Positions 1 through 64,000 of a DNA stretch of 64,000 nt are shown in pieces (position 1 is the first letter of the stretch; every line of letters starts with the position of its first letter). Source of the DNA: Orenia marismortui DSM 5156 (lineage in GTDB: Bacteria > Bacillota > Halanaerobiia > Halobacteroidales > Halobacteroidaceae). Both the position numbers and the translations under genes were made by a program. The notes below the pieces were generated by a model. That model was not told where the DNA came from. It worked only from the letters and a program-made list of their open reading frames with translations, and ran no database searches. The stretch spans positions 93,538 through 157,537 of the forward strand of contig NZ_KB900622.1 of assembly GCF_000379025.1 (NCBI RefSeq), in the 5' to 3' direction.

Positions 1-113
1 ATCTCCTTATCTTTCTTACCTTGAATATTATATAAATGCTCTATTATTTTCCTATCTTCCAAAGTTAGGTGTTTTCCTTTTTTACTTTTTCTGTTATAAT
101 TATTTTGACACAT
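1..113 (-). mobile_element. IS30-family transposase, 5' end only (cut by window edge)
   Basis: The minus strand opens with ATG at 113-111 and stays open to base 1 (37 codons visible). The peptide begins MCQNNYNRKSKKGKHLTLED and continues RKIIEHLYNIQG. The block 'HLTLEDRKIIEHL' is the N-terminal helix-turn-helix signature of IS30-type DDE transposases. A GAGG ribosome-binding site lies just upstream of the ATG. Only the first tenth of a normal (about 320-350 aa) transposase is visible, so intactness cannot be judged. The element's outer end should lie somewhere between 113 and the gloA promoter at 382; I could not define its terminal repeat. Confidence 0.8.
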
Positions 114-118
114 ATTTT

Positions 119-170
119 AATACCTCACTTTATGTTATTTGTGGTTATTTAACATTATATATGAGGTATT
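119..170 (-). promoter_or_regulatory. Hairpin over the transposase ribosome-binding site
   Basis: AATACCTCA at 119-127 and TGAGGTATT at 162-170 form a perfect 9-bp inverted repeat. A second inner pair (ATGTT / AACAT, about 133-154) extends it. In a minus-strand transcript the 3' arm contains the GTGAGG Shine-Dalgarno of the transposase, so read-through RNA from outside would hide the site. Such protective hairpins are known near the ends of several IS elements; applying that here is inference. Confidence 0.5.
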
Positions 171-381
171 TCTATGTGTCACTTTTTATTTTTTGATCTA
201 CTTGTGCATTTAATTATACAATGCTCCTAGATTAAATAATATATTTACCTGCTTAACTATATAAACTACTAAGCTAGTGGCTACTACAATATTTTTTGAA
301 ATCAAAGTTAAATATAGTTTTATTAGTATTAATTATGTTTATTGATTATATTATAACAACTCTTCAAAAAATAATAAAGGG
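171..381. other. Non-coding stretch between IS end and gloA promoter
   Basis: No open frame with a ribosome-binding site is seen. The stretch is AT-rich and probably holds the outer end of the IS30 element, but I could not identify a terminal inverted repeat because the other end lies outside the window. Confidence 0.4.
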
Positions 382-410
382 TTGACAATTAAATATTCCA
401 ATTATACAAT
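382..410 (+). promoter_or_regulatory. Sigma-A-type promoter of gloA
   Basis: TTGACA (382-387), a 17-nt spacer and TACAAT (405-410) match the vegetative promoter consensus closely. It lies 34 nt before the gloA start, leaving room for the AAGGAGG ribosome-binding site. Confidence 0.8.
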
Positions 411-444
411 GTAATTAAATCTTTATATTAAAGGAGGTCTTATT

Positions 445-834
445 ATGACACAGAAGTATAAATTTGTTCATGCTTGTGTTAGAGTTTTAGATTTAGATAA
501 ATCAATTAAATTTTATGAAGATGCTTTGAATTTAGAAATATCTCGCAGAAGAGATTTTCCAGAGTATGAGTTTTCTCTTGTTTATATGAAAAGCCCTGAG
601 GGAGATTTTGAACTTGAACTTACATATAACTATGATCGTAAGGAAGCATATACTGTAGGAGATGGTTATAGTCATTTTGCTGTTTTAGTAGATGATTTAA
701 AAGCATCTTATCAAAGACATAAAGAAGCAGGTTATAACGTAGGAGATATTAAGAGTCTTAGTGAAGAAGCTAGTGGTGGTTACTACTTCTTAACTGATCC
801 TGATGGATATCGTACTGAAATAATCCAAAAGTAA
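445..834 (+). CDS. gloA: Lactoylglutathione lyase / glyoxalase I (VOC family)
   Basis: A 129-aa protein with the two beta-alpha-beta-beta-beta modules of glyoxalase I. The four expected metal ligands are visible: H9, E58 (in ELELTYN), H77 (YSHFAVLV) and E125 (RTEIIQK), with the spacing of the E. coli Ni-dependent enzyme. It isomerises the hemithioacetal of methylglyoxal and a thiol. As Firmicutes often lack glutathione, the real thiol may differ (bacillithiol or another); that is inference. It has its own promoter and terminator. A methylglyoxal synthase at 20037 makes the same toxic compound. Confidence 0.88.
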   Translation: MTQKYKFVHACVRVLDLDKSIKFYEDALNLEISRRRDFPEYEFSLVYMKSPEGDFELELTYNYDRKEAYTVGDGYSHFAVLVDDLKASYQRHKEAGYNVGDIKSLSEEASGGYYFLTDPDGYRTEIIQK

Positions 835-850
835 TTAATAAATTAATTTT

Positions 851-880
851 ATGGCCTCCTTTGTGGGGCTATTTTATTTG
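851..880 (+). terminator. Terminator of gloA
   Basis: AUGGCCUC (851-858) pairs with GGGGCUAU (865-872) through eight pairs including two G-U, with loop CUUUGU, and is followed by a T-rich run. Confidence 0.7.
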
Positions 881-941
881 TCTAATTATTTTATAAATAA
901 TACAAAGATATAATATTTTGAAGTAATAAGGAGATGATCTA

Positions 942-1391
942 ATGAATACTAAAAAATTAACTAGAGCCGGAATCATTGCAGCAATCTATGTTGTAATAAC
1001 TTATCTTTTAGCTCCTTTCAGCTTTGGTCCTATTCAGGTTAGAGTTGCTGAAGGATTAACATTACTACCTATTATATTTCCAGAATCAATTTGGGGCTTA
1101 TTTATCGGCTGCTTTATTGCCAACTATGCTGGTGGGATGGGAGCAGTTGATATTATTGGAGGTAGCTTAGTAACACTATTGGCTGCATTTATTACTTATA
1201 AATACCGTAATAGTATAATTGCTTATTTAAGTCCTATCTTAGCCAATGGATTCTTAGTTAGCATTTATGTGCACAAACTTGCTGGATGGCCTTATTGGTA
1301 TACAGTTGGAACAATTGCTTTAGGTGAAGCTATTGCTATTTTAATATTTGGTTTACCCTTAATAAAATATCTAAAAACTAAATTTAATTAA
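942..1391 (+). CDS. queT: QueT-family transporter (ECF substrate-binding subunit)
   Basis: A 149-aa integral membrane protein with about five hydrophobic helices, matching the QueT family (ECF S-component, predicted queuosine-precursor uptake). The N-terminus (RAGIIAAIYVVITYLLAPFS) and the motif 'VRVAEGLTLLPI' are typical. It would work with shared EcfAAT energising proteins, which are not in the window. A TATAAT box lies at 909-914 and AAGGAGA precedes the ATG. PreQ1 riboswitches control many queT genes, but I do not find the PreQ1-I consensus in the 107 nt upstream. Confidence 0.82.
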   Translation: MNTKKLTRAGIIAAIYVVITYLLAPFSFGPIQVRVAEGLTLLPIIFPESIWGLFIGCFIANYAGGMGAVDIIGGSLVTLLAAFITYKYRNSIIAYLSPILANGFLVSIYVHKLAGWPYWYTVGTIALGEAIAILIFGLPLIKYLKTKFN

Positions 1392-1429
1392 ACAAAAAGC
1401 CTGGAGAATATTCTCCAGGCTTTTTGTTT
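1390..1429. terminator. Bidirectional terminator between queT and the transglycosylase gene
   Basis: A perfect 40-nt palindrome with stem core GCCTGGAGAAT/ATTCTCCAGGC and A/T tracts on both sides. It serves the two convergent genes. Confidence 0.9.
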
Positions 1430-1431
1430 AA

Positions 1432-2094
1432 TTATTCTAACTGAGCAAGTTTATAAGCAAAATATTTGGTAGCAGAACTACCATAGGAATTAATTCTCTT
1501 TCTATAATAATTATATCTACCTAAAACTTTAAATAAATAATTATTATATAACTGATCTATGTCCTTACTATTAGCACTATTAAATCCCTGATTATAAGAA
1601 ACAATAATCTTATTAATATCGTTATTATATTGTTGATAAGCAAGACCTAAATAATATGCAGTAAATCGAATCCCCAAATCTGTTGCATCTAACATTCTCC
1701 ACTTGCTATATCTAATATTTAACCTCTTTGCAATCCATTTAGCAGTATCTATTCTCATACTAGAAATACCTATACTAGCTCCTCTATCATAATCAGATCG
1801 AGAAACAAAATTAGTTTCAGTCTCTAAGATAGCAGTTAGTAGTAATGGATCAATCATCACCCCTAATTCTCTAGAATAATAATTAGACCACATTACAATT
1901 GTATTTGCATATTCCCGAACTCTTACCTTACTTAGAGTAAGATTACTATTATAAGCTATATTGTGAATATACTTAATCCTATATGATATATAATTTTCCA
2001 ATGTTTGATGATCATAAGCATGAACACTAGAACTACTAGACAATAATATTATAATTAATATTGCCTGCACTATAACTAAACCTTTTACTTTCAA
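1432..2094 (-). CDS. Exported lytic transglycosylase (SLT domain)
   Basis: A 220-aa protein with a signal peptide (residues 1-26, ending SSSVHA). The SLT fold is recognised by the catalytic Glu in 'LTAILETETNF' (E91), the degenerate 'GASIGISSMRIDTAKWIA' (usually GAxGLMQ...) and 'IVSYNQGFNSA' (usually AYNAG). It should cleave peptidoglycan glycan strands outside the membrane, releasing anhydro-muropeptides. The motifs are divergent, so activity is likely but not certain. It stands alone, convergent with queT. Confidence 0.78.
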   Translation of the reverse strand: MKVKGLVIVQAILIIILLSSSSSVHAYDHQTLENYISYRIKYIHNIAYNSNLTLSKVRVREYANTIVMWSNYYSRELGVMIDPLLLTAILETETNFVSRSDYDRGASIGISSMRIDTAKWIAKRLNIRYSKWRMLDATDLGIRFTAYYLGLAYQQYNNDINKIIVSYNQGFNSANSKDIDQLYNNYLFKVLGRYNYYRKRINSYGSSATKYFAYKLAQLE

Positions 2095-2542
2095 ATAATT
2101 ACCTCCTATTACTTTAAAAATATTTATATATTAACATTATTTGTTAAACAATCTTGTGTCATAATCTTAGATTAATACTTTTTACTACTTTTTTCAAGTA
2201 ATAAATTAAAATATTTATTTAAATAGAAATTTATATAGAAAATTATATTGTTTGAATAGTTAATTTTATTAAATCACTAATATAGACAGAATATCAATGT
2301 AATTTTACATAATATGTAAAATACAACTTTAATAAATCAACTATTTTACCTACAATAAATCATTTTTAAAAGAAAATAAACTTGAATAAATATATTTTCA
2401 TAAAAAACACATAATACTACTGTAAAACATATTTAAAAAATTTAAAAAACAGCTAATAGAAATATATGCATTTATATGATAATCTATTCACTACTGACAA
2501 AATTATTTTTATCCTTTGATAGCTAATGAGTTGAAAATTAAG
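2095..2542. other. Long AT-rich intergenic region
   Basis: About 450 nt with no supported gene. The only structure seen is a short hairpin near 2301-2322 (ATTTTACAT / ATGTAAAAT). Otherwise nothing recognisable. Confidence 0.4.
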
Positions 2543-2776
2543 TTATCTTTCAAATATGTCTAGCACCTTATATTTTATAATACCAGCTTCAGATTTAACT
2601 TCTACTATCTCTCCTTTTCTTGCTCCTAAGACTGCTTGTCCAAAAGGAGATTTATAAGAAAAATTCTGATTTTTTATATCTTGCATATTCTCATCTACAA
2701 TTCTATAATCATGCTCTAACTCAATAATTAAATCTTTTAATTTAACTTTACAACCTAACTCTACTTTATCAACCAC
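2543..2776 (-). CDS. Stand-alone GreA/GreB C-terminal domain protein
   Basis: A 77-aa protein corresponding to the FKBP-like C-terminal domain of transcript cleavage factors ('YKSPFGQAVLGARKGEIVEV' matches the GreA 'SPLGKALLGKKVGDEVEV' region). The N-terminal coiled coil that reaches the polymerase active site is absent, so it cannot stimulate RNA cleavage as GreA does. Rnk has a similar domain with a short coiled coil and binds RNA polymerase; the present protein may compete at the same site, which is inference. The start is GTG (2776-2774) behind AAGGAGGG. It is monocistronic. Confidence 0.75.
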   Translation of the reverse strand: MVDKVELGCKVKLKDLIIELEHDYRIVDENMQDIKNQNFSYKSPFGQAVLGARKGEIVEVKSEAGIIKYKVLDIFER

Positions 2777-3000
2777 TAAGTTTACCCTCCTTTCTAATAA
2801 CTTAACAAAAACAACATATATATCAAATAGCCATCTGGTTTTTGAAATTAAAGATATTTTTAGTATTATTATACCTATTTTATAAAAAATTATTTATTTA
2901 ACAAAATACTAAATCTAAAATTCAAATAAAAATAAGATGTATTATTAACAAAAGTTTTACTAATAATAAATAATAAGCTCTAATCAAGGAGGGATTTGTT

Positions 3001-3219
3001 ATTAAAACACAAGTTAAAGAGGGTACTATTCCTGCAGCATTAGGTACTGTAGTTACAGGAGTGGGAATGAAACTAAGATCAATAAATCCTGTATTAGGAT
3101 GGGGAATTGCTGGATTTGGTTTAGCCCATATAGTTTTAGGAAGTATAGACTTAGCCCAAAGTCGACACCAATCAAATGATATAGTAAAGATTGGAGCAAA
3201 TTCCACCATTAAAAGTTAG
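3001..3219 (+). CDS. Small membrane-associated protein, probable ATT start
   Basis: A 72-aa reading frame, (M)IKTQVKEGTIPAALGTVVTG... ending HQSNDIVKIGANSTIKS, not preceded in frame by ATG, GTG or TTG. A strong GGAGG (2988-2992) lies 8 nt before ATT at 3001, the ideal spacing, so ATT is the likely start. Two glycine-rich hydrophobic segments (about residues 9-22 and 30-48) suggest membrane association. A factor-independent terminator follows. I do not recognise a function. The antisense frame over the same bases is proline-rich and has no ribosome-binding site. Confidence 0.6.
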   Translation: MKTQVKEGTIPAALGTVVTGVGMKLRSINPVLGWGIAGFGLAHIVLGSIDLAQSRHQSNDIVKIGANSTIKS

Positions 3220-3224
3220 AGTCA

Positions 3225-3247
3225 AAGGAGTCCTTTAAGGACTCCTT
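3225..3247 (+). terminator. Terminator of the ATT-start gene
   Basis: AAGGAGTCC / GGACTCCTT, nine pairs, loop TTTAA, then ATTTTATTT. Confidence 0.88.
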
Positions 3248-3338
3248 ATTTTATTTAATTATATAATTAAATTGAATAGATGCTATTAAATTTTGTAATA
3301 ATAAAATTAGAACAAATAATATGAGGAGCTGAAATTTG

Positions 3339-3545
3339 ATGGATAAAATTGCATTATTATTGGTTATTATTGGGGCATTAAATTGGGGGCTTATTGGACT
3401 GTTTGGATTTGATTTGGTTGCTGCAATCTCTATGACTAGATTTGGAGATTTAAACCTTATGAGTAGAATTATTTATTCTTTAGTTGGTTTAGCAGGATTA
3501 TATTCAATCAGTCTACTATTTAAAGATACCACTGAAGTTGAATGA
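3339..3545 (+). CDS. DUF378 small membrane protein
   Basis: A 68-aa protein of the DUF378 family (YuzA-like). The N-terminal helix carries the family pattern 'DKIALLLVIIGALNWGLIG' and a second helix lies at 'IIYSLVGLAGLYSISLLF'. It is an inner-membrane protein of unknown function. GAGGAG precedes two possible starts, TTG 3336 and ATG 3339; the ATG is preferred. A terminator follows at once. Confidence 0.8.
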   Translation: MDKIALLLVIIGALNWGLIGLFGFDLVAAISMTRFGDLNLMSRIIYSLVGLAGLYSISLLFKDTTEVE

Positions 3546-3560
3546 CTTCCACTTCAATTA

Positions 3561-3598
3561 TCAAATTAAAAGAGCTTTTAAAAGCTCTTTTAATTTGA
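3561..3598. terminator. Terminator after DUF378 gene
   Basis: A 38-nt perfect palindrome centred on AGAGCTTTTAAAAGCTCT with A/T tracts on both sides. Confidence 0.88.
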
Positions 3599-3704
3599 TA
3601 ATTGTTTAATTTTAAACAGCCCTATTATTACTAAATAATAACTTTATCTGATTATATAACTTATCCACTTCTATAAAAATATAAGCTAAATAAATTTTTA
3701 TAAC

Positions 3705-4211
3705 CTATAATAGTGTTCTTTTTAACCATCCTTTAATGAATTTTTTCTGTTTTTTATCCTTTTTAACTATTTCAATATACTTTATTCCCTGAATAATATT
3801 AAGTAGTTGCAGTAGCTCGAAAGGATGGGGACAGTTATTAATGGCATCTAATGTAACTGCTCCAACAATTCCATCAACTTCAATTTCATTATCACTCAAT
3901 AAGTTATATGCCTCTTGTAAATGCTTAGTAGCAGTTCTAGGCCCCATATTAACTGCTTGATCAAAAGATTCAATTGCAATATCTATATCTTCTATCTTAT
4001 GATAATTGAGATTCTTCCAATAATGATTATAATAAATTTTCTTAGCATCAACTATAGTTAAATCTTCTATATCCCCATCATATCCTAATCTTTTAGCCAC
4101 CTCTTCCGAAATTCCATACTTAGTCTTACCTCCATGGTCATATTTTTCATTAGAATATCGACCTTCAAATCTTAAAATTTTTTGAAATGCTTTTTCAAAG
4201 ACTTTGTTCAT
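3705..4211 (-). CDS. Glycoside hydrolase 108-type muramidase with peptidoglycan-binding tail
   Basis: A 168-aa protein. The N-terminal motif 'EGRYSNEKYDHGGKTKYGIS' matches the GH108/ZliS lysozyme signature (EGGYxNxxxDxGGxTxYGI) with E16 as the likely catalytic acid. The second half has the PG_binding_3 pattern ('DGIVGAVTLDAINN'). It should hydrolyse peptidoglycan. There is no signal peptide, as in phage endolysins, yet no phage genes lie nearby; it may be a domesticated endolysin (inference). The start ATG lies behind a GGAGGTGAATT site. Confidence 0.82.
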   Translation of the reverse strand: MNKVFEKAFQKILRFEGRYSNEKYDHGGKTKYGISEEVAKRLGYDGDIEDLTIVDAKKIYYNHYWKNLNYHKIEDIDIAIESFDQAVNMGPRTATKHLQEAYNLLSDNEIEVDGIVGAVTLDAINNCPHPFELLQLLNIIQGIKYIEIVKKDKKQKKFIKGWLKRTLL

Positions 4212-4303
4212 AATTCACCTCCTTCTTCTACTATATGTATATTTATGCAAATAAAAAATTATAGATGTCCCAGTTTAAGTAAAATTTACTGAATATAAAG
4301 CAA

Positions 4304-4342
4304 CAGTAACAGGTCACTAGTTAAGTTATTTACAGGTTACTG
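4304..4342. repeat. Intergenic imperfect palindrome
   Basis: CAGTAACAGGT and ACAGGTTACTG form an imperfect inverted repeat. It is followed by the tail 'atatttaaattt' seen beside other intergenic palindromes in this window (for example near 17575 and 28970). Confidence 0.45.
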
Positions 4343-4453
4343 AACTTTTGTTTTATCAATATATGAAGAGATATTTAAATTTATCTCTATAGTTGTATAA
4401 GTATAATCTATTTTTGACAAAATAAAAATTTGCTAAATAAGAGACAAATTCAA

Positions 4454-4483
4454 AAACCCCCACTAATTTTTAGTGGGGGTTTC
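4454..4483. terminator. Terminator of the beta-barrel gene
   Basis: AAACCCCCACTAA-TTTT-TAGTGGGGGTTT, a strong G+C stem directly downstream of the minus-strand gene ending at 4505. Confidence 0.9.
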
Positions 4484-4504
4484 TTAGATTAAGTTTTAAT
4501 TATT

Positions 4505-5005
4505 TTAAAATTTATACCCTATTCCAACCTCTAGACTAGGAAAATGGCTATGTTCAACAAAATCTATTACTCCTGCTCTTAAATCAACATTATTATCTAA
4601 ATTCAATTTAATACCTAGTTCATATAATAATGATAGATCATCTCTTCTCATTGAAAGATCAAATTCATAAAGCCCTACTATGTCTTTGTGTAACTTACGA
4701 GAACCATTAATTCCAATAAAGGGACTATCTTCAGTAACTCCTCCTACTATAGCAAAGTTAGGATCAATCTCATACTTAACTCCAATTCTATTAATTGGAT
4801 CACCTGCAGTCCCTATGAGCGCTAATTGAGAAGTTAAACCATATTCCCCTGTTAATCTAAGTCCATTATCACTAATTATCATTCCAGTAATCACTCCATG
4901 ATCCTGCACAACAACAGGACTATTCAAAGCAAAGCTAACCCCAGAAAAAGTTACAGTAAATATTGCTATTAATCCTAGTATAGATATCTTCTTAATTTTA
5001 ATCAT
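4505..5005 (-). CDS. Exported beta-barrel-like protein, probably outer membrane
   Basis: A 166-aa protein with a signal peptide (about residues 1-26, '...SGVSFA'). The mature part alternates polar and hydrophobic residues in short strands and ends in 'EVGIGYKF', a terminal aromatic typical of outer-membrane barrels. No family recognised. The ATG at 5005 is preferred for the MIKIKK N-terminus; however GAGAGG abuts it directly and a TATAAT-like box is at 5024-5029, so the start is uncertain (TTG at 5023 is the alternative). A 16-bp tandem repeat sits just upstream. Confidence 0.6.
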   Translation of the reverse strand: MIKIKKISILGLIAIFTVTFSGVSFALNSPVVVQDHGVITGMIISDNGLRLTGEYGLTSQLALIGTAGDPINRIGVKYEIDPNFAIVGGVTEDSPFIGINGSRKLHKDIVGLYEFDLSMRRDDLSLLYELGIKLNLDNNVDLRAGVIDFVEHSHFPSLEVGIGYKF

Positions 5006-5045
5006 CCTCTCTTTTTTGTACAAATTATAATAAAATCAACATTAC

Positions 5046-5077
5046 TAAGTATTATGACATATAAGTATTATGACATA
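5046..5077. repeat. 16-bp tandem direct repeat upstream of the beta-barrel gene
   Basis: TAAGTATTATGACATA occurs twice back to back (5046-5061, 5062-5077), 17 bp from the probable -10 box of the minus-strand gene, a position suited to an activator or repressor site. Confidence 0.7.
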
Positions 5078-5227
5078 GTTGAACCATTAAATAATAAATT
5101 TCAATCTAAAAATCAAAAGCCATTTTACTAATTTCAACTGTTTTCTATTATATCTTATCTGAAATCAAAAATCTTAGGTAAATAAAACCACTTAAAGAAA
5201 TTATTTTTATCAGTTATCAAATTAAAA

Positions 5228-5250
5228 GCACCCTTTAGGGTGCCTTGAAA
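5228..5250 (-). terminator. Terminator of the peptide-uptake operon
   Basis: GCACCC-TTTA-GGGTGC (5228-5243). On the minus strand it is followed by TTTTAATTT. It lies about 115 nt beyond the end of the last gene of the operon. Confidence 0.8.
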
Positions 5251-5357
5251 ATTTAGTATATTGAATTATAAAATCAACAGTAATTAAATAGTTAGCAAAA
5301 ATAAGCTTGGATATTAATATTATCATAATAAATAACTAAATTTATAATCTTAAATAA

Positions 5358-6080
5358 TCAATATAAAATACGTGCCTTATCAACTAAAGCCTTGAATAAT
5401 TTAATAAATTCAGAGTGTTGCATAGTTAGATCCTCAGGATGCCATTGTATACCAATAACAAAGTTCTTTTTCTTATCTTCTATAGCTTCTATAATACCTT
5501 CTTCTGATCTAGCAGTCACTTTGAAACCTGGAGCTAAATCCTTAACTGCCTGATGATGATAAGAATTGACATCAATACGATTTGAAGAAAAAATATCAAA
5601 TAATTTGCTCTTCTCCTCGATCTCAATAGAATGGTATAAATGATAAATTTCAGTATCTGAAGATAGATGTCCTAAAACATCATTAACCTGTTGGTATATA
5701 TCCTGATAAAGACTTCCACCCTCTGCAATATTTATTAGCTGTAAGCCTCTACAAATACCTAATATAGGCATATTGCTTTCGTAAGCCTTTTTATAAAGCT
5801 TTAACTCCCATTCATCGCGGTCGGGATTAATCATAGTTACCTCTTTAATTGGATTTTCTCCATACTCACGAGGACATACATCCTCACCGCCACTTAATAA
5901 CAAACCATCTATTAATTCAATATATTTCTCTATATCTTCTGTTTTATTCAACAAAGGTATCAATACAGGAATACCTCCTGCTAAAGAGACAGAATTAATA
6001 TAATTATAACTTACCTTAGTATATACTTTTCTAGGTTCCTTAGCACAAAAGGTAGTAATTCCAATTACTGGTTTATCCAT
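5358..6080 (-). CDS. Gamma-glutamyl hydrolase-type class I amidotransferase (peptidase C26, PuuD-like)
   Basis: A 240-aa class I glutamine-amidotransferase fold. The nucleophile is C110 in 'LGICRGLQLINI', with H214 and E216 in 'GIQWHPEDL'. Members cleave gamma-glutamyl bonds, such as gamma-glutamyl-GABA. The gene closes the operon of a peptide-type ABC transporter (54 nt after the last permease), so it probably hydrolyses an imported gamma-glutamyl compound; the exact substrate is unknown. An AAGGAGGAG site precedes the ATG. Confidence 0.85.
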   Translation of the reverse strand: MDKPVIGITTFCAKEPRKVYTKVSYNYINSVSLAGGIPVLIPLLNKTEDIEKYIELIDGLLLSGGEDVCPREYGENPIKEVTMINPDRDEWELKLYKKAYESNMPILGICRGLQLINIAEGGSLYQDIYQQVNDVLGHLSSDTEIYHLYHSIEIEEKSKLFDIFSSNRIDVNSYHHQAVKDLAPGFKVTARSEEGIIEAIEDKKKNFVIGIQWHPEDLTMQHSEFIKLFKALVDKARILY

Positions 6081-6133
6081 AATTCTCCTCCTTTGTTAAC
6101 TTATATTTCGGAATAATAATTATGATACATGTT

Positions 6134-7144
6134 TTAATTATTTAATTTTGAATCAAAAGCATCCCTTAACCCATCACCTAACAAATTAAAAGCAAATACT
6201 ATTAATAATATCATAGTTCCTGGAGCTATCGACATCATTATATTCTCTGAAATATACTGTTGCCCTGATGATAGCATAGAACCCAAACTAGGTGTAGGTG
6301 GTTGAATACCAAGGCCTAAAAAGGATAATCCTGCAATTGTGAGTATCATTTCACCAATTCTAAGAGTTGATAAAACAATTACAGGCGAGAGACAATTTGG
6401 TAATATATGCTTAATTAAAATTCTAAAATCTGAATTTCCCATTGCTTCTGCCGCTAAAATATATTCTTTTCCTTTTTCTTGTAGCACTGATCCCCTAATT
6501 ATTCGAGCAAATTGCATCATTCCAGTAATACTCACCACAATGATTAAATTAAATAATCCAGTACCCAAAACAGACATAAGTGCTATGGCTAGCAAAATAA
6601 AGGGAATAGAATTGAACATTTCAATAAATCTCATAATCAAATTATCAACTTTACCTCCATAATATCCAGCAATTAATCCTAAAGTAGTACCTATCAAAGA
6701 ATTTATTAAAACAGCGAAAATACCTATCCCCATTGCTATTCTAGTACCATAAATTGTTCTTGATAAAATATCCCTTCCAAATTCATCTGTGCCTAAGTAA
6801 TGATCCATTGATGGCCCTTGAGTTAATGAACCCCAATTCATTTTTAATGGATCATCTGGAATAATAAATGGTGCTAAAATAGATATATATAACAAAAAAA
6901 TTATAATTACTAACCCTATCATAGCATTCTTATTTCCTACTAACTTCCTTACAATTAATGATCTACTTTTACTTGAAGAGGGACTTTTATTCAATTGCCT
7001 TGATATAAGTATTGCTACCATAATAGTTAGAAGTATTAAAAAAAGATAAGAAATTAATGTATCCTGATTCTTTTGTATATCAGATAAATTATTAACTAAC
7101 ATAAACAAATTAAATAATAATAAAGAAAATAATTTTTTAAACAA
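6134..7144 (-). CDS. Peptide ABC transporter permease, DppC-type, with N-terminal extension
   Basis: A 336-aa permease. Residues about 65-336 match DppC/OppC: 'LVGNKNAMIGLVIIIF', 'LGTDEFGRDILSRTIYG' and the EAA loop 'EYILAAEAMGNSDFRILIKH'. Before this lies an unusual stretch of about 60 aa with two hydrophobic segments (2-18 and 30-47), absent from usual DppC proteins. The start is TTG (7144-7142) behind AGGAGGTGATT. It lies 14 nt after the DppB-type gene and pairs with it in the membrane. Confidence 0.88.
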   Translation of the reverse strand: MFKKLFSLLLFNLFMLVNNLSDIQKNQDTLISYLFLILLTIMVAILISRQLNKSPSSSKSRSLIVRKLVGNKNAMIGLVIIIFLLYISILAPFIIPDDPLKMNWGSLTQGPSMDHYLGTDEFGRDILSRTIYGTRIAMGIGIFAVLINSLIGTTLGLIAGYYGGKVDNLIMRFIEMFNSIPFILLAIALMSVLGTGLFNLIIVVSITGMMQFARIIRGSVLQEKGKEYILAAEAMGNSDFRILIKHILPNCLSPVIVLSTLRIGEMILTIAGLSFLGLGIQPPTPSLGSMLSSGQQYISENIMMSIAPGTMILLIVFAFNLLGDGLRDAFDSKLNN

Positions 7145-7158
7145 TATTTAATCACCTC

Positions 7159-8097
7159 CTAATCATACTTGATTTGAGGATTAATAAGAACATAGCTAAG
7201 ATCTATAATTAAATTTACTATTACATATATAGTAGCTAAAAATAATACACAAGCAAATACCATTGGTTCATCTCTTCTAAAAATTGCCTTTACTGCTAAC
7301 CTACCAACTCCAGGCCAAGCAAATACAGTTTCTGTTAAAACTGCTCCAGCAAAGATTCTTGCTGCTTGGTTTCCTACATTAGTCACTATAGGAATTAATG
7401 CATTCTTTAAAGCATGAACTAATATTACTCTAGTTTCTTCTACCCCTTTAGCTCTTGCTGTTCTAATATAATCTTCTGCTATCACATCAAGCATAGCAGA
7501 ACGAGTTAGCCTAGTTGTAGATCCCATTAATACAAAAGATAATGTTAAGGCAGGCATAATTACATGCTTAAGACCTTTCAAAGTCCATAAATGTCCTCCA
7601 TATCCGGAAGCAGGCAAAACCTTAAGTTTTACAGCGAAAATATATATTAAAACAATCCCAGTATAAAAAACTGGAATTGAAACTCCAAATAAAGCAGCAG
7701 ACATCGAAAAATAATCAAAAAATGACTTCCTTTTCACAGCTGAAATTATCCCAACAGGAATAGCTACTACCACTGCAATAAATAGCGCTGTAAAACCTAA
7801 TTCTAAGGTTGCTGGCAATCTTTTAATTACTAATGAAAGTACGCTTTGCTTATAATAAATTGATGTTAACTCTCCTTTAAAAAAAGATTTCATCATTCTA
7901 AAATACTGTATATAAAAAGGCTTGTCCAATGCATACTTTACCTTAATCTGCTGAATAGTCTCATCAGAAGCTTGTTCTCCTGCTAAAATAAGTGCAGGAT
8001 CTCCAGGAGCTAGCTTCATAATAAAAAATATAAAAATAGAGAGAAATAATAATAAAGGTATTAACCACAAAAGTCTTCTTATCAAATATGCAAACAT
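7159..8097 (-). CDS. Peptide ABC transporter permease, DppB-type
   Basis: A 312-aa permease with six membrane helices, of usual DppB length. The N-terminus 'MFAYLIRRLLWLIPLLLFLS', the region 'KLAPGDPALILAGEQAS', the EAA loop 'EDYIRTARAKGVEETRVILVH' (its first 18 residues are the core) and the end 'YVLINPQIKYD' are family hallmarks. It forms the channel with the DppC-type partner downstream. A stem-loop lies between it and the binding-protein gene upstream. Confidence 0.9.
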   Translation of the reverse strand: MFAYLIRRLLWLIPLLLFLSIFIFFIMKLAPGDPALILAGEQASDETIQQIKVKYALDKPFYIQYFRMMKSFFKGELTSIYYKQSVLSLVIKRLPATLELGFTALFIAVVVAIPVGIISAVKRKSFFDYFSMSAALFGVSIPVFYTGIVLIYIFAVKLKVLPASGYGGHLWTLKGLKHVIMPALTLSFVLMGSTTRLTRSAMLDVIAEDYIRTARAKGVEETRVILVHALKNALIPIVTNVGNQAARIFAGAVLTETVFAWPGVGRLAVKAIFRRDEPMVFACVLFLATIYVIVNLIIDLSYVLINPQIKYD

Positions 8098-8122
8098 ATT
8101 AATCTCCTCCCTAATTAAAGAG

Positions 8123-8150
8123 TAAGGAGGTAGTAAAAACTACCTCCTTA
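8123..8150 (-). promoter_or_regulatory. Intercistronic stem-loop between binding protein and permease genes
   Basis: TAAGGAGGTAG / CTACCTCCTTA, 11 perfect pairs around TAAAAA. It has no long U-run on the minus strand, so it is more likely a partial terminator or RNA-stabilising hairpin that keeps the binding protein in excess over the permeases. Confidence 0.7.
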
Positions 8151-8155
8151 AAATA

Positions 8156-9742
8156 TTATTTTAAAGATACATTTCTCTCTTCAGTTACTAAATGGAAATA
8201 TTCTTGAGGTGAAGGACCGAATCCTTTTACATTTTTATTCATAACAACTGTAACATTAGTAAAAGCAAGAGGAATATGAATGTAATCTTCTGTTAATACC
8301 TTTCTCATAACCTTCTTGTATTCTGTAGCTCTATCTTCACGATCAACAAGACTTCTCCCTCTATCTAATGCCTTATCAACCTCTGAATCACTATATCTAG
8401 AGAAATTATTTGGTGAGCCGGTATAGAATAACCTATAGCTCCAACGATCTGGATCAGGAACTGAGAACCACCCAAGTACATATAACCCAGCCTTCCCGCC
8501 TTTTAAAAGTGGAAGAAGAGTACCCCATTCAAGAGCTTCTACTTTAGCTTTAATACCATATTTCATTAAACTTGTAGCAATAGCAGTTGCAACTTTCTTG
8601 CGATAAGGATCTTGAGGAGTATAGATTGAAATTTCTTCTCCATCTTTAATAATACCTTCCGCTTTCAATTGATCAAATAGTTCTTTAGCCTTAGTAGGAT
8701 CATATTTCAATGCATTTTTCTTCATATATTTAGTATCATCAGGGAATACTGATGGTGGAATCCAGGAATAAGCCCTTTCACCTATATCACCAAATATACC
8801 TTCTACAACTTGATCAAAAGGAACTGCATGATATACTGCTTTTCTAAATCTAAGATCTGAAAAAGGTGAAATTTGATATGAAAAACCAACATATTTAAAA
8901 GATAGGCCTGGAATAGTTTTAACCACTAAATTATCATCTTTTTTCAAATTTTCAATAGCTTGTGGCAATAAATTACTTGCAATATCAATTCCTCCAGCCT
9001 GAATCTCAGCTGCCATAACCTCGGGTTTAGGAATAGGCCTGAAAACAACTTCATCTAAATTCGGTTCAGCAATAAAATAATTGTTATTCTTGACTAACTT
9101 AATATAATCATCTGGAATCCATTCCTTAAATTTATAAGGCCCAGTTCCAATTGGATGTCTATCAAATTCATCCATCCCTATCTTTTCTACTACTTTTTTT
9201 GGAATAATAGCGGCAGTAGGATTTCCTAATGCCATCAAAAATGGTGCATAAGGATTTTTAAGCTTTATTTTGATGGTATATTTATCTACAATTTGAATTT
9301 TATCTATTGGCTCAAAAAACTGTTTGCTTGGTGATGCATTATCAGGTTCTAAGATCGATTCAAAAGTAAATTTTACATCTTTTGCAGTTAATTTTTCACC
9401 ATTATGAAACTCCACATCTTCCCTCAAATAAAAGATATAAGTCTTAGCATCATCTGAAATATCCCAACTCTTTGCTAAGGCTGGATTTGGAATAGATGAG
9501 TCTTCTTTAAAGGAAACAAGTGTGTCAAAAATATTACCTAATAATGCTTCAGCATAGACTCCTGAAGCTAAAACAGGATTGAGATTTGCTGGTTCTTTAG
9601 AAATTCCTATAGTTAATACTTTTTTATTCTTCTCTATGTTCCTATTCTGTGTAGAATTTAATGATGTAGATTCTGAACTACATCCTGCTAAAATAAAAAT
9701 AGCTAAACTAAAAATTAATAATAAATATAATATTCTTTTCAT
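8156..9742 (-). CDS. Peptide/oligopeptide-binding lipoprotein (SBP family 5)
   Basis: A 528-aa solute-binding protein. The lipoprotein signal ends in the lipobox LAGC (C20). Family 5 features include 'SKEPANLNPVL' near the mature N-terminus, 'LAKSWDISDDAKTYIFYLRE' and 'PIGTGPYKFKEW'. It captures peptides or similar ligands outside the membrane and hands them to the permease pair. It is the first gene of the operon. The ATP-binding subunits (DppD/DppF) are missing here and must be supplied from elsewhere. Confidence 0.9.
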   Translation of the reverse strand: MKRILYLLLIFSLAIFILAGCSSESTSLNSTQNRNIEKNKKVLTIGISKEPANLNPVLASGVYAEALLGNIFDTLVSFKEDSSIPNPALAKSWDISDDAKTYIFYLREDVEFHNGEKLTAKDVKFTFESILEPDNASPSKQFFEPIDKIQIVDKYTIKIKLKNPYAPFLMALGNPTAAIIPKKVVEKIGMDEFDRHPIGTGPYKFKEWIPDDYIKLVKNNNYFIAEPNLDEVVFRPIPKPEVMAAEIQAGGIDIASNLLPQAIENLKKDDNLVVKTIPGLSFKYVGFSYQISPFSDLRFRKAVYHAVPFDQVVEGIFGDIGERAYSWIPPSVFPDDTKYMKKNALKYDPTKAKELFDQLKAEGIIKDGEEISIYTPQDPYRKKVATAIATSLMKYGIKAKVEALEWGTLLPLLKGGKAGLYVLGWFSVPDPDRWSYRLFYTGSPNNFSRYSDSEVDKALDRGRSLVDREDRATEYKKVMRKVLTEDYIHIPLAFTNVTVVMNKNVKGFGPSPQEYFHLVTEERNVSLK

Positions 9743-9957
9743 TTCTCTCCTCCTTTTAATTTTGAAGATATTAACCTATTGATGAAAATAAATACAAATT
9801 TTATATTATTATAATCTATCTGATTTTCAAAGTCAAACCTTCTAAGTCTTTCTATTTTTCAGATTATAACTTAAATAATTTAATTAGTAACTTTATTCAA
9901 TACTTCTTAAATAAATTATTATTCATCTGAATCATAATTTATATTAACAAATAAAAA

Positions 9958-9985
9958 ATCTTGCTACCAAATTTGATAGCAAGAT
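9958..9985 (-). terminator. Terminator of the lipoprotein gene
   Basis: ATCTTGCTA / TAGCAAGAT, nine pairs, followed on the minus strand by TTTTTTAT. Confidence 0.85.
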
Positions 9986-10000
9986 ATCTAAATTTTCGAT

Positions 10001-10654
10001 TTATATATCACTAACCCAAAAATCCTCTTGATCAACTCTTTTTATTAACTCTTCACTTTTAGCAGTTGTATATCCTCTTTCTTTTAGTTTGAAATAACCA
10101 TCCTGATCAAGGAGTAAATACACCATTGCTAAATGATTATTTTTAGTTTTATGAGGGAAAACAACTAAGACTACTTTACGATTCTGATCATCTTTATTAT
10201 TAGCAAGTACTGAGTGAACAGTTGGTCTAGTAAGATCAAAATTTTCCATTCTATCAGAATTACTAACCTGATCAAACTCTTCTAAAGCAATTACAGCATA
10301 TTTAACTGCTATCTCATCATCAAATTTAAAGTTAGCACTTTGACCTCGATTAATCTTATAGTTCTTATCTTGGCTTATAATCTCTCCTTTCTCCATAGAA
10401 GCTACTCCTTCTTTATTATTCATATTCTTATCTGCTTGTAAGCTATACTCCCCTTCTCTTCCCTCTTTATCTTTTAAAATATTCTCTTGATTTTTCTTAC
10501 TTTCTTTATCACTCTCTTCTTCATTTTGTAAGCTATATTCACCTACTTCTCCTTTTTCATCACCAGCTTTTGGATTAGTACTTTTATCTGGACATCCAAC
10601 AGCTAAAGATAGTAATAAAATTAGAACAATAAAGAAAATAAATCTTTTTTTCAT
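10001..10654 (-). CDS. Lipoprotein of unknown function with a repeated GEYSLQ segment
   Basis: A 217-aa protein with signal peptide and lipobox LAVGC. A charged low-complexity linker follows (about residues 25-95, rich in K, E, N, D) in which 'GEYSLQ' appears twice (about residues 38 and 68), a sign of internal duplication. The C-terminal half (about 100-217) is a folded domain with 'AVIALEEFDQVSNSDR' and 'VVLVVFPHKTKNNHLAMVYL'. I recognise no family. It is monocistronic with its own terminator. Confidence 0.65.
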   Translation of the reverse strand: MKKRFIFFIVLILLLSLAVGCPDKSTNPKAGDEKGEVGEYSLQNEEESDKESKKNQENILKDKEGREGEYSLQADKNMNNKEGVASMEKGEIISQDKNYKINRGQSANFKFDDEIAVKYAVIALEEFDQVSNSDRMENFDLTRPTVHSVLANNKDDQNRKVVLVVFPHKTKNNHLAMVYLLLDQDGYFKLKERGYTTAKSEELIKRVDQEDFWVSDI

Positions 10655-10788
10655 CCTAAATACCCCTTTCAGATTATATTAACCTAATTCTATCTTCTAT
10701 GAGTATTATCCCAATAAATAAGATGAAATATTTATAAAAGTATCTTTTAAGATAGATAAAGTGACTTCTTAGTTTCAAAAGGATTTTT

Positions 10789-10888
10789 ATGCCAAGTCGA
10801 TTCGGTAGTACCACGATCAACATTGCGTATTTATATAGAAGATCGTGGTTATGCCAAGTCGATTCGGTAGTACCACGATTAACATTGC
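10789..10888. repeat. Two 38-bp direct repeats, 62-bp period, with an internal hairpin
   Basis: The unit begins ATGCCAAGTCGATTCGGTAG and occurs at 10789-10826 and 10851-10888 with one difference (ATCAAC/ATTAAC). ACCACGATC (10810-10818) in copy 1 pairs with GATCGTGGT (10841-10849) between the copies. A decayed third copy ('tagtaccaaggccaac') may lie near 10928-10943. The minus strand can be read as GNV(N/D)RGTTESTWH in both copies but in different frames, so no continuous protein is supported. Confidence 0.7.
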
Positions 10889-11071
10889 CTATAAAATAGG
10901 AGATAATAATTATCTCCCCTTGAAACTTAGTACCAAGGCCAACCAAAACTAGTGATAAGTTAGCAGTAAATAAATCAACCTCTCTCCTATTACTATTAAT
11001 TCATGTTCAAATTTAGTCCTGGTCATTAGCCTAAAAATAATATCTGAGATAACTTTAAGGATAATAAAAAA

Positions 11072-11089
11072 GCCTCCCTTTTGGGAGAC
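11072..11089 (-). terminator. Terminator of the LacI-nitroreductase pair
   Basis: GCCTCCC-TTTT-GGGAGAC; on the minus strand the stem is followed by TTTTTTATTA. Confidence 0.85.
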
Positions 11090-11114
11090 TCAGTAGTTAA
11101 TTTAAAATTAAAGC

Positions 11115-11750
11115 TTATTCAACTATTGTCATAACTTCATCTACATCTTTTCTAGGTGGACTTTTCACTTCACCTGCTGGAATTCCTAAAGGAGTAATTG
11201 CGGCTAAGAAATAATCTTCTTTATTAAACTCAATCACCTCTGATATCTCCTGAGCCGCATAATTAGGACTAGTCATCCAACAAGTTCCATATCCCATATT
11301 AGCAGCAGCTAACATCAAATTTTCAATCGCTGCACCTATATTTTGGATACCAGGTGCTGGTCTTAATAATTTATGTATTTCTTTAGTAGAAGCACCTAAT
11401 TCTCTTAATACATTTAATCCAGTAACAGGATAAGCTTTAGTATATATTAAAATTGTTACCGGAGCATTTTTGAATACAGTTGCATATTTTAAATATCTTT
11501 TGAAATTATCAATTATGTCTTGATCTTCAATTTGTGAGGCTAATTCTTCATTTTTTATTTCAATAGCCTTAGCCATTTTCTCTATCTTAGCCTTATTTTT
11601 AACCACTACAAAATGCCAGTTTTGCGAGTTTTTACCCGAAGGTGCATAAGTTGCTGCTTTGATAATCTCTTTAATATCATTTAAGGGTACTTCCTCTTCT
11701 TTAAAACTCCTAACACTATGCCTTTTATAAATAAAATCTAATTGACTCAT
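11115..11750 (-). CDS. Nitroreductase-family flavoprotein
   Basis: A 211-aa FMN-dependent oxidoreductase. The N-terminus 'FIYKRHSVRSFKEEEVP' and 'ATYAPSGKNSQNWHFVVVKN' form the FMN phosphate and isoalloxazine site; 'NLMLAAANMGYGTCWMTSP' and the late 'PLGIPAGE' region complete the fold. It reduces quinones, nitro compounds or flavins with NAD(P)H; the true substrate is unknown. The second of two adjacent ATGs (11750) has the better spacing to AAGGTGGG. It follows a LacI regulator by about 13 nt, so the pair is one operon. Confidence 0.85.
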   Translation of the reverse strand: MSQLDFIYKRHSVRSFKEEEVPLNDIKEIIKAATYAPSGKNSQNWHFVVVKNKAKIEKMAKAIEIKNEELASQIEDQDIIDNFKRYLKYATVFKNAPVTILIYTKAYPVTGLNVLRELGASTKEIHKLLRPAPGIQNIGAAIENLMLAAANMGYGTCWMTSPNYAAQEISEVIEFNKEDYFLAAITPLGIPAGEVKSPPRKDVDEVMTIVE

Positions 11751-11765
11751 CATAATCCCACCTTT

Positions 11766-12788
11766 TTAAAAATTATTTCTAATATCTTTTACAGAATCTC
11801 TAATAATTAATTCTGGTTTCAATAACCTTCTTTTTGGAACTGAATGACCTTGTGATTTATTTAAAATAAAATTTAGAGCTTCTTTACCTAAAGCAATTCC
11901 ATCTTGATTTATAGTTGTTAACCTTGGATTAGAATATTCTGTTGCAGAGATATTATCAAAGCCAATTAAGGATATATCTTCAGGAATTCTAATCCCCTTA
12001 TCCTTAAAGATCTTAAGAGCACCTAATGCCATAGAATCACTAGCTGAGATTATAGCAGTTGGTATATCTTTCAATCTTAAAACTTCCTCTGCTACCTTCT
12101 CTCCACTTTCTCTAGTAAAATCTCCTTCCCAGACATAATCTACTTTATATAAATTTCTCGCTTTTAAATATGATTGATATGCTTTATATCTTATTTGAGA
12201 TACTTCGGCAGTTTTAGAAGATCCAATAAAACCAATTTTTCGATGCCCTAAATTAATCAAATATTCTAGGGCACTAATAATTCCAAGTTCATTATCTGAA
12301 CTAATATATCCAACATTTTTAGCATCAAGCTCTAAATCAATAATAGCAATTGGAATATCTGAGGCTCTTATATCTTCTAATTGAGGATCATCAGAACATA
12401 AGCCAATAAATATAGCACCTTCTACTCGTCTTGCTTTACACAATTCTATGTACTGCTCTTCATTGAGATTATTACCAGTAGTAGTAAATAATAATATATC
12501 GTACCCAAGTTTATTAGCCTTCTCAGTAATTCCATCCAATATCTCTATAGCAAAACTATCCCTTAATTTAATCTTATCACGGCTCAATATAAAAACACCT
12601 ATAGTATTACTTTTCTTACTTGATAGCCTTTGGGCTATTAAATTAGGTCTATATCCCATCTCATTTGCAAGCTTTTTTATCTTCTTTTTTAATTCTTCAC
12701 TTACTCCCTTCTTATCATTTAATGCTTTAGAAATTGTTCCAGGAGATACCTCCAACCTTTTAGCAATATCTTTTATCTTAACCCCCAT
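11766..12788 (-). CDS. LacI-family transcriptional regulator
   Basis: A 340-aa repressor. The helix-turn-helix 'VKIKDIAKRLEVSPGTISKA' is at residues 3-22 with hinge 'YRPNLIAQRLSSKKSNTIGV', followed by a periplasmic-binding-protein-like ligand domain. The C-terminal 'PELIIRDSV' is typical. The ligand is unknown; the nitroreductase directly downstream is the only obvious local target besides itself. AGGTGAATATAA precedes the ATG. Confidence 0.9.
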   Translation of the reverse strand: MGVKIKDIAKRLEVSPGTISKALNDKKGVSEELKKKIKKLANEMGYRPNLIAQRLSSKKSNTIGVFILSRDKIKLRDSFAIEILDGITEKANKLGYDILLFTTTGNNLNEEQYIELCKARRVEGAIFIGLCSDDPQLEDIRASDIPIAIIDLELDAKNVGYISSDNELGIISALEYLINLGHRKIGFIGSSKTAEVSQIRYKAYQSYLKARNLYKVDYVWEGDFTRESGEKVAEEVLRLKDIPTAIISASDSMALGALKIFKDKGIRIPEDISLIGFDNISATEYSNPRLTTINQDGIALGKEALNFILNKSQGHSVPKRRLLKPELIIRDSVKDIRNNF

Positions 12789-12885
12789 TTATATTCACCT
12801 CATAAAAAACTTTTCCTGATAATTCTATTATAGAGTTACAACTTTGTCAAATATAAAGCTATACCTTTATTTTCTATCAATAATC

Positions 12886-12915
12886 AAAAAGAGAGTTGCT
12901 AAGCAACTCTCTTTT
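12886..12915 (-). terminator. Terminator of the hemerythrin chemoreceptor gene
   Basis: AAAAGAGAGTTGCT / AAGCAACTCTCTTTT, about 13 pairs, directly downstream of the stop codon. Confidence 0.9.
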
Positions 12916-12920
12916 AACAA

Positions 12921-14525
12921 TTAACTAGTTTTAATATGTTCTCCAAGTTTTTGATCTATTCCTTTAACATGTTGTACTAACCATCTAGTTATAGTCTTAT
13001 TAAAATCCATCATTGTGGCTGTATCTATTTTATCATGATCAAATTTCTCTTTAAAATCTAAAACATCCTGTACAAAATTATCATGTATTTCTTTATGAGC
13101 ATCATAATTAGGATAAGCAGATTCTTTCTGTAACTTCTCTTCATCCTCAAAATGTTTAACCGTATAATCAGCCAAAAAATCTAATGTTTTGCCAATTTCC
13201 TTCTTACCTTTATTTAATCTATTAGACATAATCAAATTATTAACTCTATTAAATAATTCTTTATGTTGTTGATCTATTATATCTACTCCAACTGAATAGC
13301 TATCATCCCATTCTACTAAACCTAATTTATCAGCTTCGTCTTGATTAAAATCTGACTTATTTACTAAATTATTTACTTTATGGCTCATCTGAGCTAATTC
13401 TTCAGAAGATGTTGATACCACACCAAATATTCTCGAAATAATTTGGGACTCTTCTACTAATTTATCACTATTATCAGCTAAATCTTGGGCAGCATTAGCT
13501 GTCTGTTCAATCATTAAAGCTGTTTCTTGGCTAGACTCTTCTATCTCAAAAAATACACGATCTGTATTTTCAGCAATTACTTTCCCTTCTTTTGCCTTAG
13601 CTTCAACTCGTTCAATAGAATTCAAACCTTGAGTCGATTTTGATTGAGTTTCTTTAACAATTTTGATTATATCACTAGTAGCACTAGCTGTCTCTTCAGA
13701 TAATTGTCTAATCTCTTCAGCTACTACAGCAAAACCATGCCCATGTTCTCCAGCTCTTGCTGCCTCTATAGATGCATTTAATGCTAATAGATTAGTTTGA
13801 TCAGCAATATTAGTGATCAACTCTATAATCTCTCCAATCTGTTGTGAATTATTATTTAACTCTTTAATTATCTCTACAGTTTCATCTACTAGTCGATTAA
13901 TTTCTTGAATACTACTAATTGTTTTTTCTATATTATCTCTTCCTAATTGTGTTTGAGCTGTTGATTCTTCAGCAAAGCCTGTAACCTCTTCGGCACTTGC
14001 TGATATTTCTTGAATATTAGCCATAATATTTTCTACAAGCTCATGGGTCTCTTCAATAGTTTCATTTCCTTCTTTAGAAGATGCCGATAATTCATTACTA
14101 TAAATAGATAGATTATCTATCTCTTTTTTTATCTCTTTGATCGTATTATCTAGGTCAGATACTATATCAGTATTAACATTAACAACTTCTTTATATAAAT
14201 TATCAATTTCATCATTAATACCTAATTTGATATTCTCAGGCTCTAATCTGTTTATCCTAATTCTTTCTACCGAATTACTAATCTTTTCAATTCTTTTAGT
14301 AACAAGCAGATTCAATACTATTTCAATTAAAATTAATAAAATTAAATATTCAACTATTTTATTTAAATATATAGTTTTATCACCATTATAAAGATATTTT
14401 GTTATAATCCCATTCAGAAAATTACTAAAAGGAATACTAAGTAAAGCTGATATAATAGCTCCTATAGCAAATTTCAGTCCTAACTTCTTAGAATAATTCT
14501 TATCTGTTCTACTTTCTTTAGACAT
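12921..14525 (-). CDS. Methyl-accepting chemotaxis protein with C-terminal hemerythrin domain
   Basis: A 534-aa receptor. Two membrane helices (about 16-38 and 58-76) are joined by a short outside loop of about 20 aa, so there is no external sensor domain. A HAMP-like linker follows, then the MCP signalling coiled coil with hairpin '[20 protein letters not shown]'-type tip (here '[20 protein letters not shown]'). The last 135 aa are a bacteriohemerythrin with all di-iron ligands: 'DQQHKELF', 'HFEDEE', 'AHKEIH', 'QHVKGID'. It likely senses O2 or NO, like DcrH. The start is ATG 14525 behind AAGGAGAG; an in-frame TTG lies 21 nt upstream. Confidence 0.9.
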
Positions 14526-14951
14526 TTTAATCTCTCCTTTTTTCAAATACTTCTATATCTATATTTTATTATCTTTGCTAAAGTTAATTTTTTAATTTAA
14601 TTTTATATCTAAGACTCATACCATTAAATCTACTCATATACTTTACTATAATTTATTACTAAAGTTAATATTAAATTGATAGCAATATATTTTTTGTGTA
14701 ATTTCAAAACATTATATATACAAAATAATTATATAATATAGTTCAATAAATTTAAAATAATACCTTTTTTCAATGAAAAATCAATTCATAAAATCTAATA
14801 AATAAGAAATATTATGTATTTTAATACTCTTAGTTACAATAAAGCTTTAAATTGATGTTAATTGATAAAATTCCACTATATCTATTCTGATAAAAAATAA
14901 TTAAATTGTAAACCCTCTTAATAAAGACAAATATATTAAGGGGGAATATCT
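14526..14951. other. AT-rich divergent intergenic region
   Basis: About 425 nt between the chemoreceptor and a small plus-strand gene. No ORF with a ribosome-binding site and no clear structure seen. Confidence 0.4.
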
Positions 14952-15251
14952 ATGAGAGGAATTAAAGAAATGGAACAAGTAGTAGATAATACACTAAATG
15001 AATTTCAAGATATACAACTTATCATTCACCCTGATATTATCTTAGAAAAAGATATTGACAAGGTAATAGAGATGGTCTTAGGGGTTTATGAAAATCATAA
15101 CCTTATCTTAGATGAATTATTAAGTAGTATTGAATTACAAGGCTTAAGTTTGAATGATTCTGTGAAAGTTTATGCAAAACTCTATAAACAAATAGAAGAT
15201 CATGAAGTGATAAAGTTAAGCGATGAAGAAACCATCAAACTTTGGCATTAA
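14952..15251 (+). CDS. Small acidic helical protein of unknown function
   Basis: A 99-aa protein, predicted mostly alpha-helical and acidic, with no Cys and no membrane segment: 'MEQVVDNTLNEFQDIQLII', 'DKVIEMVLGVYENHNLILDE'. AAGGGGG precedes the ATG; M7 is a weaker alternative start. I recognise no family. It converges on the ankyrin-repeat gene and shares a bidirectional terminator with it. Confidence 0.6.
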   Translation: MRGIKEMEQVVDNTLNEFQDIQLIIHPDIILEKDIDKVIEMVLGVYENHNLILDELLSSIELQGLSLNDSVKVYAKLYKQIEDHEVIKLSDEETIKLWH

Positions 15252-15316
15252 TCATTTTTAATCCTATTCTTTCTAATATTTGAACCAAGGCTAATTTAAG
15301 CTATAAAATTTAATAA

Positions 15317-15344
15317 ATAACAAAGGGATATATCCCTTTGTTAT
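15317..15344. terminator. Bidirectional terminator
   Basis: A perfect 28-nt palindrome with core CAAAGGGATATATCCCTTTG between the convergent genes ending at 15251 and 15399. Confidence 0.88.
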
Positions 15345-15398
15345 TTAAAAGCCTTATAATCACTATATAAACTCTTAATAATGCTAGCTATTCAAATT

Positions 15399-17333
15399 TT
15401 ACTTCATTATTTTCCTCAAATAATTCTTAATCTTATCATATCCTTTAATATCTGCCCATTCTAAAGCAGTCCAATTATTCTCATCTCTAAGGTTAATATC
15501 TCCACCATATTCTATTAATAACTTTAATATCTTATTATTACCTTTATAGGAAGCATACATTAGGGGGGTAAAACCACTCTCTTCCCTTTGATTAACATTT
15601 ACTCCTTTTTCTAATAATAATTTAACAACCTTAATATTATCTCTTCTGATAGCATACATTAAAGGGCTACTACCTTTTTGATTTTGATTAATATCTGCCC
15701 CCTTTTGAATTAACAGTTCAAGCAATCCCAACTCTTGACTATCTATAGCATACTTTAATGGTGTTTTATTATAGCTATCAATTTTATTTATATCTAAACC
15801 TAGCCTTAATAAATAGCTAGCTATATCTTTATTTCCTACTTGAGCAGCAACCATCAAAGGAGTTACTCCCTTATCGGTATTAATATCAATCTTTGCCCCA
15901 TTATCAACTAAAAATTTAACTATATCCAAGCTATCAGCTTTAATAGCAGCTATTAATGGTGTAATACCATCATTATTCTGTATATTAATTTCGGCTTCTA
16001 AATTAATTAGCAACTTCACTATATCAAAATTACCTTTACTAGCTGCCCAAATTAATGAAGTATTCCCCTCTGAATCTCTAAGTTCTGTCTTAGCTCCATG
16101 GTCTAATAATAATTTTAACAATTTAGGATAATTATTAATTGCTGCATAAATCAACGCTGTCTTATCTTGCTGGTCCCTAACATTTACTTTAGCACCTTTT
16201 CTAATCAATAAGTCTACAACTTGTAAATATCCTTTTTTAGCAGCTTCTAATAAAGGAGGTCTTCCATAAGTATCTCTTTTATTATAGCTTCCCCCATGCT
16301 GAATAATAAATTTAACAACATCAAGATAGCCATTAGCTGCTGCATAAATCAATGGTGTTCCACCATAAATGTCTATCGCATTAACTTCTGCTTTATGCTT
16401 TATTAATAAATCAATTATTTCTAAATTACCTATTCTAGCAGCTAAAATTAATGGTGTACTCTCATTAACAGTTTTAATATTAACCTGACTACCATACTCT
16501 AAAAGTAGTTTAACAACATCTAAATTATCCCCAGAAATTGCTTCCATCAAAGCGTTTCCACCATAATCAGCTATCTGATTAACCATTGCTCCTCTATCTA
16601 ATAGTAGCTTTACAATTTCTAATTGCCCTTCATAAGCTGCCTTCATCAAAGCAGTCCCACCATAATCAGATTTAATATTAATATCTGCCCCTTCTTCTAT
16701 CAGAAAACTTACTATTTCTAAATTATTCTTATCAATTGCTTCTATTATAGGAAGCCTCTTATATTTAGCTGTTTTGTTTATCTTGGCTCCTTTCTCTAAT
16801 AAAAACTTAATCACATCTAAGTTTCCTTCACTTACTGCTTCAAAAAAGGGAGTAGATCCATATATTCCTGTAGAATTAATCTCGGCTCCATTATTAATTA
16901 AAAGTTTAACTATACTTAAATAACCACGATAAGCAGCCCAAGTTAAGCTTGTCCTTCCCTTATTATCTCTCAAATTAACATCAGCACCATTTTTCACTAA
17001 AAAATCACATATCTTCAGATGACCTTTATAAACAGCCCAACGTAAGGCTGTCCAACCGTGTTTATCTTTAATATCAATCTTTGCTCCTTGATTTATTAAG
17101 AATTTAACTAGCTCTATATTTCCCATATAAGCTGCATGAATTAAAGGAGTTTTTCCATTTTCATCTTTAATGTTGATCTTATCTTGATTATATTCTAAAG
17201 ATTTAATTTTCTTTATATTACCATTTCTAACTTCTTGTATTATTTGTGGAGTGTCACTAGCCAATACCTTCAGTGGTAATAATGATAGAAATATCACTGC
17301 TATTAGTAAAATAAGCTTCCAATTATACTTCAT
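15399..17333 (-). CDS. Large exported ankyrin-repeat protein
   Basis: A 644-aa protein from ATG 17333 (behind AAGGGGAGAGTA). It has a signal peptide ('LILLIAVIFLSLLPLKVLAS') and then about 18 consecutive 33-residue ankyrin repeats with the TPL/A..GH..(I/V)VK.LL..GA.(I/V)N..D pattern, from about residue 45 to the C-terminus, with half-repeats as caps. No catalytic or membrane domain is present. It is probably a periplasmic or surface protein-binding scaffold. The repeats differ at DNA level, so the array is old. A longer frame starting at 17366 has no ribosome-binding site. Confidence 0.9.
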   Translation of the reverse strand: MKYNWKLILLIAVIFLSLLPLKVLASDTPQIIQEVRNGNIKKIKSLEYNQDKINIKDENGKTPLIHAAYMGNIELVKFLINQGAKIDIKDKHGWTALRWAVYKGHLKICDFLVKNGADVNLRDNKGRTSLTWAAYRGYLSIVKLLINNGAEINSTGIYGSTPFFEAVSEGNLDVIKFLLEKGAKINKTAKYKRLPIIEAIDKNNLEIVSFLIEEGADINIKSDYGGTALMKAAYEGQLEIVKLLLDRGAMVNQIADYGGNALMEAISGDNLDVVKLLLEYGSQVNIKTVNESTPLILAARIGNLEIIDLLIKHKAEVNAIDIYGGTPLIYAAANGYLDVVKFIIQHGGSYNKRDTYGRPPLLEAAKKGYLQVVDLLIRKGAKVNVRDQQDKTALIYAAINNYPKLLKLLLDHGAKTELRDSEGNTSLIWAASKGNFDIVKLLINLEAEINIQNNDGITPLIAAIKADSLDIVKFLVDNGAKIDINTDKGVTPLMVAAQVGNKDIASYLLRLGLDINKIDSYNKTPLKYAIDSQELGLLELLIQKGADINQNQKGSSPLMYAIRRDNIKVVKLLLEKGVNVNQREESGFTPLMYASYKGNNKILKLLIEYGGDINLRDENNWTALEWADIKGYDKIKNYLRKIMK

Positions 17334-17661
17334 TACTCTCCCCTTTCTAACATTAATTGTCAGCAATAAGTTTATATTTTAAAACTAAAAATTATTTAAA
17401 ACTACTGAGCTTATAATTATTACCTTTTTTATCTTTATATTCTAAATCTATTTATATATATCCTTCTTTTTTTGATATTAATCTATAAATTACTGAGAAA
17501 TATTAAATTCTAAAGTGACAATAACAAGTTAAATTATTTACTGGTTAGAATGTCACATTACTATTCTGCAAGGACATATTTAAATTTCATTCTAAGATTG
17601 GAAATATATAGCTAAATATATATTAAATATGACAAATAAAAAATGGACCAAATTTGGTCCA
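17334..17661. other. Intergenic region with a palindrome
   Basis: About 330 nt. GTGACA (17515-17520) and TGTCAC (17551-17556) bound an imperfect inverted repeat; the flank 'acatatttaaatttcattctaag' (the first 20 bases are the shared part) recurs near 28965. No gene seen. Confidence 0.45.
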
Positions 17662-17663
17662 TT
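17642..17663 (-). terminator. Terminator of the winged-helix gene
   Basis: AATGGACCAAA/TTTGGTCCATT, a perfect palindrome overlapping the end of the gene, with TTTTTTATTTGTC on the minus side. Confidence 0.85.
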
Positions 17664-18153
17664 AAAATTTTAAATCCCATACAATATTCTTAGAATCTTT
17701 TTTCTCAGCTTTATCTTCCTTAACACTGTTTACTTCTGACTTTTCTCCATCAACTTCTTCGATATTATCATTAGATAAATCTTCCTTATGATCTTTATCT
17801 AAATCTTCTCCTAAAGAATCTACCTTGTTATTTACTTCTTCAATCTGATCATCTATAGCATCTTCTTTTATAAAGTTATCCTCTAATTCCAACTCCAATA
17901 ATCTCTTACCATTTTCAGTTAACTCATAAAAGACTCTTCTTCCTGCTTGAGAAGATTTTATGAACATATTCTCTTCTAATTCATTTAATACTTCTTCCAT
18001 ATGATATTTACTAATTTTAGCAACTTGCCAAATCTCTTTAGCCGTTATAGGCTCTCCACTAGTAAATAAATTTAAAGACTTATTCAAAGTATCAATAGAC
18101 CTTTGTGATAATTCCGATGATAGGATATTAATACAATCATCACATAATTTCAT
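17662..18153 (-). CDS. Winged-helix DNA-binding protein with acidic tail
   Basis: A 163-aa protein. Residues about 20-90 form a winged helix-turn-helix ('ITAKEIWQVAKISKYHMEEV', then wing 'GRRVFYELTENGKRLLELEL') like MarR/PadR-type regulators. The N-terminus has CDDC. The C-terminal 70 residues are highly charged (D, E, K), probably disordered. The role is unknown. Start ATG behind GAGGAGG. A leader of more than 200 nt with several hairpins lies upstream. Confidence 0.7.
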   Translation of the reverse strand: MKLCDDCINILSSELSQRSIDTLNKSLNLFTSGEPITAKEIWQVAKISKYHMEEVLNELEENMFIKSSQAGRRVFYELTENGKRLLELELEDNFIKEDAIDDQIEEVNNKVDSLGEDLDKDHKEDLSNDNIEEVDGEKSEVNSVKEDKAEKKDSKNIVWDLKF

Positions 18154-18240
18154 CTACCATCCTCCTCTCTTTATATAAAATATATATTTAAAGTAAATCA
18201 AAAGTATACACAACTAATAAAATATATAATTTTATTTTTA

Positions 18241-18384
18241 CCCGCTATTCAAATAGCTCTAATATTAGACCTCAACTTTTAATGACGCAAGGTTGATCCA
18301 GTACGAAGGCCCATTCTTTGGTTCCTCCTTCATCATTTATAGCTTATGATTTAGTACTTCTACTAAGCTGGATAGAACTACTAA
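18241..18384 (-). other. Possible structured leader or decayed element upstream of the winged-helix gene
   Basis: Inverted repeats are dense here: GCTATT/AATAGC (18243-18256), GAAGG/CCTTC near 18303-18330, closing AATGA/TCATT (about 18281-18340), and TTAGTACTTCTA/TAGAACTACTAA (18351-18384, one mismatch). No known riboswitch consensus recognised. Bases 18285-18304 (ACGCAAGGTTGATCCAGTAC) resemble the complement of the 38-bp repeat at 10789. Confidence 0.35.
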
Positions 18385-18441
18385 ATTAAATTGGCATAAG
18401 ACTCTCTATGAAACTAAAAATTTAATTTAGATATAAAAAAA

Positions 18442-18467
18442 CAGCAGGAATGAATTCATTCCTGCTG
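18442..18467. terminator. Terminator of the candidate RNA
   Basis: CAGCAGGAATGAA/TTCATTCCTGCTG, 13 perfect pairs, followed on the minus strand by TTTTTTTAT. Confidence 0.9.
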
Positions 18468-18536
18468 CCTTATCATTGAGTTAATAACTTATCTCAATGA
18501 TCTGGTGGTTAAAGATGTGCTATTCATTATAATCTA

Positions 18537-18593
18537 CTATCTCAACCCGAAACTCCTAAAAGTTTGTTTCGGTATTTGATGTGATGATAGCAT
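18537..18593 (-). CDS. Possible 18-aa peptide MLSSHQIPKQTFRSFGLR
   Basis: ATG at 18593 lies 10 nt behind GGAGG (18608-18604). The 17 bases CCACCTCCATTAATATT containing this site (18601-18617) recur exactly at the sspF ribosome-binding site (18893-18909). The peptide is basic and has no known relative to me. The coding interval overlaps the stems of the candidate RNA, so translation is uncertain. Confidence 0.35.
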   Translation of the reverse strand: MLSSHQIPKQTFRSFGLR

Positions 18594-18680
18594 AAACTAA
18601 CCACCTCCATTAATATTTTAACCAAAATATTAATTATTAAACTGTAAAATATGACCATTTAAATTCATTTTAATTTTTCA

Positions 18681-18718
18681 AATAGAAAGTAGAGGTCAAA
18701 AGACCTCTACTTTCTATT
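18681..18718 (-). terminator. Terminator of sspF
   Basis: AATAGAAAGTAGAGGTC / GACCTCTACTTTCTATT, 17 perfect pairs around AAAA; it overlaps the stop codon. Confidence 0.92.
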
Positions 18719-18884
18719 ATTTTTGCTGAGCCATACTCTCTTCTACCTTCTCTATTGCTCGTTTAACTAATGACCCAGCTTCTCTGGTGGTTATATTACC
18801 CCAATCACCATCTTTGACCTTATCAGCAAATCCTAGCTCTTCAGCCAATTCATATTTTGTCTTATCTGACATAATACGAGCCAT
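18717..18884 (-). CDS. sspF: Small acid-soluble spore protein, SspF-like alpha/beta type
   Basis: A 55-aa protein from ATG 18884 (GGAGGTGG, then 7 nt). It matches B. subtilis SspF in order: 'MSDKTKYELAEELGF', 'VKDGDWGNITTREAGS', 'LVKRAIEKVEESM'. Alpha/beta SASPs coat spore DNA and are made in the forespore under sigma-G, so the organism probably forms endospores. I could not place a convincing sigma-G promoter upstream. A longer reading from 18902 adds MEVEIP across the ribosome-binding site and is not supported. Confidence 0.88.
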   Translation of the reverse strand: MARIMSDKTKYELAEELGFADKVKDGDWGNITTREAGSLVKRAIEKVEESMAQQK

Positions 18885-18982
18885 TGGGATTTCCACCTCC
18901 ATTAATATTATTGGCTAAAATAGCAGTATCCATTCCAGAAAATAATACCAGTTACCTTAAAATTGATGTTTAAGATAGATAA

Positions 18983-19078
18983 AGCTACAGTTTCGGAGTT
19001 AGGCGTTAGGAGATAGGACATAGAAAGATCTTACTAACTCCTATGACCTATCACCTAGCACCTAAAAGTGTCTCTTTA
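18983..19078 (+). repeat. Intergenic palindromic repeat, family A copy 1
   Basis: About 96 bp, beginning 'ctacagtttcggagttaggc' and ending 'cacctaaaagtgtc'. The left arm (TTAGGCGTTAGGAGATAGGAC) is imperfectly complementary to the right arm (CCTATCACCTAGCACCTAA). Near-identical copies are at 28851-28952 (inverted) and 52220-52322. Confidence 0.85.
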
Positions 19079-19235
19079 TACTCATTAAGCAGCACTTTCT
19101 ACTTATTAAACTACCTGAATTACCTATTCATTACATCCTTACTATAAATAAAACATTTATTAATTAACTTAATTCTTTTATAATATAGATAAAGAAACTT
19201 ATATTTTTAACTATTAGTTAAAGGAGTAATTAAAT

Positions 19236-19925
19236 ATGAGAAAAAAATTAATTTTAGTAATGGTATTTATATTTACAGTAATTTCTTCTAGTACATCCTT
19301 TGCCAAAGACTTTAATAATGATTTCGAATTCTTAGCAGGAAAATTTAAAACTAATGATGCACATAATCTGGATACTACAATCTTTACTTATAAAGATAAT
19401 GGAGCTAATATCTTTTTACCATCTGAATTAAAATTATTTATGGGAGAAAAGATCAAAGATAAACAAAAAAACAATTACAATATTTTAGATTTTTCAGCTT
19501 ACAAGGAATTAAAATTAGGACAAGGAAGAAACTATATTGGTTTAGGGTTGAATTCGCTAAACAAAACTGAACCCAATGCTAAAGCAGAAGGCTATACAAT
19601 ACCTATAACACTTAAAACTGAACAAATCATATCTGAAAAAAGTACATTTATTGCTTCTCTAAGCTATTCTCCCTTTGGTAAATATAATGTTAATTCAAAA
19701 ACATTAGATTATAAAGGAAGACTTTCAGGATATAAAATTGATTTATCAGTTAAAGGAAAGTTAACAGATACTTTTGATATTAAAATTGGCTATCTAAATC
19801 AAAACTATAAATTTGCTTCTGACTCAAACCCAAATAATAAAACAGATAATAATCAAGTTAAAGAAATAGCCAGTTATAATGAAAGTTTTAACGGTCTATA
19901 CTTGGGCGCTGAAATATCCTTCTAA
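19236..19925 (+). CDS. Exported beta-barrel-like protein, probably outer membrane
   Basis: A 229-aa protein with a signal peptide (residues 1-23, '...SSSTSFA'). The mature chain is a series of amphipathic strands ('NYIGLGLNSLNK', 'STFIASLSYSPFGKY', 'FDIKIGYLNQNYKF') ending 'GLYLGAEISF' with a terminal Phe, the outer-membrane barrel signature. No family recognised. It has an AAAGGAG site. Together with the protein at 4505 it supports a two-membrane envelope. Confidence 0.65.
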   Translation: MRKKLILVMVFIFTVISSSTSFAKDFNNDFEFLAGKFKTNDAHNLDTTIFTYKDNGANIFLPSELKLFMGEKIKDKQKNNYNILDFSAYKELKLGQGRNYIGLGLNSLNKTEPNAKAEGYTIPITLKTEQIISEKSTFIASLSYSPFGKYNVNSKTLDYKGRLSGYKIDLSVKGKLTDTFDIKIGYLNQNYKFASDSNPNNKTDNNQVKEIASYNESFNGLYLGAEISF

Positions 19926-20036
19926 TAAATTTATTATAATTTTAAGAGGTATTATCGATCTTTTTAAGAAATATATCTATTAAATTTAATACAGACTAAA
20001 ATTATAATTTATCAAATAATATTAGGAGGAATTAAA

Positions 20037-20414
20037 ATGTCTAAAAGAATAGCTCTAATTGCTCATGATCAAAAAAAGGATGATCTAATCTCCTTTGCCC
20101 AAGATAATAAAGCAATATTAGAAAAATATGAATTAGTTGCTACAGGAACTACTGGAAAGAGATTAATTGAAGAAACAAATTTAGATGTAATTAGAATGGC
20201 TTCAGGACCACTAGGCGGTGACCAACAGATTGGTGCTCAAGTAACTTCAGGACATCTAAATGCCGTAATATTTTTAAGAGATCCTTTAACTGCTCAACCC
20301 CACGAACCAGATGTTAGTGCTTTACTTAGAGTCTGTGATGTTCATGATATACCCTTAGCTACAAATAAATCCACTGCTCAATTAATATTATTATCTTTTC
20401 AACAATTAAAATAA
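20037..20414 (+). CDS. mgsA: Methylglyoxal synthase
   Basis: A 125-aa enzyme converting dihydroxyacetone phosphate to methylglyoxal and phosphate. The key residues of the E. coli enzyme are all present at a constant offset: H10, D62 ([11 protein letters not shown]), H89 and D92 (QPHEPD), with phosphate-binding 'ATGTTGKRL'. It relieves sugar-phosphate stress by bypassing lower glycolysis. The toxic product is a substrate for the glyoxalase at 445. AGGAGG site; strong terminator. Confidence 0.95.
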
Positions 20415-20452
20415 TTAAAAGAGGAGCAATATTGCTCCTCTTTTAATTATTT
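20411..20452. terminator. Terminator of mgsA
   Basis: A 42-nt palindrome with core AGAGGAGCAATATTGCTCCTCT followed by TTTAATTATTTT. Confidence 0.92.
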
Positions 20453-20599
20453 TAATTGTTATTATTTTAGTAATTATAGCCTCCTTTTATTTTGTATAAA
20501 ATATCTTCTCTTAAGAGAAATTAATTATACAAGTATAAGTACTAAATTATTAGAAAATATTTATTTTGATAGTTTTCTAAAATAAAGGAGGTAAAAATA

Positions 20600-20794
20600 A
20601 TGAATAATGATAAATTACTTAAAACTGTGGCAGATAACTGTCCAGAGTATGAAGCTATAACTATAGCCCAAAACTATGGAGCATCTATCTTAAATAATCT
20701 AGAGGCTTTAGAGAAAGCTAAATGTAACCTATGTGTTAATTGGCAAGATGGTAATTGTGACATATTTCAAAAGCATCATCATAAATATAGCTAA
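20600..20794 (+). CDS. Small cysteine-containing protein of unknown function
   Basis: A 64-aa protein with four cysteines; three form 'CNLCVNWQDGNCDIF' (C42, C45, C53) plus C14, and the end is His-rich (KHHHK). The pattern suggests a metal site. No family recognised. A perfect AAAGGAGG site lies 8 nt before the ATG and a strong terminator follows, so it is a real single-gene unit. Confidence 0.65.
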   Translation: MNNDKLLKTVADNCPEYEAITIAQNYGASILNNLEALEKAKCNLCVNWQDGNCDIFQKHHHKYS

Positions 20795-20819
20795 TTCGAA
20801 TCTAATTGCTTGTTATATT

Positions 20820-20849
20820 AAAAGAGAGTGGTAAATACCACTCTCTTTT
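20820..20849. terminator. Bidirectional terminator
   Basis: AAAAGAGAGTGGTA/TACCACTCTCTTTT between the 64-aa gene and the convergent malQ. Confidence 0.9.
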
Positions 20850-20883
20850 AATAATACTTTAATTATTAGATCTTAGATTCTAA

Positions 20884-22377
20884 TTAATTCATATTACGAT
20901 GCTTATCTGTTAATTCCTTTAACTTATTCTTAACATCCTCAGTTAACATTTCTTTTTTATACCTCCACTGCCAGTTACCAGCAGGAGCTCCTGGAGTATT
21001 GAATCTTGCCTCACTACCAAGCTCTAATACATCTTGTAATGGTGCAATAGCAAAAACAGATACCGATGACCAAGCTGCTTCTATTAGTCCCCAACAAATA
21101 TTACTTGCTTCTATATTTAAAAATTTCTCAACATTCTCTTTTACTTTAGTATCAGAATTCAAAAACCATCCTAAAGTAGTATCATTATCATGAGTTCCAG
21201 TATAAACTACAGAATTTTCAGGATAATTACGTGGTAAATATTCATTGCTTTCATCAGTTTCAAATGCAAATTGTAAGATCTTCATTCCTGGAAATTCAAA
21301 TTGATCTCTTAGTTCTTCTACATCTTCAGTAATTATACCTAAGTCTTCAGCGATAATAGGTAATTTGCCTAATTTATCTCTAAGTACATTAAATAGATCT
21401 GCACCTGGACCAGACTCCCATTGACCATTGATTGCAGTATCTTCTTCTGCAGGAACTGCCCAATATGCTGCAAAACCTCTAAAATGATCTAAACGAAGAA
21501 TATCAGCCTGATCAAGAATTACTTCAAATCTCTTAATCCACCAATCATAATTTCGTTCTTTTAATTTATCCCAATTATAAAGTGGATTCCCCCATAATTG
21601 TCCAGTTTCACTAAAGAAATCAGGTGGTACTCCTGCAACTTTAGTTGGATTTAAGTTTTCATCAAAATAGAATAGCTCTGGATTAGCCCAAGCATCAGCA
21701 CTATCAAAAGCTACAAAAATAGGAATATCACCAACTATTTTAATATCCTTTTCATTAGCATAATCCTTAACTGCTGTCCATTGCTTAAAGAATAAATATT
21801 GCATAAATTTATGAAATTCTATAGTATCTTCTAATTCTTCCTTATACTTATCCATAGCAGAATCTTCTCTAAATTTAATCTCTTCATCCCATTCAGTCCA
21901 TGGCCTACCATTAAAATTATCTTTCAAAGCCATAAATAATGTGTAATCTTCTAGCCATTCTATATTATTTTGACAATAAGCTTCAAATTTACTCTTTTCT
22001 GCTTCAGAGGCAATAGAGTTAAACCTTTGAAAAGCGCTTCTATAAAGATCAAATTTAAAATTAATTACTCTACCATAATCAACATAATCATGGTCAAAAC
22101 CTTCTTCTAAATTCAACTCTTCTTCTACTAATAAACCTTCATCTTTTAAAGTTTCTAAATCTATTAACAATGGATTTCCTGCAAAAGCTGAAAAACATTG
22201 GTATGGAGAATCTCCAAATCCAGTTGGACCTAAAGGGCAAATCTGCCATAACCTTTGCTTAGAATCATTTAAAAAATCAATAAACTCATATACCTCTTTT
22301 CCTAAAGAACCTATTCCATATTTCCCTGGTAAAGAAGTAGGATGTAATAGTATACCACTGCTTCTTTTAAATTCCAC
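20884..22377 (-). CDS. malQ: 4-alpha-glucanotransferase (amylomaltase, GH77)
   Basis: A 497-aa GH77 enzyme of usual length, transferring alpha-1,4-glucan segments between maltodextrins. The N-terminus 'SSGILLHPTSLPGKYGIGSL' is diagnostic. Catalytic residues sit in 'ILRLDHFRGF' (nucleophile Asp), 'IIAEDLG' (acid/base Glu) and 'YTGTHDNDT'. It is cytoplasmic and acts in glycogen/maltodextrin use, probably with the GH31 enzyme at 59785. The start is GTG at 22377 behind GGAGGGG. Confidence 0.95.
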   Translation of the reverse strand: MEFKRSSGILLHPTSLPGKYGIGSLGKEVYEFIDFLNDSKQRLWQICPLGPTGFGDSPYQCFSAFAGNPLLIDLETLKDEGLLVEEELNLEEGFDHDYVDYGRVINFKFDLYRSAFQRFNSIASEAEKSKFEAYCQNNIEWLEDYTLFMALKDNFNGRPWTEWDEEIKFREDSAMDKYKEELEDTIEFHKFMQYLFFKQWTAVKDYANEKDIKIVGDIPIFVAFDSADAWANPELFYFDENLNPTKVAGVPPDFFSETGQLWGNPLYNWDKLKERNYDWWIKRFEVILDQADILRLDHFRGFAAYWAVPAEEDTAINGQWESGPGADLFNVLRDKLGKLPIIAEDLGIITEDVEELRDQFEFPGMKILQFAFETDESNEYLPRNYPENSVVYTGTHDNDTTLGWFLNSDTKVKENVEKFLNIEASNICWGLIEAAWSSVSVFAIAPLQDVLELGSEARFNTPGAPAGNWQWRYKKEMLTEDVKNKLKELTDKHRNMN

Positions 22378-22953
22378 TTTAACCCCTCCATTACTATAAA
22401 AATTCTAATTATAATAGTTTATCTTTTATAATAGCAAATTCCATAATGCACTCATATCAAAATAATCTATTGATTTGAAGATATTTAATTATGAAACTTA
22501 CTTCATAGCTAAATTAAATTGGCTATATCTATAACTAATATATGTTGATTATATTAACAAAATTACCAAAAAATATTTTTTCTAATTTTAATCAATAGAA
22601 TTCTATCTAAGATTAAATTTAAAGCATATAATATTTTAAGGTTATTTATTTATATTGGACAAAAAAGAATAATTTCCTGCGAAAAATAGATGTATATTCA
22701 AAAACAAAAGCCTATTCCCAAAAATCTATTATCTTTTTATTAAATATTTATTAAATTTACCGAAAATATTTATTATATACAATTATTTTGCTATAATAAT
22801 TTATAATTACTAAAATTAAGATTATATATTAATATAGAGTATAATCTTAATTCTAGTAAAATGACGATTATAATTTTGCCTGATATTACTATATAAGTTT
22901 ATAGCAACAATTTCAAGATTAAATAAAAATTAAATTATACAAGAGGTGACAAT
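22378..22953. other. Long AT-rich divergent region
   Basis: About 575 nt with no supported gene. It contains one clear inverted repeat (22814-22852, listed separately). Confidence 0.4.
22814..22852. promoter_or_regulatory. 13-bp perfect inverted repeat upstream of the exported MBL gene
   Basis: AATTAAGATTATA (22814-22826) and TATAATCTTAATT (22840-22852), perfect arms with a 13-nt spacer, about 100 nt before the gene. It could be an operator or a hairpin; note that it contains TATAAT. Confidence 0.5.
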
Positions 22954-24165
22954 ATGACAAATAAAAAACTTATAATTTCATTCATAATATTACTTCTCAT
23001 CAGTCAATTAAACTATATCTATGCAGAAGAAGATATTAGATACACTAACTTACTTAATCAAAGTACTATTAAGAAAAAATTATTAAAAGCCCATTTTATT
23101 GATGTAGGACAAGCAGATAGTACTTTAATTCAGCTACCTAATAATCAAAATATACTTATAGATGGTGGAAATAACAGTGATGCTTCTCTAATAATTAGAT
23201 ATCTTAATAATTTACATATTAAAAAGATTGATTATTTAATTGCTACTCACCCCCATGAAGACCATATTGGAGGCTTGGATAATATAATAAATAACTTCAA
23301 AATAAATAAAATATATATGCCAGAAGTATCACACACTTCTCAAAGTTTTAAAGATTTATTACTTAGTATTTCAAATAAAGGTCTAAAAATTAATGCTGCT
23401 AAAACAGGAATCAGCTTACTAGATGATAATAAGCTTCATATTAAAATAATTGCCCCCATAAAAAATTACTATGATGAACTAAATAATTATTCTGTTATTG
23501 CTAAAATTACTTTCGATAAAATATCTATATTATTTACAGGAGATGCAGAATCTGAAGTAGAAAAAGAACTATTAGACACTAACTACAACTTAGAAGCAGA
23601 TCTACTAAAAGTAGCACATCATGGGAGCAATTCATCTACTACTAGTTCCTTTCTAAAAAGAGTTAATCCTAAATATGCTGTAATATCTGTTGGAAAGAAT
23701 AACAAATATGGTCATCCAAATAAATCTACTCTGAGAAAGCTTCAACAAGAGGATATTAAAGTATTTAGAACAGATAAACAAGGAACAATTGTTGCTATTA
23801 GCAATGGTAAAAGTATCTCCTTTAATAAAAAAGAGCTTAGTACTAAAGAGTCTAAATTAATAGATTCACCACTGAAAATCACTAGACTGGATCTAAAAAA
23901 AGAGTTACTTGTCATTAAAAATAGTAGTAATAAAAGATTAGATATATCTAATTGGAAATTAATTAGTTTAAGAGGTAAACAAGAATTCATCTTTCCAAAA
24001 GGAACAGTAATTAGACCTGGTAAAAATTTAACAATAGTTAGTGGTAGAAGGGCAAAAAAGGCTAAAGAGCAAATTGTTTGGACTAAAAAGTATATTTGGA
24101 ATAATCAAGGCGACTTTGCTCAACTCTATAATTCTAAAAATCAATTAGTAAGTGAATACTATTAG
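22954..24165 (+). CDS. Exported ComEC-type metallo-beta-lactamase hydrolase with lamin-tail domain
   Basis: A 403-aa protein with a signal peptide (1-24). Residues about 43-290 are a ComEC-like metallo-beta-lactamase: 'HFIDVGQADSTLI', metal motif 'THPHEDHIGG' (98-107), 'LFTGDAE' and 'VAHHGSNSSTT'. The C-terminal about 100 residues resemble a lamin-tail domain ('LVIKNSSNKRLDISNWKLIS', 'FPKGTVIRPG'). It probably cleaves nucleic acid outside the membrane, for nutrition or DNA uptake; this is inference. A DUF3006 gene follows at 10 nt. Confidence 0.88.
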   Translation: MTNKKLIISFIILLLISQLNYIYAEEDIRYTNLLNQSTIKKKLLKAHFIDVGQADSTLIQLPNNQNILIDGGNNSDASLIIRYLNNLHIKKIDYLIATHPHEDHIGGLDNIINNFKINKIYMPEVSHTSQSFKDLLLSISNKGLKINAAKTGISLLDDNKLHIKIIAPIKNYYDELNNYSVIAKITFDKISILFTGDAESEVEKELLDTNYNLEADLLKVAHHGSNSSTTSSFLKRVNPKYAVISVGKNNKYGHPNKSTLRKLQQEDIKVFRTDKQGTIVAISNGKSISFNKKELSTKESKLIDSPLKITRLDLKKELLVIKNSSNKRLDISNWKLISLRGKQEFIFPKGTVIRPGKNLTIVSGRRAKKAKEQIVWTKKYIWNNQGDFAQLYNSKNQLVSEYY

Positions 24166-24175
24166 GAGGTAAAAT

Positions 24176-24367
24176 ATGTTAATCATTGATCGTTTTGAAG
24201 GGGATATGGCTATAATTGAAGTACAAGAGCAAAGCTTCTCAATCCCAAAAAACTCTCTTCCTTCAACTGCCAAAGAAGGAGATGTAATTAAAATCATAAT
24301 TGATAAAGAAACCACTGCCCAATTAAAAGAAGATATAAATGAATTAGCTGATAGTCTCTTTAAATAA
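24176..24367 (+). CDS. DUF3006 protein
   Basis: A 63-aa protein of the DUF3006 family: 'LIIDRFEGDMAIIEV', 'IPKNSLPSTAKEGDVIKI', end 'LADSLFK'. Members are commonly encoded next to ComEC-like metallo-beta-lactamase proteins, as here (10 nt gap, TTAGGAGG site). It is probably a small partner in the cytoplasm; the function is not known. Confidence 0.85.
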   Translation: MLIIDRFEGDMAIIEVQEQSFSIPKNSLPSTAKEGDVIKIIIDKETTAQLKEDINELADSLFK

Positions 24368-24393
24368 AAGATAGGGATATCCCTATCTTTTAT
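24364..24393. terminator. Terminator of the MBL-DUF3006 operon
   Basis: A perfect 30-nt palindrome with core GATAGGGATATCCCTATC and flanking A/T tracts. Confidence 0.9.
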
Positions 24394-24456
24394 TCTGTAA
24401 AAATAGAATTTTATTTTGCAAAACAATACTATATAAAAACTTAAATTTATAGTTAT

Positions 24457-24870
24457 CTACTCAATTACTAACGTTTTCTCCATAATTATATACTTTATTT
24501 TACCTCTGTTAAAACTATTAGTACTTTCTATTAAGCCAAATTTTTTATAAAAATCTACTTTATCTTCTCTTGCATTACACCAAATTTTTTCTAATCCTAA
24601 ACTCTTACTTTCTTCTATTATATAGTTTAATAATTTACTTCCATAACCTCTACCTTGTTTAGCAGTTCTAGTTGCAAATTTTCTAAATTGTGCTTGATTG
24701 TCTTTTATAAATAAAGAAATTACAGATATTAATTTATTTTTGATAAATAATCCATAATGAATACCATCATTATCATTCTCTAACTTTACATACTCTATAT
24801 CTTTATGGGGCCACATTACTTCATGTCTCAAACTCCAAGTCTTATTGGCAGGAATTTTTCTGATCTCCAT
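24457..24870 (-). CDS. GNAT-family N-acetyltransferase
   Basis: A 137-aa acetyltransferase. 'RKFATRTAKQGRGYGSKLLN' holds the acetyl-CoA pyrophosphate loop (QGRGYGSKL), followed by 'SLGLEKIWCNAREDKVDFYK' and 'KFGLIES'. The substrate is unknown; the N-terminus 'TWSLRHEVMWPHK' is seen in a common Firmicute subfamily. The start is ATG 24870 (AAGAGGTGAATTT); a longer frame from 24948 overlaps the upstream deacetylase gene and is less likely. Confidence 0.82.
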   Translation of the reverse strand: MEIRKIPANKTWSLRHEVMWPHKDIEYVKLENDNDGIHYGLFIKNKLISVISLFIKDNQAQFRKFATRTAKQGRGYGSKLLNYIIEESKSLGLEKIWCNAREDKVDFYKKFGLIESTNSFNRGKIKYIIMEKTLVIE

Positions 24871-24928
24871 AAATTCACCTCTTATTATTTTTAAGATGAT
24901 TGACTGATGCTTTGAATGATTTAATATT

Positions 24929-25912
24929 TTATCTAAAATTATCTTCAACTATGATTATTTTAGAAGTAATTTTATTATCATAAGTCTTTAAAAACAACCT
25001 ATTTCTAAAATATTTTAACTTTTTATTAAAATCTAAACTGAGTAATCCATCAGTTATATCAACTTTTTGCCACCCATAGCCTGAAATATAAAACTCTGCT
25101 TTATGAATATTACTGTCTAGCTTTATTTTAATTTTTCCTAATTTATTATTCTTAACCATAGTATCAACATTCAACCATTTAGCATCTAAATACTTATAAG
25201 CTAACTTTCTACTTAAATTAGAATCATTAGTAATGGCAATTCTATCTATATCATAAAGATCACTATTTGCTGAAATCGCTCCTAAATTTTGATTAAAAAT
25301 AGCTTTAAACCCTATATTCTTTATTGTATTTTTTATCTTAGTATTATACTCTCCATAAGGATAAGAAAAAAATATCGGTCTTATTCCAAGATTATCTTCT
25401 ATATCAGAAATACTTCGTTTAATATCTTTCTTTAAATCTTCTATACTTATCATTGTTAAGTGTTTATGTTCATAACTATGTGTTGCAATAGTTCCATACT
25501 TTGATATTTCCCTAAGTTGCTCCCAAGTTAAAAAGTCACCATATCCCAAGTTAATTGCCTTAGTATTGATAAAAATAGTAAAAGGATAATTATAATTTTT
25601 AAACATTTCTAAAGCGTTTTCATAGAAACTCTCATAACCATCATCTATAGTTATAGCAACAGTCTTCTCTGGAATAGGATCTTTCTTTTCTATATAATCA
25701 ACTAACTTCTCTAGTCCAACAACTTCATAATTATTTTCTTTTAAATAATTAAAAATTTCTCTAAGCCTCTTATTACTAATACTTGTTGATGGATATCTTT
25801 GATCATCAAACCTATGAAAGACTAAGATATTACCGTCTGCATAACTAATATTACTTGCTGAAATGAGTAATAAGAAAACTAATATTATTTGTGCTTTGAA
25901 TTTTTTTAACAT
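24929..25912 (-). CDS. Exported polysaccharide deacetylase (CE4, PgaB-like)
   Basis: A 327-aa protein with a signal peptide (1-25). The NodB domain shows 'VAITIDDGYESFY' (metal/catalytic D90, D91) and 'TIATHSYEHKHL' (H145, H149), then 'FFSYPYGEYN'. It removes N- or O-acetyl groups from an envelope polysaccharide. The C-terminal about 100 aa form a beta-rich domain ('KAEFYISGYGWQKVDITDG'). It lies 58 nt upstream of the acetyltransferase. Confidence 0.88.
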   Translation of the reverse strand: MLKKFKAQIILVFLLLISASNISYADGNILVFHRFDDQRYPSTSISNKRLREIFNYLKENNYEVVGLEKLVDYIEKKDPIPEKTVAITIDDGYESFYENALEMFKNYNYPFTIFINTKAINLGYGDFLTWEQLREISKYGTIATHSYEHKHLTMISIEDLKKDIKRSISDIEDNLGIRPIFFSYPYGEYNTKIKNTIKNIGFKAIFNQNLGAISANSDLYDIDRIAITNDSNLSRKLAYKYLDAKWLNVDTMVKNNKLGKIKIKLDSNIHKAEFYISGYGWQKVDITDGLLSLDFNKKLKYFRNRLFLKTYDNKITSKIIIVEDNFR

Positions 25913-26014
25913 TATTTATTCCTCCATTTTTAAAAATTATCTATCATATTAGTTTTCTATATATTTTATTATTTCCCTACAAGAAGCATCAAAAAATCAT
26001 TTTTATACAAAAAA

Positions 26015-26042
26015 AAGACATACTCTCTTTAGAATATGTCTT
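26015..26042 (-). terminator. Terminator of the Dus-nitroreductase unit
   Basis: AAGACATA / TATGTCTT with a 12-nt loop; TTTTTTTTGT follows on the minus strand. Confidence 0.8.
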
Positions 26043-26073
26043 CCTAAAAAATTATTTAATTTTGCTCTGTATT

Positions 26074-26814
26074 CTATCTTTCATTCTTAAATCCTTGTTT
26101 TTTCATCGTTGGATAAACTTTAGGGAAATATACTTGTTGATAAAAATTCATTAAATAAGATGTCCAATTCTTCTCTTCTTCTCTTCCAATCCCCTCTAAA
26201 TAAGTTGACATTCTTTCATCATACTGATCTATTAAAGCAGGAAGTTTATCTTTATTATACTCTTCATCATGTCTAAAAGCATCTTTAGGCATGCGTGGCT
26301 TCTGCTTAGATCGGTCTGCTGGATGACCTATTACTAGTCCTACCATTGGATAAGTATATTCTGGCAAGTTAAATAGTTCGATTATCTCTTCTGGACTGCG
26401 TCTAATACCACCAATAGGAACAATACCTAAACCTAAAGATTCTGCAGCTGTAATTACATTTTGCATTGCTAAACCTATATCAACAGCAGCTACTAGAGAA
26501 GCCTCTACACTATCGGTGATAACTAGCTCTTTATCAACCTTATCAGCTGCAAGTTTAGCTTTATAAAAATCACCAACAAATAATAAGAATACTGGGGCTT
26601 GTGAAATCCAAGGCTGCCCACCTGCTAACTCTGCTAATTGTTCCTTCTTTTCTTTATCTTTTACTACAATTACAGTTGGGTGTTGCCCATTAATAGATGT
26701 CGGAGCTGATTGAGCAACTTCAATCAAATTATCAATAACCTCATCTGATATATCTTTATCTAAATAACTTCTGATACTTCTATGTTGTTTCATTATCTCT
26801 ATAATTTTATTCAT
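26074..26814 (-). CDS. NADPH-dependent nitro/flavin reductase (NfsA/FRP-type)
   Basis: A 246-aa nitroreductase of the longer NfsA/FRP group: 'MKQHRSIRSYLDKDISDEVI', 'QSAPTSINGQHPTVIVVKD', 'AAESLGLGIVPIGGIRRSPE', 'MVGLVIGHPAD', with the C-terminal excursion ('KNWTSYLMNFYQQ') that closes over the FMN. It reduces flavins or nitro compounds with NADPH. It is distinct from the shorter nitroreductase at 11115. It follows the dus gene by about 30 nt. Confidence 0.88.
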   Translation of the reverse strand: MNKIIEIMKQHRSIRSYLDKDISDEVIDNLIEVAQSAPTSINGQHPTVIVVKDKEKKEQLAELAGGQPWISQAPVFLLFVGDFYKAKLAADKVDKELVITDSVEASLVAAVDIGLAMQNVITAAESLGLGIVPIGGIRRSPEEIIELFNLPEYTYPMVGLVIGHPADRSKQKPRMPKDAFRHDEEYNKDKLPALIDQYDERMSTYLEGIGREEEKNWTSYLMNFYQQVYFPKVYPTMKKQGFKNER

Positions 26815-26845
26815 CTACATTCTCCTTCCTCAAATAAAAGTAATA

Positions 26846-27892
26846 TTAAATAGATCTTTCATCTAAAGATTCCTCTGGTAATACTTCCAATGCATATTCC
26901 AAAATATCTTTACCACTATAACCTGTGGGCCACGGTGGTGTGATCAATTGCCTCCATTGCTTACTTCCTGCTTTTCCATAAAATAGCCCTAAAGTATGTC
27001 TTAATGTTTCATATTCACTCCTATCTTCTGCCTCTACTTGTTCTACATAAGAAATCATCTCTTCTATTATCTCTCTTCTACTTATATTATTAATCTTACC
27101 CTTTTCAAAAAATTGGTCAACCTTTGCTAAAATAAAAGGATTATCATAGGCTACTCGACCTAACATTACCCCATCCACATATTTCAGGTGATCTTCTATT
27201 TCTCTAATTGTATTAATCCCACCATTAATCTCAATCTTTAGATGAGGAAACTCTTTCTTTAACCTATAGACCTCATTATAGCGCAAAGGTGGTATTTTCC
27301 TATTCTCTTTAGCACTAAGTCCAGCTAAAATAGCTATTCTGGCATGGACTGTAAAGCGATCAACTTTTGAACCTTCTACTATTTTTATAAATTCTTGCAT
27401 ATCCTTATATTGATCAAAATGTACTTTCTTAAAATCCTTAGGTAAAATACCTGTACCATCAATTCCAATTCTATGTTTGACTGTAACTGCTTTATCAGTA
27501 GCTCTTCTCATTGCTTTAACCATCTTAGCTACCAATTCTGGATATGCCATTAATACAGCCCCCATCATATGTCCTGATACTCTATTTGAAGGGCATCCTA
27601 CATTTAAATTAATCTCATCATAATCCCACTTTTCAGCTACTTTTACTGCTTCATAAATCTCTTTAGGATCAGATCCTGCTATCTGTAAAGCAATTGGCCT
27701 TTCACTCAAATCAAAGTCTAATATTTTATTTCTATCACCATGAAGGATAGCATGAGTTGTAATCATCTCTGTATATAATAATGACCTTTTAGTAATTAAA
27801 CGAATAAAATATCTAAAACCTCTTACAGTTCTATCAATCATTGGAGCAATACTAACTTTAGGAGTTTCTATCTTAGAAATATATTTAGGCAT
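26846..27892 (-). CDS. dusA: tRNA-dihydrouridine synthase, DusA-type
   Basis: A 348-aa FMN enzyme that reduces uridine in tRNA. 'VSIAPMIDRTVRGFRYFIRL' and 'CPSNRVSGHMMGAVLMAYPE' are DusA-like, with the catalytic Cys in 'INLNVGCPSNRV'; 'PPLRYNEVYRLKKEFPHLKI' and 'EINGGI' also fit DusA rather than the DusB usual in Firmicutes. One oddity is 'HARIAIL' where DusA has HARKAWL. Subfamily assignment is from memory of motifs. GAGGAG precedes the ATG. Confidence 0.85.
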   Translation of the reverse strand: MPKYISKIETPKVSIAPMIDRTVRGFRYFIRLITKRSLLYTEMITTHAILHGDRNKILDFDLSERPIALQIAGSDPKEIYEAVKVAEKWDYDEINLNVGCPSNRVSGHMMGAVLMAYPELVAKMVKAMRRATDKAVTVKHRIGIDGTGILPKDFKKVHFDQYKDMQEFIKIVEGSKVDRFTVHARIAILAGLSAKENRKIPPLRYNEVYRLKKEFPHLKIEINGGINTIREIEDHLKYVDGVMLGRVAYDNPFILAKVDQFFEKGKINNISRREIIEEMISYVEQVEAEDRSEYETLRHTLGLFYGKAGSKQWRQLITPPWPTGYSGKDILEYALEVLPEESLDERSI

Positions 27893-27994
27893 TTGTTATT
27901 CTCCTCCTATATAATCTCTTCTTTATTCTTTGCCTAATAAGATTAAAAATATACTTATTGCTCCATCCTTATTTAAAAATCTTAATTTTCTTGC

Positions 27995-28042
27995 TATAAA
28001 AAATCATAAGAGCAGAATTGAACTCCAGGGCTATTTTTTATA
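27995..28042 (-). terminator. Possible terminator after the HAD phosphatase gene
   Basis: TATAAAAAAT / ATTTTTTATA bracket a 28-nt loop; the minus strand has a T-run within the 3' arm. Weak because the stem is all A/T. Confidence 0.35.
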
Positions 28043-28070
28043 ATTTCTAAATGATAAGATTAGTTTTGAG

Positions 28071-28772
28071 TTATGAAACCTTCTTAACCTGTAATATATC
28101 TTTTAATTGATGCAATTGAGAAATTTCATAAGTAGGATTTAATTCTGTGTTATTGCTTTTTCCATCAGGATTAAACCAACAAGTATCAATACCAAAATTA
28201 ACTCCACCTTGAATATCTGAACTAAGACTATCTCCTATAATAATAGCTGTATCTTTATCCTTATGCCCTACCTTTGTAAAAGCATACTCAAATAGTTCAG
28301 GATTTGGTTTAGCAATACCAACCTCTTCAGAAATAATAACCTCTTCAAAATAATCATTAATTGCTAATTTATTAATCCTTCCGTGCTGCACCTTTGATAA
28401 ACCATTAGTGATAACTAGCAATTTATGTTCTGGATATAAATCTTTTAATATCTCCAATGCTCCAGCTACAAAAAAAGCTCCTTCAGCTAAAAACTCTAAA
28501 TATTTATCACTAAGCTGCTTAGCATCAAGACCCAGATTTAACTTCTCCGATAATCTCCTAAACCTCTCACTCTTTAATTTTTCGGCTGAAATAAGTCCTT
28601 GTTCAAAATCTTCCCACAGCTTCTTATTAATCGCCTTATAATTTTCTAAATGATAACTTTTTTTATAATTGATATTAAAGAACCCTATTGTTTCTTCTAT
28701 AGCATATTCTTCAGCTTTATCAAAATCCAATAAAGTTCTATCTATATCAAAGATAACCAAATCATATTTCAT
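28071..28772 (-). CDS. HAD-family noncanonical nucleotidase, YjjG/YfnB-like
   Basis: A 233-aa HAD phosphatase. Motif I is 'FDIDRTLLDF' (DxDxT), motif II 'LVITNGLSKVQHGRI', motif III Lys in 'EVGIAKPNPELF' and motif IV 'IIGDSLSSDIQGG'. The phrase 'LLDFDKAEEYAIEET' and 'TNG...Q' fit the YjjG/YfnB group of 5'-nucleotidases acting on noncanonical pyrimidine nucleotides. The substrate is inferred from the subgroup. Confidence 0.82.
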   Translation of the reverse strand: MKYDLVIFDIDRTLLDFDKAEEYAIEETIGFFNINYKKSYHLENYKAINKKLWEDFEQGLISAEKLKSERFRRLSEKLNLGLDAKQLSDKYLEFLAEGAFFVAGALEILKDLYPEHKLLVITNGLSKVQHGRINKLAINDYFEEVIISEEVGIAKPNPELFEYAFTKVGHKDKDTAIIIGDSLSSDIQGGVNFGIDTCWFNPDGKSNNTELNPTYEISQLHQLKDILQVKKVS

Positions 28773-28850
28773 TTTATATCCCCCTAATTGATATTATTTA
28801 ATTATAGTGTTATATTATATATCCAAATCTAAAGTACAACTTAATAGGTA

Positions 28851-28952
28851 TAAAGAGACACTTTTAGGTGCTAGGTGATAGGTAATAGGAGTTAGTAAGA
28901 TCTTTCTATGTCCTAGCTCCTAACGCCTAACTCCGAAACTGTCGCTTTATCA
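28851..28952 (-). repeat. Intergenic palindromic repeat, family A copy 2
   Basis: The reverse complement of copies 1 and 3: it starts 'gagacacttttaggtgctag' and ends 'ctaactccgaaactgtcgc'. The flank 'catttaaatttcattctaag' also occurs near 17580, linking it to the looser palindromes. Confidence 0.85.
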
Positions 28953-29024
28953 TTCTATAAGGTCACATTTAAATTTCATTCTAAGATTAAAGATCAATAT
29001 TAACTTTAGATATTAAGCTATCAA

Positions 29025-29660
29025 TTATAGTAAAAATAATACAGTAAAGAAATGGCATATGCTACCTGCTAAAACAAATAGATGCCAAATAGCATGATGA
29101 TACTTCAATTTACGCCAAACATAAAATATAGTCCCCACTGTATAAAATCCTCCACCAACTACTAGAAATATCAGACTAGACTTAGGCATATTAGACAATA
29201 AAGGTTTAATTGCAAAGATTATTATCCATCCCATTAGAATATATAAAATTGTTGAAAAAATCACAAATCTTTTAACCCAGAAAACTTTAAATATAATTCC
29301 AATTACAGCAATTCCCCATACAATTCCAAAAATACTCCATCCCAATGCACCTCTTAAAGAAATCAAAGTTAATGGAGTATATGTCCCCGCAATTAAAAGA
29401 TAAATAGCAGAATGATCAAATATTTCAAAGATATCTTTTGCTTTACCTTGTGGAAAACTATGATATAGTGTTGATGATAGGTAAAGAATTACCAGAGTCA
29501 CACCATAAATACTAAAACTAACAATATCCCATATATCACCAGAAATGCTGGCAAAAACAACTAAAATAACTAAAGCCGCAATAGCTAATCCCAATCCGAT
29601 ACCATGCAAAATTGCATTTGTTATCTCTTCACCTTTTGTGAAATTCTCTATATTATCCAT
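29025..29660 (-). CDS. Hemolysin III family (TrhA-type) membrane protein
   Basis: A 211-aa protein with seven membrane helices, a progestin/adipoQ-receptor-like hydrolase fold. The conserved sites are 'NAILHGIGLGLAIA', 'LYLSSTLYHSFP', 'FDHSAIYLLIAGTYTPLTLI' and 'HAIWHLFVLAGSICHFF', whose histidines bind a metal. It has been linked to membrane lipid homeostasis in B. subtilis; the true reaction is unsettled. AAGGAG precedes the ATG. Confidence 0.9.
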   Translation of the reverse strand: MDNIENFTKGEEITNAILHGIGLGLAIAALVILVVFASISGDIWDIVSFSIYGVTLVILYLSSTLYHSFPQGKAKDIFEIFDHSAIYLLIAGTYTPLTLISLRGALGWSIFGIVWGIAVIGIIFKVFWVKRFVIFSTILYILMGWIIIFAIKPLLSNMPKSSLIFLVVGGGFYTVGTIFYVWRKLKYHHAIWHLFVLAGSICHFFTVLFLL

Positions 29661-29763
29661 TACTTTCTCCTTATGATCTCATATTTAATAATTTATTTAA
29701 TTATATCTCTTCAATTCAAAGAAGACCAAAATATATTTAAATTGAAATCTAAGATTACAATTA

Positions 29764-30423
29764 CTAGAATAAATTTTTTATTAATTCCACGTTTATTTCT
29801 CTAATTGACTCTACAATAAGGTCAGCTTTAGATAAATCTTGATTTCCTGAATTGATATTCTTATAGCCAATAGCTTTCATATCAGCTCTTTTAGCTGCCT
29901 CTATACCATGTTTAGAATCTTCAATTACTACACATTCTTCTGCTTTAAGTTTTAATTTCTTAGCAGCATGAAAGAAAATTTGTGGATTAGGCTTACTTTT
30001 CGCAAAATTTTCACCACTAATAGTTTCTATAAAATATTGCTGAATATGAAACTTATTTAATATAAGCTCTATTAACTTTTCTGATGATGACGAGGCTAAA
30101 GCAACTTTTAAACCATTATTCTTTAATTCTTCTAATAATTTTACTATCCCATTAATAGGATTTATATTACTATCTCTTAAATACTCTAATGTGATCTTAT
30201 TCTGTTTATTTACTAAATCCTCTAAACTTTCTTTAAGACCATATCTGTCTTTAATTATAGACCACATATCTGGATTAGAAACCCCAATAAAGGAATTATA
30301 CTCTTCTTCAGAAATCTCTATATTCATATCTTTTAAAATAATTTGATTTACTTTATAATGTATAGGTTCACTATCAACAATTACACCATCCATATCAAAA
30401 ATAATACCCTTTAGTTCATCCAT
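29764..30423 (-). CDS. HAD-family phosphatase / beta-phosphoglucomutase-like
   Basis: A 219-aa HAD protein with 'GIIFDMDGVIVDSEPIHYKV' (motif I), 'VALASSSSEKLIELILNKF' (motif II), 'AKSKPNPQIFFHAAKKL' and 'CVVIEDSKHGIEAAKRADMK'. This is the beta-phosphoglucomutase/sugar-phosphatase branch. With malQ and GH31 in the window a beta-phosphoglucomutase is possible, but no maltose phosphorylase is present. The start is taken as ATG 30423; a GTG 9 nt upstream overlaps the ribosome-binding site. Confidence 0.8.
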   Translation of the reverse strand: MDELKGIIFDMDGVIVDSEPIHYKVNQIILKDMNIEISEEEYNSFIGVSNPDMWSIIKDRYGLKESLEDLVNKQNKITLEYLRDSNINPINGIVKLLEELKNNGLKVALASSSSEKLIELILNKFHIQQYFIETISGENFAKSKPNPQIFFHAAKKLKLKAEECVVIEDSKHGIEAAKRADMKAIGYKNINSGNQDLSKADLIVESIREINVELIKNLF

Positions 30424-30449
30424 CTGAATCACCCACCTTTAAAATTTAA

Positions 30450-31229
30450 TTATTTCTTCTTAGCAGTAATATACATCACCATATCTTCTTCTAGATTAAA
30501 ACTTTTACTTGTTGTTGGACAGAATTCTTGATTATGGCCAAAAATATCTATTTCCTTTAGTCCATATTTCTCAAATATACTTTTTAATTCTGGAACAGTA
30601 TAAGCACGATAATATCTTGTAGGAATTCTCTGTTCTTCTCCCGTAACCTCATTAATACAGATTATCTTATCAACCACAGCACCCTTATAGACATCAAAAC
30701 TCGTTTCTCGAATAAATCGTTTGTCCCCATCAATTTCATGACTTATCCCTTGATTCATAGCAATATAATATGGACTATGAGCTTGTAATAATAACCTTCC
30801 CCCTCTTTTCAAAGCCTTAGAAACTCTACCTATAACCTCTTCATTCTCCTGATCACTAAATATACCAAAAGATCCATCCATAATGATTATAGCATTATAT
30901 TCTTCTTTTTGATCTAGTTTCAACATATCTTGATGGTGAAAATCAACTTTAATTGCTCTCTGCTTAGCTTCTTCTTTAGCCAATTCTAGCATCTTAGTTG
31001 AATAATCGATTCCAACTACTTCATAACCAGATTCAGCTAATAAAATAGAATGTCTGCCATTACCACATCCTAGATCCAATATCTTATCTTCAGAGCTTAG
31101 ATCCAATACTTCTTCCATAAAATCGACTTCACCTATAGCAGATTCAAAATCTATATAATGATAATCATAGCCCACTTTCTGCATTTGATCATAAGCTTCT
31201 GCCCACCACTTTCTCTTTTCTTCCTGCAT
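30450..31229 (-). CDS. SAM-dependent class I methyltransferase
   Basis: A 259-aa methyltransferase. Motif I 'KILDLGCGNGRHSILLAESG' binds S-adenosylmethionine, with 'VVGIDYSTKMLELA' and 'NAIIIMDGSFGIF' as later motifs. The substrate is not evident. It lies about 26 nt upstream of the HAD gene, so the two may be cotranscribed. Confidence 0.85.
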   Translation of the reverse strand: MQEEKRKWWAEAYDQMQKVGYDYHYIDFESAIGEVDFMEEVLDLSSEDKILDLGCGNGRHSILLAESGYEVVGIDYSTKMLELAKEEAKQRAIKVDFHHQDMLKLDQKEEYNAIIIMDGSFGIFSDQENEEVIGRVSKALKRGGRLLLQAHSPYYIAMNQGISHEIDGDKRFIRETSFDVYKGAVVDKIICINEVTGEEQRIPTRYYRAYTVPELKSIFEKYGLKEIDIFGHNQEFCPTTSKSFNLEEDMVMYITAKKK

Positions 31230-31386
31230 AAGTCTTACTATCTCCCTTCCATTTATAACTTTTAATCAGCCCCATTAAACTCATATAATTCAAGTTCTTC
31301 TTCATTTAGTTATTATCCTCCATAGATAATATTTATACCTTATACTAAATTCTATCTAATAATTTATTAAATTGCGCTAAGATACT

Positions 31387-31451
31387 TTTAGAAGCTAGGA
31401 ATTAGGTTCTATCTAATAGGCTCTAAATCACCTAAAGCCTAATCTCTAAGG
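31387..31451. repeat. Diverged intergenic palindrome
   Basis: Arms 'ttagaagctaggaattagg' and 'cctaaagcctaatctctaa' are imperfectly complementary and share the TTAGG/CTAGG words of family A. It is flanked by 'acatatttaaattt'. Confidence 0.5.
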
Positions 31452-31523
31452 TGTTACATCTATAACAACATATTTAAATTTAATTTTAAAGGTATATTAT
31501 ACATCTTATCCTGCTAGTAAACC

Positions 31524-32201
31524 TTAATTTAAATCTAAACCATAACTTGACAACTTAGATATAACCTTATATCCTTCTCCTCTATTCTCTTTCATAATCA
31601 ACCCTATATTTTTTGCATAGTATTCATAGAACTCATAGCTTCGACTCTTTTCTAAAGGAGTAATCTTAATCTTAATTACATCATAGAAATTTCCTGCTGG
31701 GACCTTTAAATTATCTATAATTTCTACTATCTCTCTCTTTTGACCAGCAGATTCCCAAACTTCTCCTTCCTGCAAAGATCCTTTCAAAATTACTTCTTTA
31801 TTATCTATATTTCTAGCCTCTGAAATCAAACTGCTATGACTATAGAACTCAGGCCTTTCAAGTACCTTAATAATCTTATTTTCTTTGATTTTATAAACAC
31901 TTGCTACTATTGTACCTCCATTATTGTCATGAATTTGCACAAAATTATCCTCTTTATGCACAATTTGTCTAATAAAACTAGCAAACTCAAGCCCTGTCCC
32001 CTTAAAATTAAATACCATACCTTCTTTACTTGGAAAAAAGCTTTGGAGATAATTACTTGTTATTTTTTCATTTGTTTTATCCACTTTATTTTTAATCTTA
32101 GAATTATCAATTTTCTTACTACAGCCTAGTAAAGTTAATATTAAAATTAAAATTAAAGAAATAAGTATAGATAGTACATATTTAACTTTCTTTATTATCA
32201 T
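31524..32201 (-). CDS. Conserved lipoprotein of unknown function
   Basis: A 225-aa protein with lipoprotein signal and lipobox 'LTLLGC'. After a short charged linker, the folded part begins 'QSFFPSKEGMVFNFKGTGLE' and contains 'VQIHDNNGGTIVASVYKI' and 'KVPAGNFYDVIKIKI', a beta-rich domain that I know from other Firmicute lipoproteins and copper-amine-oxidase-like surface proteins but without a function. It is probably anchored at the outer face of the inner membrane. Confidence 0.7.
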   Translation of the reverse strand: MIIKKVKYVLSILISLILILILTLLGCSKKIDNSKIKNKVDKTNEKITSNYLQSFFPSKEGMVFNFKGTGLEFASFIRQIVHKEDNFVQIHDNNGGTIVASVYKIKENKIIKVLERPEFYSHSSLISEARNIDNKEVILKGSLQEGEVWESAGQKREIVEIIDNLKVPAGNFYDVIKIKITPLEKSRSYEFYEYYAKNIGLIMKENRGEGYKVISKLSSYGLDLN

Positions 32202-32295
32202 AACAAATTGCCTATCCTTTCTAATTAATAGTTTTGATTAATTATATCTTTTAATTTAGTTTTAAGCTTACATCAGTATAACTATGTTAAATAGA

Positions 32296-32649
32296 CTACT
32301 CATCCTCATTAACAGGAATACTATTTATAAGTTCTTGAGCTTTTTCTAATTGACTTTCCGGCACATGTAACTCAATTCCAAATGCAGTACTTCCCATATA
32401 AACAACTAAATAACCTCCCATTTCTTTATACTTCTTTAATACTGCTATTCCATAGGATTTTAAAAGTGATTCTATAAAATAAGCATCTGTTTCATTGAAG
32501 GTACCTAAAAAAGTAAAAGGTCCTTCTTGCTCTTCTTTATTCTCCTCTAATTTCTTTTTAGTTAATTTATCAACTAACTTAAGGTCACAATCACTACATA
32601 CTTCAAATCCCTCTCTATATTCTAAACCACAATTTGGACACCACGGCAT
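32296..32649 (-). CDS. Zinc-ribbon plus DUF2007 protein
   Basis: A 117-aa protein. It starts 'MPWCPNCGLEYREGFEVCSD' with a CxxC...CxxC zinc ribbon, then a charged linker, then a DUF2007 'putative signal transducing' domain ('FLGTFNETDAYFIESLLKSY', 'GIELHVPESQLEKAQELI'). The function is unknown. The start is ATG 32649, 8 nt behind AAAGGAG; a GTG upstream overlaps that site. Confidence 0.8.
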   Translation of the reverse strand: MPWCPNCGLEYREGFEVCSDCDLKLVDKLTKKKLEENKEEQEGPFTFLGTFNETDAYFIESLLKSYGIAVLKKYKEMGGYLVVYMGSTAFGIELHVPESQLEKAQELINSIPVNEDE

Positions 32650-33013
32650 ATTGTTCACTCCTTTTTGATAGATTAAAGAATTGATTTTTGGCTAATCCAA
32701 CTAATGTTTAATTCTTAAGCTACTTTTTAATTATCTTCTAAGGTTTATTATTGTAATATTTTGTGTTAATTAACCTTTAATATATAATAATCGTTAGTGA
32801 ATATAAATCTTTAGCAAACAGTACTAAGTAACAGGTTAACTTGTTACTTGTCACTATTCAACTTTACTATTCACATAAATATTATATAAGATATTAATAA
32901 TAATATCTATAAACTAATAATTGTCTCTTTATTTAAGAATAGTATTGCTTTCAAGAAAAGAAGATTATATAATAGTTGAAAAGAATTATTAATATCAAAA
33001 AGGGGTTGATCAA
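32650..33013. other. Divergent intergenic region with a palindrome
   Basis: About 360 nt. AAGTAACA (32826-32833) and TGTTACTT (32842-32849) form a perfect hairpin, related to the palindromes near 4304, 39481 and 42861. No gene seen. Confidence 0.5.
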
Positions 33014-33484
33014 ATGGAAAAAGCAACTTTTGCAGCTGGTTGTTTCTGGGGAGTACAAGCTTTATTCGATAAAATAGATGGTGTTATCTCTACTACTGTA
33101 GGCTATATTGGTGGAGAAACAGAAAATCCCACTTATAAAGAGGTATGTACAGATACAACAGGACATGCTGAAGCAATAGAAATAAATTTTAATCCAAGTA
33201 AAGTATCTTATGACAAATTATTAGATATTTTTTGGCAGAATCATAATCCTACTACTTTAAATCGTCAAGGGGCAGATCTAGGAACACAATATAGGTCAGC
33301 TATCTTTTATCATAATCAAATACAAAAAGAAAGCGCTATTAAATCAAAAGAAGTTTTAGAAAATAGCAACAAATATAAAGACCCTATAGTTACAGAAATA
33401 ATAAGTGCTACTAACTTCTATCCTGCCGAAGAATATCACCAAAAATACTTAGCAAAAAGAGGAAAAAGTAGTTGTAGGATATAA
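33014..33484 (+). CDS. msrA: Peptide methionine sulfoxide reductase A
   Basis: A 156-aa MsrA. The catalytic motif 'GCFWG' (C10) is followed by '[20 protein letters not shown]', '[10 protein letters not shown]', '[20 protein letters not shown]' and 'YRSAIF'. It repairs S-methionine sulfoxide in proteins. No MsrB domain is fused. The C-terminus 'AEEYHQKYL' is normal and a cysteine near the end (RGKSSCRI) may act as resolving Cys. The RBS is AAAGGGG and a terminator follows. Confidence 0.95.
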
Positions 33485-33511
33485 AAAGAGGAGTTTTAAC
33501 TCCCCTTTTTA
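33483..33511. terminator. Terminator after msrA
   Basis: AAAAAGAGGAGT / ACTCCCCTTTTT with one mismatch, loop TTTA; it serves msrA and the convergent gene ending at 33528. Confidence 0.8.
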
Positions 33512-33527
33512 TACCCCAACATTATAA

Positions 33528-33815
33528 CTATTCTTTTTTTCTCTCTTCTAAATATATTCTTTCTTTCTTATTCCAAGCAAATAAACTCTGTAAAACTCCT
33601 ACTATGGGAAATACAATTAATGAAATTGCTAGCTCCTGCAAAAAGTCATTTGAAATTAAAAGTGATAAATCAAATCCATATTTCATTATGAAAGTAAAGA
33701 AGAGATATGCTAGTGCTGTAATAAGTCCCCATCCCAAAATACCATGAATTAAAATATAATGTAGTTTACCTCTAGCTTTTATTTGCTCCCATTTTCTTTT
33801 CTCTTCTTCATTCAT
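33528..33815 (-). CDS. Small two-helix membrane protein
   Basis: A 95-aa protein with cytoplasmic charged ends and two membrane segments ('ILIHGILGWGLITALAYLFF' and 'LAISLIVFPIVGVLQSLFAW'). No function recognised. Its start overlaps the 3' end of the hydrolase gene by 8 nt, so the two are translationally coupled. Confidence 0.72.
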   Translation of the reverse strand: MNEEEKRKWEQIKARGKLHYILIHGILGWGLITALAYLFFTFIMKYGFDLSLLISNDFLQELAISLIVFPIVGVLQSLFAWNKKERIYLEERKKE

Positions 33816-34749
33816 CTTTTACACCTCTGTTATGATTATCTAACCAATTAATAATATCCTCAAATACCTCTTCTTTATTAATTTCATTTAAAATTTCATG
33901 CCTCCCACCAGGATAAAACTTATATTCTATATCCTCTATTCCAGCTTTTAGATAAGAATTATATATCTCTAGTATCCCTTTTTTATTATCTCCTACTGGG
34001 TCTTTACTACCTGATATCAAATAAATAGGTAGATCTTTGGGGATTTTTTGAACATTTTTGAACTGATTAACCTCCTTACTAAGACTTAACAAGTCGTGAA
34101 AGAAAGCAGATGTACAATCTTGTCCACAAAGAGGGTCATTAATATATTGGTCTACTTGATTATTATCTCTGCTTAACCAATCATAAGGAGTTCTGGGATT
34201 ATTAAAGGCCTTGTTATATCCCATAAAAACTAATTTATTTAATATTGACTTTTTATTCTTAGCTCCTCTAAGCCACTTCTCTAACAGAGCAATTAAAATT
34301 CCTAATTCTCCTAATAAGCCTTGCTTACTTAAGGTCCCCGATAATATAACTCCATTAACCTCTCTACCATATTTACTTATGTAATTTCTAACAATTAATG
34401 ATCCTATACTATGTCCCAAGATAAAAATTGGATAGTTCGGATACTTCTTTTTTATTATATTAGTTAGCTGGTGAAAATCTTCAACTACTAATTTCCAGCC
34501 CTCTTCTTCTGCAAAATAACCTAAATTCTCTCTCTTACTTACTGTTTTCCCATGACCTCGATGATCATTGGCATAAACTATATACCCATTATTAACTAGA
34601 GTAGAAGCAAATTCTTCATATCTTGCTGCATGTTCAGCCATACCATGTGCTATTTGAACTATACCTCTTATATCTACTTCTTTTGCTAACCAATTATAAA
34701 CAAAAATTTTTTGATTATCTTTTTCCGTAAATTTAAATTTATTCTTCAT
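33808..34749 (-). CDS. Alpha/beta hydrolase, monoacylglycerol-lipase type
   Basis: A 313-aa serine hydrolase (Hydrolase_4). 'IVQIAHGMAEHAARYEEFA', oxyanion region 'YANDHRGHGKTV', nucleophile elbow 'ILGHSIGSLI' (GxSxG) and the late 'GSKDPVGDNKKG' Asp and 'PGGRHEILNE' His are all present. It probably splits monoacylglycerols or lysophospholipids. The start is ATG 34749 behind GGAGGAG. Confidence 0.88.
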   Translation of the reverse strand: MKNKFKFTEKDNQKIFVYNWLAKEVDIRGIVQIAHGMAEHAARYEEFASTLVNNGYIVYANDHRGHGKTVSKRENLGYFAEEEGWKLVVEDFHQLTNIIKKKYPNYPIFILGHSIGSLIVRNYISKYGREVNGVILSGTLSKQGLLGELGILIALLEKWLRGAKNKKSILNKLVFMGYNKAFNNPRTPYDWLSRDNNQVDQYINDPLCGQDCTSAFFHDLLSLSKEVNQFKNVQKIPKDLPIYLISGSKDPVGDNKKGILEIYNSYLKAGIEDIEYKFYPGGRHEILNEINKEEVFEDIINWLDNHNRGVKDE

Positions 34750-34890
34750 ACTCTCCTCCAGCACTATCGAAAAATTAAACTTAATCCTACTGTAAAAAAT
34801 CTAAATATTTCCTAAAACTAGACCTAATTACAATTCTACTTCCTCTATGTAAATATTAATATATAAAGATTATATAATCAAGTAACAAAT

Positions 34891-35079
34891 CTATAGTCTT
34901 AAAGTTTTTCTATACAAACCAGGACTAACCTCTTGATAAATCTCTACCTTCTCTTTTGCTATATACTCTTCAGCTAATTCTTTAGCCAAATCAATGAATT
35001 CCAAAAAAGAAATATTTAAGTCTTCATTAGCAGTAGTCATCAGCATCTTAATTGCATCTTTTTTATCTTCTATATTCAC
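34891..35079 (-). CDS. Small helical protein of unknown function
   Basis: A 62-aa protein, mostly alpha-helical ('DAIKMLMTTANEDLNISFLE', 'LAKELAEEYIAKEKVEIYQE'), ending 'GLYRKTLRL'. No family recognised. GTG 35079 has AAGGTG at 6 nt and is preferred; an ATG at 35097 has no ribosome-binding site. Confidence 0.5.
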   Translation of the reverse strand: MNIEDKKDAIKMLMTTANEDLNISFLEFIDLAKELAEEYIAKEKVEIYQEVSPGLYRKTLRL

Positions 35080-35214
35080 ATTTTTCACCTTCCCCATATC
35101 TAATTCTATCCAATACAGCCCAATTTATTATATTATATGGATTTCAATTTGTGATATTCGTTTATTTAGATATTATTTCCTTTGGTTTCATAAATAACAA
35201 TCATATATATAACT

Positions 35215-35243
35215 TTGGAAAAAGATTAAAAATATGTTATAAT
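35215..35243 (+). promoter_or_regulatory. Probable promoter of the ior operon
   Basis: TTGGAA (35215-35220), 17-nt spacer and TATAAT (35238-35243), about 115 nt before iorA. Confidence 0.6.
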
Positions 35244-35359
35244 AGCAATAATATAATTAGATATACATTCTTTGTTTTAATATAACTAACTTCAAACTAG
35301 ATATTGAACTACTATCAGTTATATTAAATATTAAATTGTAGAGAGGAGTAGAGTAGATT

Positions 35360-37102
35360 ATGAAAAAACTTATGCTTGGAAATGAAGCAATTGCAAGAGG
35401 TGCCTATGAAGCAGGGGCAACAGTTGCCACAGCTTATCCTGGAACTCCAAGTACTGAAATCACTGAGCATGTAGCCAAATACGATGAAATCAATACAGAA
35501 TGGTCTGTCAATGAAAAAGTATCTTTGGAAATAGGAATAGGATCTTCTATTGCAGGAGCAAGAACATTAGTTTCAATGAAACATGTCGGTTTAAATGTAG
35601 CTGCTGACGCACTTATGTCTGTATCTTATCCTGGGGTTAATGCTGGACTTGTTATAGCTGTAGCAGATGATCCTGGACAGCACAGTTCACAAAATGAACA
35701 GGACACAAGATATTATGGAATTTTTGCTAAAGTTCCTGTTTTGGAACCATCAGATAGTCAAGAATGTAAAAACTTTGTTAAAGAAGCCTTTGAAATTAGT
35801 GAAAAGTTTGATACACCTGTTATTGTTAGAATAACTACTCGAATTGCCCATTCTCAAAGTATTGTAGAGTTAGAAGAGAGAATGGACATCAAAGTAAAAG
35901 ATTATGATCAAAATCCTAATAAATATATAGTAGCTCCAGCTGTAGCTAGAAAAAGGAGATTTGTAGCTGAAGACCGACTTAGTAAGCTTAAAGAATTCGC
36001 TGAGGAAAGTGAACTTAATCAAATTGAATATAAAGATTCAAAGCTTGGAATTATCACCAATGGTATCGCTTATCAATATAACAAAGAAATCTCCCCAGAA
36101 GCTTCCTTCTTAAAACTAGGGATAACTCACCCTTTACCCAAAAAGAAAATCAAGGAATTTATTAACAACTGTAAACAAGTCTATGTAATAGAAGAATTGG
36201 AACCTATTTTTGAAGAAAAGATTAAATCTTGGGGATTAGAGGTAATAGGTAAGGAAGTTATTCCAAGCATTGGAGAATTAAGTACAGAAAAGATTAGAAA
36301 AGCTATTTTTAATACTAATAAAGAAGTGATCAACTTAGACCTAGAAAACACCCTACCTAAAAGGCCACCAGTTTTATGCCCAGGCTGTCATCATCGTGGA
36401 GTATTTTATGTATTAAAGAAACTAAAGCTTCATGTTTCAGGAGATATAGGATGCTATACTTTAGGAGCCTTTCCTCCATTAAATGCAATGGATACTTCCA
36501 TATGTATGGGAGCTAGTATAGGCATGGCTTTTGGATTTGAAAAAGCCCAAGGAAAGGACTTTGCTAAAAAATCGCTAGCAGTTATTGGAGATTCAACCTT
36601 CTGGCATTCTGGTATTACTGGCTTAGTCGATCTTGTCTACAACCAAGGTAATACTACAGTTATAATATTAGATAATTCAATAACAGCAATGACTGGTCAC
36701 CAAGATAATCCTTCTACCGGCTATAATATTAAAGGAAATATTGCACCACAGATCAACTTTGAAGAGTTAGGTAAATCAATAGGAATTAACCGCATCCAAA
36801 CTGTAGATGCCCATAATATTAATAAATTAGAAGAGATCGTTCTAGAAGAAACAGCTGCTGAAGAAGTATCTTTAATTATAACTAAAAGGCCTTGTGTTTT
36901 ACACAAAAGGATAAAAACAATTAAAACTCCCTTAACTATAGACCAAGATTTATGTAAAGCCTGTAAAGCCTGCTTAGATATTGGCTGCCCTGCTATTTTC
37001 TTAGATAATGAACAGATTAAAATTAATCCAGCCCTTTGTGTAGGCTGTGGACTTTGCAGTAAAATGTGCCACTTCAATGCTATTAAGAAAGGAGAGATCT
37101 AG
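35360..37102 (+). CDS. iorA: Indolepyruvate:ferredoxin oxidoreductase, alpha subunit
   Basis: A 580-aa thiamine-diphosphate enzyme subunit. The N-terminal half binds the substrate side ('ATAYPGTPSTEITEH'), the centre has 'PPVLCPGCHHRGVFYVLKKL' and the ThDP-binding 'IGDSTFWHSGITGL', and the C-terminus is a ferredoxin domain with 'CKACKACLDIGCPAIF' and 'CVGCGLCSKMCHFNA' for two [4Fe-4S] clusters. With IorB it decarboxylates aryl pyruvates from aromatic amino acids to aryl-acetyl-CoA, reducing ferredoxin. First gene of a four-gene operon. Confidence 0.95.
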   Translation: MKKLMLGNEAIARGAYEAGATVATAYPGTPSTEITEHVAKYDEINTEWSVNEKVSLEIGIGSSIAGARTLVSMKHVGLNVAADALMSVSYPGVNAGLVIAVADDPGQHSSQNEQDTRYYGIFAKVPVLEPSDSQECKNFVKEAFEISEKFDTPVIVRITTRIAHSQSIVELEERMDIKVKDYDQNPNKYIVAPAVARKRRFVAEDRLSKLKEFAEESELNQIEYKDSKLGIITNGIAYQYNKEISPEASFLKLGITHPLPKKKIKEFINNCKQVYVIEELEPIFEEKIKSWGLEVIGKEVIPSIGELSTEKIRKAIFNTNKEVINLDLENTLPKRPPVLCPGCHHRGVFYVLKKLKLHVSGDIGCYTLGAFPPLNAMDTSICMGASIGMAFGFEKAQGKDFAKKSLAVIGDSTFWHSGITGLVDLVYNQGNTTVIILDNSITAMTGHQDNPSTGYNIKGNIAPQINFEELGKSIGINRIQTVDAHNINKLEEIVLEETAAEEVSLIITKRPCVLHKRIKTIKTPLTIDQDLCKACKACLDIGCPAIFLDNEQIKINPALCVGCGLCSKMCHFNAIKKGEI

Positions 37103-37103
37103 A

Positions 37104-37670
37104 ATGAATATAGTTATCGCAGCAGTTGGTGGTCAAGGAGCATTGCTTGCCTCCAAGATTATCGGGAGATTAGCCCAAAATACTGGAAAAGATGTTAAAG
37201 TATCAGAAATACATGGTATGTCACAACGGGGTGGTAGTGTTGTCTCATATGTTAAATTTGATGATAAAGTATACTCTCCTATTGTAGAAAAAGGTACTGC
37301 TGATATAGTTCTAGCCTTTGAAATGTTAGAAGGAGCACGATATGCTTCCTACTTAAAAGCAGGTGGAACATTAATAGTTAATACTCAGAAGATAGATCCA
37401 ATGCCAGTTATTACTGGTCAAAAAGACTACCCCAAAGATCTAATCACCAAATTAGAATCATCAAATATCAATCTTATTTCAGTTGATGCCTTAAATATGG
37501 CGATATCTGTAAATAACATTAAAACTGTTAATGTAGTTCTAATTGGAATTATGGCACAACAAACTAAAATCTCTAAAAAAGAATGGCTTGAAGCTATCAC
37601 TGAAATTGTTCCCCAAAAATTCTTAACAGTAAATTTAAGGGCCTTTGAATTAGGATATAACCTAGCTTAG
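37104..37670 (+). CDS. iorB: Indolepyruvate:ferredoxin oxidoreductase, beta subunit
   Basis: A 188-aa gamma-type subunit of 2-oxoacid:ferredoxin oxidoreductases: '[20 protein letters not shown]', '[18 protein letters not shown]' and '[15 protein letters not shown]'. The ATG at 37104 lies one base after the iorA stop, with AAAGGAGAG inside the iorA end, so they are coupled. A longer in-frame start at 37047 inside iorA is not needed. It completes the IorAB complex in the cytoplasm. Confidence 0.94.
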
Positions 37671-37710
37671 ATTTAAAATTAGATTACAACGAAAGGAGCT
37701 AATTTCTCTA

Positions 37711-39009
37711 ATGATATGGAATGAAAAATTTGAATGTATGTCTAGAGCAGAAATGAGAAAGTGGCAGGGAAAAAAGTTGATAGAGACAGTAGAACGGGTT
37801 TATCATAATGTTCCTTTTTATAGAAAGAAGATGCAAAACTTAAACCTAATGCCTAATGATATTAATGGAATAAGTGATCTAAATAAACTTCCCTTCACAA
37901 CTAAACAGGACTTGAGAGATAATTATCCCTATGGATTATTTACTGTACCACTGAGTGAAATTGTCAGAGTCCATGCTTCTTCTGGAACAACTGGTAAACC
38001 CACAGTTGTTGGATATACTAGAAGAGATCTATCTACTTGGTCAGAAGTTGTTGCTAGAACTCTCTATTCAGCAGGAGTTAAGAAGAATGATTTTATTCAG
38101 GTTGCTTATGGCTATGGACTCTTTACTGGAGGCCTTGGATTACATTATGGTAGCGAAAAGATTGGAGCTACTGTAATTCCAATCTCTGGTGGAAACACTA
38201 AAAAACAAATCCAAATAATGCAAGACTTTGGGAGTACTGTCATCGCCTGTACCCCTTCTTATTCCCTCTACTTATCTGAGGCAATAGAAGAAATAGGTTT
38301 AAGTCCAAAAGAACTAAATTTAAAAATAGCTATACTTGGAGCTGAGCCTTGGACAGAAAAGATGAGAGAAGAGATCGAAGAAAAATTAAATCTAAGAACA
38401 GTTGATATTTATGGTCTAAGTGAAGTTATTGGACCAGGAGTTGCTTGTGAATGTGAATATCAAACAGGTCTACATATTAATGAAGATCATTTCATTCCAG
38501 AAATCATCAATCCAGCAACTCTCAAAACACTTCCTGCTGGAGAAAAAGGCGAGTTAGTCTTTACTACAGTTACAAAAGAAGGATTACCCCTACTTCGCTA
38601 TAGAACAAGAGATTTGACTGAAATTAATTATGAAAAATGTGAATGTGGTAGAACTTTAGTTAGAATGAATAAATGTACAGGACGAAGTGATGATATGTTA
38701 ATTATTAGAGGAGTTAATGTCTTCCCATCACAGATTGAAAGTGTATTACTAGAGATGAGTGAAACAACACCACATTATCAACTAATCATTGATAGAATAA
38801 ATAATCTTGATGTACTTGAAGTCTTAGTAGAAGTTCAAGATCAATTCTTCTCTGATGAGATTAGAAAATTAGAGATTTTAACTAAGAAAATAGAACATAA
38901 CTTATATAGCACTTTAAATATTAATGCTAAAGTAAAATTAGTTGAACCTAAAACTATAAAAAGAAGTGAAGGTAAAGCCAAACGAGTTATTGATAAAAGA
39001 TCATTATAA
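37711..39009 (+). CDS. paaK: Phenylacetate-CoA ligase (aryl-acetate CoA ligase)
   Basis: A 432-aa AMP-forming ligase of the PaaK family: AMP-binding '[19 protein letters not shown]', '[16 protein letters not shown]', '[14 protein letters not shown]', and C-terminal '[20 protein letters not shown]'. In anaerobes a PaaK beside iorAB can run toward aryl-acetate and ATP, conserving energy from aryl-acetyl-CoA; direction here is inference. Third gene of the operon, 40 nt after iorB. Confidence 0.93.
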
Positions 39010-39042
39010 ATAAAAAATCTTATATTTGAAAGGAGTATAACA

Positions 39043-39468
39043 GTGATTATTAAACAGCTATCGGTATTTTTAGAGAATCGATCAGGAAGATTAACAGAAT
39101 TAACTGAAATTCTAGGCAATGCCGAAATCAACCTCTCAGCTTTAAGTATTGCTGAAACTTCTGAATTCGGAATAATTAGAATGGTAGTCTCTGATCCTCA
39201 AAAAGGATTAGAAATTTTAAAAGAACATAATTTCTCTGTTAATTTAACTGATGTCATCTGCCTCTGTACTCCCAATAAAGCTGGTTCTTTAGCCAAAGCA
39301 CTAAAAATATTATCTACAGCAGGAATTAGTATTGAATATATGTATGCTTTCTCTATAGGAGAAGAAGCCTTTGTGGTACTTAGAACTGAAAATTTAAATG
39401 GAACTATTACCATTTTGGAAAAAAATAAAATGGCAATATTAAAAGCCTGTGAATTATATAATTCTTAA
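39043..39468 (+). CDS. Tandem ACT-domain protein
   Basis: A 141-aa protein with two ACT domains (about 1-70 and 71-141): 'QLSVFLENRSGRLTELTEIL' and 'CTPNKAGSLAKALKILSTAG'. It likely binds amino acids and is often found beside iorAB-paaK in anaerobes, probably as a regulator of aromatic amino-acid use. GTG start behind AAAGGAG. Last gene of the operon. Confidence 0.88.
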   Translation: MIIKQLSVFLENRSGRLTELTEILGNAEINLSALSIAETSEFGIIRMVVSDPQKGLEILKEHNFSVNLTDVICLCTPNKAGSLAKALKILSTAGISIEYMYAFSIGEEAFVVLRTENLNGTITILEKNKMAILKACELYNS

Positions 39469-39480
39469 TAATAAATAGCG

Positions 39481-39519
39481 AGTGACAAGTTTTTAGTTTT
39501 TTATTAGTTACTTGTCACT
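39481..39519. repeat. Intergenic palindrome after the ior operon
   Basis: AGTGACAAGT (39481-39490) and ACTTGTCACT (39510-39519), perfect 10-bp arms. It could double as a weak terminator, but no T-run follows. Related to the palindromes near 17515 and 32826. Confidence 0.6.
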
Positions 39520-39586
39520 TGTTACTAATTACTTTATCACTATTTCGTATAACTAAACTATATAAATCTATCATATAAAAACAAAA

Positions 39587-39606
39587 GACAAGATAAAAAT
39601 CTTGTC
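39587..39606 (-). terminator. Terminator of the membrane-anchored protein gene
   Basis: GACAAGAT / ATCTTGTC, loop AAAA, followed on the minus strand by TTTTGTTTTT. Confidence 0.82.
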
Positions 39607-39623
39607 AAAATTAATTATTCCTC

Positions 39624-40142
39624 TTAAAATTTATTTATACCCTCTACCTTCCCCAATGACTTAAGACCATTTCTAACCCAAAATTGTTGTCCCATTCTAA
39701 AACTAGAGATAGATGTAGACATACCAGTTATCTCAAACCACAACCCTTCTTCCACCCCACGAGTATCTATTGCTAAGTAATCTCCTTCATCTATATCAAC
39801 CTTGACATAACCACGGCTAAAATCCGATATTATTTGACCATTCATCATTAATTTTGCGTTATTCTCTACAGATTTATTTTGTAGTGCTATTACTAAATAA
39901 TCTCGGTCTTGCTTAGTTGAAAATACTGCCTTAGCTGGTTCTTGAAAATCTTTACTTTGTCCAAAAGTCAATATACTATTTACTTTTGGAATTCTAGCAA
40001 TTAAACTATCCTTTAACTTTGGATTGCTTAAAATTAATTGGGCAGCAACTAACATAACAAAGCCACCAACAATTATTATCAAAATCAATCTTTCAATAAA
40101 CTCTACACAATTTCTTAAAATAATAGAGAATCGCCTAGACAT
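39624..40142 (-). CDS. Membrane-anchored protein of unknown function
   Basis: A 172-aa protein with one N-terminal membrane helix ('LILIIIVGGFVMLVAAQLIL') and an outside beta-rich domain ('LVIALQNKSVENNAKLMMNG', 'DEGDYLAIDTRGVEEGLWFE') that resembles a small beta-sandwich. No family recognised. TTAGGAGGGGG precedes the ATG. Monocistronic. Confidence 0.62.
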   Translation of the reverse strand: MSRRFSIILRNCVEFIERLILIIIVGGFVMLVAAQLILSNPKLKDSLIARIPKVNSILTFGQSKDFQEPAKAVFSTKQDRDYLVIALQNKSVENNAKLMMNGQIISDFSRGYVKVDIDEGDYLAIDTRGVEEGLWFEITGMSTSISSFRMGQQFWVRNGLKSLGKVEGINKF

Positions 40143-40272
40143 ATTACCCCCTCCTAAACTTCATCTTTCTAGTATAATAATATGTTTAAAAAGAGGGGAT
40201 ATAACCTAAATTATATGATTTTTATATCTAATAGCTATCATTTTAAATTATTTACAATCCTAGAAATAATAT

Positions 40273-41505
40273 TTAATAAATATTATTTCCTACTACATAT
40301 CCCATAGAAAAAGCACCTTGTAAATTATAACCACCAGTATAAGCATCAACATCAATAACTTCACCAGCAAAATAAAGGCTATCAATAATCTTAGATTCCA
40401 TGGTACTTGGATTTATTTCATCGGTATCTATTCCACCAGAAGTAACAATAGCCTGTCTAAAGCCCATTGTTCCTATGATAGTCATTTCCAAATTAGTCAA
40501 TAAGGAAATTATCTCTTCTCTTTCTTCTGTAGTAATTTGATGAACAAATTTATCTTCAGGAATAGATAACAAATTAACAATTACCGGAATAATTTTACTT
40601 GGCAATAAATCTATTAAACTATTTTTAAACTGCTTTCTAGAATATTTTTCAAAGTCACGTTGTAACCTATTATCAAGTTGCTCATAAGATAAGGCTGGTT
40701 TTAAATTAATAGCAAGTTTTATCTGATGTTTACCTAAATAATCTAATACATCTCGACTCAATGTTAAAATAATAGGACCACTTACTCCAAAATGAGTAAA
40801 CAACATCTCCCCAAATTCTTCCTTCTTCTTTTTACCATCTATTACTAAAGAAACTGTGATATTCTTTAAATTTAATCCTTGCAATTCCTTAAACCACTCT
40901 TCTTTAACCTTCAATGGAACCAATGATGGCTTTGCTTTAATAAGATTATGTCCTAAACTTTTAGCCATCCCATAACCATCACCAGAAGAACCTGTCGTAG
41001 GATAAGCTTTTCCTCCTACTGCTACTAATACATTATTGGCTGAATATACTTCACCATCTCTAGATCTAACCCCTACTACTTTTTTATCCTCAGTAATAAT
41101 CTCTTGTATTGCAGTATTTAATTTAATTTCTACTCCTGCACTCTCCATAAAATTCTTTAATGCTTCAACTATATCTCGAGCTGAATCACTCACAGGAAAG
41201 ACTCTATTACCACGCTCTACCTTAGTCTCAACACCTAACTGTTTAAAAAAATCTCTTAATTGCCAATTTGAAAAAGAATATAAAGAACTATATAGAAACT
41301 TTCCAGTGTTAGGGAAATTATCAATTATATCTTCTACTTGACAATCATTAGTTAAATTGCATCTTCCTTTACCAGTGATTAATATTTTCTTACCTACTTG
41401 AGCATTCTTCTCTATTAATAACACCTTTTTACCTCTATTTGCTGCAGTACCTGCTGCCATCATTCCAGCAGGTCCACCTCCTACTACAATTAAGTCATAT
41501 GTCAA
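40273..41505 (-). CDS. BaiN/HI0933-family FAD flavoprotein
   Basis: A 410-aa FAD oxidoreductase of the HI0933/YhiN family. 'IVVGGGPAGMMAAGTAANRG' binds the ADP part of FAD; 'ITGKGRCNLTND', 'AVGGKAYPTTGSSGDGYGMA' and the C-terminal 'FAGEVIDVDAYTGGYNLQGA' are family marks. The physiological substrate is not known for most members; BaiN reduces bile-acid intermediates. The start is TTG 41505 behind AGGAGTGG. Confidence 0.9.
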   Translation of the reverse strand: MTYDLIVVGGGPAGMMAAGTAANRGKKVLLIEKNAQVGKKILITGKGRCNLTNDCQVEDIIDNFPNTGKFLYSSLYSFSNWQLRDFFKQLGVETKVERGNRVFPVSDSARDIVEALKNFMESAGVEIKLNTAIQEIITEDKKVVGVRSRDGEVYSANNVLVAVGGKAYPTTGSSGDGYGMAKSLGHNLIKAKPSLVPLKVKEEWFKELQGLNLKNITVSLVIDGKKKKEEFGEMLFTHFGVSGPIILTLSRDVLDYLGKHQIKLAINLKPALSYEQLDNRLQRDFEKYSRKQFKNSLIDLLPSKIIPVIVNLLSIPEDKFVHQITTEEREEIISLLTNLEMTIIGTMGFRQAIVTSGGIDTDEINPSTMESKIIDSLYFAGEVIDVDAYTGGYNLQGAFSMGYVVGNNIY

Positions 41506-41574
41506 ATTTATCCACTCCTAAATAATTTACTGTTATTGATTTAACTTTTATCTATTTAAAATAAGAAAAGATAC

Positions 41575-42813
41575 TTATTTCTGATCTCTTTTAAGTTTTA
41601 TCTCTTTACCCTCAGAATCAACCTTTAATAAGTATCCATCTATTTCGCTATAATCTTGAATCCAACCTACTAATATAAAATCACCATCTCTAGTCTTATT
41701 GATAGAATTAAATCTTCCATCTCTATATGAACCTCTGAAGGTCTTTGACCATAACTCTTTTCCATCATTCTCGACTTTTAGTACAAAAGCTGTATGCCTA
41801 TATTCTTTTGCTTCCATACCAACAGGAATTGATTCATATCCCGATATCATTAAAGCATTTTGATTATCAATTGAAACTATATCAGTAAAAGTATATAAAT
41901 CCTCTTCACTATGATAATATCTGCTCCATTGCTTAGTACCAACTTGATTGATGTTTAGTATATAGCCAGCATAAGGCTTATTATCACTAGACTTAGCTTC
42001 CCCAACAATAATAAATTCATTATTATTCTTTACTAATACAGAATTAAACTTAATATTATAATCTTTTTCTTTAATTTTCTTAGTCCACTCCTGTTTACCT
42101 TCTGAATCAAGCTTTACTAGATAGCCACTTTTTTCAAGATATGCCTCCTCATAATGCCCAACTAAAATAAACCCTCCATCTGGAGTTTCCTTAACATTAT
42201 TAAATTGGTCATAATATTCTCCCCCAAAGATTTTAGACCACTTAACATTTCCTTTAGAATCTACTCTTACTACATAAGCCTGCTGATTAAAATTATCATC
42301 GTCTGCAGGAACTCTAATACCTCCCGCTAAGATAAACCCACCTGTTGATACTTCTTTAACTGAATAAAAAGAGTCTTTATATTTTTCACCAAATTTCTTT
42401 GCCCATTCTTTCTTTCCTTGAAAATCTACTTTTAATATGTATGCATCACCTTTATCATTTTTGCTATTAGATTTTTCCCCTACTAATACAAATCCACCAT
42501 CTGAAGAACCTATAACTGAGTTGAATTTAATTTTTCCTGCACTGCTAAAAGATCTATCCCATTCTTTTTTTCCTTTAGAATTAGCCTTTAGAATATAAGC
42601 TTTATTATCTTCAATAGAACCAGCCATAATAATAGACAAATCTTCTGTTACTGTTCCAGAATAGAATCTTTCTACTCTTTCCTCTTCTCCATAACTAACA
42701 CCACTCATATCATAAAGCCAGTTGTCAGGAACAATAATTAGTGCAAAAGCAATTAATAAACTGATTACTGCTGTTATTATAATCCGTTTCCAATAATCAA
42801 AAATAAAATGCAT
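41575..42813 (-). CDS. Membrane-anchored seven-bladed beta-propeller protein
   Basis: A 412-aa protein with one N-terminal membrane helix ('IIITAVISLLIAFALIIVPD') and seven repeats of about 50 aa: 'AYILKVD..GKKEWAKKFG....D.F.SVKE...GGFILVG'. The C-terminal strand 'GYLLKVDSEGKE' would close the ring with the N-terminal strand. Such domains bind proteins or carbohydrates; no catalytic residue is evident. The start is ATG 42813 (GGAGG at 7 nt). Confidence 0.78.
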   Translation of the reverse strand: MHFIFDYWKRIIITAVISLLIAFALIIVPDNWLYDMSGVSYGEEERVERFYSGTVTEDLSIIMAGSIEDNKAYILKANSKGKKEWDRSFSSAGKIKFNSVIGSSDGGFVLVGEKSNSKNDKGDAYILKVDFQGKKEWAKKFGEKYKDSFYSVKEVSTGGFILAGGIRVPADDDNFNQQAYVVRVDSKGNVKWSKIFGGEYYDQFNNVKETPDGGFILVGHYEEAYLEKSGYLVKLDSEGKQEWTKKIKEKDYNIKFNSVLVKNNNEFIIVGEAKSSDNKPYAGYILNINQVGTKQWSRYYHSEEDLYTFTDIVSIDNQNALMISGYESIPVGMEAKEYRHTAFVLKVENDGKELWSKTFRGSYRDGRFNSINKTRDGDFILVGWIQDYSEIDGYLLKVDSEGKEIKLKRDQK

Positions 42814-42860
42814 TCTCACACCTCCAATAAGAATAAATCTTAAACTATAGACATTAGTCG

Positions 42861-42906
42861 TAAGTAATAAGTAATTTGATGGCTAGTCATATATCACTTA
42901 TTATTA
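42861..42906. repeat. Intergenic palindrome between rnc and the propeller gene
   Basis: 'taagtaataagtaat' and 'atatcacttattatta' are imperfectly complementary. It lies in the 305-nt gap between rnc and the propeller gene; nothing else is seen there except the rnc terminator. Confidence 0.45.
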
Positions 42907-43093
42907 AACTATCGCCTTACCTATCCTAATAATAACTTAAATAAATTAATCAAAAAATTAGAGAATATTATAAGATAGTTACTTAACTTTGAGTATAGTC
43001 TAAAAACTATATACTTAAAACATTAATTTTCTAGTTAATTATATAACAAAACAATTAAATACACCAACTTGAAATATAGCATATAAAATAAAA

Positions 43094-43116
43094 AGTAGCT
43101 CGTAATACGAGCTACT
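43094..43116 (-). terminator. Terminator of the fab-rnc operon
   Basis: AGTAGCTCG-TAATA-CGAGCTACT, nine pairs, then TTTTATTTTAT on the minus strand, right after the rnc stop. Confidence 0.92.
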
Positions 43117-43118
43117 AT

Positions 43119-43823
43119 CTATACTTTATCAATAGCATTTCTAGCCGCTTTTTGTTGTGCTTCTTTCTTACTACTTCCTGTACCTACTCCTAAAACTTCT
43201 TCTTCAAAATTAACCTGAATAGTAAATTGTTTATTATGATCAGGGCCTTCTTCTTTAATAACTTCATATTCTGGCCTTGCATTAGAGTTCTTCTGAATTA
43301 TTTCTTGTAATAATGTCTTATAATCTTGAATATGTTCGCCTTTTTCAACCTTTTTAATATCAGGAATTAATAATTTCAAAATAAAGTCCTTAATAACTTC
43401 TAGACCTTGATCTAAATAGATACTTCCAACAAGTGCTTCAAAAGCATCAGCCAAAATAGAATCTCTTTTTCTACCACCTGTCATCTCTTCACCTTTACCT
43501 AATAACAAATATTTACCCAAATTAATCTCTTTAGCTTTTTCAGCTAATACAGGAGCACTAACAACAACAGACCTTATCTTAGCTAATTCACCCTCTGGAT
43601 GATCAGGATATTCTAAAATCATATATTCACTAACCACTAAATCCTGCACTGAATCTCCTAAGAATTCTAATCTTTCATTATCTTTCAATCCCAAATGTCT
43701 ATTTTCATTAGCAAAAGACTTATGAGTAATAGCTCTCTCTAATAGATCGATATCATTAAAGAAAATTTGAATTTGTTGTTGCAATTCTTCTAAGCTTTTT
43801 ATATCAGCTATCACATTACCCAC
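43119..43823 (-). CDS. rnc: Ribonuclease III
   Basis: A 234-aa enzyme that cuts double-stranded RNA in rRNA and mRNA processing. The RIII signature 'NERLEFLGDSVQDLVVSEY' and the catalytic 'DAFEALVGSIYLDQG' are present, and the C-terminal 70 aa are a dsRNA-binding domain ending 'KKEAQQKAARNAIDKV'. The start is GTG (43823 or 43814). It is the last gene of the fatty-acid operon, 7 nt after fabF, as in many Firmicutes. Confidence 0.95.
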   Translation of the reverse strand: MGNVIADIKSLEELQQQIQIFFNDIDLLERAITHKSFANENRHLGLKDNERLEFLGDSVQDLVVSEYMILEYPDHPEGELAKIRSVVVSAPVLAEKAKEINLGKYLLLGKGEEMTGGRKRDSILADAFEALVGSIYLDQGLEVIKDFILKLLIPDIKKVEKGEHIQDYKTLLQEIIQKNSNARPEYEVIKEEGPDHNKQFTIQVNFEEEVLGVGTGSSKKEAQQKAARNAIDKV

Positions 43824-43830
43824 ATCCTAA

Positions 43831-45075
43831 TTAAGCATTATATTCTTTAAATACCACAGTAGCATTATGTCCACCAAATCCTAAAGAGTTAGATAATGCC
43901 ACCTTCACTTCTCTCTCTCTAGCTTCATTTGGTACATAATCAAGATCACATTCTGGATCTTCATTCTGATAATTCATTGTTGGAGGTACTATATTATTTT
44001 TTATAGCTAATATCGAAGCAATTGCCTCAACTCCTCCTGCAGCTCCTAATAAATGTCCAGTCATTGATTTTGTAGAACTAATTGCTATATTCTTAGCATG
44101 TTCTCCAAATACATTCTTTATAGCTGCAGTCTCTAATTTATCATTAGCAGGTGTAGAAGTTCCATGGGCATTAATATAGTCCATTTCATCAGGTGCTAGA
44201 TCTGCTTTATCAATAGCCATTTTAATTGCTCGAGCTGCTCCTATACCTCCTGGAGCTGGGGCAGTAATATGATGAGCATCAGCAGATGATCCATAACCTA
44301 CTAATTCTGCATAAATCTTAGCTCCTCTAGCTTTGGCACTTTCTAATGATTCTAAAATTAACACTCCTGAACCTTCCCCCATAACAAAGCCATCACGTTC
44401 AGCATCAAAAGGTCGACTAGCTCCTTGAGGATTGTCATTATTTGTACTCATTGCTTTCATTGAACAGAATCCTGCAAAGGATACTGGAGTAATTGCCGCT
44501 TCAGAACCTCCTGCAATCATCACATCTGCATCTCCACGCTTAATAATTTCAAAAGCATCACCTATAGCATGAGTTCCACTAGCACATGCTGTTACTACTG
44601 ATGTATTTGGTCCTTTAGCTCCTGTATAAATAGAAACCTGACCTGCAGCCATATTAGCAATCATCATCGGAATTAAAAAAGGAGTTACTCTATTTGGTCC
44701 TCTTTTTAACAGTCTTTTATGTTGCTGCTCTAAAGTCTCAATCCCACCAATACCAGAACCAATTATAGTTCCTATTCTATCAGCATTTTCTTCATTAATA
44801 TCTAATCCTGCATCTTCAACTGCCATCTTAGCTCCAACCACAGCAAATTGAGAATAGCGATCCATTCTTTTTGCCTCTTTACGATCGATATCAAAATCTT
44901 TAGCTTTAAAATCTTTAACTTCACCAGCTATTTGAGTCTTATACTCACTAGCATCAAAATGAGTAATAGTATCAATACCTGACTTTCCTTCTAATAAAGA
45001 TTTCCAATAATCATCTAAACCTATACCTACAGGAGATACAACTCCCATTCCAGTTACTACAACACGATTACTCAT
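43831..45075 (-). CDS. fabF: 3-oxoacyl-ACP synthase II
   Basis: A 414-aa condensing enzyme extending acyl-ACP with malonyl-ACP. The Cys-His-His triad is in '[14 protein letters not shown]', '[12 protein letters not shown]' and '[18 protein letters not shown]'. The ATG at 45075 follows GGAGGGG and overlaps the end of the upstream FabK-like gene by 8 nt; a longer frame to 45111 is not supported. Confidence 0.96.
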
Positions 45076-46039
45076 CTTCACTTTCCCCTCCCAGATACTT
45101 TCTAGCTTCACTTACTAAATTAGTAATTATATCCTTGACAGGTAGTACTTTTTCAATCAAATGAGCTTTCTCACCTGCAAAAACAAGCCCTTCTTCCATA
45201 TTTCCTTCTTGAGCTTTTATTAGAGATTTCATAATACAAAAACTATGTGAGCATTTCTTTAAACATAAATAATCACAACTTTTACCTGTTGTAACTTCTT
45301 CATTTTCTAATCTATTATAAAAATCATTTTTTAAAGCTCTACCTGGTAATCCAACTGGACTATTAATTAATACACTATCTTCTTGTTTAGCATTTATGTA
45401 AAGTTGCTTAAAGCTATCATCTACTTCACACTCTTCACTAGCAACAAATCTTGATCCCATCTGTACTCCATCAGCACCCAATTTTATAATTTCTGCTATA
45501 TCCTTACCATTAATAATTCCACCAGCTGCAATAACAGGTATTTTTACAGCTTTAACAATTTTCTCAACTAAAGGTTTCATTGCTTTATCAGTTCCTAGAT
45601 GTCCGCCTGCTTCTTTACCTTCAACAATAATAGCAGAAGCTCCCATCTTTTCAGAAATTTTAGCTAACTTTACTGAAGATACAATAGGAACTACTTCTGT
45701 ACCACTCTCTTTACCTAATGTAAATAAGTCCCGAGAAAATCCAGCTCCAGCTACAATCAGATCAATCCCTTCACTTATAGCAGCATTAACCAATTCTTTG
45801 AATTCTTGTACAGCAACCATTATATTTACTCCAATAATACCTTTGGATAATTCTCTTGCTTTTCTAATTTCAGCCTTTAATTCTTCAACTTTAAGACCTG
45901 AACCAGCTATTAATCCAATAGCGCCTTCATTTGCTACGGCCGCAGCTAAAGGGGCAGTAGATACTCTAACAGCCATACCACCTTGTATAATTGGAACTTT
46001 AGCAATTAATTTTCCTATTTTTAACTTGTTTAATTTCAA
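45068..46039 (-). CDS. Second FabK-like flavoprotein (nitronate monooxygenase / enoyl-ACP reductase family)
   Basis: A 323-aa FMN TIM-barrel: '[20 protein letters not shown]', '[20 protein letters not shown]', '[20 protein letters not shown]' and '[19 protein letters not shown]'. A four-cysteine insert near residues 245-265 ('[19 protein letters not shown]') is absent from the FabK at 48370. It may be a true enoyl reductase or a nitronate monooxygenase. It lies between acpP and fabF and overlaps fabF by 8 nt. Confidence 0.8.
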
Positions 46040-46130
46040 ATTTATTCCCCCATCTTTAAATATTAGCCCTATTAATTTTATAACTAGCTAAATCTTTAGC
46101 AATTTACAAAATTAATTGACTTGATTAAAG

Positions 46131-46162
46131 CCCCGTCCATATTAATAATAATATAAACGGGG
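46131..46162 (-). terminator. Terminator-like stem-loop after acpP
   Basis: CCCCGT (46131-46136) and ACGGGG (46157-46162) with further A/T pairs inside; on the minus strand CTTTAATC follows. It probably lowers read-through from the highly expressed acpP into the FabK-like gene and fabF. Confidence 0.7.
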
Positions 46163-46186
46163 ACATAAAATTGGGTGAAACAATGA

Positions 46187-46417
46187 TTATAGAGCGTTCT
46201 CAATATAATCTACAGCATCTTGTACTGTTTCAATATCTTCAGCATCTTCATCAGGAATTTCAATATCAAATTCCTCTTCAAATGCCATAACAACCTCTAC
46301 AATATCTAAAGAATCAGCTCCTAAATCATCAATAAATGAAGCCTCAAGAGTCACCTCATCAGCATCTACACCTAATTCTGCAACAACAATCTCTTTTACT
46401 GTTTCAAAAACGTCCAT
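46187..46417 (-). CDS. acpP: Acyl carrier protein
   Basis: A 76-aa acidic ACP. The phosphopantetheine site is the Ser in '[20 protein letters not shown]'. It carries growing acyl chains to all fab enzymes and donates acyl groups to PlsX. The start is ATG 46417 behind AAGGGAGGTG; a GTG 9 nt upstream lies in that site. Confidence 0.96.
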
Positions 46418-46431
46418 ATCTTTCACCTCCC

Positions 46432-46592
46432 TTCAAGTAATAATTTACAATGTACAATTGATAGTTAACAATTAAAAACAAGTTCAAAATCATAAAGTTA
46501 AATAGATCTATCCTCAAGTTTATTTATCATCTATTAACTTTGACTATAATTACTTAACTGTAAATTGTACATTATCAATTCTAAATTGAACT
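46432..46592. repeat. Palindromic repeat inside the fab operon (fabG-acpP gap)
   Basis: The left part 'ttacaatgtacaattgatag' and the right part 'ctgtaaattgtacattatca' are imperfectly complementary over about 30 bp; the whole gap is about 165 nt while other gaps in the operon are 2-60 nt. It may be an inserted element or a processing/promoter site for acpP. Confidence 0.55.
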
Positions 46593-47341
46593 TACATTAC
46601 CATCCCACCATCAACTCTAATAACTTCACCAGTAATATATCTAGCTTCATCACTAGCTAAGAAGATTGCTGTATTTGCAATATCTTCTGGTTGACCAAAA
46701 GCTTTCATTGGAATGGCAGCAATCATCTCCTCTACTACCTTATCAGCCAACTCATCAGTCATAGCTGTTTCAATAAATCCTGGAGCAATAGCATTAACAG
46801 TTATTCCTCTCGTAGCTAATTCTTTAGCTACAGATTTAGTAAATCCTATTAACCCTGCTTTAGAAGCTGAATAATTAGCTTGGCCAGGATTACCCATTAG
46901 ACCAACAACTGATGAAATATTAATTATTCTACCACTTCTTTGCTTCATCATTGTTCTAGTTACAGCTTTAGTTGCATTAAATGCACCTTTTAGATTAACT
47001 GTCAATACAGAATCCCAATCACTTTCTTTCATTCTCATTAATAGTGTATCACGAGTAATACCTGCATTATTAACCAAAATATCAATACTATCAAATTCAG
47101 CTTTAGTCTCTTTTACCATAGCTTTAACCTGCTTCATATCTGTAACATCAGCTTCAATAGCAATTGCTTTACTTCCAATTGATTCAATTTCTTTTACCAC
47201 TTTTTCAGCATTTTGAGCTTCCCCTTCAAAAGGATAATTAATAACTATCTTAGCACCCTCTTGAGCCAATTTAAGTGCAATAGCTTTACCAATACCTCGA
47301 GAACTACCTGTCACAAGAGCAACTTTACCTTCTAATCTCAT
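46592..47341 (-). CDS. fabG: 3-oxoacyl-ACP reductase
   Basis: A 249-aa short-chain dehydrogenase: cofactor loop '[20 protein letters not shown]', '[12 protein letters not shown]', catalytic Ser in '[16 protein letters not shown]' and Tyr/Lys in '[15 protein letters not shown]'. It reduces 3-oxoacyl-ACP with NADPH. The start is ATG 47341 behind GAGGGGTG. Confidence 0.95.
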
Positions 47342-47406
47342 TATTTCACCCCTCATATTAACTTCAATGATATTTTTCCAAAGTAATTATATTTTATAAA
47401 CCTAAA

Positions 47407-48336
47407 TTATAATTTTTTTAATATCTTATTTAACGAACGCAAATCTTCAATGTTTAAAGCAGTTACACTACGATCAATTCTTCTCATAAAACCTTTTAAT
47501 ACTCTACCTGGACCAACTTCAATAAAAGTATCTACACCATCTTCAATCATGGCTTTAATTGATTCTTCCCAACGAACAGAACCACTAATTTGTTTAATTA
47601 AAGCATTGCTAAATTCTTCTGCTTGAGTAGTGAATTTAGCATTTATATTTGTTACAACTGGTATTTTAGCATCATTGAAATTAACTTCTTCTAATTCTTT
47701 AGCCAATTTATCACCAGCAGATTTCATTAAACTCGAATGGAAAGGACCACTTACATTTAACACTATAGCTTTTTTAGCTCCAGCATCTTTGGCTAAGTCT
47801 GCTGCTTTAGTTACAGCCTCCTTTTCACCAGAGATAACAACTTGACCTGGACAATTAAAGTTAGCTGGTTCTACTACACCATATTGGCCACCTTCTTCAC
47901 ATACTTTTTCTACCTCATCAGCAGTTAATCCAATAATAGCTGCCATAGTACCTTTACCAGAAGGATCAGCTTCTGTCATCAATTGCCCACGCTTTCTAAC
48001 TAATTTAATAGCATCCGGAAAATCCAATACTCCTCCAGCTACTAGTGCAGAATACTCTCCCAAACTATGTCCAGCAACTACATCAGGTTCAATTCCTTTT
48101 TCAAGCAATAATCTATAAATTGCTATACTAGTTGCTAGAATTGCTGGTTGTGTGTTAGCAGTTTTCTTTAAATCTTCTTCTGGACCTTCAAAACATAACT
48201 TAGAAACATCTATATCAATTGAATTATCAGCCTCTTCAAAAATTTCTTTTACAGCAGAAAATTCTTCTGCTAAATCAAACCCCATTCCTACTTTCTGGGA
48301 TCCTTGACCTGGAAAGATAAATGCTACTTTACCCAT
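47407..48336 (-). CDS. fabD: Malonyl-CoA:ACP transacylase
   Basis: A 309-aa enzyme: 'IFPGQGSQKVGMG' at the N-terminus, nucleophile Ser in 'VVAGHSLGEYSALVA', and the His region 'LNVSGPFHSSLM'. It loads malonyl groups on ACP. AAGGAGGAAGTAAA precedes the ATG. It follows fabK by about 33 nt. Confidence 0.96.
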   Translation of the reverse strand: MGKVAFIFPGQGSQKVGMGFDLAEEFSAVKEIFEEADNSIDIDVSKLCFEGPEEDLKKTANTQPAILATSIAIYRLLLEKGIEPDVVAGHSLGEYSALVAGGVLDFPDAIKLVRKRGQLMTEADPSGKGTMAAIIGLTADEVEKVCEEGGQYGVVEPANFNCPGQVVISGEKEAVTKAADLAKDAGAKKAIVLNVSGPFHSSLMKSAGDKLAKELEEVNFNDAKIPVVTNINAKFTTQAEEFSNALIKQISGSVRWEESIKAMIEDGVDTFIEVGPGRVLKGFMRRIDRSVTALNIEDLRSLNKILKKL

Positions 48337-48369
48337 TTTACTTCCTCCTTAGTCTACTTATAATATTAA

Positions 48370-49320
48370 TTAATTTGTAACCATTAATTCACAATTAGAT
48401 CTAAATACTTCTTCTGCACCATTGATAAGATCCAGAATTATATCTTCAGCAGGTTCTATCTTAGATACCATTGCAGCTACTTGACCAGCCATAACAGTAC
48501 CTTCTTTAACATCTCCATCAACAACTGCCTTTCTTAAGCTACCAATTCCTAACTCTTCAATCTCTTCTTTAGGCATACCTTTCCGTTCCATCTTTAAGAT
48601 CTGACGAGTTAACTTATTCTTTAAATTTCTAACTGGATGACCAGTTGAACGAGCGGTTACAATTGCATCTCTATCTTTGGCATTAATAATTGCTTCTTTA
48701 TAATTATCATGAACAGTGCACTCCTTAGCACAGATGAATCTAGTACCTACTTGAGCTCCAACAGCACCTAAAGATAAGACAGCCGCTAAACCATAACCAT
48801 CAGCTATTCCACCAGCTGCAATAACAGGAATATCAACAGCATTTGAAATTTGAGGAATTAAAGGCATAGTTGTTAACTCTCCAATATGTCCTCCAGCTTC
48901 AGTTCCTTCTGCAATTATAGCATCTACACCCAGCCTAGCCATCCTTTTAGCCAACGCAACAGAAGGTACAACTGGAATTATTTTAGTTCCAACTTCTTTT
49001 AATCCTTCTATGTACTTTCCAGGATTACCTGCTCCAGTAGTAACTACAGGAACTTTTTCCTCAATAACAACTTCCATAACTTCATCTACATAAGGTGATA
49101 ACAACATCACATTGACCCCAAAAGGTTTATCAGTAGTCTTCTTAACCTTATGTATCTCTTCTCTTACAATATCTGCAGGAGCATTACCTGCTCCAATAAT
49201 TCCTAATCCTCCAGCTTGTGAAACTGCTGCAGCTAATTCTCCTGTAGCAATCCAAGCCATTCCCCCTTGAATAATAGGATGATCTATATTAAGCAATTCA
49301 CATAATTCAGTCTTTAGCAT
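48370..49320 (-). CDS. fabK: Enoyl-ACP reductase II (FMN)
   Basis: A 316-aa FMN enzyme: '[20 protein letters not shown]', 'VIAEGTEAGGHIGELTTMPL', '[20 protein letters not shown]' and 'GAQVGTRFICAKECTVHDNY'. Length and motifs match FabK, which catalyses the last reduction of each cycle in place of FabI. The start is ATG 49320 behind GGGAGGAATTAAG. It lies between fabH and fabD, its usual place. Confidence 0.92.
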   Translation of the reverse strand: MLKTELCELLNIDHPIIQGGMAWIATGELAAAVSQAGGLGIIGAGNAPADIVREEIHKVKKTTDKPFGVNVMLLSPYVDEVMEVVIEEKVPVVTTGAGNPGKYIEGLKEVGTKIIPVVPSVALAKRMARLGVDAIIAEGTEAGGHIGELTTMPLIPQISNAVDIPVIAAGGIADGYGLAAVLSLGAVGAQVGTRFICAKECTVHDNYKEAIINAKDRDAIVTARSTGHPVRNLKNKLTRQILKMERKGMPKEEIEELGIGSLRKAVVDGDVKEGTVMAGQVAAMVSKIEPAEDIILDLINGAEEVFRSNCELMVTN

Positions 49321-49350
49321 CTTAATTCCTCCCTTTAAAACCACTCAACA

Positions 49351-50346
49351 TTAACTCCACTCTATAACACTTGCCCCCCAAGTTAATCCAGCTCCAAATC
49401 CGACTAAAACGACAATATCACCACTTGTTATCTTGCCTGATCTAACAGCTTCATCCAAAGCTAATGGTATAGAAGCAGCAGAAGTATTTCCGTACTTATC
49501 TAAATTAACATATATTTGATCTTTATTTAATTTCAACCTCTTAGCAGCAGCATCAACAATTCTAATATTAGCTTGGTGAGGAATCAAGTAATCAATATCA
49601 TCTCTTTCTAGACCAGCTAATTTTAATGCTTCTTTTGCTGCTTTACCTAAGATTCTAACTGCAAATTTAAATACTGGACTACCTTCCATTTCAACATAAT
49701 GTAATCCTTCATCAATAATCTGTTGAGAGAATGGTTGTTTAGATCCTCCTCCTCTAACTATTAGAACGTCATTTTGTGAACCATCCGCTCCAATAGTATT
49801 AGATAAAATTCCTCCAGACTGAGTAGGAGACAATACAGCAGCACCAGCGCCATCACCAAATAAAACACAGGTACCTCTATCCTCCCAATTAATAATCTTA
49901 GATAATGTTTCTGCTCCTACCACTAAAATATTATCATAAGCACCAGTTTCAATATACTGTGTAGCTACTGAAATACCATATACAAAGCCTGAACAAGCAG
50001 CAGCCAAATCAAAAGCTGGAATCCCTTTTACCCCCAATTTATCTTGTAATATACAAGCTGTTGAAGGAAAAGCTATATGGTCTGGTGTTGCTGTTGCAAC
50101 CAAAATTAAATCTAAGTCTTCTGCTTTTAAACCTGCATGCTTTAAAGCTCTTTTACTAGCCTCATAAGCTAAATCTGAAGTAGTTACATCCTCTTTAGCA
50201 ACTCTTCTCTCTTTAATTCCTGTTCTAGTTGTAATCCATTCATCACTAGTATCTACCATCTCTTCTAAATCATAATTTGTCAAAGTATTTTCAGGAGCAA
50301 AGGAACCAACTCCTGCTATCTTAGCCCTTCTCAGTTCTTGTTTCAT
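49351..50346 (-). CDS. fabH: 3-oxoacyl-ACP synthase III
   Basis: A 331-aa initiating condensing enzyme joining acyl-CoA to malonyl-ACP. The triad is in 'FDLAAACSGFVYGISVA' (Cys), 'DYLIPHQANIRIVDAA' (His) and 'YGNTSAASIPLAL' (Asn). It follows plsX by 2 nt, and its ribosome-binding site lies in the plsX end. Confidence 0.96.
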   Translation of the reverse strand: MKQELRRAKIAGVGSFAPENTLTNYDLEEMVDTSDEWITTRTGIKERRVAKEDVTTSDLAYEASKRALKHAGLKAEDLDLILVATATPDHIAFPSTACILQDKLGVKGIPAFDLAAACSGFVYGISVATQYIETGAYDNILVVGAETLSKIINWEDRGTCVLFGDGAGAAVLSPTQSGGILSNTIGADGSQNDVLIVRGGGSKQPFSQQIIDEGLHYVEMEGSPVFKFAVRILGKAAKEALKLAGLERDDIDYLIPHQANIRIVDAAAKRLKLNKDQIYVNLDKYGNTSAASIPLALDEAVRSGKITSGDIVVLVGFGAGLTWGASVIEWS

Positions 50347-50348
50347 AG

Positions 50349-51350
50349 TTACTGACCAGTCCCTCCGTCGATATTAGCTTTAATTAAATTTATTAAGTCT
50401 GCATCTACTGACTTTTTAGCATTTTTTATAGCATTTCTTATAGCCTTAGCATTTGAACTTCCATGACTAATTATACTTACGCCATCTACTCCTAGCAGTG
50501 GAGCTCCTCCATATTCAGTATAATCCATCTTTTTAGCTACTCTTTTAAAAGCTGGTTTTAATAAAAAACCTCCAATTTTACCTAATAAACTAGCTTTAAT
50601 CTCCCTTTTGATAATCTTAAATAGAGCAGAAGCTAATCCTTCAGTAGTTTTTAAAACTACATTCCCTACAAAACCATCAGTTAAAACAATATCACATTCA
50701 CCAGTAAATATATCACGACCTTCAATATTTCCTATGAAATTTATATTCTCCATCTTTTTCAATATCTTATGTACTTCTTGGGTTAGCTCATTTCCTTTTT
50801 TCTCTTCTTCACCTATACTTAATAACCCTAGTTTCGGATTAGACTTATCCAAAAGATTTTCAGCATAAATCTTAGCCATTAAAGCATGTTGAATTAGATG
50901 TTCTGGCTTACTATCAACATTAGCACCTACATCCAAAACTAAAGTTTCCTCTTTTAAAGTTGGAAATACTGTAGCAATTGCAGGCCTTTTAATTCCTTTG
51001 ATCCTACCAATTTTCAGCAAACTGCTTGCCATTACCGCTCCTGTACTTCCAGCTGATACAAAGGCATCTCCCATACCTTCTTTCACCATTTTACTTCCTA
51101 CCACAATAGAAGAGTCTTTCTTTTTTCTTAATGCTCTTGCCGGGGATTCATTCATTCCAATCACTTCAGATGCATGAATAACCTCTATCATATCTTGAGA
51201 ATATTCATACTTAGAAAGTTCACTTTTAATTTTTTCTTCAATCCCTACCAACACAAGATTTACATCAAACTCATTGCTGGCTTCAATAGCCCCTTTTACA
51301 ATCTCATAAGGAGCATTATCTCCCCCCATGGCATCAACAATAATCTTCAA
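50349..51350 (-). CDS. plsX: Phosphate acyltransferase
   Basis: A 333-aa PlsX, converting acyl-ACP to acyl-phosphate for phospholipid synthesis: 'IIVDAMGGDNAPYEIVKGAI', 'FVSAGSTGAVMASSLL', 'LLSIGEEEKKGNELTQE', 'VLTDGFVGNVVLKTTEG'. The start is TTG 51350, 9 nt behind GGAGGG, and 5 nt after fapR. It works at the inner face of the membrane with PlsY (not in window). Confidence 0.95.
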   Translation of the reverse strand: MKIIVDAMGGDNAPYEIVKGAIEASNEFDVNLVLVGIEEKIKSELSKYEYSQDMIEVIHASEVIGMNESPARALRKKKDSSIVVGSKMVKEGMGDAFVSAGSTGAVMASSLLKIGRIKGIKRPAIATVFPTLKEETLVLDVGANVDSKPEHLIQHALMAKIYAENLLDKSNPKLGLLSIGEEEKKGNELTQEVHKILKKMENINFIGNIEGRDIFTGECDIVLTDGFVGNVVLKTTEGLASALFKIIKREIKASLLGKIGGFLLKPAFKRVAKKMDYTEYGGAPLLGVDGVSIISHGSSNAKAIRNAIKNAKKSVDADLINLIKANIDGGTGQ

Positions 51351-51355
51351 CGGAC

Positions 51356-51934
51356 TTAACCCTCCTTATTCATCAGGTTATCTCCAACAGAAAAGATTAT
51401 GAATTCTCCATTAAAGACAGTTTCCCCATTAATCTTAGTTTCTACCTTTACATAAAATCTATTCTCTATTATTTTATTAACTTTTGCTTTTGCTACTAAT
51501 CTTTCGTTTATGTATACTGGTCTATTGTATCTAACCTCAGCCGAACCTGTCAAAGCAACATCAGCATCAATAATAGCCACAGCCAAAGAGTTAGCCTGGG
51601 CAAAAATATGATGTCCTCTAACAATCTTAGTCTTTTCTAAAACAAGGTCATCACTAGCTTCTAAAATAGATATTCCAGTCTCATTAAGTTGAATATCAAC
51701 CAATTCACCAATAATCTCTTCTCTTTGCACTGACTTAACCTTAGAATTAGCCTGCTTAGCAACAGCCTTAATCCTTTCTCTGACTTCAGGAATCCCTAGT
51801 TCCATTCTATCCAATCGAATAGTTTGAATACTTACATTAAATAAATCAGCTAACTCTCGATCAATCAAAAAAGGGTCCTCATCTAGTCGATCTTCTAATT
51901 CTTTTTGACGTTCAGCTTTGGTTAACTTTTTCAT
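51356..51934 (-). CDS. fapR: FapR, fatty-acid biosynthesis repressor
   Basis: A 192-aa regulator: N-terminal DeoR-like helix-turn-helix ('IDRELADLFNVSIQTIRLDR') and a C-terminal hot-dog domain that binds malonyl-CoA ('VRGHHIFAQANSLAVAIIDA', 'SAEVRYNRPVYINERLVAKA'). Malonyl-CoA releases it from DNA, so it couples lipid-gene expression to precursor supply. The start is ATG 51934. A matching operator lies in its own leader, so the operon is autoregulated. Confidence 0.95.
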   Translation of the reverse strand: MKKLTKAERQKELEDRLDEDPFLIDRELADLFNVSIQTIRLDRMELGIPEVRERIKAVAKQANSKVKSVQREEIIGELVDIQLNETGISILEASDDLVLEKTKIVRGHHIFAQANSLAVAIIDADVALTGSAEVRYNRPVYINERLVAKAKVNKIIENRFYVKVETKINGETVFNGEFIIFSVGDNLMNKEG

Positions 51935-51962
51935 CTTTTTTACCACCTATTAAAATCTCATT

Positions 51963-51979
51963 TTAAGACCTGCTACTAA
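51963..51979 (-). promoter_or_regulatory. FapR operator
   Basis: Minus strand TTAGTAGCAGGTCTTAA, matching the known FapR box (TTAGTACC...GTACTAA-type, 17 bp) at about 14 positions. It lies just downstream of the expected transcription start, where bound FapR would block the polymerase. Confidence 0.82.
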
Positions 51980-51995
51980 TTTCACTTCAGTAGTT

Positions 51996-52024
51996 ATTAT
52001 ATATAACTTTTTCACTTATTGCAA
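51996..52024 (-). promoter_or_regulatory. Promoter of the fapR-plsX-fab operon
   Basis: Minus strand TTGCAA (52024-52019), a 17-nt spacer and TATAAT (52001-51996). The predicted start is about 51989, ten bases before the FapR box. Confidence 0.8.
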
Positions 52025-52219
52025 GCATTTATTTAAGTAATAAACATTAAATCATGAGTAATTTCAACAAAATCAATAATATTCTATTTTACTCTCAAAT
52101 TAATTTATGTTACTTTAATATATAGTATATCTAATCAATAATACTAATACTTATTTATGCTGTCTAATCCAACTATAAGATTGAAACATAATCTAAATAT
52201 ATCTCTATAGAAAGATATT

Positions 52220-52322
52220 GCGACAGTTTCGGAGTTAGGCGTTAGGAGCTAGGACATAGAAAGATCTTACTAACTCCTATGACCTATCACCTAGCACCTA
52301 GCACCTAAAAGTGTCGCTTTAT
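52220..52322 (+). repeat. Intergenic palindromic repeat, family A copy 3
   Basis: 'gcgacagtttcggagttagg' to 'cacctaaaagtgtcgc'. Ends CGACA/TGTCG are inverted. It carries one extra CCTAGCA unit compared with the copy at 18983. It lies in the 489-nt gap between rpmF and fapR, which otherwise holds the fapR promoter and rpmF terminator. Confidence 0.88.
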
Positions 52323-52376
52323 ATCCATTAAGTTTCACTTTGAATTTAGATCACTAATATTAGCAAATATATAAAA

Positions 52377-52413
52377 AAAGAGTAAAGCAGAAATAAAACC
52401 TACTTTACTCTTT
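52377..52413 (-). terminator. Terminator of rpmF
   Basis: AAAGAGTAAAG (52377-52387) and CTTTACTCTTT (52403-52413), 11 pairs, with a T-run on the minus strand. Confidence 0.82.
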
Positions 52414-52423
52414 ATCTATATAA

Positions 52424-52591
52424 TTACTTTACTTTTCTTCCTTTGTAATATCCACATTCTGGACATACACGATGAGATAACTTTGGTTCATGACATTGAG
52501 GACACTCAATTAAATTTGGTGCACTTAGCTTCCAATGAGTTCTTCTTTTTCTCTTACGAGTTTTTGACGTTCTTCGCTTAGGTACCGCCAT
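52424..52591 (-). CDS. rpmF: 50S ribosomal protein L32
   Basis: A 55-aa protein, [20 protein letters not shown]..., with the zinc-ribbon pairs '[20 protein letters not shown]' (two CxxC). It is a large-subunit ribosomal protein in the cysteine-containing form. GGAGGTG precedes the ATG. It lies just after yceD and before the fap/fab operon, the conserved bacterial order. Confidence 0.96.
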
Positions 52592-52648
52592 CAAAAACAC
52601 CTCCTTATCTTACTACATCATAGTTATATATTATTTCTATAACTTGTT

Positions 52649-53134
52649 TTATTTAGATTTTTTATCTAACAGCTTACTTAACTTCGCCAATCTTGGATCG
52701 ACCTTGTGCATTATACAATCACATTCTTCTTCATTCAGATTAATACCACAGCTTGGGCACAAACCTTTACAGTCTTCTCTACAAGCTGCTTTCATAGGTA
52801 AGTGTAATCTAATACCATCTAAAATTTCTTGACTCAGGTCGATATGATCATTATCTACTGCTGACTTATCTACTTGAAAATCAAAATCAAATTCTAAAGG
52901 CATAGAGAAATCCTCTAAACAACGGCTACAAGGCAACTCTACTAACAACTCCACTTTCCCGGTGATTATATATTGATCATTTGAATTAATCACTGTTAAG
53001 TCTAGCTTAGCAGGATTATCAAAGGAAATCTGTCTACCATGAATAGACATTTCATCCAAAGATATATCTAATTGAGCTGTAAGTTGAGTTCCAAGATCCT
53101 CTTTTATACTTTCAATATTAACTTTAGCATTCAT
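52649..53134 (-). CDS. yceD: DUF177 (YceD) protein
   Basis: A 161-aa YceD-family protein, thought to take part in 23S rRNA/large-subunit maturation. The cysteine pairs 'LPCSRCLEDF' and 'CREDCKGLCPSCGINLNEEE' are typical of the Firmicute form. It lies upstream of rpmF and is probably cotranscribed with it. GAGGTGATTATAA precedes the ATG. Confidence 0.92.
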   Translation of the reverse strand: MNAKVNIESIKEDLGTQLTAQLDISLDEMSIHGRQISFDNPAKLDLTVINSNDQYIITGKVELLVELPCSRCLEDFSMPLEFDFDFQVDKSAVDNDHIDLSQEILDGIRLHLPMKAACREDCKGLCPSCGINLNEEECDCIMHKVDPRLAKLSKLLDKKSK

Positions 53135-53203
53135 TTATAATCACCTCTAAAACAACATCACTTATTATAATATAAAAATTAACCTTTTGTCAAGAAGTTT
53201 GTT

Positions 53204-54400
53204 TTAATTATCCATCAATAATTTTGTATCTCGAGCAATAACTAACTCTTCATTTGTTGGTATTATAAATACTTTAACTTTAGAATCATCAGCATTAATC
53301 TCAGTTATCTTAGCTCTTACATTATTTCTTTCACTATCAACTTTGATTCCCAAATAATCTAAATCATTACAAATCATCTCTCTTAAGTCTATAGCATTCT
53401 CACCAATTCCTGCTGTAAATACTATTGCATCTACACCATTCATAGCCGCAATATAAGAACCAATGTATTTTTTAACTCTATAAACAAACATATTTGTTGC
53501 TAGTTGAGCACGTTTATTTCCATTACTTGCTGCTTCTCCTATATCACGAGAATCACTACTTATACCAGATACACCCAAGAAACCACTTTCTTTATTCATT
53601 AAATGATCCATCTCTTGAGGAGATAAACCTTCTTTCTCCATTACAAATGGTACAATTGCTGGGTCTATATCACCACAACGAGTTCCCATTACTAAACCTT
53701 CTAATGGTGTAAGTCCCATACTTGTATCATAAGACTTACCATTTTTAACTGCAGTAACACTTGCTCCATTACCTAAATGGCAAGTAATAATCTTTAAATC
53801 TTCTATATCTTTACCCATTTCTTTAGCTGCCTGTTCCGCAACAAACTTGTGTGATGTACCATGAGCCCCATAACGTCTGATAGAATGTTTCTCATATAAC
53901 TCATATGGTAAAGCATACATGTATACATCTTCTGGCATGCTTTGATGGAAAGCTGAATCAAAAGTAGCTACTTGTGTTGCTTCAGGCATTAACTTCTCAC
54001 AAACTTCAATCCCCATTAAGTTAGCAGGGTTATGTAATGGTGCTAAAGAAGCCCATCTATCAATTTCTTTCTTAACCTTTTCATCCACAATAACTGATTT
54101 ATCAAAAGAGTCTCCACCTTGCACAACTCTATGCCCTACTGCATTAATCTCACTAACATTTGAAATAACACCCTTATCTTCATCAGTCAATGTATCAATA
54201 ACTAGCTCCATTCCTACTCCATGATCAGGGATATCTTGCTTTATTTCAAACTCTTCTCCTGCAGATAACTCTTGTTCTAATCTTGAACCTTCAATCCCAA
54301 TCCTTTCAACTAAACCTTTAGCTAACACACTTTCATCTTCCATATTTATTAATTGATATTTAATTGAAGAACTACCACTATTAATTACTAAAATCTTCAT
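53204..54400 (-). CDS. ackA: Acetate kinase
   Basis: A 398-aa enzyme making ATP and acetate from acetyl phosphate. 'KILVINSGSSSIKYQLI', 'THKVFAEQ'-like 'RYGAHGTSHKFVAEQAAKEM', 'ITCHLGNGASVTAVKNGKS', 'DTSMGLTPLEGLVMGTRCGD' and 'FTAGIGENAIDLRE' are all in place. It follows pta, from which it is separated by a 360-nt tandem-duplicated region. AGGAGGAAG precedes the ATG. Confidence 0.96.
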   Translation of the reverse strand: MKILVINSGSSSIKYQLINMEDESVLAKGLVERIGIEGSRLEQELSAGEEFEIKQDIPDHGVGMELVIDTLTDEDKGVISNVSEINAVGHRVVQGGDSFDKSVIVDEKVKKEIDRWASLAPLHNPANLMGIEVCEKLMPEATQVATFDSAFHQSMPEDVYMYALPYELYEKHSIRRYGAHGTSHKFVAEQAAKEMGKDIEDLKIITCHLGNGASVTAVKNGKSYDTSMGLTPLEGLVMGTRCGDIDPAIVPFVMEKEGLSPQEMDHLMNKESGFLGVSGISSDSRDIGEAASNGNKRAQLATNMFVYRVKKYIGSYIAAMNGVDAIVFTAGIGENAIDLREMICNDLDYLGIKVDSERNNVRAKITEINADDSKVKVFIIPTNEELVIARDTKLLMDN

Positions 54401-54762
54401 CTTAACTTCCTCCTTAAATTTGGTTATAACTATTATCTAACTTTCTATAACTTTCATTCTCTATTGCGATCGATAAATTCTTAAAAAACATTAGAATTTT
54501 CTATTCTATCTTGACAAATTTATCATCTCTACTTTCATAAATTCTAGAAAAACAATATTACTTTATTTCCCCTTCAGGTTCTTTGAACCTTTCGTGGTCG
54601 ATAAATTCTTAAAAAACCTTAGAATTTTCTATTCTATCTTGACAAAGTTACTATCTCTACTTTCATAAATTCTAGAAAAACAATATTACTTTATTTCCCC
54701 TTCAGGTTCTTTGAACCTTTCGTGGTCGATAAATTCTTAAAAAACATTAGAATTTATCTTCC
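54401..54762. repeat. 128-bp tandem duplication between pta and ackA
   Basis: A 128-bp unit beginning CGATAAATTCTTAAAAAACA occurs at 54471, at 54599, and again partially at 54727. Copies differ at only a few bases. Each full unit includes AGGTTCTTTGAACCT (a small hairpin) and, on the minus strand, TTGTCA followed by AT-rich sequence, so promoters or processing sites may be duplicated. The remaining bases of the gap show no gene. Confidence 0.88.
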
Positions 54763-55761
54763 CTAGCAATTCTGTGCTTGTACAGCAGTAATAGCTGTCA
54801 CATTAACTATATCTTGTACATTACATCCACGAGATAGATCATTTACAGGTTTAGCTACACCTTGTAAAATAGGTCCAATAGCCTCAGCATGTGCTAACCT
54901 TTGTACTAATTTATAACAGATATTTCCTGCCTCTAAATCTGGGAAAATCAATACGTTTGCTGTTCCAGCAATATCACTCTCTGGATACTTCTTCTGAGCA
55001 ACTACTGGTACTATTGCTGCATCAGATTGCATTTCTCCATCTATCTTCAATTCTGGTTTAATTTCTTTAGCCTTCTTAGCAGCTGACTGTACCTTATCAA
55101 CATACTCATGCTTAGCACTACCATTTGTTGAGAAAGATAACATTGCTACTCTAGGATCAATCTCTGCTAAATCTTGTGCAGTTTTAGCAGAAGAAATTGC
55201 TATCTCAGCCAATTGATTTGCATCTGGATTTGGATTTACAGCACAATCTCCAAATACCATTAAACCATCTTGACCAAAATCTTTATCCTGTACAATCATA
55301 ATAAAAGCACCTGAAATAACAGAAATCCCTTCTGCAGTACCTACTACTTTAATAGCAGCACGCAATACATTACCAGTAGCATTGGCAGCTCCTGCTACTT
55401 TACCATCAGCATCTCCTTTTTTAACCATCATCGCTCCAAAGTACAAAGGATCTTTTATTTGTTCTTTAGCATCTTCTAAACTAATACCTTTATGCTTTCT
55501 CAATTCATAATAAGTTTGAGCATACTCATCTAATCTTTCAAAATTTACTGGGTTAATAATTTCTGCTCCTGTTAAATCAACTCCATGCTCTAAAGCAACA
55601 TCTTTGACTTCCTGCTCATCACCAATCAAAACAATATCAGCGATTTCTTTTTCTAAAATAACTGGAACAGCTTTTACCATTCTTGCTTCAGTTCCTTCTG
55701 GAAGAACTATCTTCTTTTTAGCTTTTCTTGCTTGTTCATGAATCATTCCTATAAAACTCAT
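54763..55761 (-). CDS. pta: Phosphate acetyltransferase
   Basis: A 332-aa short-form Pta converting acetyl-CoA and phosphate to acetyl phosphate. 'KKKIVLPEGTEARMVKAVPV', 'GAANATGNVLRAAIKVVGTA', 'VFGDCAVNPNPDANQLAEIA' and 'ANVLIFPDLEAGNICYKLVQ' are family motifs. With AckA it forms the main acetate/ATP route. AGGAGGAC precedes the ATG. Confidence 0.95.
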   Translation of the reverse strand: MSFIGMIHEQARKAKKKIVLPEGTEARMVKAVPVILEKEIADIVLIGDEQEVKDVALEHGVDLTGAEIINPVNFERLDEYAQTYYELRKHKGISLEDAKEQIKDPLYFGAMMVKKGDADGKVAGAANATGNVLRAAIKVVGTAEGISVISGAFIMIVQDKDFGQDGLMVFGDCAVNPNPDANQLAEIAISSAKTAQDLAEIDPRVAMLSFSTNGSAKHEYVDKVQSAAKKAKEIKPELKIDGEMQSDAAIVPVVAQKKYPESDIAGTANVLIFPDLEAGNICYKLVQRLAHAEAIGPILQGVAKPVNDLSRGCNVQDIVNVTAITAVQAQNC

Positions 55762-56053
55762 ATTTTTGTCCTCCTTTATGTAACGACCATAATATTATTA
55801 ATTATTTTTGTCCAACTCTATATTACTAGACTCAGTATATAAATTCCTTGTTTTAAGATAAAATATCTACAGATATATTCAAAGTTTAAATAATGGCAAA
55901 AATCAGTTTAATCACAATTTTAACAATTGTCTGATAATTATCGTATTATGTCCAAATTCACACACTTATTTTCTTATAAAACAGTTATATTTATACCAAT
56001 AAATTGATATTTCTAACTAATCTATCTATAATAATAAATAAGGAGGAATTATT

Positions 56054-57346
56054 ATGAAGATTTTAGGGATCATTACAGAATATAATCCTTTTCATCAAGG
56101 ACATCAATTTCATATTAATAAATCATTAGAAAAAAGTAATGCTAATGCTTGTATATGTATTATGAGTGGACCTTTTTTACAACGAGGTGAACCTGCAATA
56201 GTTAACCAATGGGCTAGAACTAAAATGGCTTTAAATTCTGGAGTTGACTTACTTATACAATTACCTGTTACTTATTCAGTACGAAGTGCAGAACATTTTG
56301 CTTTAGGAGCTGTTAAGTTACTAAATTCAACAGGTATAGTTGATTCTTTATGTTTTGGTAGTGAATTAGGAATAAGTAAGATATTGAGAGATATAGCTAA
56401 ACTTATATCTGATAAACCTAAAGAATTAGACCTTAAAATTAAAAAAAATATGGATCAAGGAATCTCTTATCCTGCAGCTAGAAGTAAAGCAATATCAGAA
56501 TATATAAAAATCAATTCCAGTAAATTTAAAGTTTCAGCATCTCAAGCTATGAATATATTAAATAACCCAAATAATATACTTGGCTTAGAATATATGAAAG
56601 CATTAATAAAATTAAAGAGTCCAATTACTCCTCTAACTATTCAAAGGAAAGGTAGCCAATATCATTCTAAAAAATTAAATCAATTAGCTAGTGCCTCTGC
56701 TATTAGAGAAGAAATCAGAATCAATCAAATCAATAACTCTATATTAATTAATGATAAAATTAGAGAAGTAATACCTACTATTACATCTCAAATATTAATA
56801 GATCAATTTAAAAATAATCTAGGACCAATATTCTATGATAATTTTTCCACTCAAATATTAACTTTAATTAGAAGAACAAGTAGTGAAGAGTTAAAAAAAT
56901 ATGAAAATATTATAGGTGGCCTAGAAAATAGAATTAAAGAAGCAGCTAATAAAGCTACTTCTATACAAGAATTGATCGATCTAATTAATACTAAACGCTT
57001 TACCAAAACAAGAATCCAAAGAATATTAACACATATTCTATTAGGTTTAGATCAAAAAACTCTAAATAACTTTGACCAAAATGGTGGTCCACAATATCTA
57101 CGTATATTAGGCTTTAATAACAAAGGAAGGGATTTACTTAAACTAATCAAACAAAATTCTACCCTGCCCTTAATTACTAAAGTAGCAAATCACTTCAGAA
57201 CAAATCAAAACCCTAATAATCTATTGCAAGAAATGTTAAATATTGATATTAAGGCTAATAATATTTATGCTTTAGCTTATCCTAACAAACAAAAAAGGCA
57301 GGGAAATATCGACTTTTTTAATAATCCAATAATAAATATAGAGTAG
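56054..57346 (+). CDS. tmcAL: tRNA(Met) cytidine acetate ligase
   Basis: A 430-aa YlbM/TmcAL protein that uses acetate and ATP to make N4-acetylcytidine at the wobble base of elongator tRNA-Met. The nucleotidyltransferase motif 'IITEYNPFHQGHQFHI' (HxGH) is at residues 6-21, with 'CIMSGPFLQRGEPAIVNQWA' and 'SASAIREEIR' (SxxxxR) later. Its acetate substrate is the product of the adjacent pta-ackA route. AAGGAGGAATTATT precedes the ATG. Confidence 0.95.
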   Translation: MKILGIITEYNPFHQGHQFHINKSLEKSNANACICIMSGPFLQRGEPAIVNQWARTKMALNSGVDLLIQLPVTYSVRSAEHFALGAVKLLNSTGIVDSLCFGSELGISKILRDIAKLISDKPKELDLKIKKNMDQGISYPAARSKAISEYIKINSSKFKVSASQAMNILNNPNNILGLEYMKALIKLKSPITPLTIQRKGSQYHSKKLNQLASASAIREEIRINQINNSILINDKIREVIPTITSQILIDQFKNNLGPIFYDNFSTQILTLIRRTSSEELKKYENIIGGLENRIKEAANKATSIQELIDLINTKRFTKTRIQRILTHILLGLDQKTLNNFDQNGGPQYLRILGFNNKGRDLLKLIKQNSTLPLITKVANHFRTNQNPNNLLQEMLNIDIKANNIYALAYPNKQKRQGNIDFFNNPIINIE

Positions 57347-57365
57347 AAATCAAAAACTCTATATT
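57337..57365. terminator. Weak bidirectional terminator
   Basis: ATATAGAGT / ACTCTATAT around AGAAATCAAAA, overlapping the tmcAL stop, between convergent genes. Confidence 0.5.
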
Positions 57366-57382
57366 CTATTATAATAAATTTA

Positions 57383-58384
57383 TTAACCTTTTAAATTTTC
57401 TAAATAAGAGATAATATCTTCAACATTATCTACTATAACAATATCAATTCCATAGTCTTTCATTTGTTTAGCCTTATCTGAATTTCCTATAGGGGCAAAA
57501 AATATCTTTGCTCCTTTCTTTTTAGCAGCAACTATTTTCTGTTGAATACCATCTATCCTACCTATACTTCCATCCAAATCAATAGTACCCGTTCCTGCAA
57601 CTTTCAACCCATGAGTAATATCTTCTTTAGTTAAACGGTTAAATATCTCTAATGTAAACATACTACCAGCCGAAGGCCCCCCAATCTTGCCAGCATTAAT
57701 ACTAATATTAATTGGGAATTTATACTCTCTCTTATAAGGAGCAACAAATACACCTATTGAAGGATTATCTGAATTTTCTTGTAATGCTAAAGTTCTAAGC
57801 TGATAATTTTCTTTCTTTCCATTCCTTATAACAGTTATCTTAACTTCTTGACCCACTTCTCTATCTTGTATCTTCTTAATTGTATCAGTCAATAATTGTA
57901 CAGGTTTATCATCTACTGCAACTATAATATCTCCATCTTTTAACTTACCATAAGCATCTCCCTCTTCTAAAACCTTAACTATCTTTACCCCCTCACCAGT
58001 TATTTCAGGGTTATAACCTGCTTCTTTTAAAGCAACAGCTGTAGCTTTTAATTGGCTTTCTTTCATCATCTCTAACATTAATTCTGCATACTCATTCATA
58101 TCAATTCCTTGTGGCTTAGGCCTTAATTCAATGAATTTAGGTTTAAACAACTTAATATATATATAGTCAAATAACCTAGCCTCTCTCATGGAAACGGCTG
58201 TCAACATCACTTCACCTTCTATAGGATATTTGTTAGCTTTTACTTTCACCATTGGTGCTAAAGTCTTAGCTACTCCTGGTGAAATTCTATAATATCCCAC
58301 AGGATAGAATACTAGAAACCCTACTATTAAAATAAGAATTAATCCAAAAATCAGAAGCTTATCTTCTTTATTTATCCTTCTCAT
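57383..58384 (-). CDS. SepM/YlbL-type PDZ and Lon-like serine protease
   Basis: A 333-aa protein with one N-terminal membrane helix ('LLIFGLILILIVGFLVFYPV'), a PDZ domain ('VLEEGDAYGKLKDGDIIVAV', about 140-200) and a C-terminal Lon-type S16 protease domain: Ser in 'KIGGPSAGSMFTLEIF' and Lys in 'DGIQQKIVAAKKKGA'. It cleaves substrates at the outer face of the membrane; SepM matures a competence peptide. It overlaps the upstream patatin gene by 17 nt. Confidence 0.92.
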   Translation of the reverse strand: MRRINKEDKLLIFGLILILIVGFLVFYPVGYYRISPGVAKTLAPMVKVKANKYPIEGEVMLTAVSMREARLFDYIYIKLFKPKFIELRPKPQGIDMNEYAELMLEMMKESQLKATAVALKEAGYNPEITGEGVKIVKVLEEGDAYGKLKDGDIIVAVDDKPVQLLTDTIKKIQDREVGQEVKITVIRNGKKENYQLRTLALQENSDNPSIGVFVAPYKREYKFPINISINAGKIGGPSAGSMFTLEIFNRLTKEDITHGLKVAGTGTIDLDGSIGRIDGIQQKIVAAKKKGAKIFFAPIGNSDKAKQMKDYGIDIVIVDNVEDIISYLENLKG

Positions 58385-59162
58385 TATTATCCCACTCCTC
58401 TATTAACTTTCTAATCTTGGGAATAAGCTCTTTGGCAGCTTTATAACCCAAATCAATAGATCTTTCAGCATGATCTAAACCAGTAGAAGGTATATTACCA
58501 ACCTCTGGAATAATCAATAGATCAGCCCCAGTATTTTTATGTTTAGCAAGCTCTTGTTGCATAATATCTATTGAATTCATAATCACATCAAAAATATTAT
58601 TCACTTTACTACCATGTATTAGATTATGGCTAACCTCTACCCCAATAACTAGATCAGCTCCTAATTCCCTAACAGGACTAACAGGAACACGATTAATAAC
58701 AGCACCATCTACTAACTTTTTCCCTTCTAATTCATAAGGTATATAAATACCTGGTACAGACATACTAGCTCTCATAGCATCTGCTACTAAACCTTTATCT
58801 ATAATTACTTCTTCTCCAGTTTCTATATCAGCTGCCAAAGCTACAAAAGGTATCTGCAAATCACTGAAATCTTTATTTTGAGTTAACAAATCAAAAAAGT
58901 CTCTAATTTTATTCCCTGCTATTAAACCTTTTCTAGGAACAGTAATATCAGTTAGATGCTCCCATTTCAAGTGAGTCGCTAATTTCTCTAATTTATCTAA
59001 CTCTTGACCAGCAGAATAAAAACCACCAATTATGCTTCCCATACTTGTTCCACCTATATAATCAATCTTAATTTCTTCTTCTTCAAAAGCCTTTAAAACG
59101 CCTATATGTGCTAATCCCCTTGCTGATCCAGCTCCTAAAGCTAAACCAAGAGTTGGCTTCAT
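58368..59162 (-). CDS. Patatin-like phospholipase (RssA/YlbK-type)
   Basis: A 264-aa serine hydrolase. 'LALGAGSARGLAHIGVLKAF' (oxyanion hole), 'YIGGTSMGSIIGGFYSAG' (nucleophile GxSxG) and 'KLVDGAVINRVPV' (catalytic Asp of the DG(A/G) motif) are present. It likely hydrolyses membrane phospholipids. The order ylbK-ylbL facing ylbM/tmcAL keeps the Bacillus ylb neighbourhood. Confidence 0.92.
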   Translation of the reverse strand: MKPTLGLALGAGSARGLAHIGVLKAFEEEEIKIDYIGGTSMGSIIGGFYSAGQELDKLEKLATHLKWEHLTDITVPRKGLIAGNKIRDFFDLLTQNKDFSDLQIPFVALAADIETGEEVIIDKGLVADAMRASMSVPGIYIPYELEGKKLVDGAVINRVPVSPVRELGADLVIGVEVSHNLIHGSKVNNIFDVIMNSIDIMQQELAKHKNTGADLLIIPEVGNIPSTGLDHAERSIDLGYKAAKELIPKIRKLIEEWDNNEKDK

Positions 59163-59356
59163 TTAATCACCCCATAATTTAAAGTTCTGATAGCCATTTA
59201 ATAATTTATCCTTTATATAATTATAAAACAAAACTTCTATTTATCCAAAAAGATTATGATATCTTTCTAATATCTTACTCCATTAGATAGTAATATATGT
59301 AAAATGTTATTGTCTCATTTAAAACTTTATCATTTAAAACTACTACTGAAAACAAA

Positions 59357-59388
59357 AAAAGCTCAGGGGGATCCCCCCCTGAGCTTTT
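59357..59388 (-). terminator. Terminator of the ferredoxin gene
   Basis: AAAAGCTCAGGGGG / CCCCCCTGAGCTTTT, a very strong stem with A/T tracts on both sides. Confidence 0.93.
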
Positions 59389-59398
59389 ATGTATTTTA

Positions 59399-59566
59399 TT
59401 ACTCCTCAATAGCCTCTACTGGGCAAGATCCAGCACAAGCACCACAATCGATACAAAGATCAGCATCAATTTCAAATTGAGTAGCACCTTCAGAAATAGC
59501 CTCTACTGGGCAAGTACTTTCACATACACCACAAGAAATACAAGAATCATTAATTGTATAAGCCAT
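59399..59566 (-). CDS. 2[4Fe-4S] ferredoxin
   Basis: A 55-aa clostridial-type ferredoxin. Two motifs, 'CISCGVCESTCPVEAI' and 'CIDCGACAGSCPVEAI', each give CxxCxxCxxxCP for a [4Fe-4S] cluster, and the two halves are near repeats. It is a low-potential electron carrier, probably for IorAB, pyruvate:ferredoxin oxidoreductase and hydrogenase. GGAGGTGAATGTA precedes the ATG. Confidence 0.96.
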   Translation of the reverse strand: MAYTINDSCISCGVCESTCPVEAISEGATQFEIDADLCIDCGACAGSCPVEAIEE

Positions 59567-59784
59567 TACATTCACCTCCAGCTTAAATAAGATGATAATT
59601 CCAAAAATATTGATTAATTTTAAATATAACTAAAAAACTTAAATTAAATTGATTATGTAAGTAATTATCTTACGCTAATAGAATAGCATATGTATATTAT
59701 CTTGTCAATAAAAGGAGAAAAACATAAATGATAATCACAATCAATTTATACAAACTAAGCAGATAAGATAAAAACTATATAACT

Positions 59785-62184
59785 CTATCTAATTTCTATC
59801 TTGCTTACATTAATACCTACATTAATTTTTAAATCACCATTATTATATTCCCAATCGTCACTCTTTATTCCATCTATCATTACCATATTAGGCTCTAAAG
59901 ATAAATTTTTAAATCTAATTAAATAATTACTATAATCTAATTGATAATTCTCTATCAAATTATATATTCTAAACTCTAATTTCCCACCTTCATAAAGATA
60001 ACTAAAATCTCTGACATTATATTTTCCTTGCTGATAAGCAAAACTAATCCCATCATCTTCATAAAGACGATAATTATCTTCTCTCACATCAGTACTCAAA
60101 TATACATTTAACTCCAATTCTTCTATCTGCTCTTCACCAACATAATTCATAGACGGAGCTAAAGGCAGAATACTACCTGCTTTAATAAAGATTGGCATTG
60201 TCTCTAAAGGTGCCTTAGCTATAATATTCTTTCCACCATCATAACTATTTCCAGTCCAGAAGTCATACCATTCTCCCTCTGGTAAATATACCATTCGCTC
60301 GCTTCTATCTGGTTGATATACCGGTGCTACTAAGATACTATCACCAACCATAAATTGATCTGATAGGTTATAGGTCTGTTCATCATCTGGATACTCTAAA
60401 ATCAAAGGCCTCATTACAGGTAATCCACTTTGATAGGATTCATAAAAAAGATTATAGAGATGAAGCAAGAATCTATAACGCAACTTAATATACTTTCTAA
60501 TTATCTTTTCATAGTCTTCACCAAAAGCCCAAGGCTCTTGATTAATATTATTAATAGCACAATGATTTCTAAAAAATGGCATGAACATACCTAGCTGTGT
60601 CCAACGGGTCAATAACTCCCCATCACTATTATCGGAAAATCCTCCTACATCTGTTCCACAAAAACTAATCCCCGAAAGTCCCATATTCATCAACATCGGT
60701 ATCGCCATCTCTAAATGAATCCAAAAACTACGATTATCTCCTGTCCAGACAGCTGAATAACGTTGAATTCCTGAAAAACCTGCTCTAGTTAAGACAAAAG
60801 GACGTTCATTAGGTTTATATCTCTTTAAGCCTTCATAAGTAGCTTGCCCTTCTAATAATCCATACAAATTGTGAAAACGGCGATGAGTGCCTAAATCACC
60901 ATCATTGTCATGGACAACTTCTATATCCATAGTACTACTACCATTGAAGATAGCAGGTTCATTCATATCATTCCAAATACCTTTAACTCCTTTATCTAAT
61001 AATAACTGATGCTTATCTCCCCACCATCTTCTAACCTCTGCTTTTGTAAAGTCTGGTAACAGACACTCACCAGGCCATACCTTACCGATATAATATTCTC
61101 CATCTAAATACTTACAGAAGTAATCACCTTTAATACCTTCTTGATATAGATTATAGCGAGGGTCTTTCTTTACCCCAGGATCAATAATCGTTACTACTTT
61201 AAAACCATCCTCAGCTAAATCATTTAACATATGTTTAGGTTGAGGGAACTTCTGTTCATCCCAAGTAAAGACCTTATATTCATCCATATAATGAATATCA
61301 AGATGGATTACATCACAGGGAATATCCTTTCTACGAAATTGCTTGGCTATCTCTTTAACCTCTTCCTCAGGATGATAGCTATAACGAGATTGATGATATC
61401 CTAAAGACCATTTTGGTGGCAAAGGCATCCTTCCTGTCAAATCTGTATAATTTTTAATTATATCTTTGATACCAGTACCATTAATAAAGTAATAATCTAA
61501 CTTACCACCTTCAGACCAAAAAGAATAATATTTTTCAGAGTTGAGACCTAAATCAAAATGGGTCTTATAGCTATTATCAAAATAAATTCCATAGTTTCTT
61601 CCTTGACTAAATCCAATCAAAAAAGGAATTGATTGATATAAAGGATCTGTGCTTGGTACATGAGGGTTGAAAGTATCGGTATTCCACATAGTATATTTAC
61701 GTCCTCGTTTATCTAAATATCCAGTCTTCTCCCCTAGTCCATAGAACCTTTCATTTGGCCCTAACTCTTTCCAAGCTCTGACCTCATCACCACTCCAACC
61801 TAGAGAATGCTCGCTATAATCTTGATGAATCAAATTACCCTCTAAATCATAAAAACTTAAAAAGAACTTCGTCTTATTAATTACAATTTTTAAAGAGTCT
61901 GTTCTTACCTCTAACTTCTCTGCTTTATCTTCAATAGTAAAATTGTTATAAGATAGATCATGCTTAATTACAGCTGGAGTATTACTCAAATCCACTTGAT
62001 TATCACGCTTAGCCATAACTACTCTAACTATATCACTACTTAAAAACTCTAAGATTATTCTCCCCTCTACTAATCTTAGAACTAATTTGTTTTCTTCTTT
62101 GTGATGACCTAAATATTCACTTAAAATAAAATAATTATTGTTTTGATCAAAACTTCCTCTATCTATAATCTCAGAACTATTCAT
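59785..62184 (-). CDS. GH31 alpha-glucosidase
   Basis: A 799-aa GH31 enzyme. The N-terminal beta domain has 'ERFYGLGEKTGYLDKRGRKY', the barrel has the nucleophile Asp in 'GIWNDMNEPAIF' and acid/base Asp in 'AVWTGDNRSFWIH', and the C-terminus has 'DVREDNYRLYEDDGISFAYQ'. No signal peptide, so it acts on imported alpha-glucosides in the cytoplasm. The start is ATG 62184 behind AGGAGTTGATAAGA. It follows its LacI regulator by 38 nt. Confidence 0.93.
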   Translation of the reverse strand: MNSSEIIDRGSFDQNNNYFILSEYLGHHKEENKLVLRLVEGRIILEFLSSDIVRVVMAKRDNQVDLSNTPAVIKHDLSYNNFTIEDKAEKLEVRTDSLKIVINKTKFFLSFYDLEGNLIHQDYSEHSLGWSGDEVRAWKELGPNERFYGLGEKTGYLDKRGRKYTMWNTDTFNPHVPSTDPLYQSIPFLIGFSQGRNYGIYFDNSYKTHFDLGLNSEKYYSFWSEGGKLDYYFINGTGIKDIIKNYTDLTGRMPLPPKWSLGYHQSRYSYHPEEEVKEIAKQFRRKDIPCDVIHLDIHYMDEYKVFTWDEQKFPQPKHMLNDLAEDGFKVVTIIDPGVKKDPRYNLYQEGIKGDYFCKYLDGEYYIGKVWPGECLLPDFTKAEVRRWWGDKHQLLLDKGVKGIWNDMNEPAIFNGSSTMDIEVVHDNDGDLGTHRRFHNLYGLLEGQATYEGLKRYKPNERPFVLTRAGFSGIQRYSAVWTGDNRSFWIHLEMAIPMLMNMGLSGISFCGTDVGGFSDNSDGELLTRWTQLGMFMPFFRNHCAINNINQEPWAFGEDYEKIIRKYIKLRYRFLLHLYNLFYESYQSGLPVMRPLILEYPDDEQTYNLSDQFMVGDSILVAPVYQPDRSERMVYLPEGEWYDFWTGNSYDGGKNIIAKAPLETMPIFIKAGSILPLAPSMNYVGEEQIEELELNVYLSTDVREDNYRLYEDDGISFAYQQGKYNVRDFSYLYEGGKLEFRIYNLIENYQLDYSNYLIRFKNLSLEPNMVMIDGIKSDDWEYNNGDLKINVGINVSKIEIR

Positions 62185-62222
62185 TCTTATCAACTCCTAT
62201 TTATATCTAGTGTAGAACCCAC

Positions 62223-63263
62223 TTATTTTAAATTTTTAACTGAATCGCGTTCAATTAATTCTATAGAAAGTGTTAATGAATGATCATCAGTTCTCTTACC
62301 AGCAATTAGACTAATCAACAGCTCTGTAGCACGCCTTCCCTTTAAAAATACTGGTTGACTTATTGTACTAAGAGAAGGATGTAAAAATTCAGTATAAGGG
62401 AAATTATCAAAGCTGACAACTGAAATATCCTCAGGAATATTAAGTTTAAGTTCATTTAACTTCTTATAGATTCCAATACTCATGATATCCGCAGTTGAAA
62501 AAATTCCTGTTATATCATGATTCTGATTTAATAACTCCTCTACCCCTTGGTAGCCCCCCTCCATAGAAACACCTACATTACATATATTCTCTTCTTTAAT
62601 AGGAATATCTCTTTCAAACAATGCCTTTTGATAACCTTTAAATCGTTCCATATCAACGCCATCTTCTATTAATTCGCCACTAATCAAAGCAATCTCCTTA
62701 TGCCCCAAATCCAATAGATGCTTAGTAGCGATATATCCACCATATTCATCATCAATACCTATTTTATAGAAATTATCATTATCAGTATAGCTATCAATCA
62801 AAACTACAGGAACTTTAACTTTAGCTAAACTATTTAAAAGTTTAGGCAGAGCACCAATAATAATTAAACCATCTAAATCTCTTTGCAAAATTATACTTTT
62901 TATCTTATCAGCTGTAATAGTAGAAGCAATAAGTAATATACTATAACCTGCTTTTGTACTTGTTGACTCTATACTATTGAGTATATTACCATAGAAGGGA
63001 TTATCAAAATTGAAATTATCCTTAGTGCTTTTAACTGCTTCATCATTATTACCCCAATCAGGAATTAGCACCCCTATTAAATTACTCTTTTGACCCACCA
63101 AATTCCGAGCAGAGAGATTAGGTTGATATCCTAAGCTTTCAACAGCCTTCAACACCTTTTCTTTGGTTTCAACAGTTACATTTCCTTTATTATTAATTAC
63201 ATATGATACTGTAGCAATAGAGACTCCTGCTTCTTTAGCAACATCTTTAATTGTAACCCCCAT
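62223..63263 (-). CDS. LacI-family regulator of the GH31 operon
   Basis: A 346-aa repressor: helix-turn-helix 'VTIKDVAKEAGVSIATVSYV' (residues 3-22), hinge 'YQPNLSARNLVGQKSNLIGV', sugar-binding domain, end 'LIERDSV'. The start is ATG 63263 behind AAGGGGGAGG; a longer frame to 63332 is unsupported. It probably senses an alpha-glucoside and controls GH31; a perfect palindrome about 290 nt upstream is the likely operator. Confidence 0.92.
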   Translation of the reverse strand: MGVTIKDVAKEAGVSIATVSYVINNKGNVTVETKEKVLKAVESLGYQPNLSARNLVGQKSNLIGVLIPDWGNNDEAVKSTKDNFNFDNPFYGNILNSIESTSTKAGYSILLIASTITADKIKSIILQRDLDGLIIIGALPKLLNSLAKVKVPVVLIDSYTDNDNFYKIGIDDEYGGYIATKHLLDLGHKEIALISGELIEDGVDMERFKGYQKALFERDIPIKEENICNVGVSMEGGYQGVEELLNQNHDITGIFSTADIMSIGIYKKLNELKLNIPEDISVVSFDNFPYTEFLHPSLSTISQPVFLKGRRATELLISLIAGKRTDDHSLTLSIELIERDSVKNLK

Positions 63264-63411
63264 TAGAACCTCCCCCTTAAGAATTGAAATGATATATGGC
63301 TTATAACCATTAACTCTGTATCTCTTAATCATTAGATTGAAGAATTTTAGATAAATTGTATTATAATCATCAAACTTTAGAATAAAAACTACATATATAC
63401 CTATAGATATT

Positions 63412-63500
63412 AGGACAGTTTTAACTATTGGCTACTAGCCACTGGATTAGAGCTTATAAAAATAATACTAATAGCTAGAGGCCAAAATATCACTTTATAC
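63412..63500. repeat. Intergenic palindrome in the LacI leader
   Basis: 'ttggctactagccac' and 'taatagctagaggcca' are imperfectly complementary; the flank 'tttatacccattaaatttca' resembles the flank of family A copy 3. It lies between the operator and the LacI start. Confidence 0.5.
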
Positions 63501-63551
63501 CCATTAAATTTCATTTTAAGGTTTCTGATCTATATAAAAAAAGCAAACAAG

Positions 63552-63573
63552 TTAATTTAAACGTTTAAATTAA
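63552..63573. promoter_or_regulatory. LacI-type operator palindrome
   Basis: TTAATTTAAAC/GTTTAAATTAA, a perfect 22-bp palindrome with the central CG typical of LacI/CcpA-family sites (compare TGTAAACGTTTACA). It is the only such site I see near the LacI-GH31 operon. Confidence 0.75.
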
Positions 63574-63705
63574 AGAAAAAAATAAAATACTCTTAGCTAG
63601 AGCAGTTCTAAACATTTACTTATAATTGTTAATTAGATATATTTCATACCTCTACCAAATTATAACACCAAACAATTTTGTTGTAAAGAAAATTTTGTTT
63701 TAAAA

Positions 63706-63755
63706 TCAGTGTGGGCATAATTTATAATATTAAACTTTCTTCACTCCCACACTGA
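63706..63755 (-). terminator. Probable terminator of the polyprenyl synthetase gene
   Basis: TCAGTGTGGG (63706-63715) and CCCACACTGA (63746-63755), a perfect 10-bp stem with a 30-nt loop; on the minus strand TTTTAAAAC follows. Confidence 0.5.
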
Positions 63756-63768
63756 CAGTAGTAACACT

Positions 63769-64000
63769 TTAATAATCTCTATCTACAACCATATCAGCCA
63801 AATCTATTAATATCTCCTGATAAGAATGATCTGCTAAACCTTTAAGCTTAGTTTTAGCTTTATTAATATAATCTGTGGCCACAGACATTGTATAGTCTAA
63901 AGAACCATTATTAGTTATAATCTCTTTAATTTCTTGATTATTATCTACTGGATTATCTAACAACTTTTTTAAACAATTAGCAGAATCACTTTCATAAAGA
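63769..64000 (-). CDS. Polyprenyl synthetase, C-terminal part (cut by window edge)
   Basis: The frame is open from base 64000 down to the stop at 63769 (76 codons). 'SLDYTMSVATDYINKAKTKL' and the end 'LIDLADMVVDRDY' match the C-terminus of trans-isoprenyl diphosphate synthases (IspA/HepT/GGPP type). It makes isoprenoid chains for quinones, carriers or carotenoids; the chain length cannot be told because the DDxxD motifs lie outside the window. Confidence 0.85.
   Translation of the reverse strand, partial: LYESDSANCLKKLLDNPVDNNQEIKEIITNNGSLDYTMSVATDYINKAKTKLKGLADHSYQEILIDLADMVVDRDY

Follow-up and report, generated by a model that had tools for sequence, protein, structure and literature searches.

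Few small RNAs of the forespore are known. CsfG (Rfam RF00516, 'ylbH') is presented as a forespore small RNA under the control of sigma-F and sigma-G in the passages of PMC9147052 and PMC3574147 that cite Marchais 2011, and the former describes this conserved RNA as having no identified target (PMC9147052). Among small RNAs that carry a short reading frame, the type I toxin mRNAs hok and aapA3 undergo a Shine-Dalgarno (SD)-anti-SD fold-back (PMC6733600), and SR1 is a dual-function RNA whose peptide, SR1P, is functional (PMC8501984).

Within a 64,000-nucleotide stretch of the Orenia marismortui DSM 5156 genome (contig NZ_KB900622.1; hereafter, the window), an element of approximately 175 nt, located on the minus strand from position 18614 down to about 18435, had been predicted from the letters of the DNA to be a spore-expressed RNA or peptide gene. 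The element shares several traits with CsfG: it is a small, structured RNA that ends in its own terminator, has a putative forespore-type promoter, belongs to a spore former and has no known target; however, it has no RF00516 match and no CU-rich motifs. Its identification as CsfG was rejected, since RF00516 was unmatched both in the window at the gathering threshold and in the element at a relaxed one. No other Rfam family matched the window at its gathering score, the relaxed threshold yielded only chance-level matches in the element, and no published description of the element was found in the open literature. The CU-rich single-stranded motifs of CsfG, CCTCCCCAT and TCTTCCTCC, are absent from the window and present at three loci of family f2 of the order (L180, L183 and L191), where CsfG-like sequences with this signature and a terminator score below the Rfam cut-off; none was found in Orenia.

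As in hok and aapA3, a segment of the same small RNA, downstream of a short frame, masks the SD of the element, but the element encodes no conserved hydrophobic toxin, and no sigma-70-type promoter for an antisense RNA was seen inside it. As in SR1, a structured RNA carries a short frame with an SD, whereas the peptide of the element is not conserved. Our best reading of the sequence is that the element is a lineage-restricted, forespore-type structured RNA with a cis-masked start site, which would add a second forespore candidate, unrelated to CsfG, from deep-branching spore formers.

Architecture of the element

The window copy folds on the minus strand into the compact structure that had been predicted, comprising a closing stem, inner stems, an extra hairpin and a terminator (Table 1). 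Read from 18614 downwards, the RNA runs from AUUAAUGGAGGUGGUUAGUUUAUGCUAUC to CUUUAACCACC, followed by a hairpin and a 15-bp terminator. Its fold (MFE -63.7 kcal/mol, z -9.16) was matched in stability by none of 200 dinucleotide shuffles, and hairpin 1 without the terminator gave a z of -4.5. A terminator scan placed a minus-strand site at 18471-18438, with three sites in the region versus 0.2 in shuffles. The closing stem of hairpin 1 consists of 9 bp and contains half of the SD in paired form, leaving the other half, GGA, unpaired. The anticipated 18-codon frame is present, as is the exact 17-nt segment common to the element and the sspF leader, AATATTAATGGAGGTGG; the description of this segment as a ribosome-binding site required refinement, given that it covers the SD and the -10 promoter region as well. 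A near-perfect palindrome found in the window copy only, TTAATATTTTGGTTAAAATATTAA (18610-18633), lies over the -10 region of the promoter and is a possible operator.

Table 1. Coordinates of the element, its parts and the adjoining sspF gene in the window.
Feature	Position	Strand	Basis or remark
sspF, upstream neighbour, alpha/beta-type SASP	18717..18902	-	Pfam PF00269, E 4.6e-9
sspF-type promoter: -35-like GTTTA (18642-18638), 24 nt, TTAATGG; -10 region TAAAATA	18614..18642	-	
Shine-Dalgarno GGAGGTGGTTA and start ATG (18593-18591)	18591..18608	-	sequence
Hairpin 1, closing stem GGUGGUUAG with CUUUAACCACC	18504..18605	-	folds
Hairpin 1, inner arm, tip CCGAAAC/GUUUCGG	18572-18547	-	folds
18-codon frame MLSSHQIPKQTFRSFGLR	18537..18593	-	peptide not conserved
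Hairpin 2, separate, AUCAUUGAG/CUCAAUGAU	18472..18501	-	found in 5/5 full copies
Intrinsic terminator, 15-bp stem and T run	18435..18471	-	fold, terminator scan

Copies of the element in related genomes

A DNA search for elements of the same design, conducted in 61 related genomes, showed the element to be limited to Orenia and one further genus, Halonatronum. Five full copies were found in four genomes, namely the window copy and four in relatives: the genome termed G001, which is assigned with the window genome to the same genus as O. metallireducens (G002); O. metallireducens itself; and G004, which shares an identical sspF locus with Halonatronum saccharophilum. In each of the three Orenia genomes the element directly follows sspF, and the sspF genes of other genera end without such an element. 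O. metallireducens possesses a second copy at an unlinked site (G002:C10:43404), and the diverged G004 copy is located not beside sspF, but a short way upstream of a gene homologous to the one at 17662-18153 in the window. Every full copy retains the sspF-type promoter spacing, the GGAGGTG motif, an ATG that follows it by 8-10 nt, a 3' segment that masks the SD, the second hairpin and the terminator, and whole-element folding is strong throughout (z -6.2 to -9.8).

The five full copies served to build a covariance model (R2), which recovered all of them at 59-102 bits and added a sixth, decayed copy in G001 (G001:C9:707483-707637, 38.5 bits). This copy occupies the site that corresponds to the second O. 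metallireducens copy, the neighbour genes that precede the two being 86% identical, and its -35 G, SD, ATG and closing stem have all changed. The next match, in G024 (34.6 bits), lacks GGAGG, and the matches below it are sspF genes of family f2 (28-33 bits). Another model with N-filled interiors (R1) was too weak, missing two of its own members, and its other matches (L113, L115, L116, L117, L120, L121 and L123) were discarded after inspection. Scanning SD-like sites (up to three mismatches) for a masking partner in the three Orenia genomes and chosen relatives revealed no further paralogues; among AT-rich loci of the order, the combination of SD and masking partner occurs essentially only in elements and sspF genes. 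The G004 paralogue of the 379-aa gene has no element after it. The gene preceding the second copy (L033 2-919; L274) encodes an unnamed protein that contains the JAMM-like motif HTHPGGTG and has a second paralogue in G001, G002 and G004 only and gave no Pfam or NCBIfam match.

Promoter and kinship with sspF

The neighbouring gene is, as originally proposed, a genuine sspF of the alpha/beta-type SASP family. In all five full elements, GTTTA or GAATA stands exactly 24 nt ahead of TTAATGG or TTTAATGG, and sspF genes carry like promoter motifs with a spacing of 24 or 25 nt. Such a layout is that expected of forespore (sigma-F/sigma-G) promoters. Against a consensus that does not rest on mapped start sites, the -10 region found in the window copy matches weakly. 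In O. metallireducens, the 45-nt stretch ahead of the element resembles the one ahead of sspF beyond chance (z 6.7). The element promoter is probably of a forespore, sigma-F/sigma-G-like type, the RNA being made in the developing spore, and the predicted transcript would start at or just ahead of the SD. For comparison, sspA of C. difficile is under sigma-G control (PMC3789829).

The sspF mRNA leader and the element have in common the promoter layout, a 17-nt leader, the SD and the potential for pairing between GGUGGUUA, a segment of the SD, and its complement UAACCACC, whereas the element lacks a SASP coding sequence and possesses hairpin 2. In sspF, the NITT residues are encoded by AAT ATA ACC ACC (18786-18797 on the minus strand of the window), a stretch that is near-invariant in AT-rich relatives and found also at loci L034, L037-L041, L043, L046-L048 and L051-L055. 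ACC accounts for 27 of the 586 Thr codons (under 5%) in long window frames. Because the ACC-ACC stretch is complementary to the sspF SD, translation of sspF may be self-masked, and in folds of sspF mRNAs the SD pairs with these codons in many cases, not all. Thus, the ACC-ACC codons can mask their own SD in these models, an indication that we regard as suggestive only, since the SD side differs among sspF genes and the codons show no matching change. The occurrence of the same GGUGGUUA:UAACCACC module in the element suggests, without proving, descent from a duplicated sspF, and makes sspF a possible target.

The sspF genes of G001 and G002 have no strong terminator of their own. In the window, a perfect 17-bp stem (18681-18718) immediately follows the sspF stop codon; it looks like a plus-strand terminator, since its T run lies on the plus strand only, and may let sspF transcription run on into the element.

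Evolution of the stems and of the reading frame

In the alignment of the five full copies, which was trimmed and structured by hand and is therefore biased towards structure, 93% of the cells of the closing stem and hairpin 2 are paired and nine pairs have changed on both sides; none of 500 shuffles scored as high, and slid controls scored far lower. Within this same hand-trimmed alignment, the closing stem is paired in 97.5% of cells over the five sequences, with one two-sided change, and hairpin 2 shows two-sided changes in eight of its ten pairs. A cleaner test was provided by the orthologous G001/G002 pair, aligned over its full length with MAFFT. Here, six two-sided compensatory changes were found where 1.1 would be expected (P 0.0005), and five pairs were broken, compared with an expectation of 11 (P 0.0035). 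When only hairpins 1 and 2 were considered together, four compensatory changes were observed versus 1.0 expected (P 0.009); taken singly, neither hairpin reaches significance. The compensatory stem changes for which the original prediction had called were thus observed, in a small sample.

The reading frame behaves differently. The peptides in relatives are MLSLSHVKEKQRLAEKNPLTGYDEL, MYLLFHSKEKQSLEEKQPLIGYSEL, MTSLFLKESLFWSNAE and MKKSANQKKNKFKRDAIGEGLE; those of G001 and G002 form a pair, and the peptide of the window copy and the other two are related neither to this pair nor to one another. The G001 and G002 frames are both intact and 25 codons long. Their substitutions fall 4/7/4 at codon positions 1/2/3, and dN (0.25) exceeds dS (0.17) in this short and sole alignable pair, and two of the compensated stem pairs lie within the frame and alter amino acids. 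Three of the micropeptides were searched against Pfam and gave no match, and, with GRAVY values from -1.54 to 0.14, the element peptides are not hydrophobic membrane toxins. A conserved 18-codon peptide is thus not borne out: the peptides are unrelated from lineage to lineage, and the one alignable pair shows no purifying selection. Since the stems change in a compensatory manner and the peptides are unrelated, the shape of the RNA is what is kept; the well-spaced ATG of all five full copies means that a non-conserved peptide may be translated. Of the alternatives first envisaged, a spore-expressed RNA or peptide, a structured RNA is supported by the architecture, the compensatory changes and the sspF-like promoter layout, and a conserved peptide is not.

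Interpretation and alternative explanations

Because the fold is kept in related species and the tiny protein is not, a new small regulatory RNA is favoured over a peptide gene. We would give an even chance to the reading that the element, as a gene standing on its own, encodes a structured small RNA and not a peptide. A cis-acting leader is excluded by the unlinked positions of the two O. metallireducens copies. In the proposed mechanism, an RNA of approximately 175 nt would arise from an sspF-type forespore promoter of its own, begin at or just ahead of the SD, and be ended by its own terminator. A stem of 8-9 bp would close the long 5' hairpin, pairing half of the SD and enclosing the start codon, with two more hairpins behind it, and little or no translation would be expected while this stem is closed. 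Action would proceed through the sole sequence-conserved segments, the SD-like GGUGGUUA and the anti-SD UAACCACC, beyond which no conserved unpaired seed was seen. As sspF-type mRNAs carry SDs to which the anti-SD is a full or partial match, the likeliest action would be to tune translation of these mRNAs in the forespore, which is the weakest step of the proposal.

The retention of the ATG and its spacing from the SD in every full copy counts against a purely non-coding RNA, which would have no need of them, and favours a small mRNA for a fast-evolving spore micropeptide, whose translation the stem would hold low until opened, or which would be translated co-transcriptionally, before the anti-SD has been synthesized. 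The equal-length, intact 25-codon frames of G001 and G002 and the unpaired GGA half of the SD in the window fold agree with such an mRNA; nevertheless, the unrelatedness of the peptides across lineages, the 4/7/4 substitutions with dN above dS, the amino acid changes caused by two compensated stem pairs and the lack of a Pfam match speak against it, and we judge it unlikely, if worth keeping in view. A type I toxin mRNA, silenced by SD-anti-SD fold-back, would likewise explain why the SD of a small stable RNA should be masked by a segment lying far downstream, an arrangement shared with aapA3 and hok (PMC6733600). This is a very improbable explanation, given that the peptides are neither hydrophobic (GRAVY -1.54 to 0.14) nor conserved and that a scan of the plus strand inside the element for promoters of the sigma-70 type, the only type sought, detected none that could drive an antisense RNA.

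The element could instead be what is left of a tandem duplication of sspF, or else an extended terminator or 3' UTR of the sspF transcript, with no role beyond ending transcription. Its position right after sspF in the three Orenia genomes, the lack of a strong terminator belonging to sspF itself in G001 and G002, the sspF-like promoter, the common SD/anti-SD module, the presence of sspF genes among the nearest R2 matches and the visible decay of one copy would all fit. Such an origin in termination or decay does not account for the second O. metallireducens copy and the G004 copy, neither of which is beside sspF, nor for compensatory changes outside the terminator, and we hold it to be rather improbable. 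Returning to the structured regulatory RNA, the element is perhaps derived from a duplicated sspF leader. A more far-reaching scenario, which we regard as doubtful, is that the sspF-type mRNAs of the order are self-masked by the rare, near-invariant ACC-ACC codons, and that Orenia and the related genus split this module off as a separate forespore RNA acting on sspF-type mRNAs by competition or repression, in a conversion from coding to regulatory function. An element that may stem from the leader of a spore-protein gene, with its ribosome-binding site kept but locked, would offer a testable case of a messenger becoming a regulatory RNA.

Neighbouring features

Between the element and the downstream winged-helix gene, at 18230-18330 on the minus strand, a strong SD (GGAGG) precedes an 11-codon frame, MGLRTGSTLRH, whose sequence was found in the window genome only among the loci compared and whose fold is not unusual (z -1.5). 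The element as a cis leader of the winged-helix gene (17662-18153) was discarded, as the two are unlinked in G002 and 2 kb apart in G001, and a terminator lies between them. The winged-helix protein, encoded on the minus strand and starting MKLCDDCI, matched no curated family above cut-off. It occurs in family f1 of the order, and its gene often adjoins sspF or the element.
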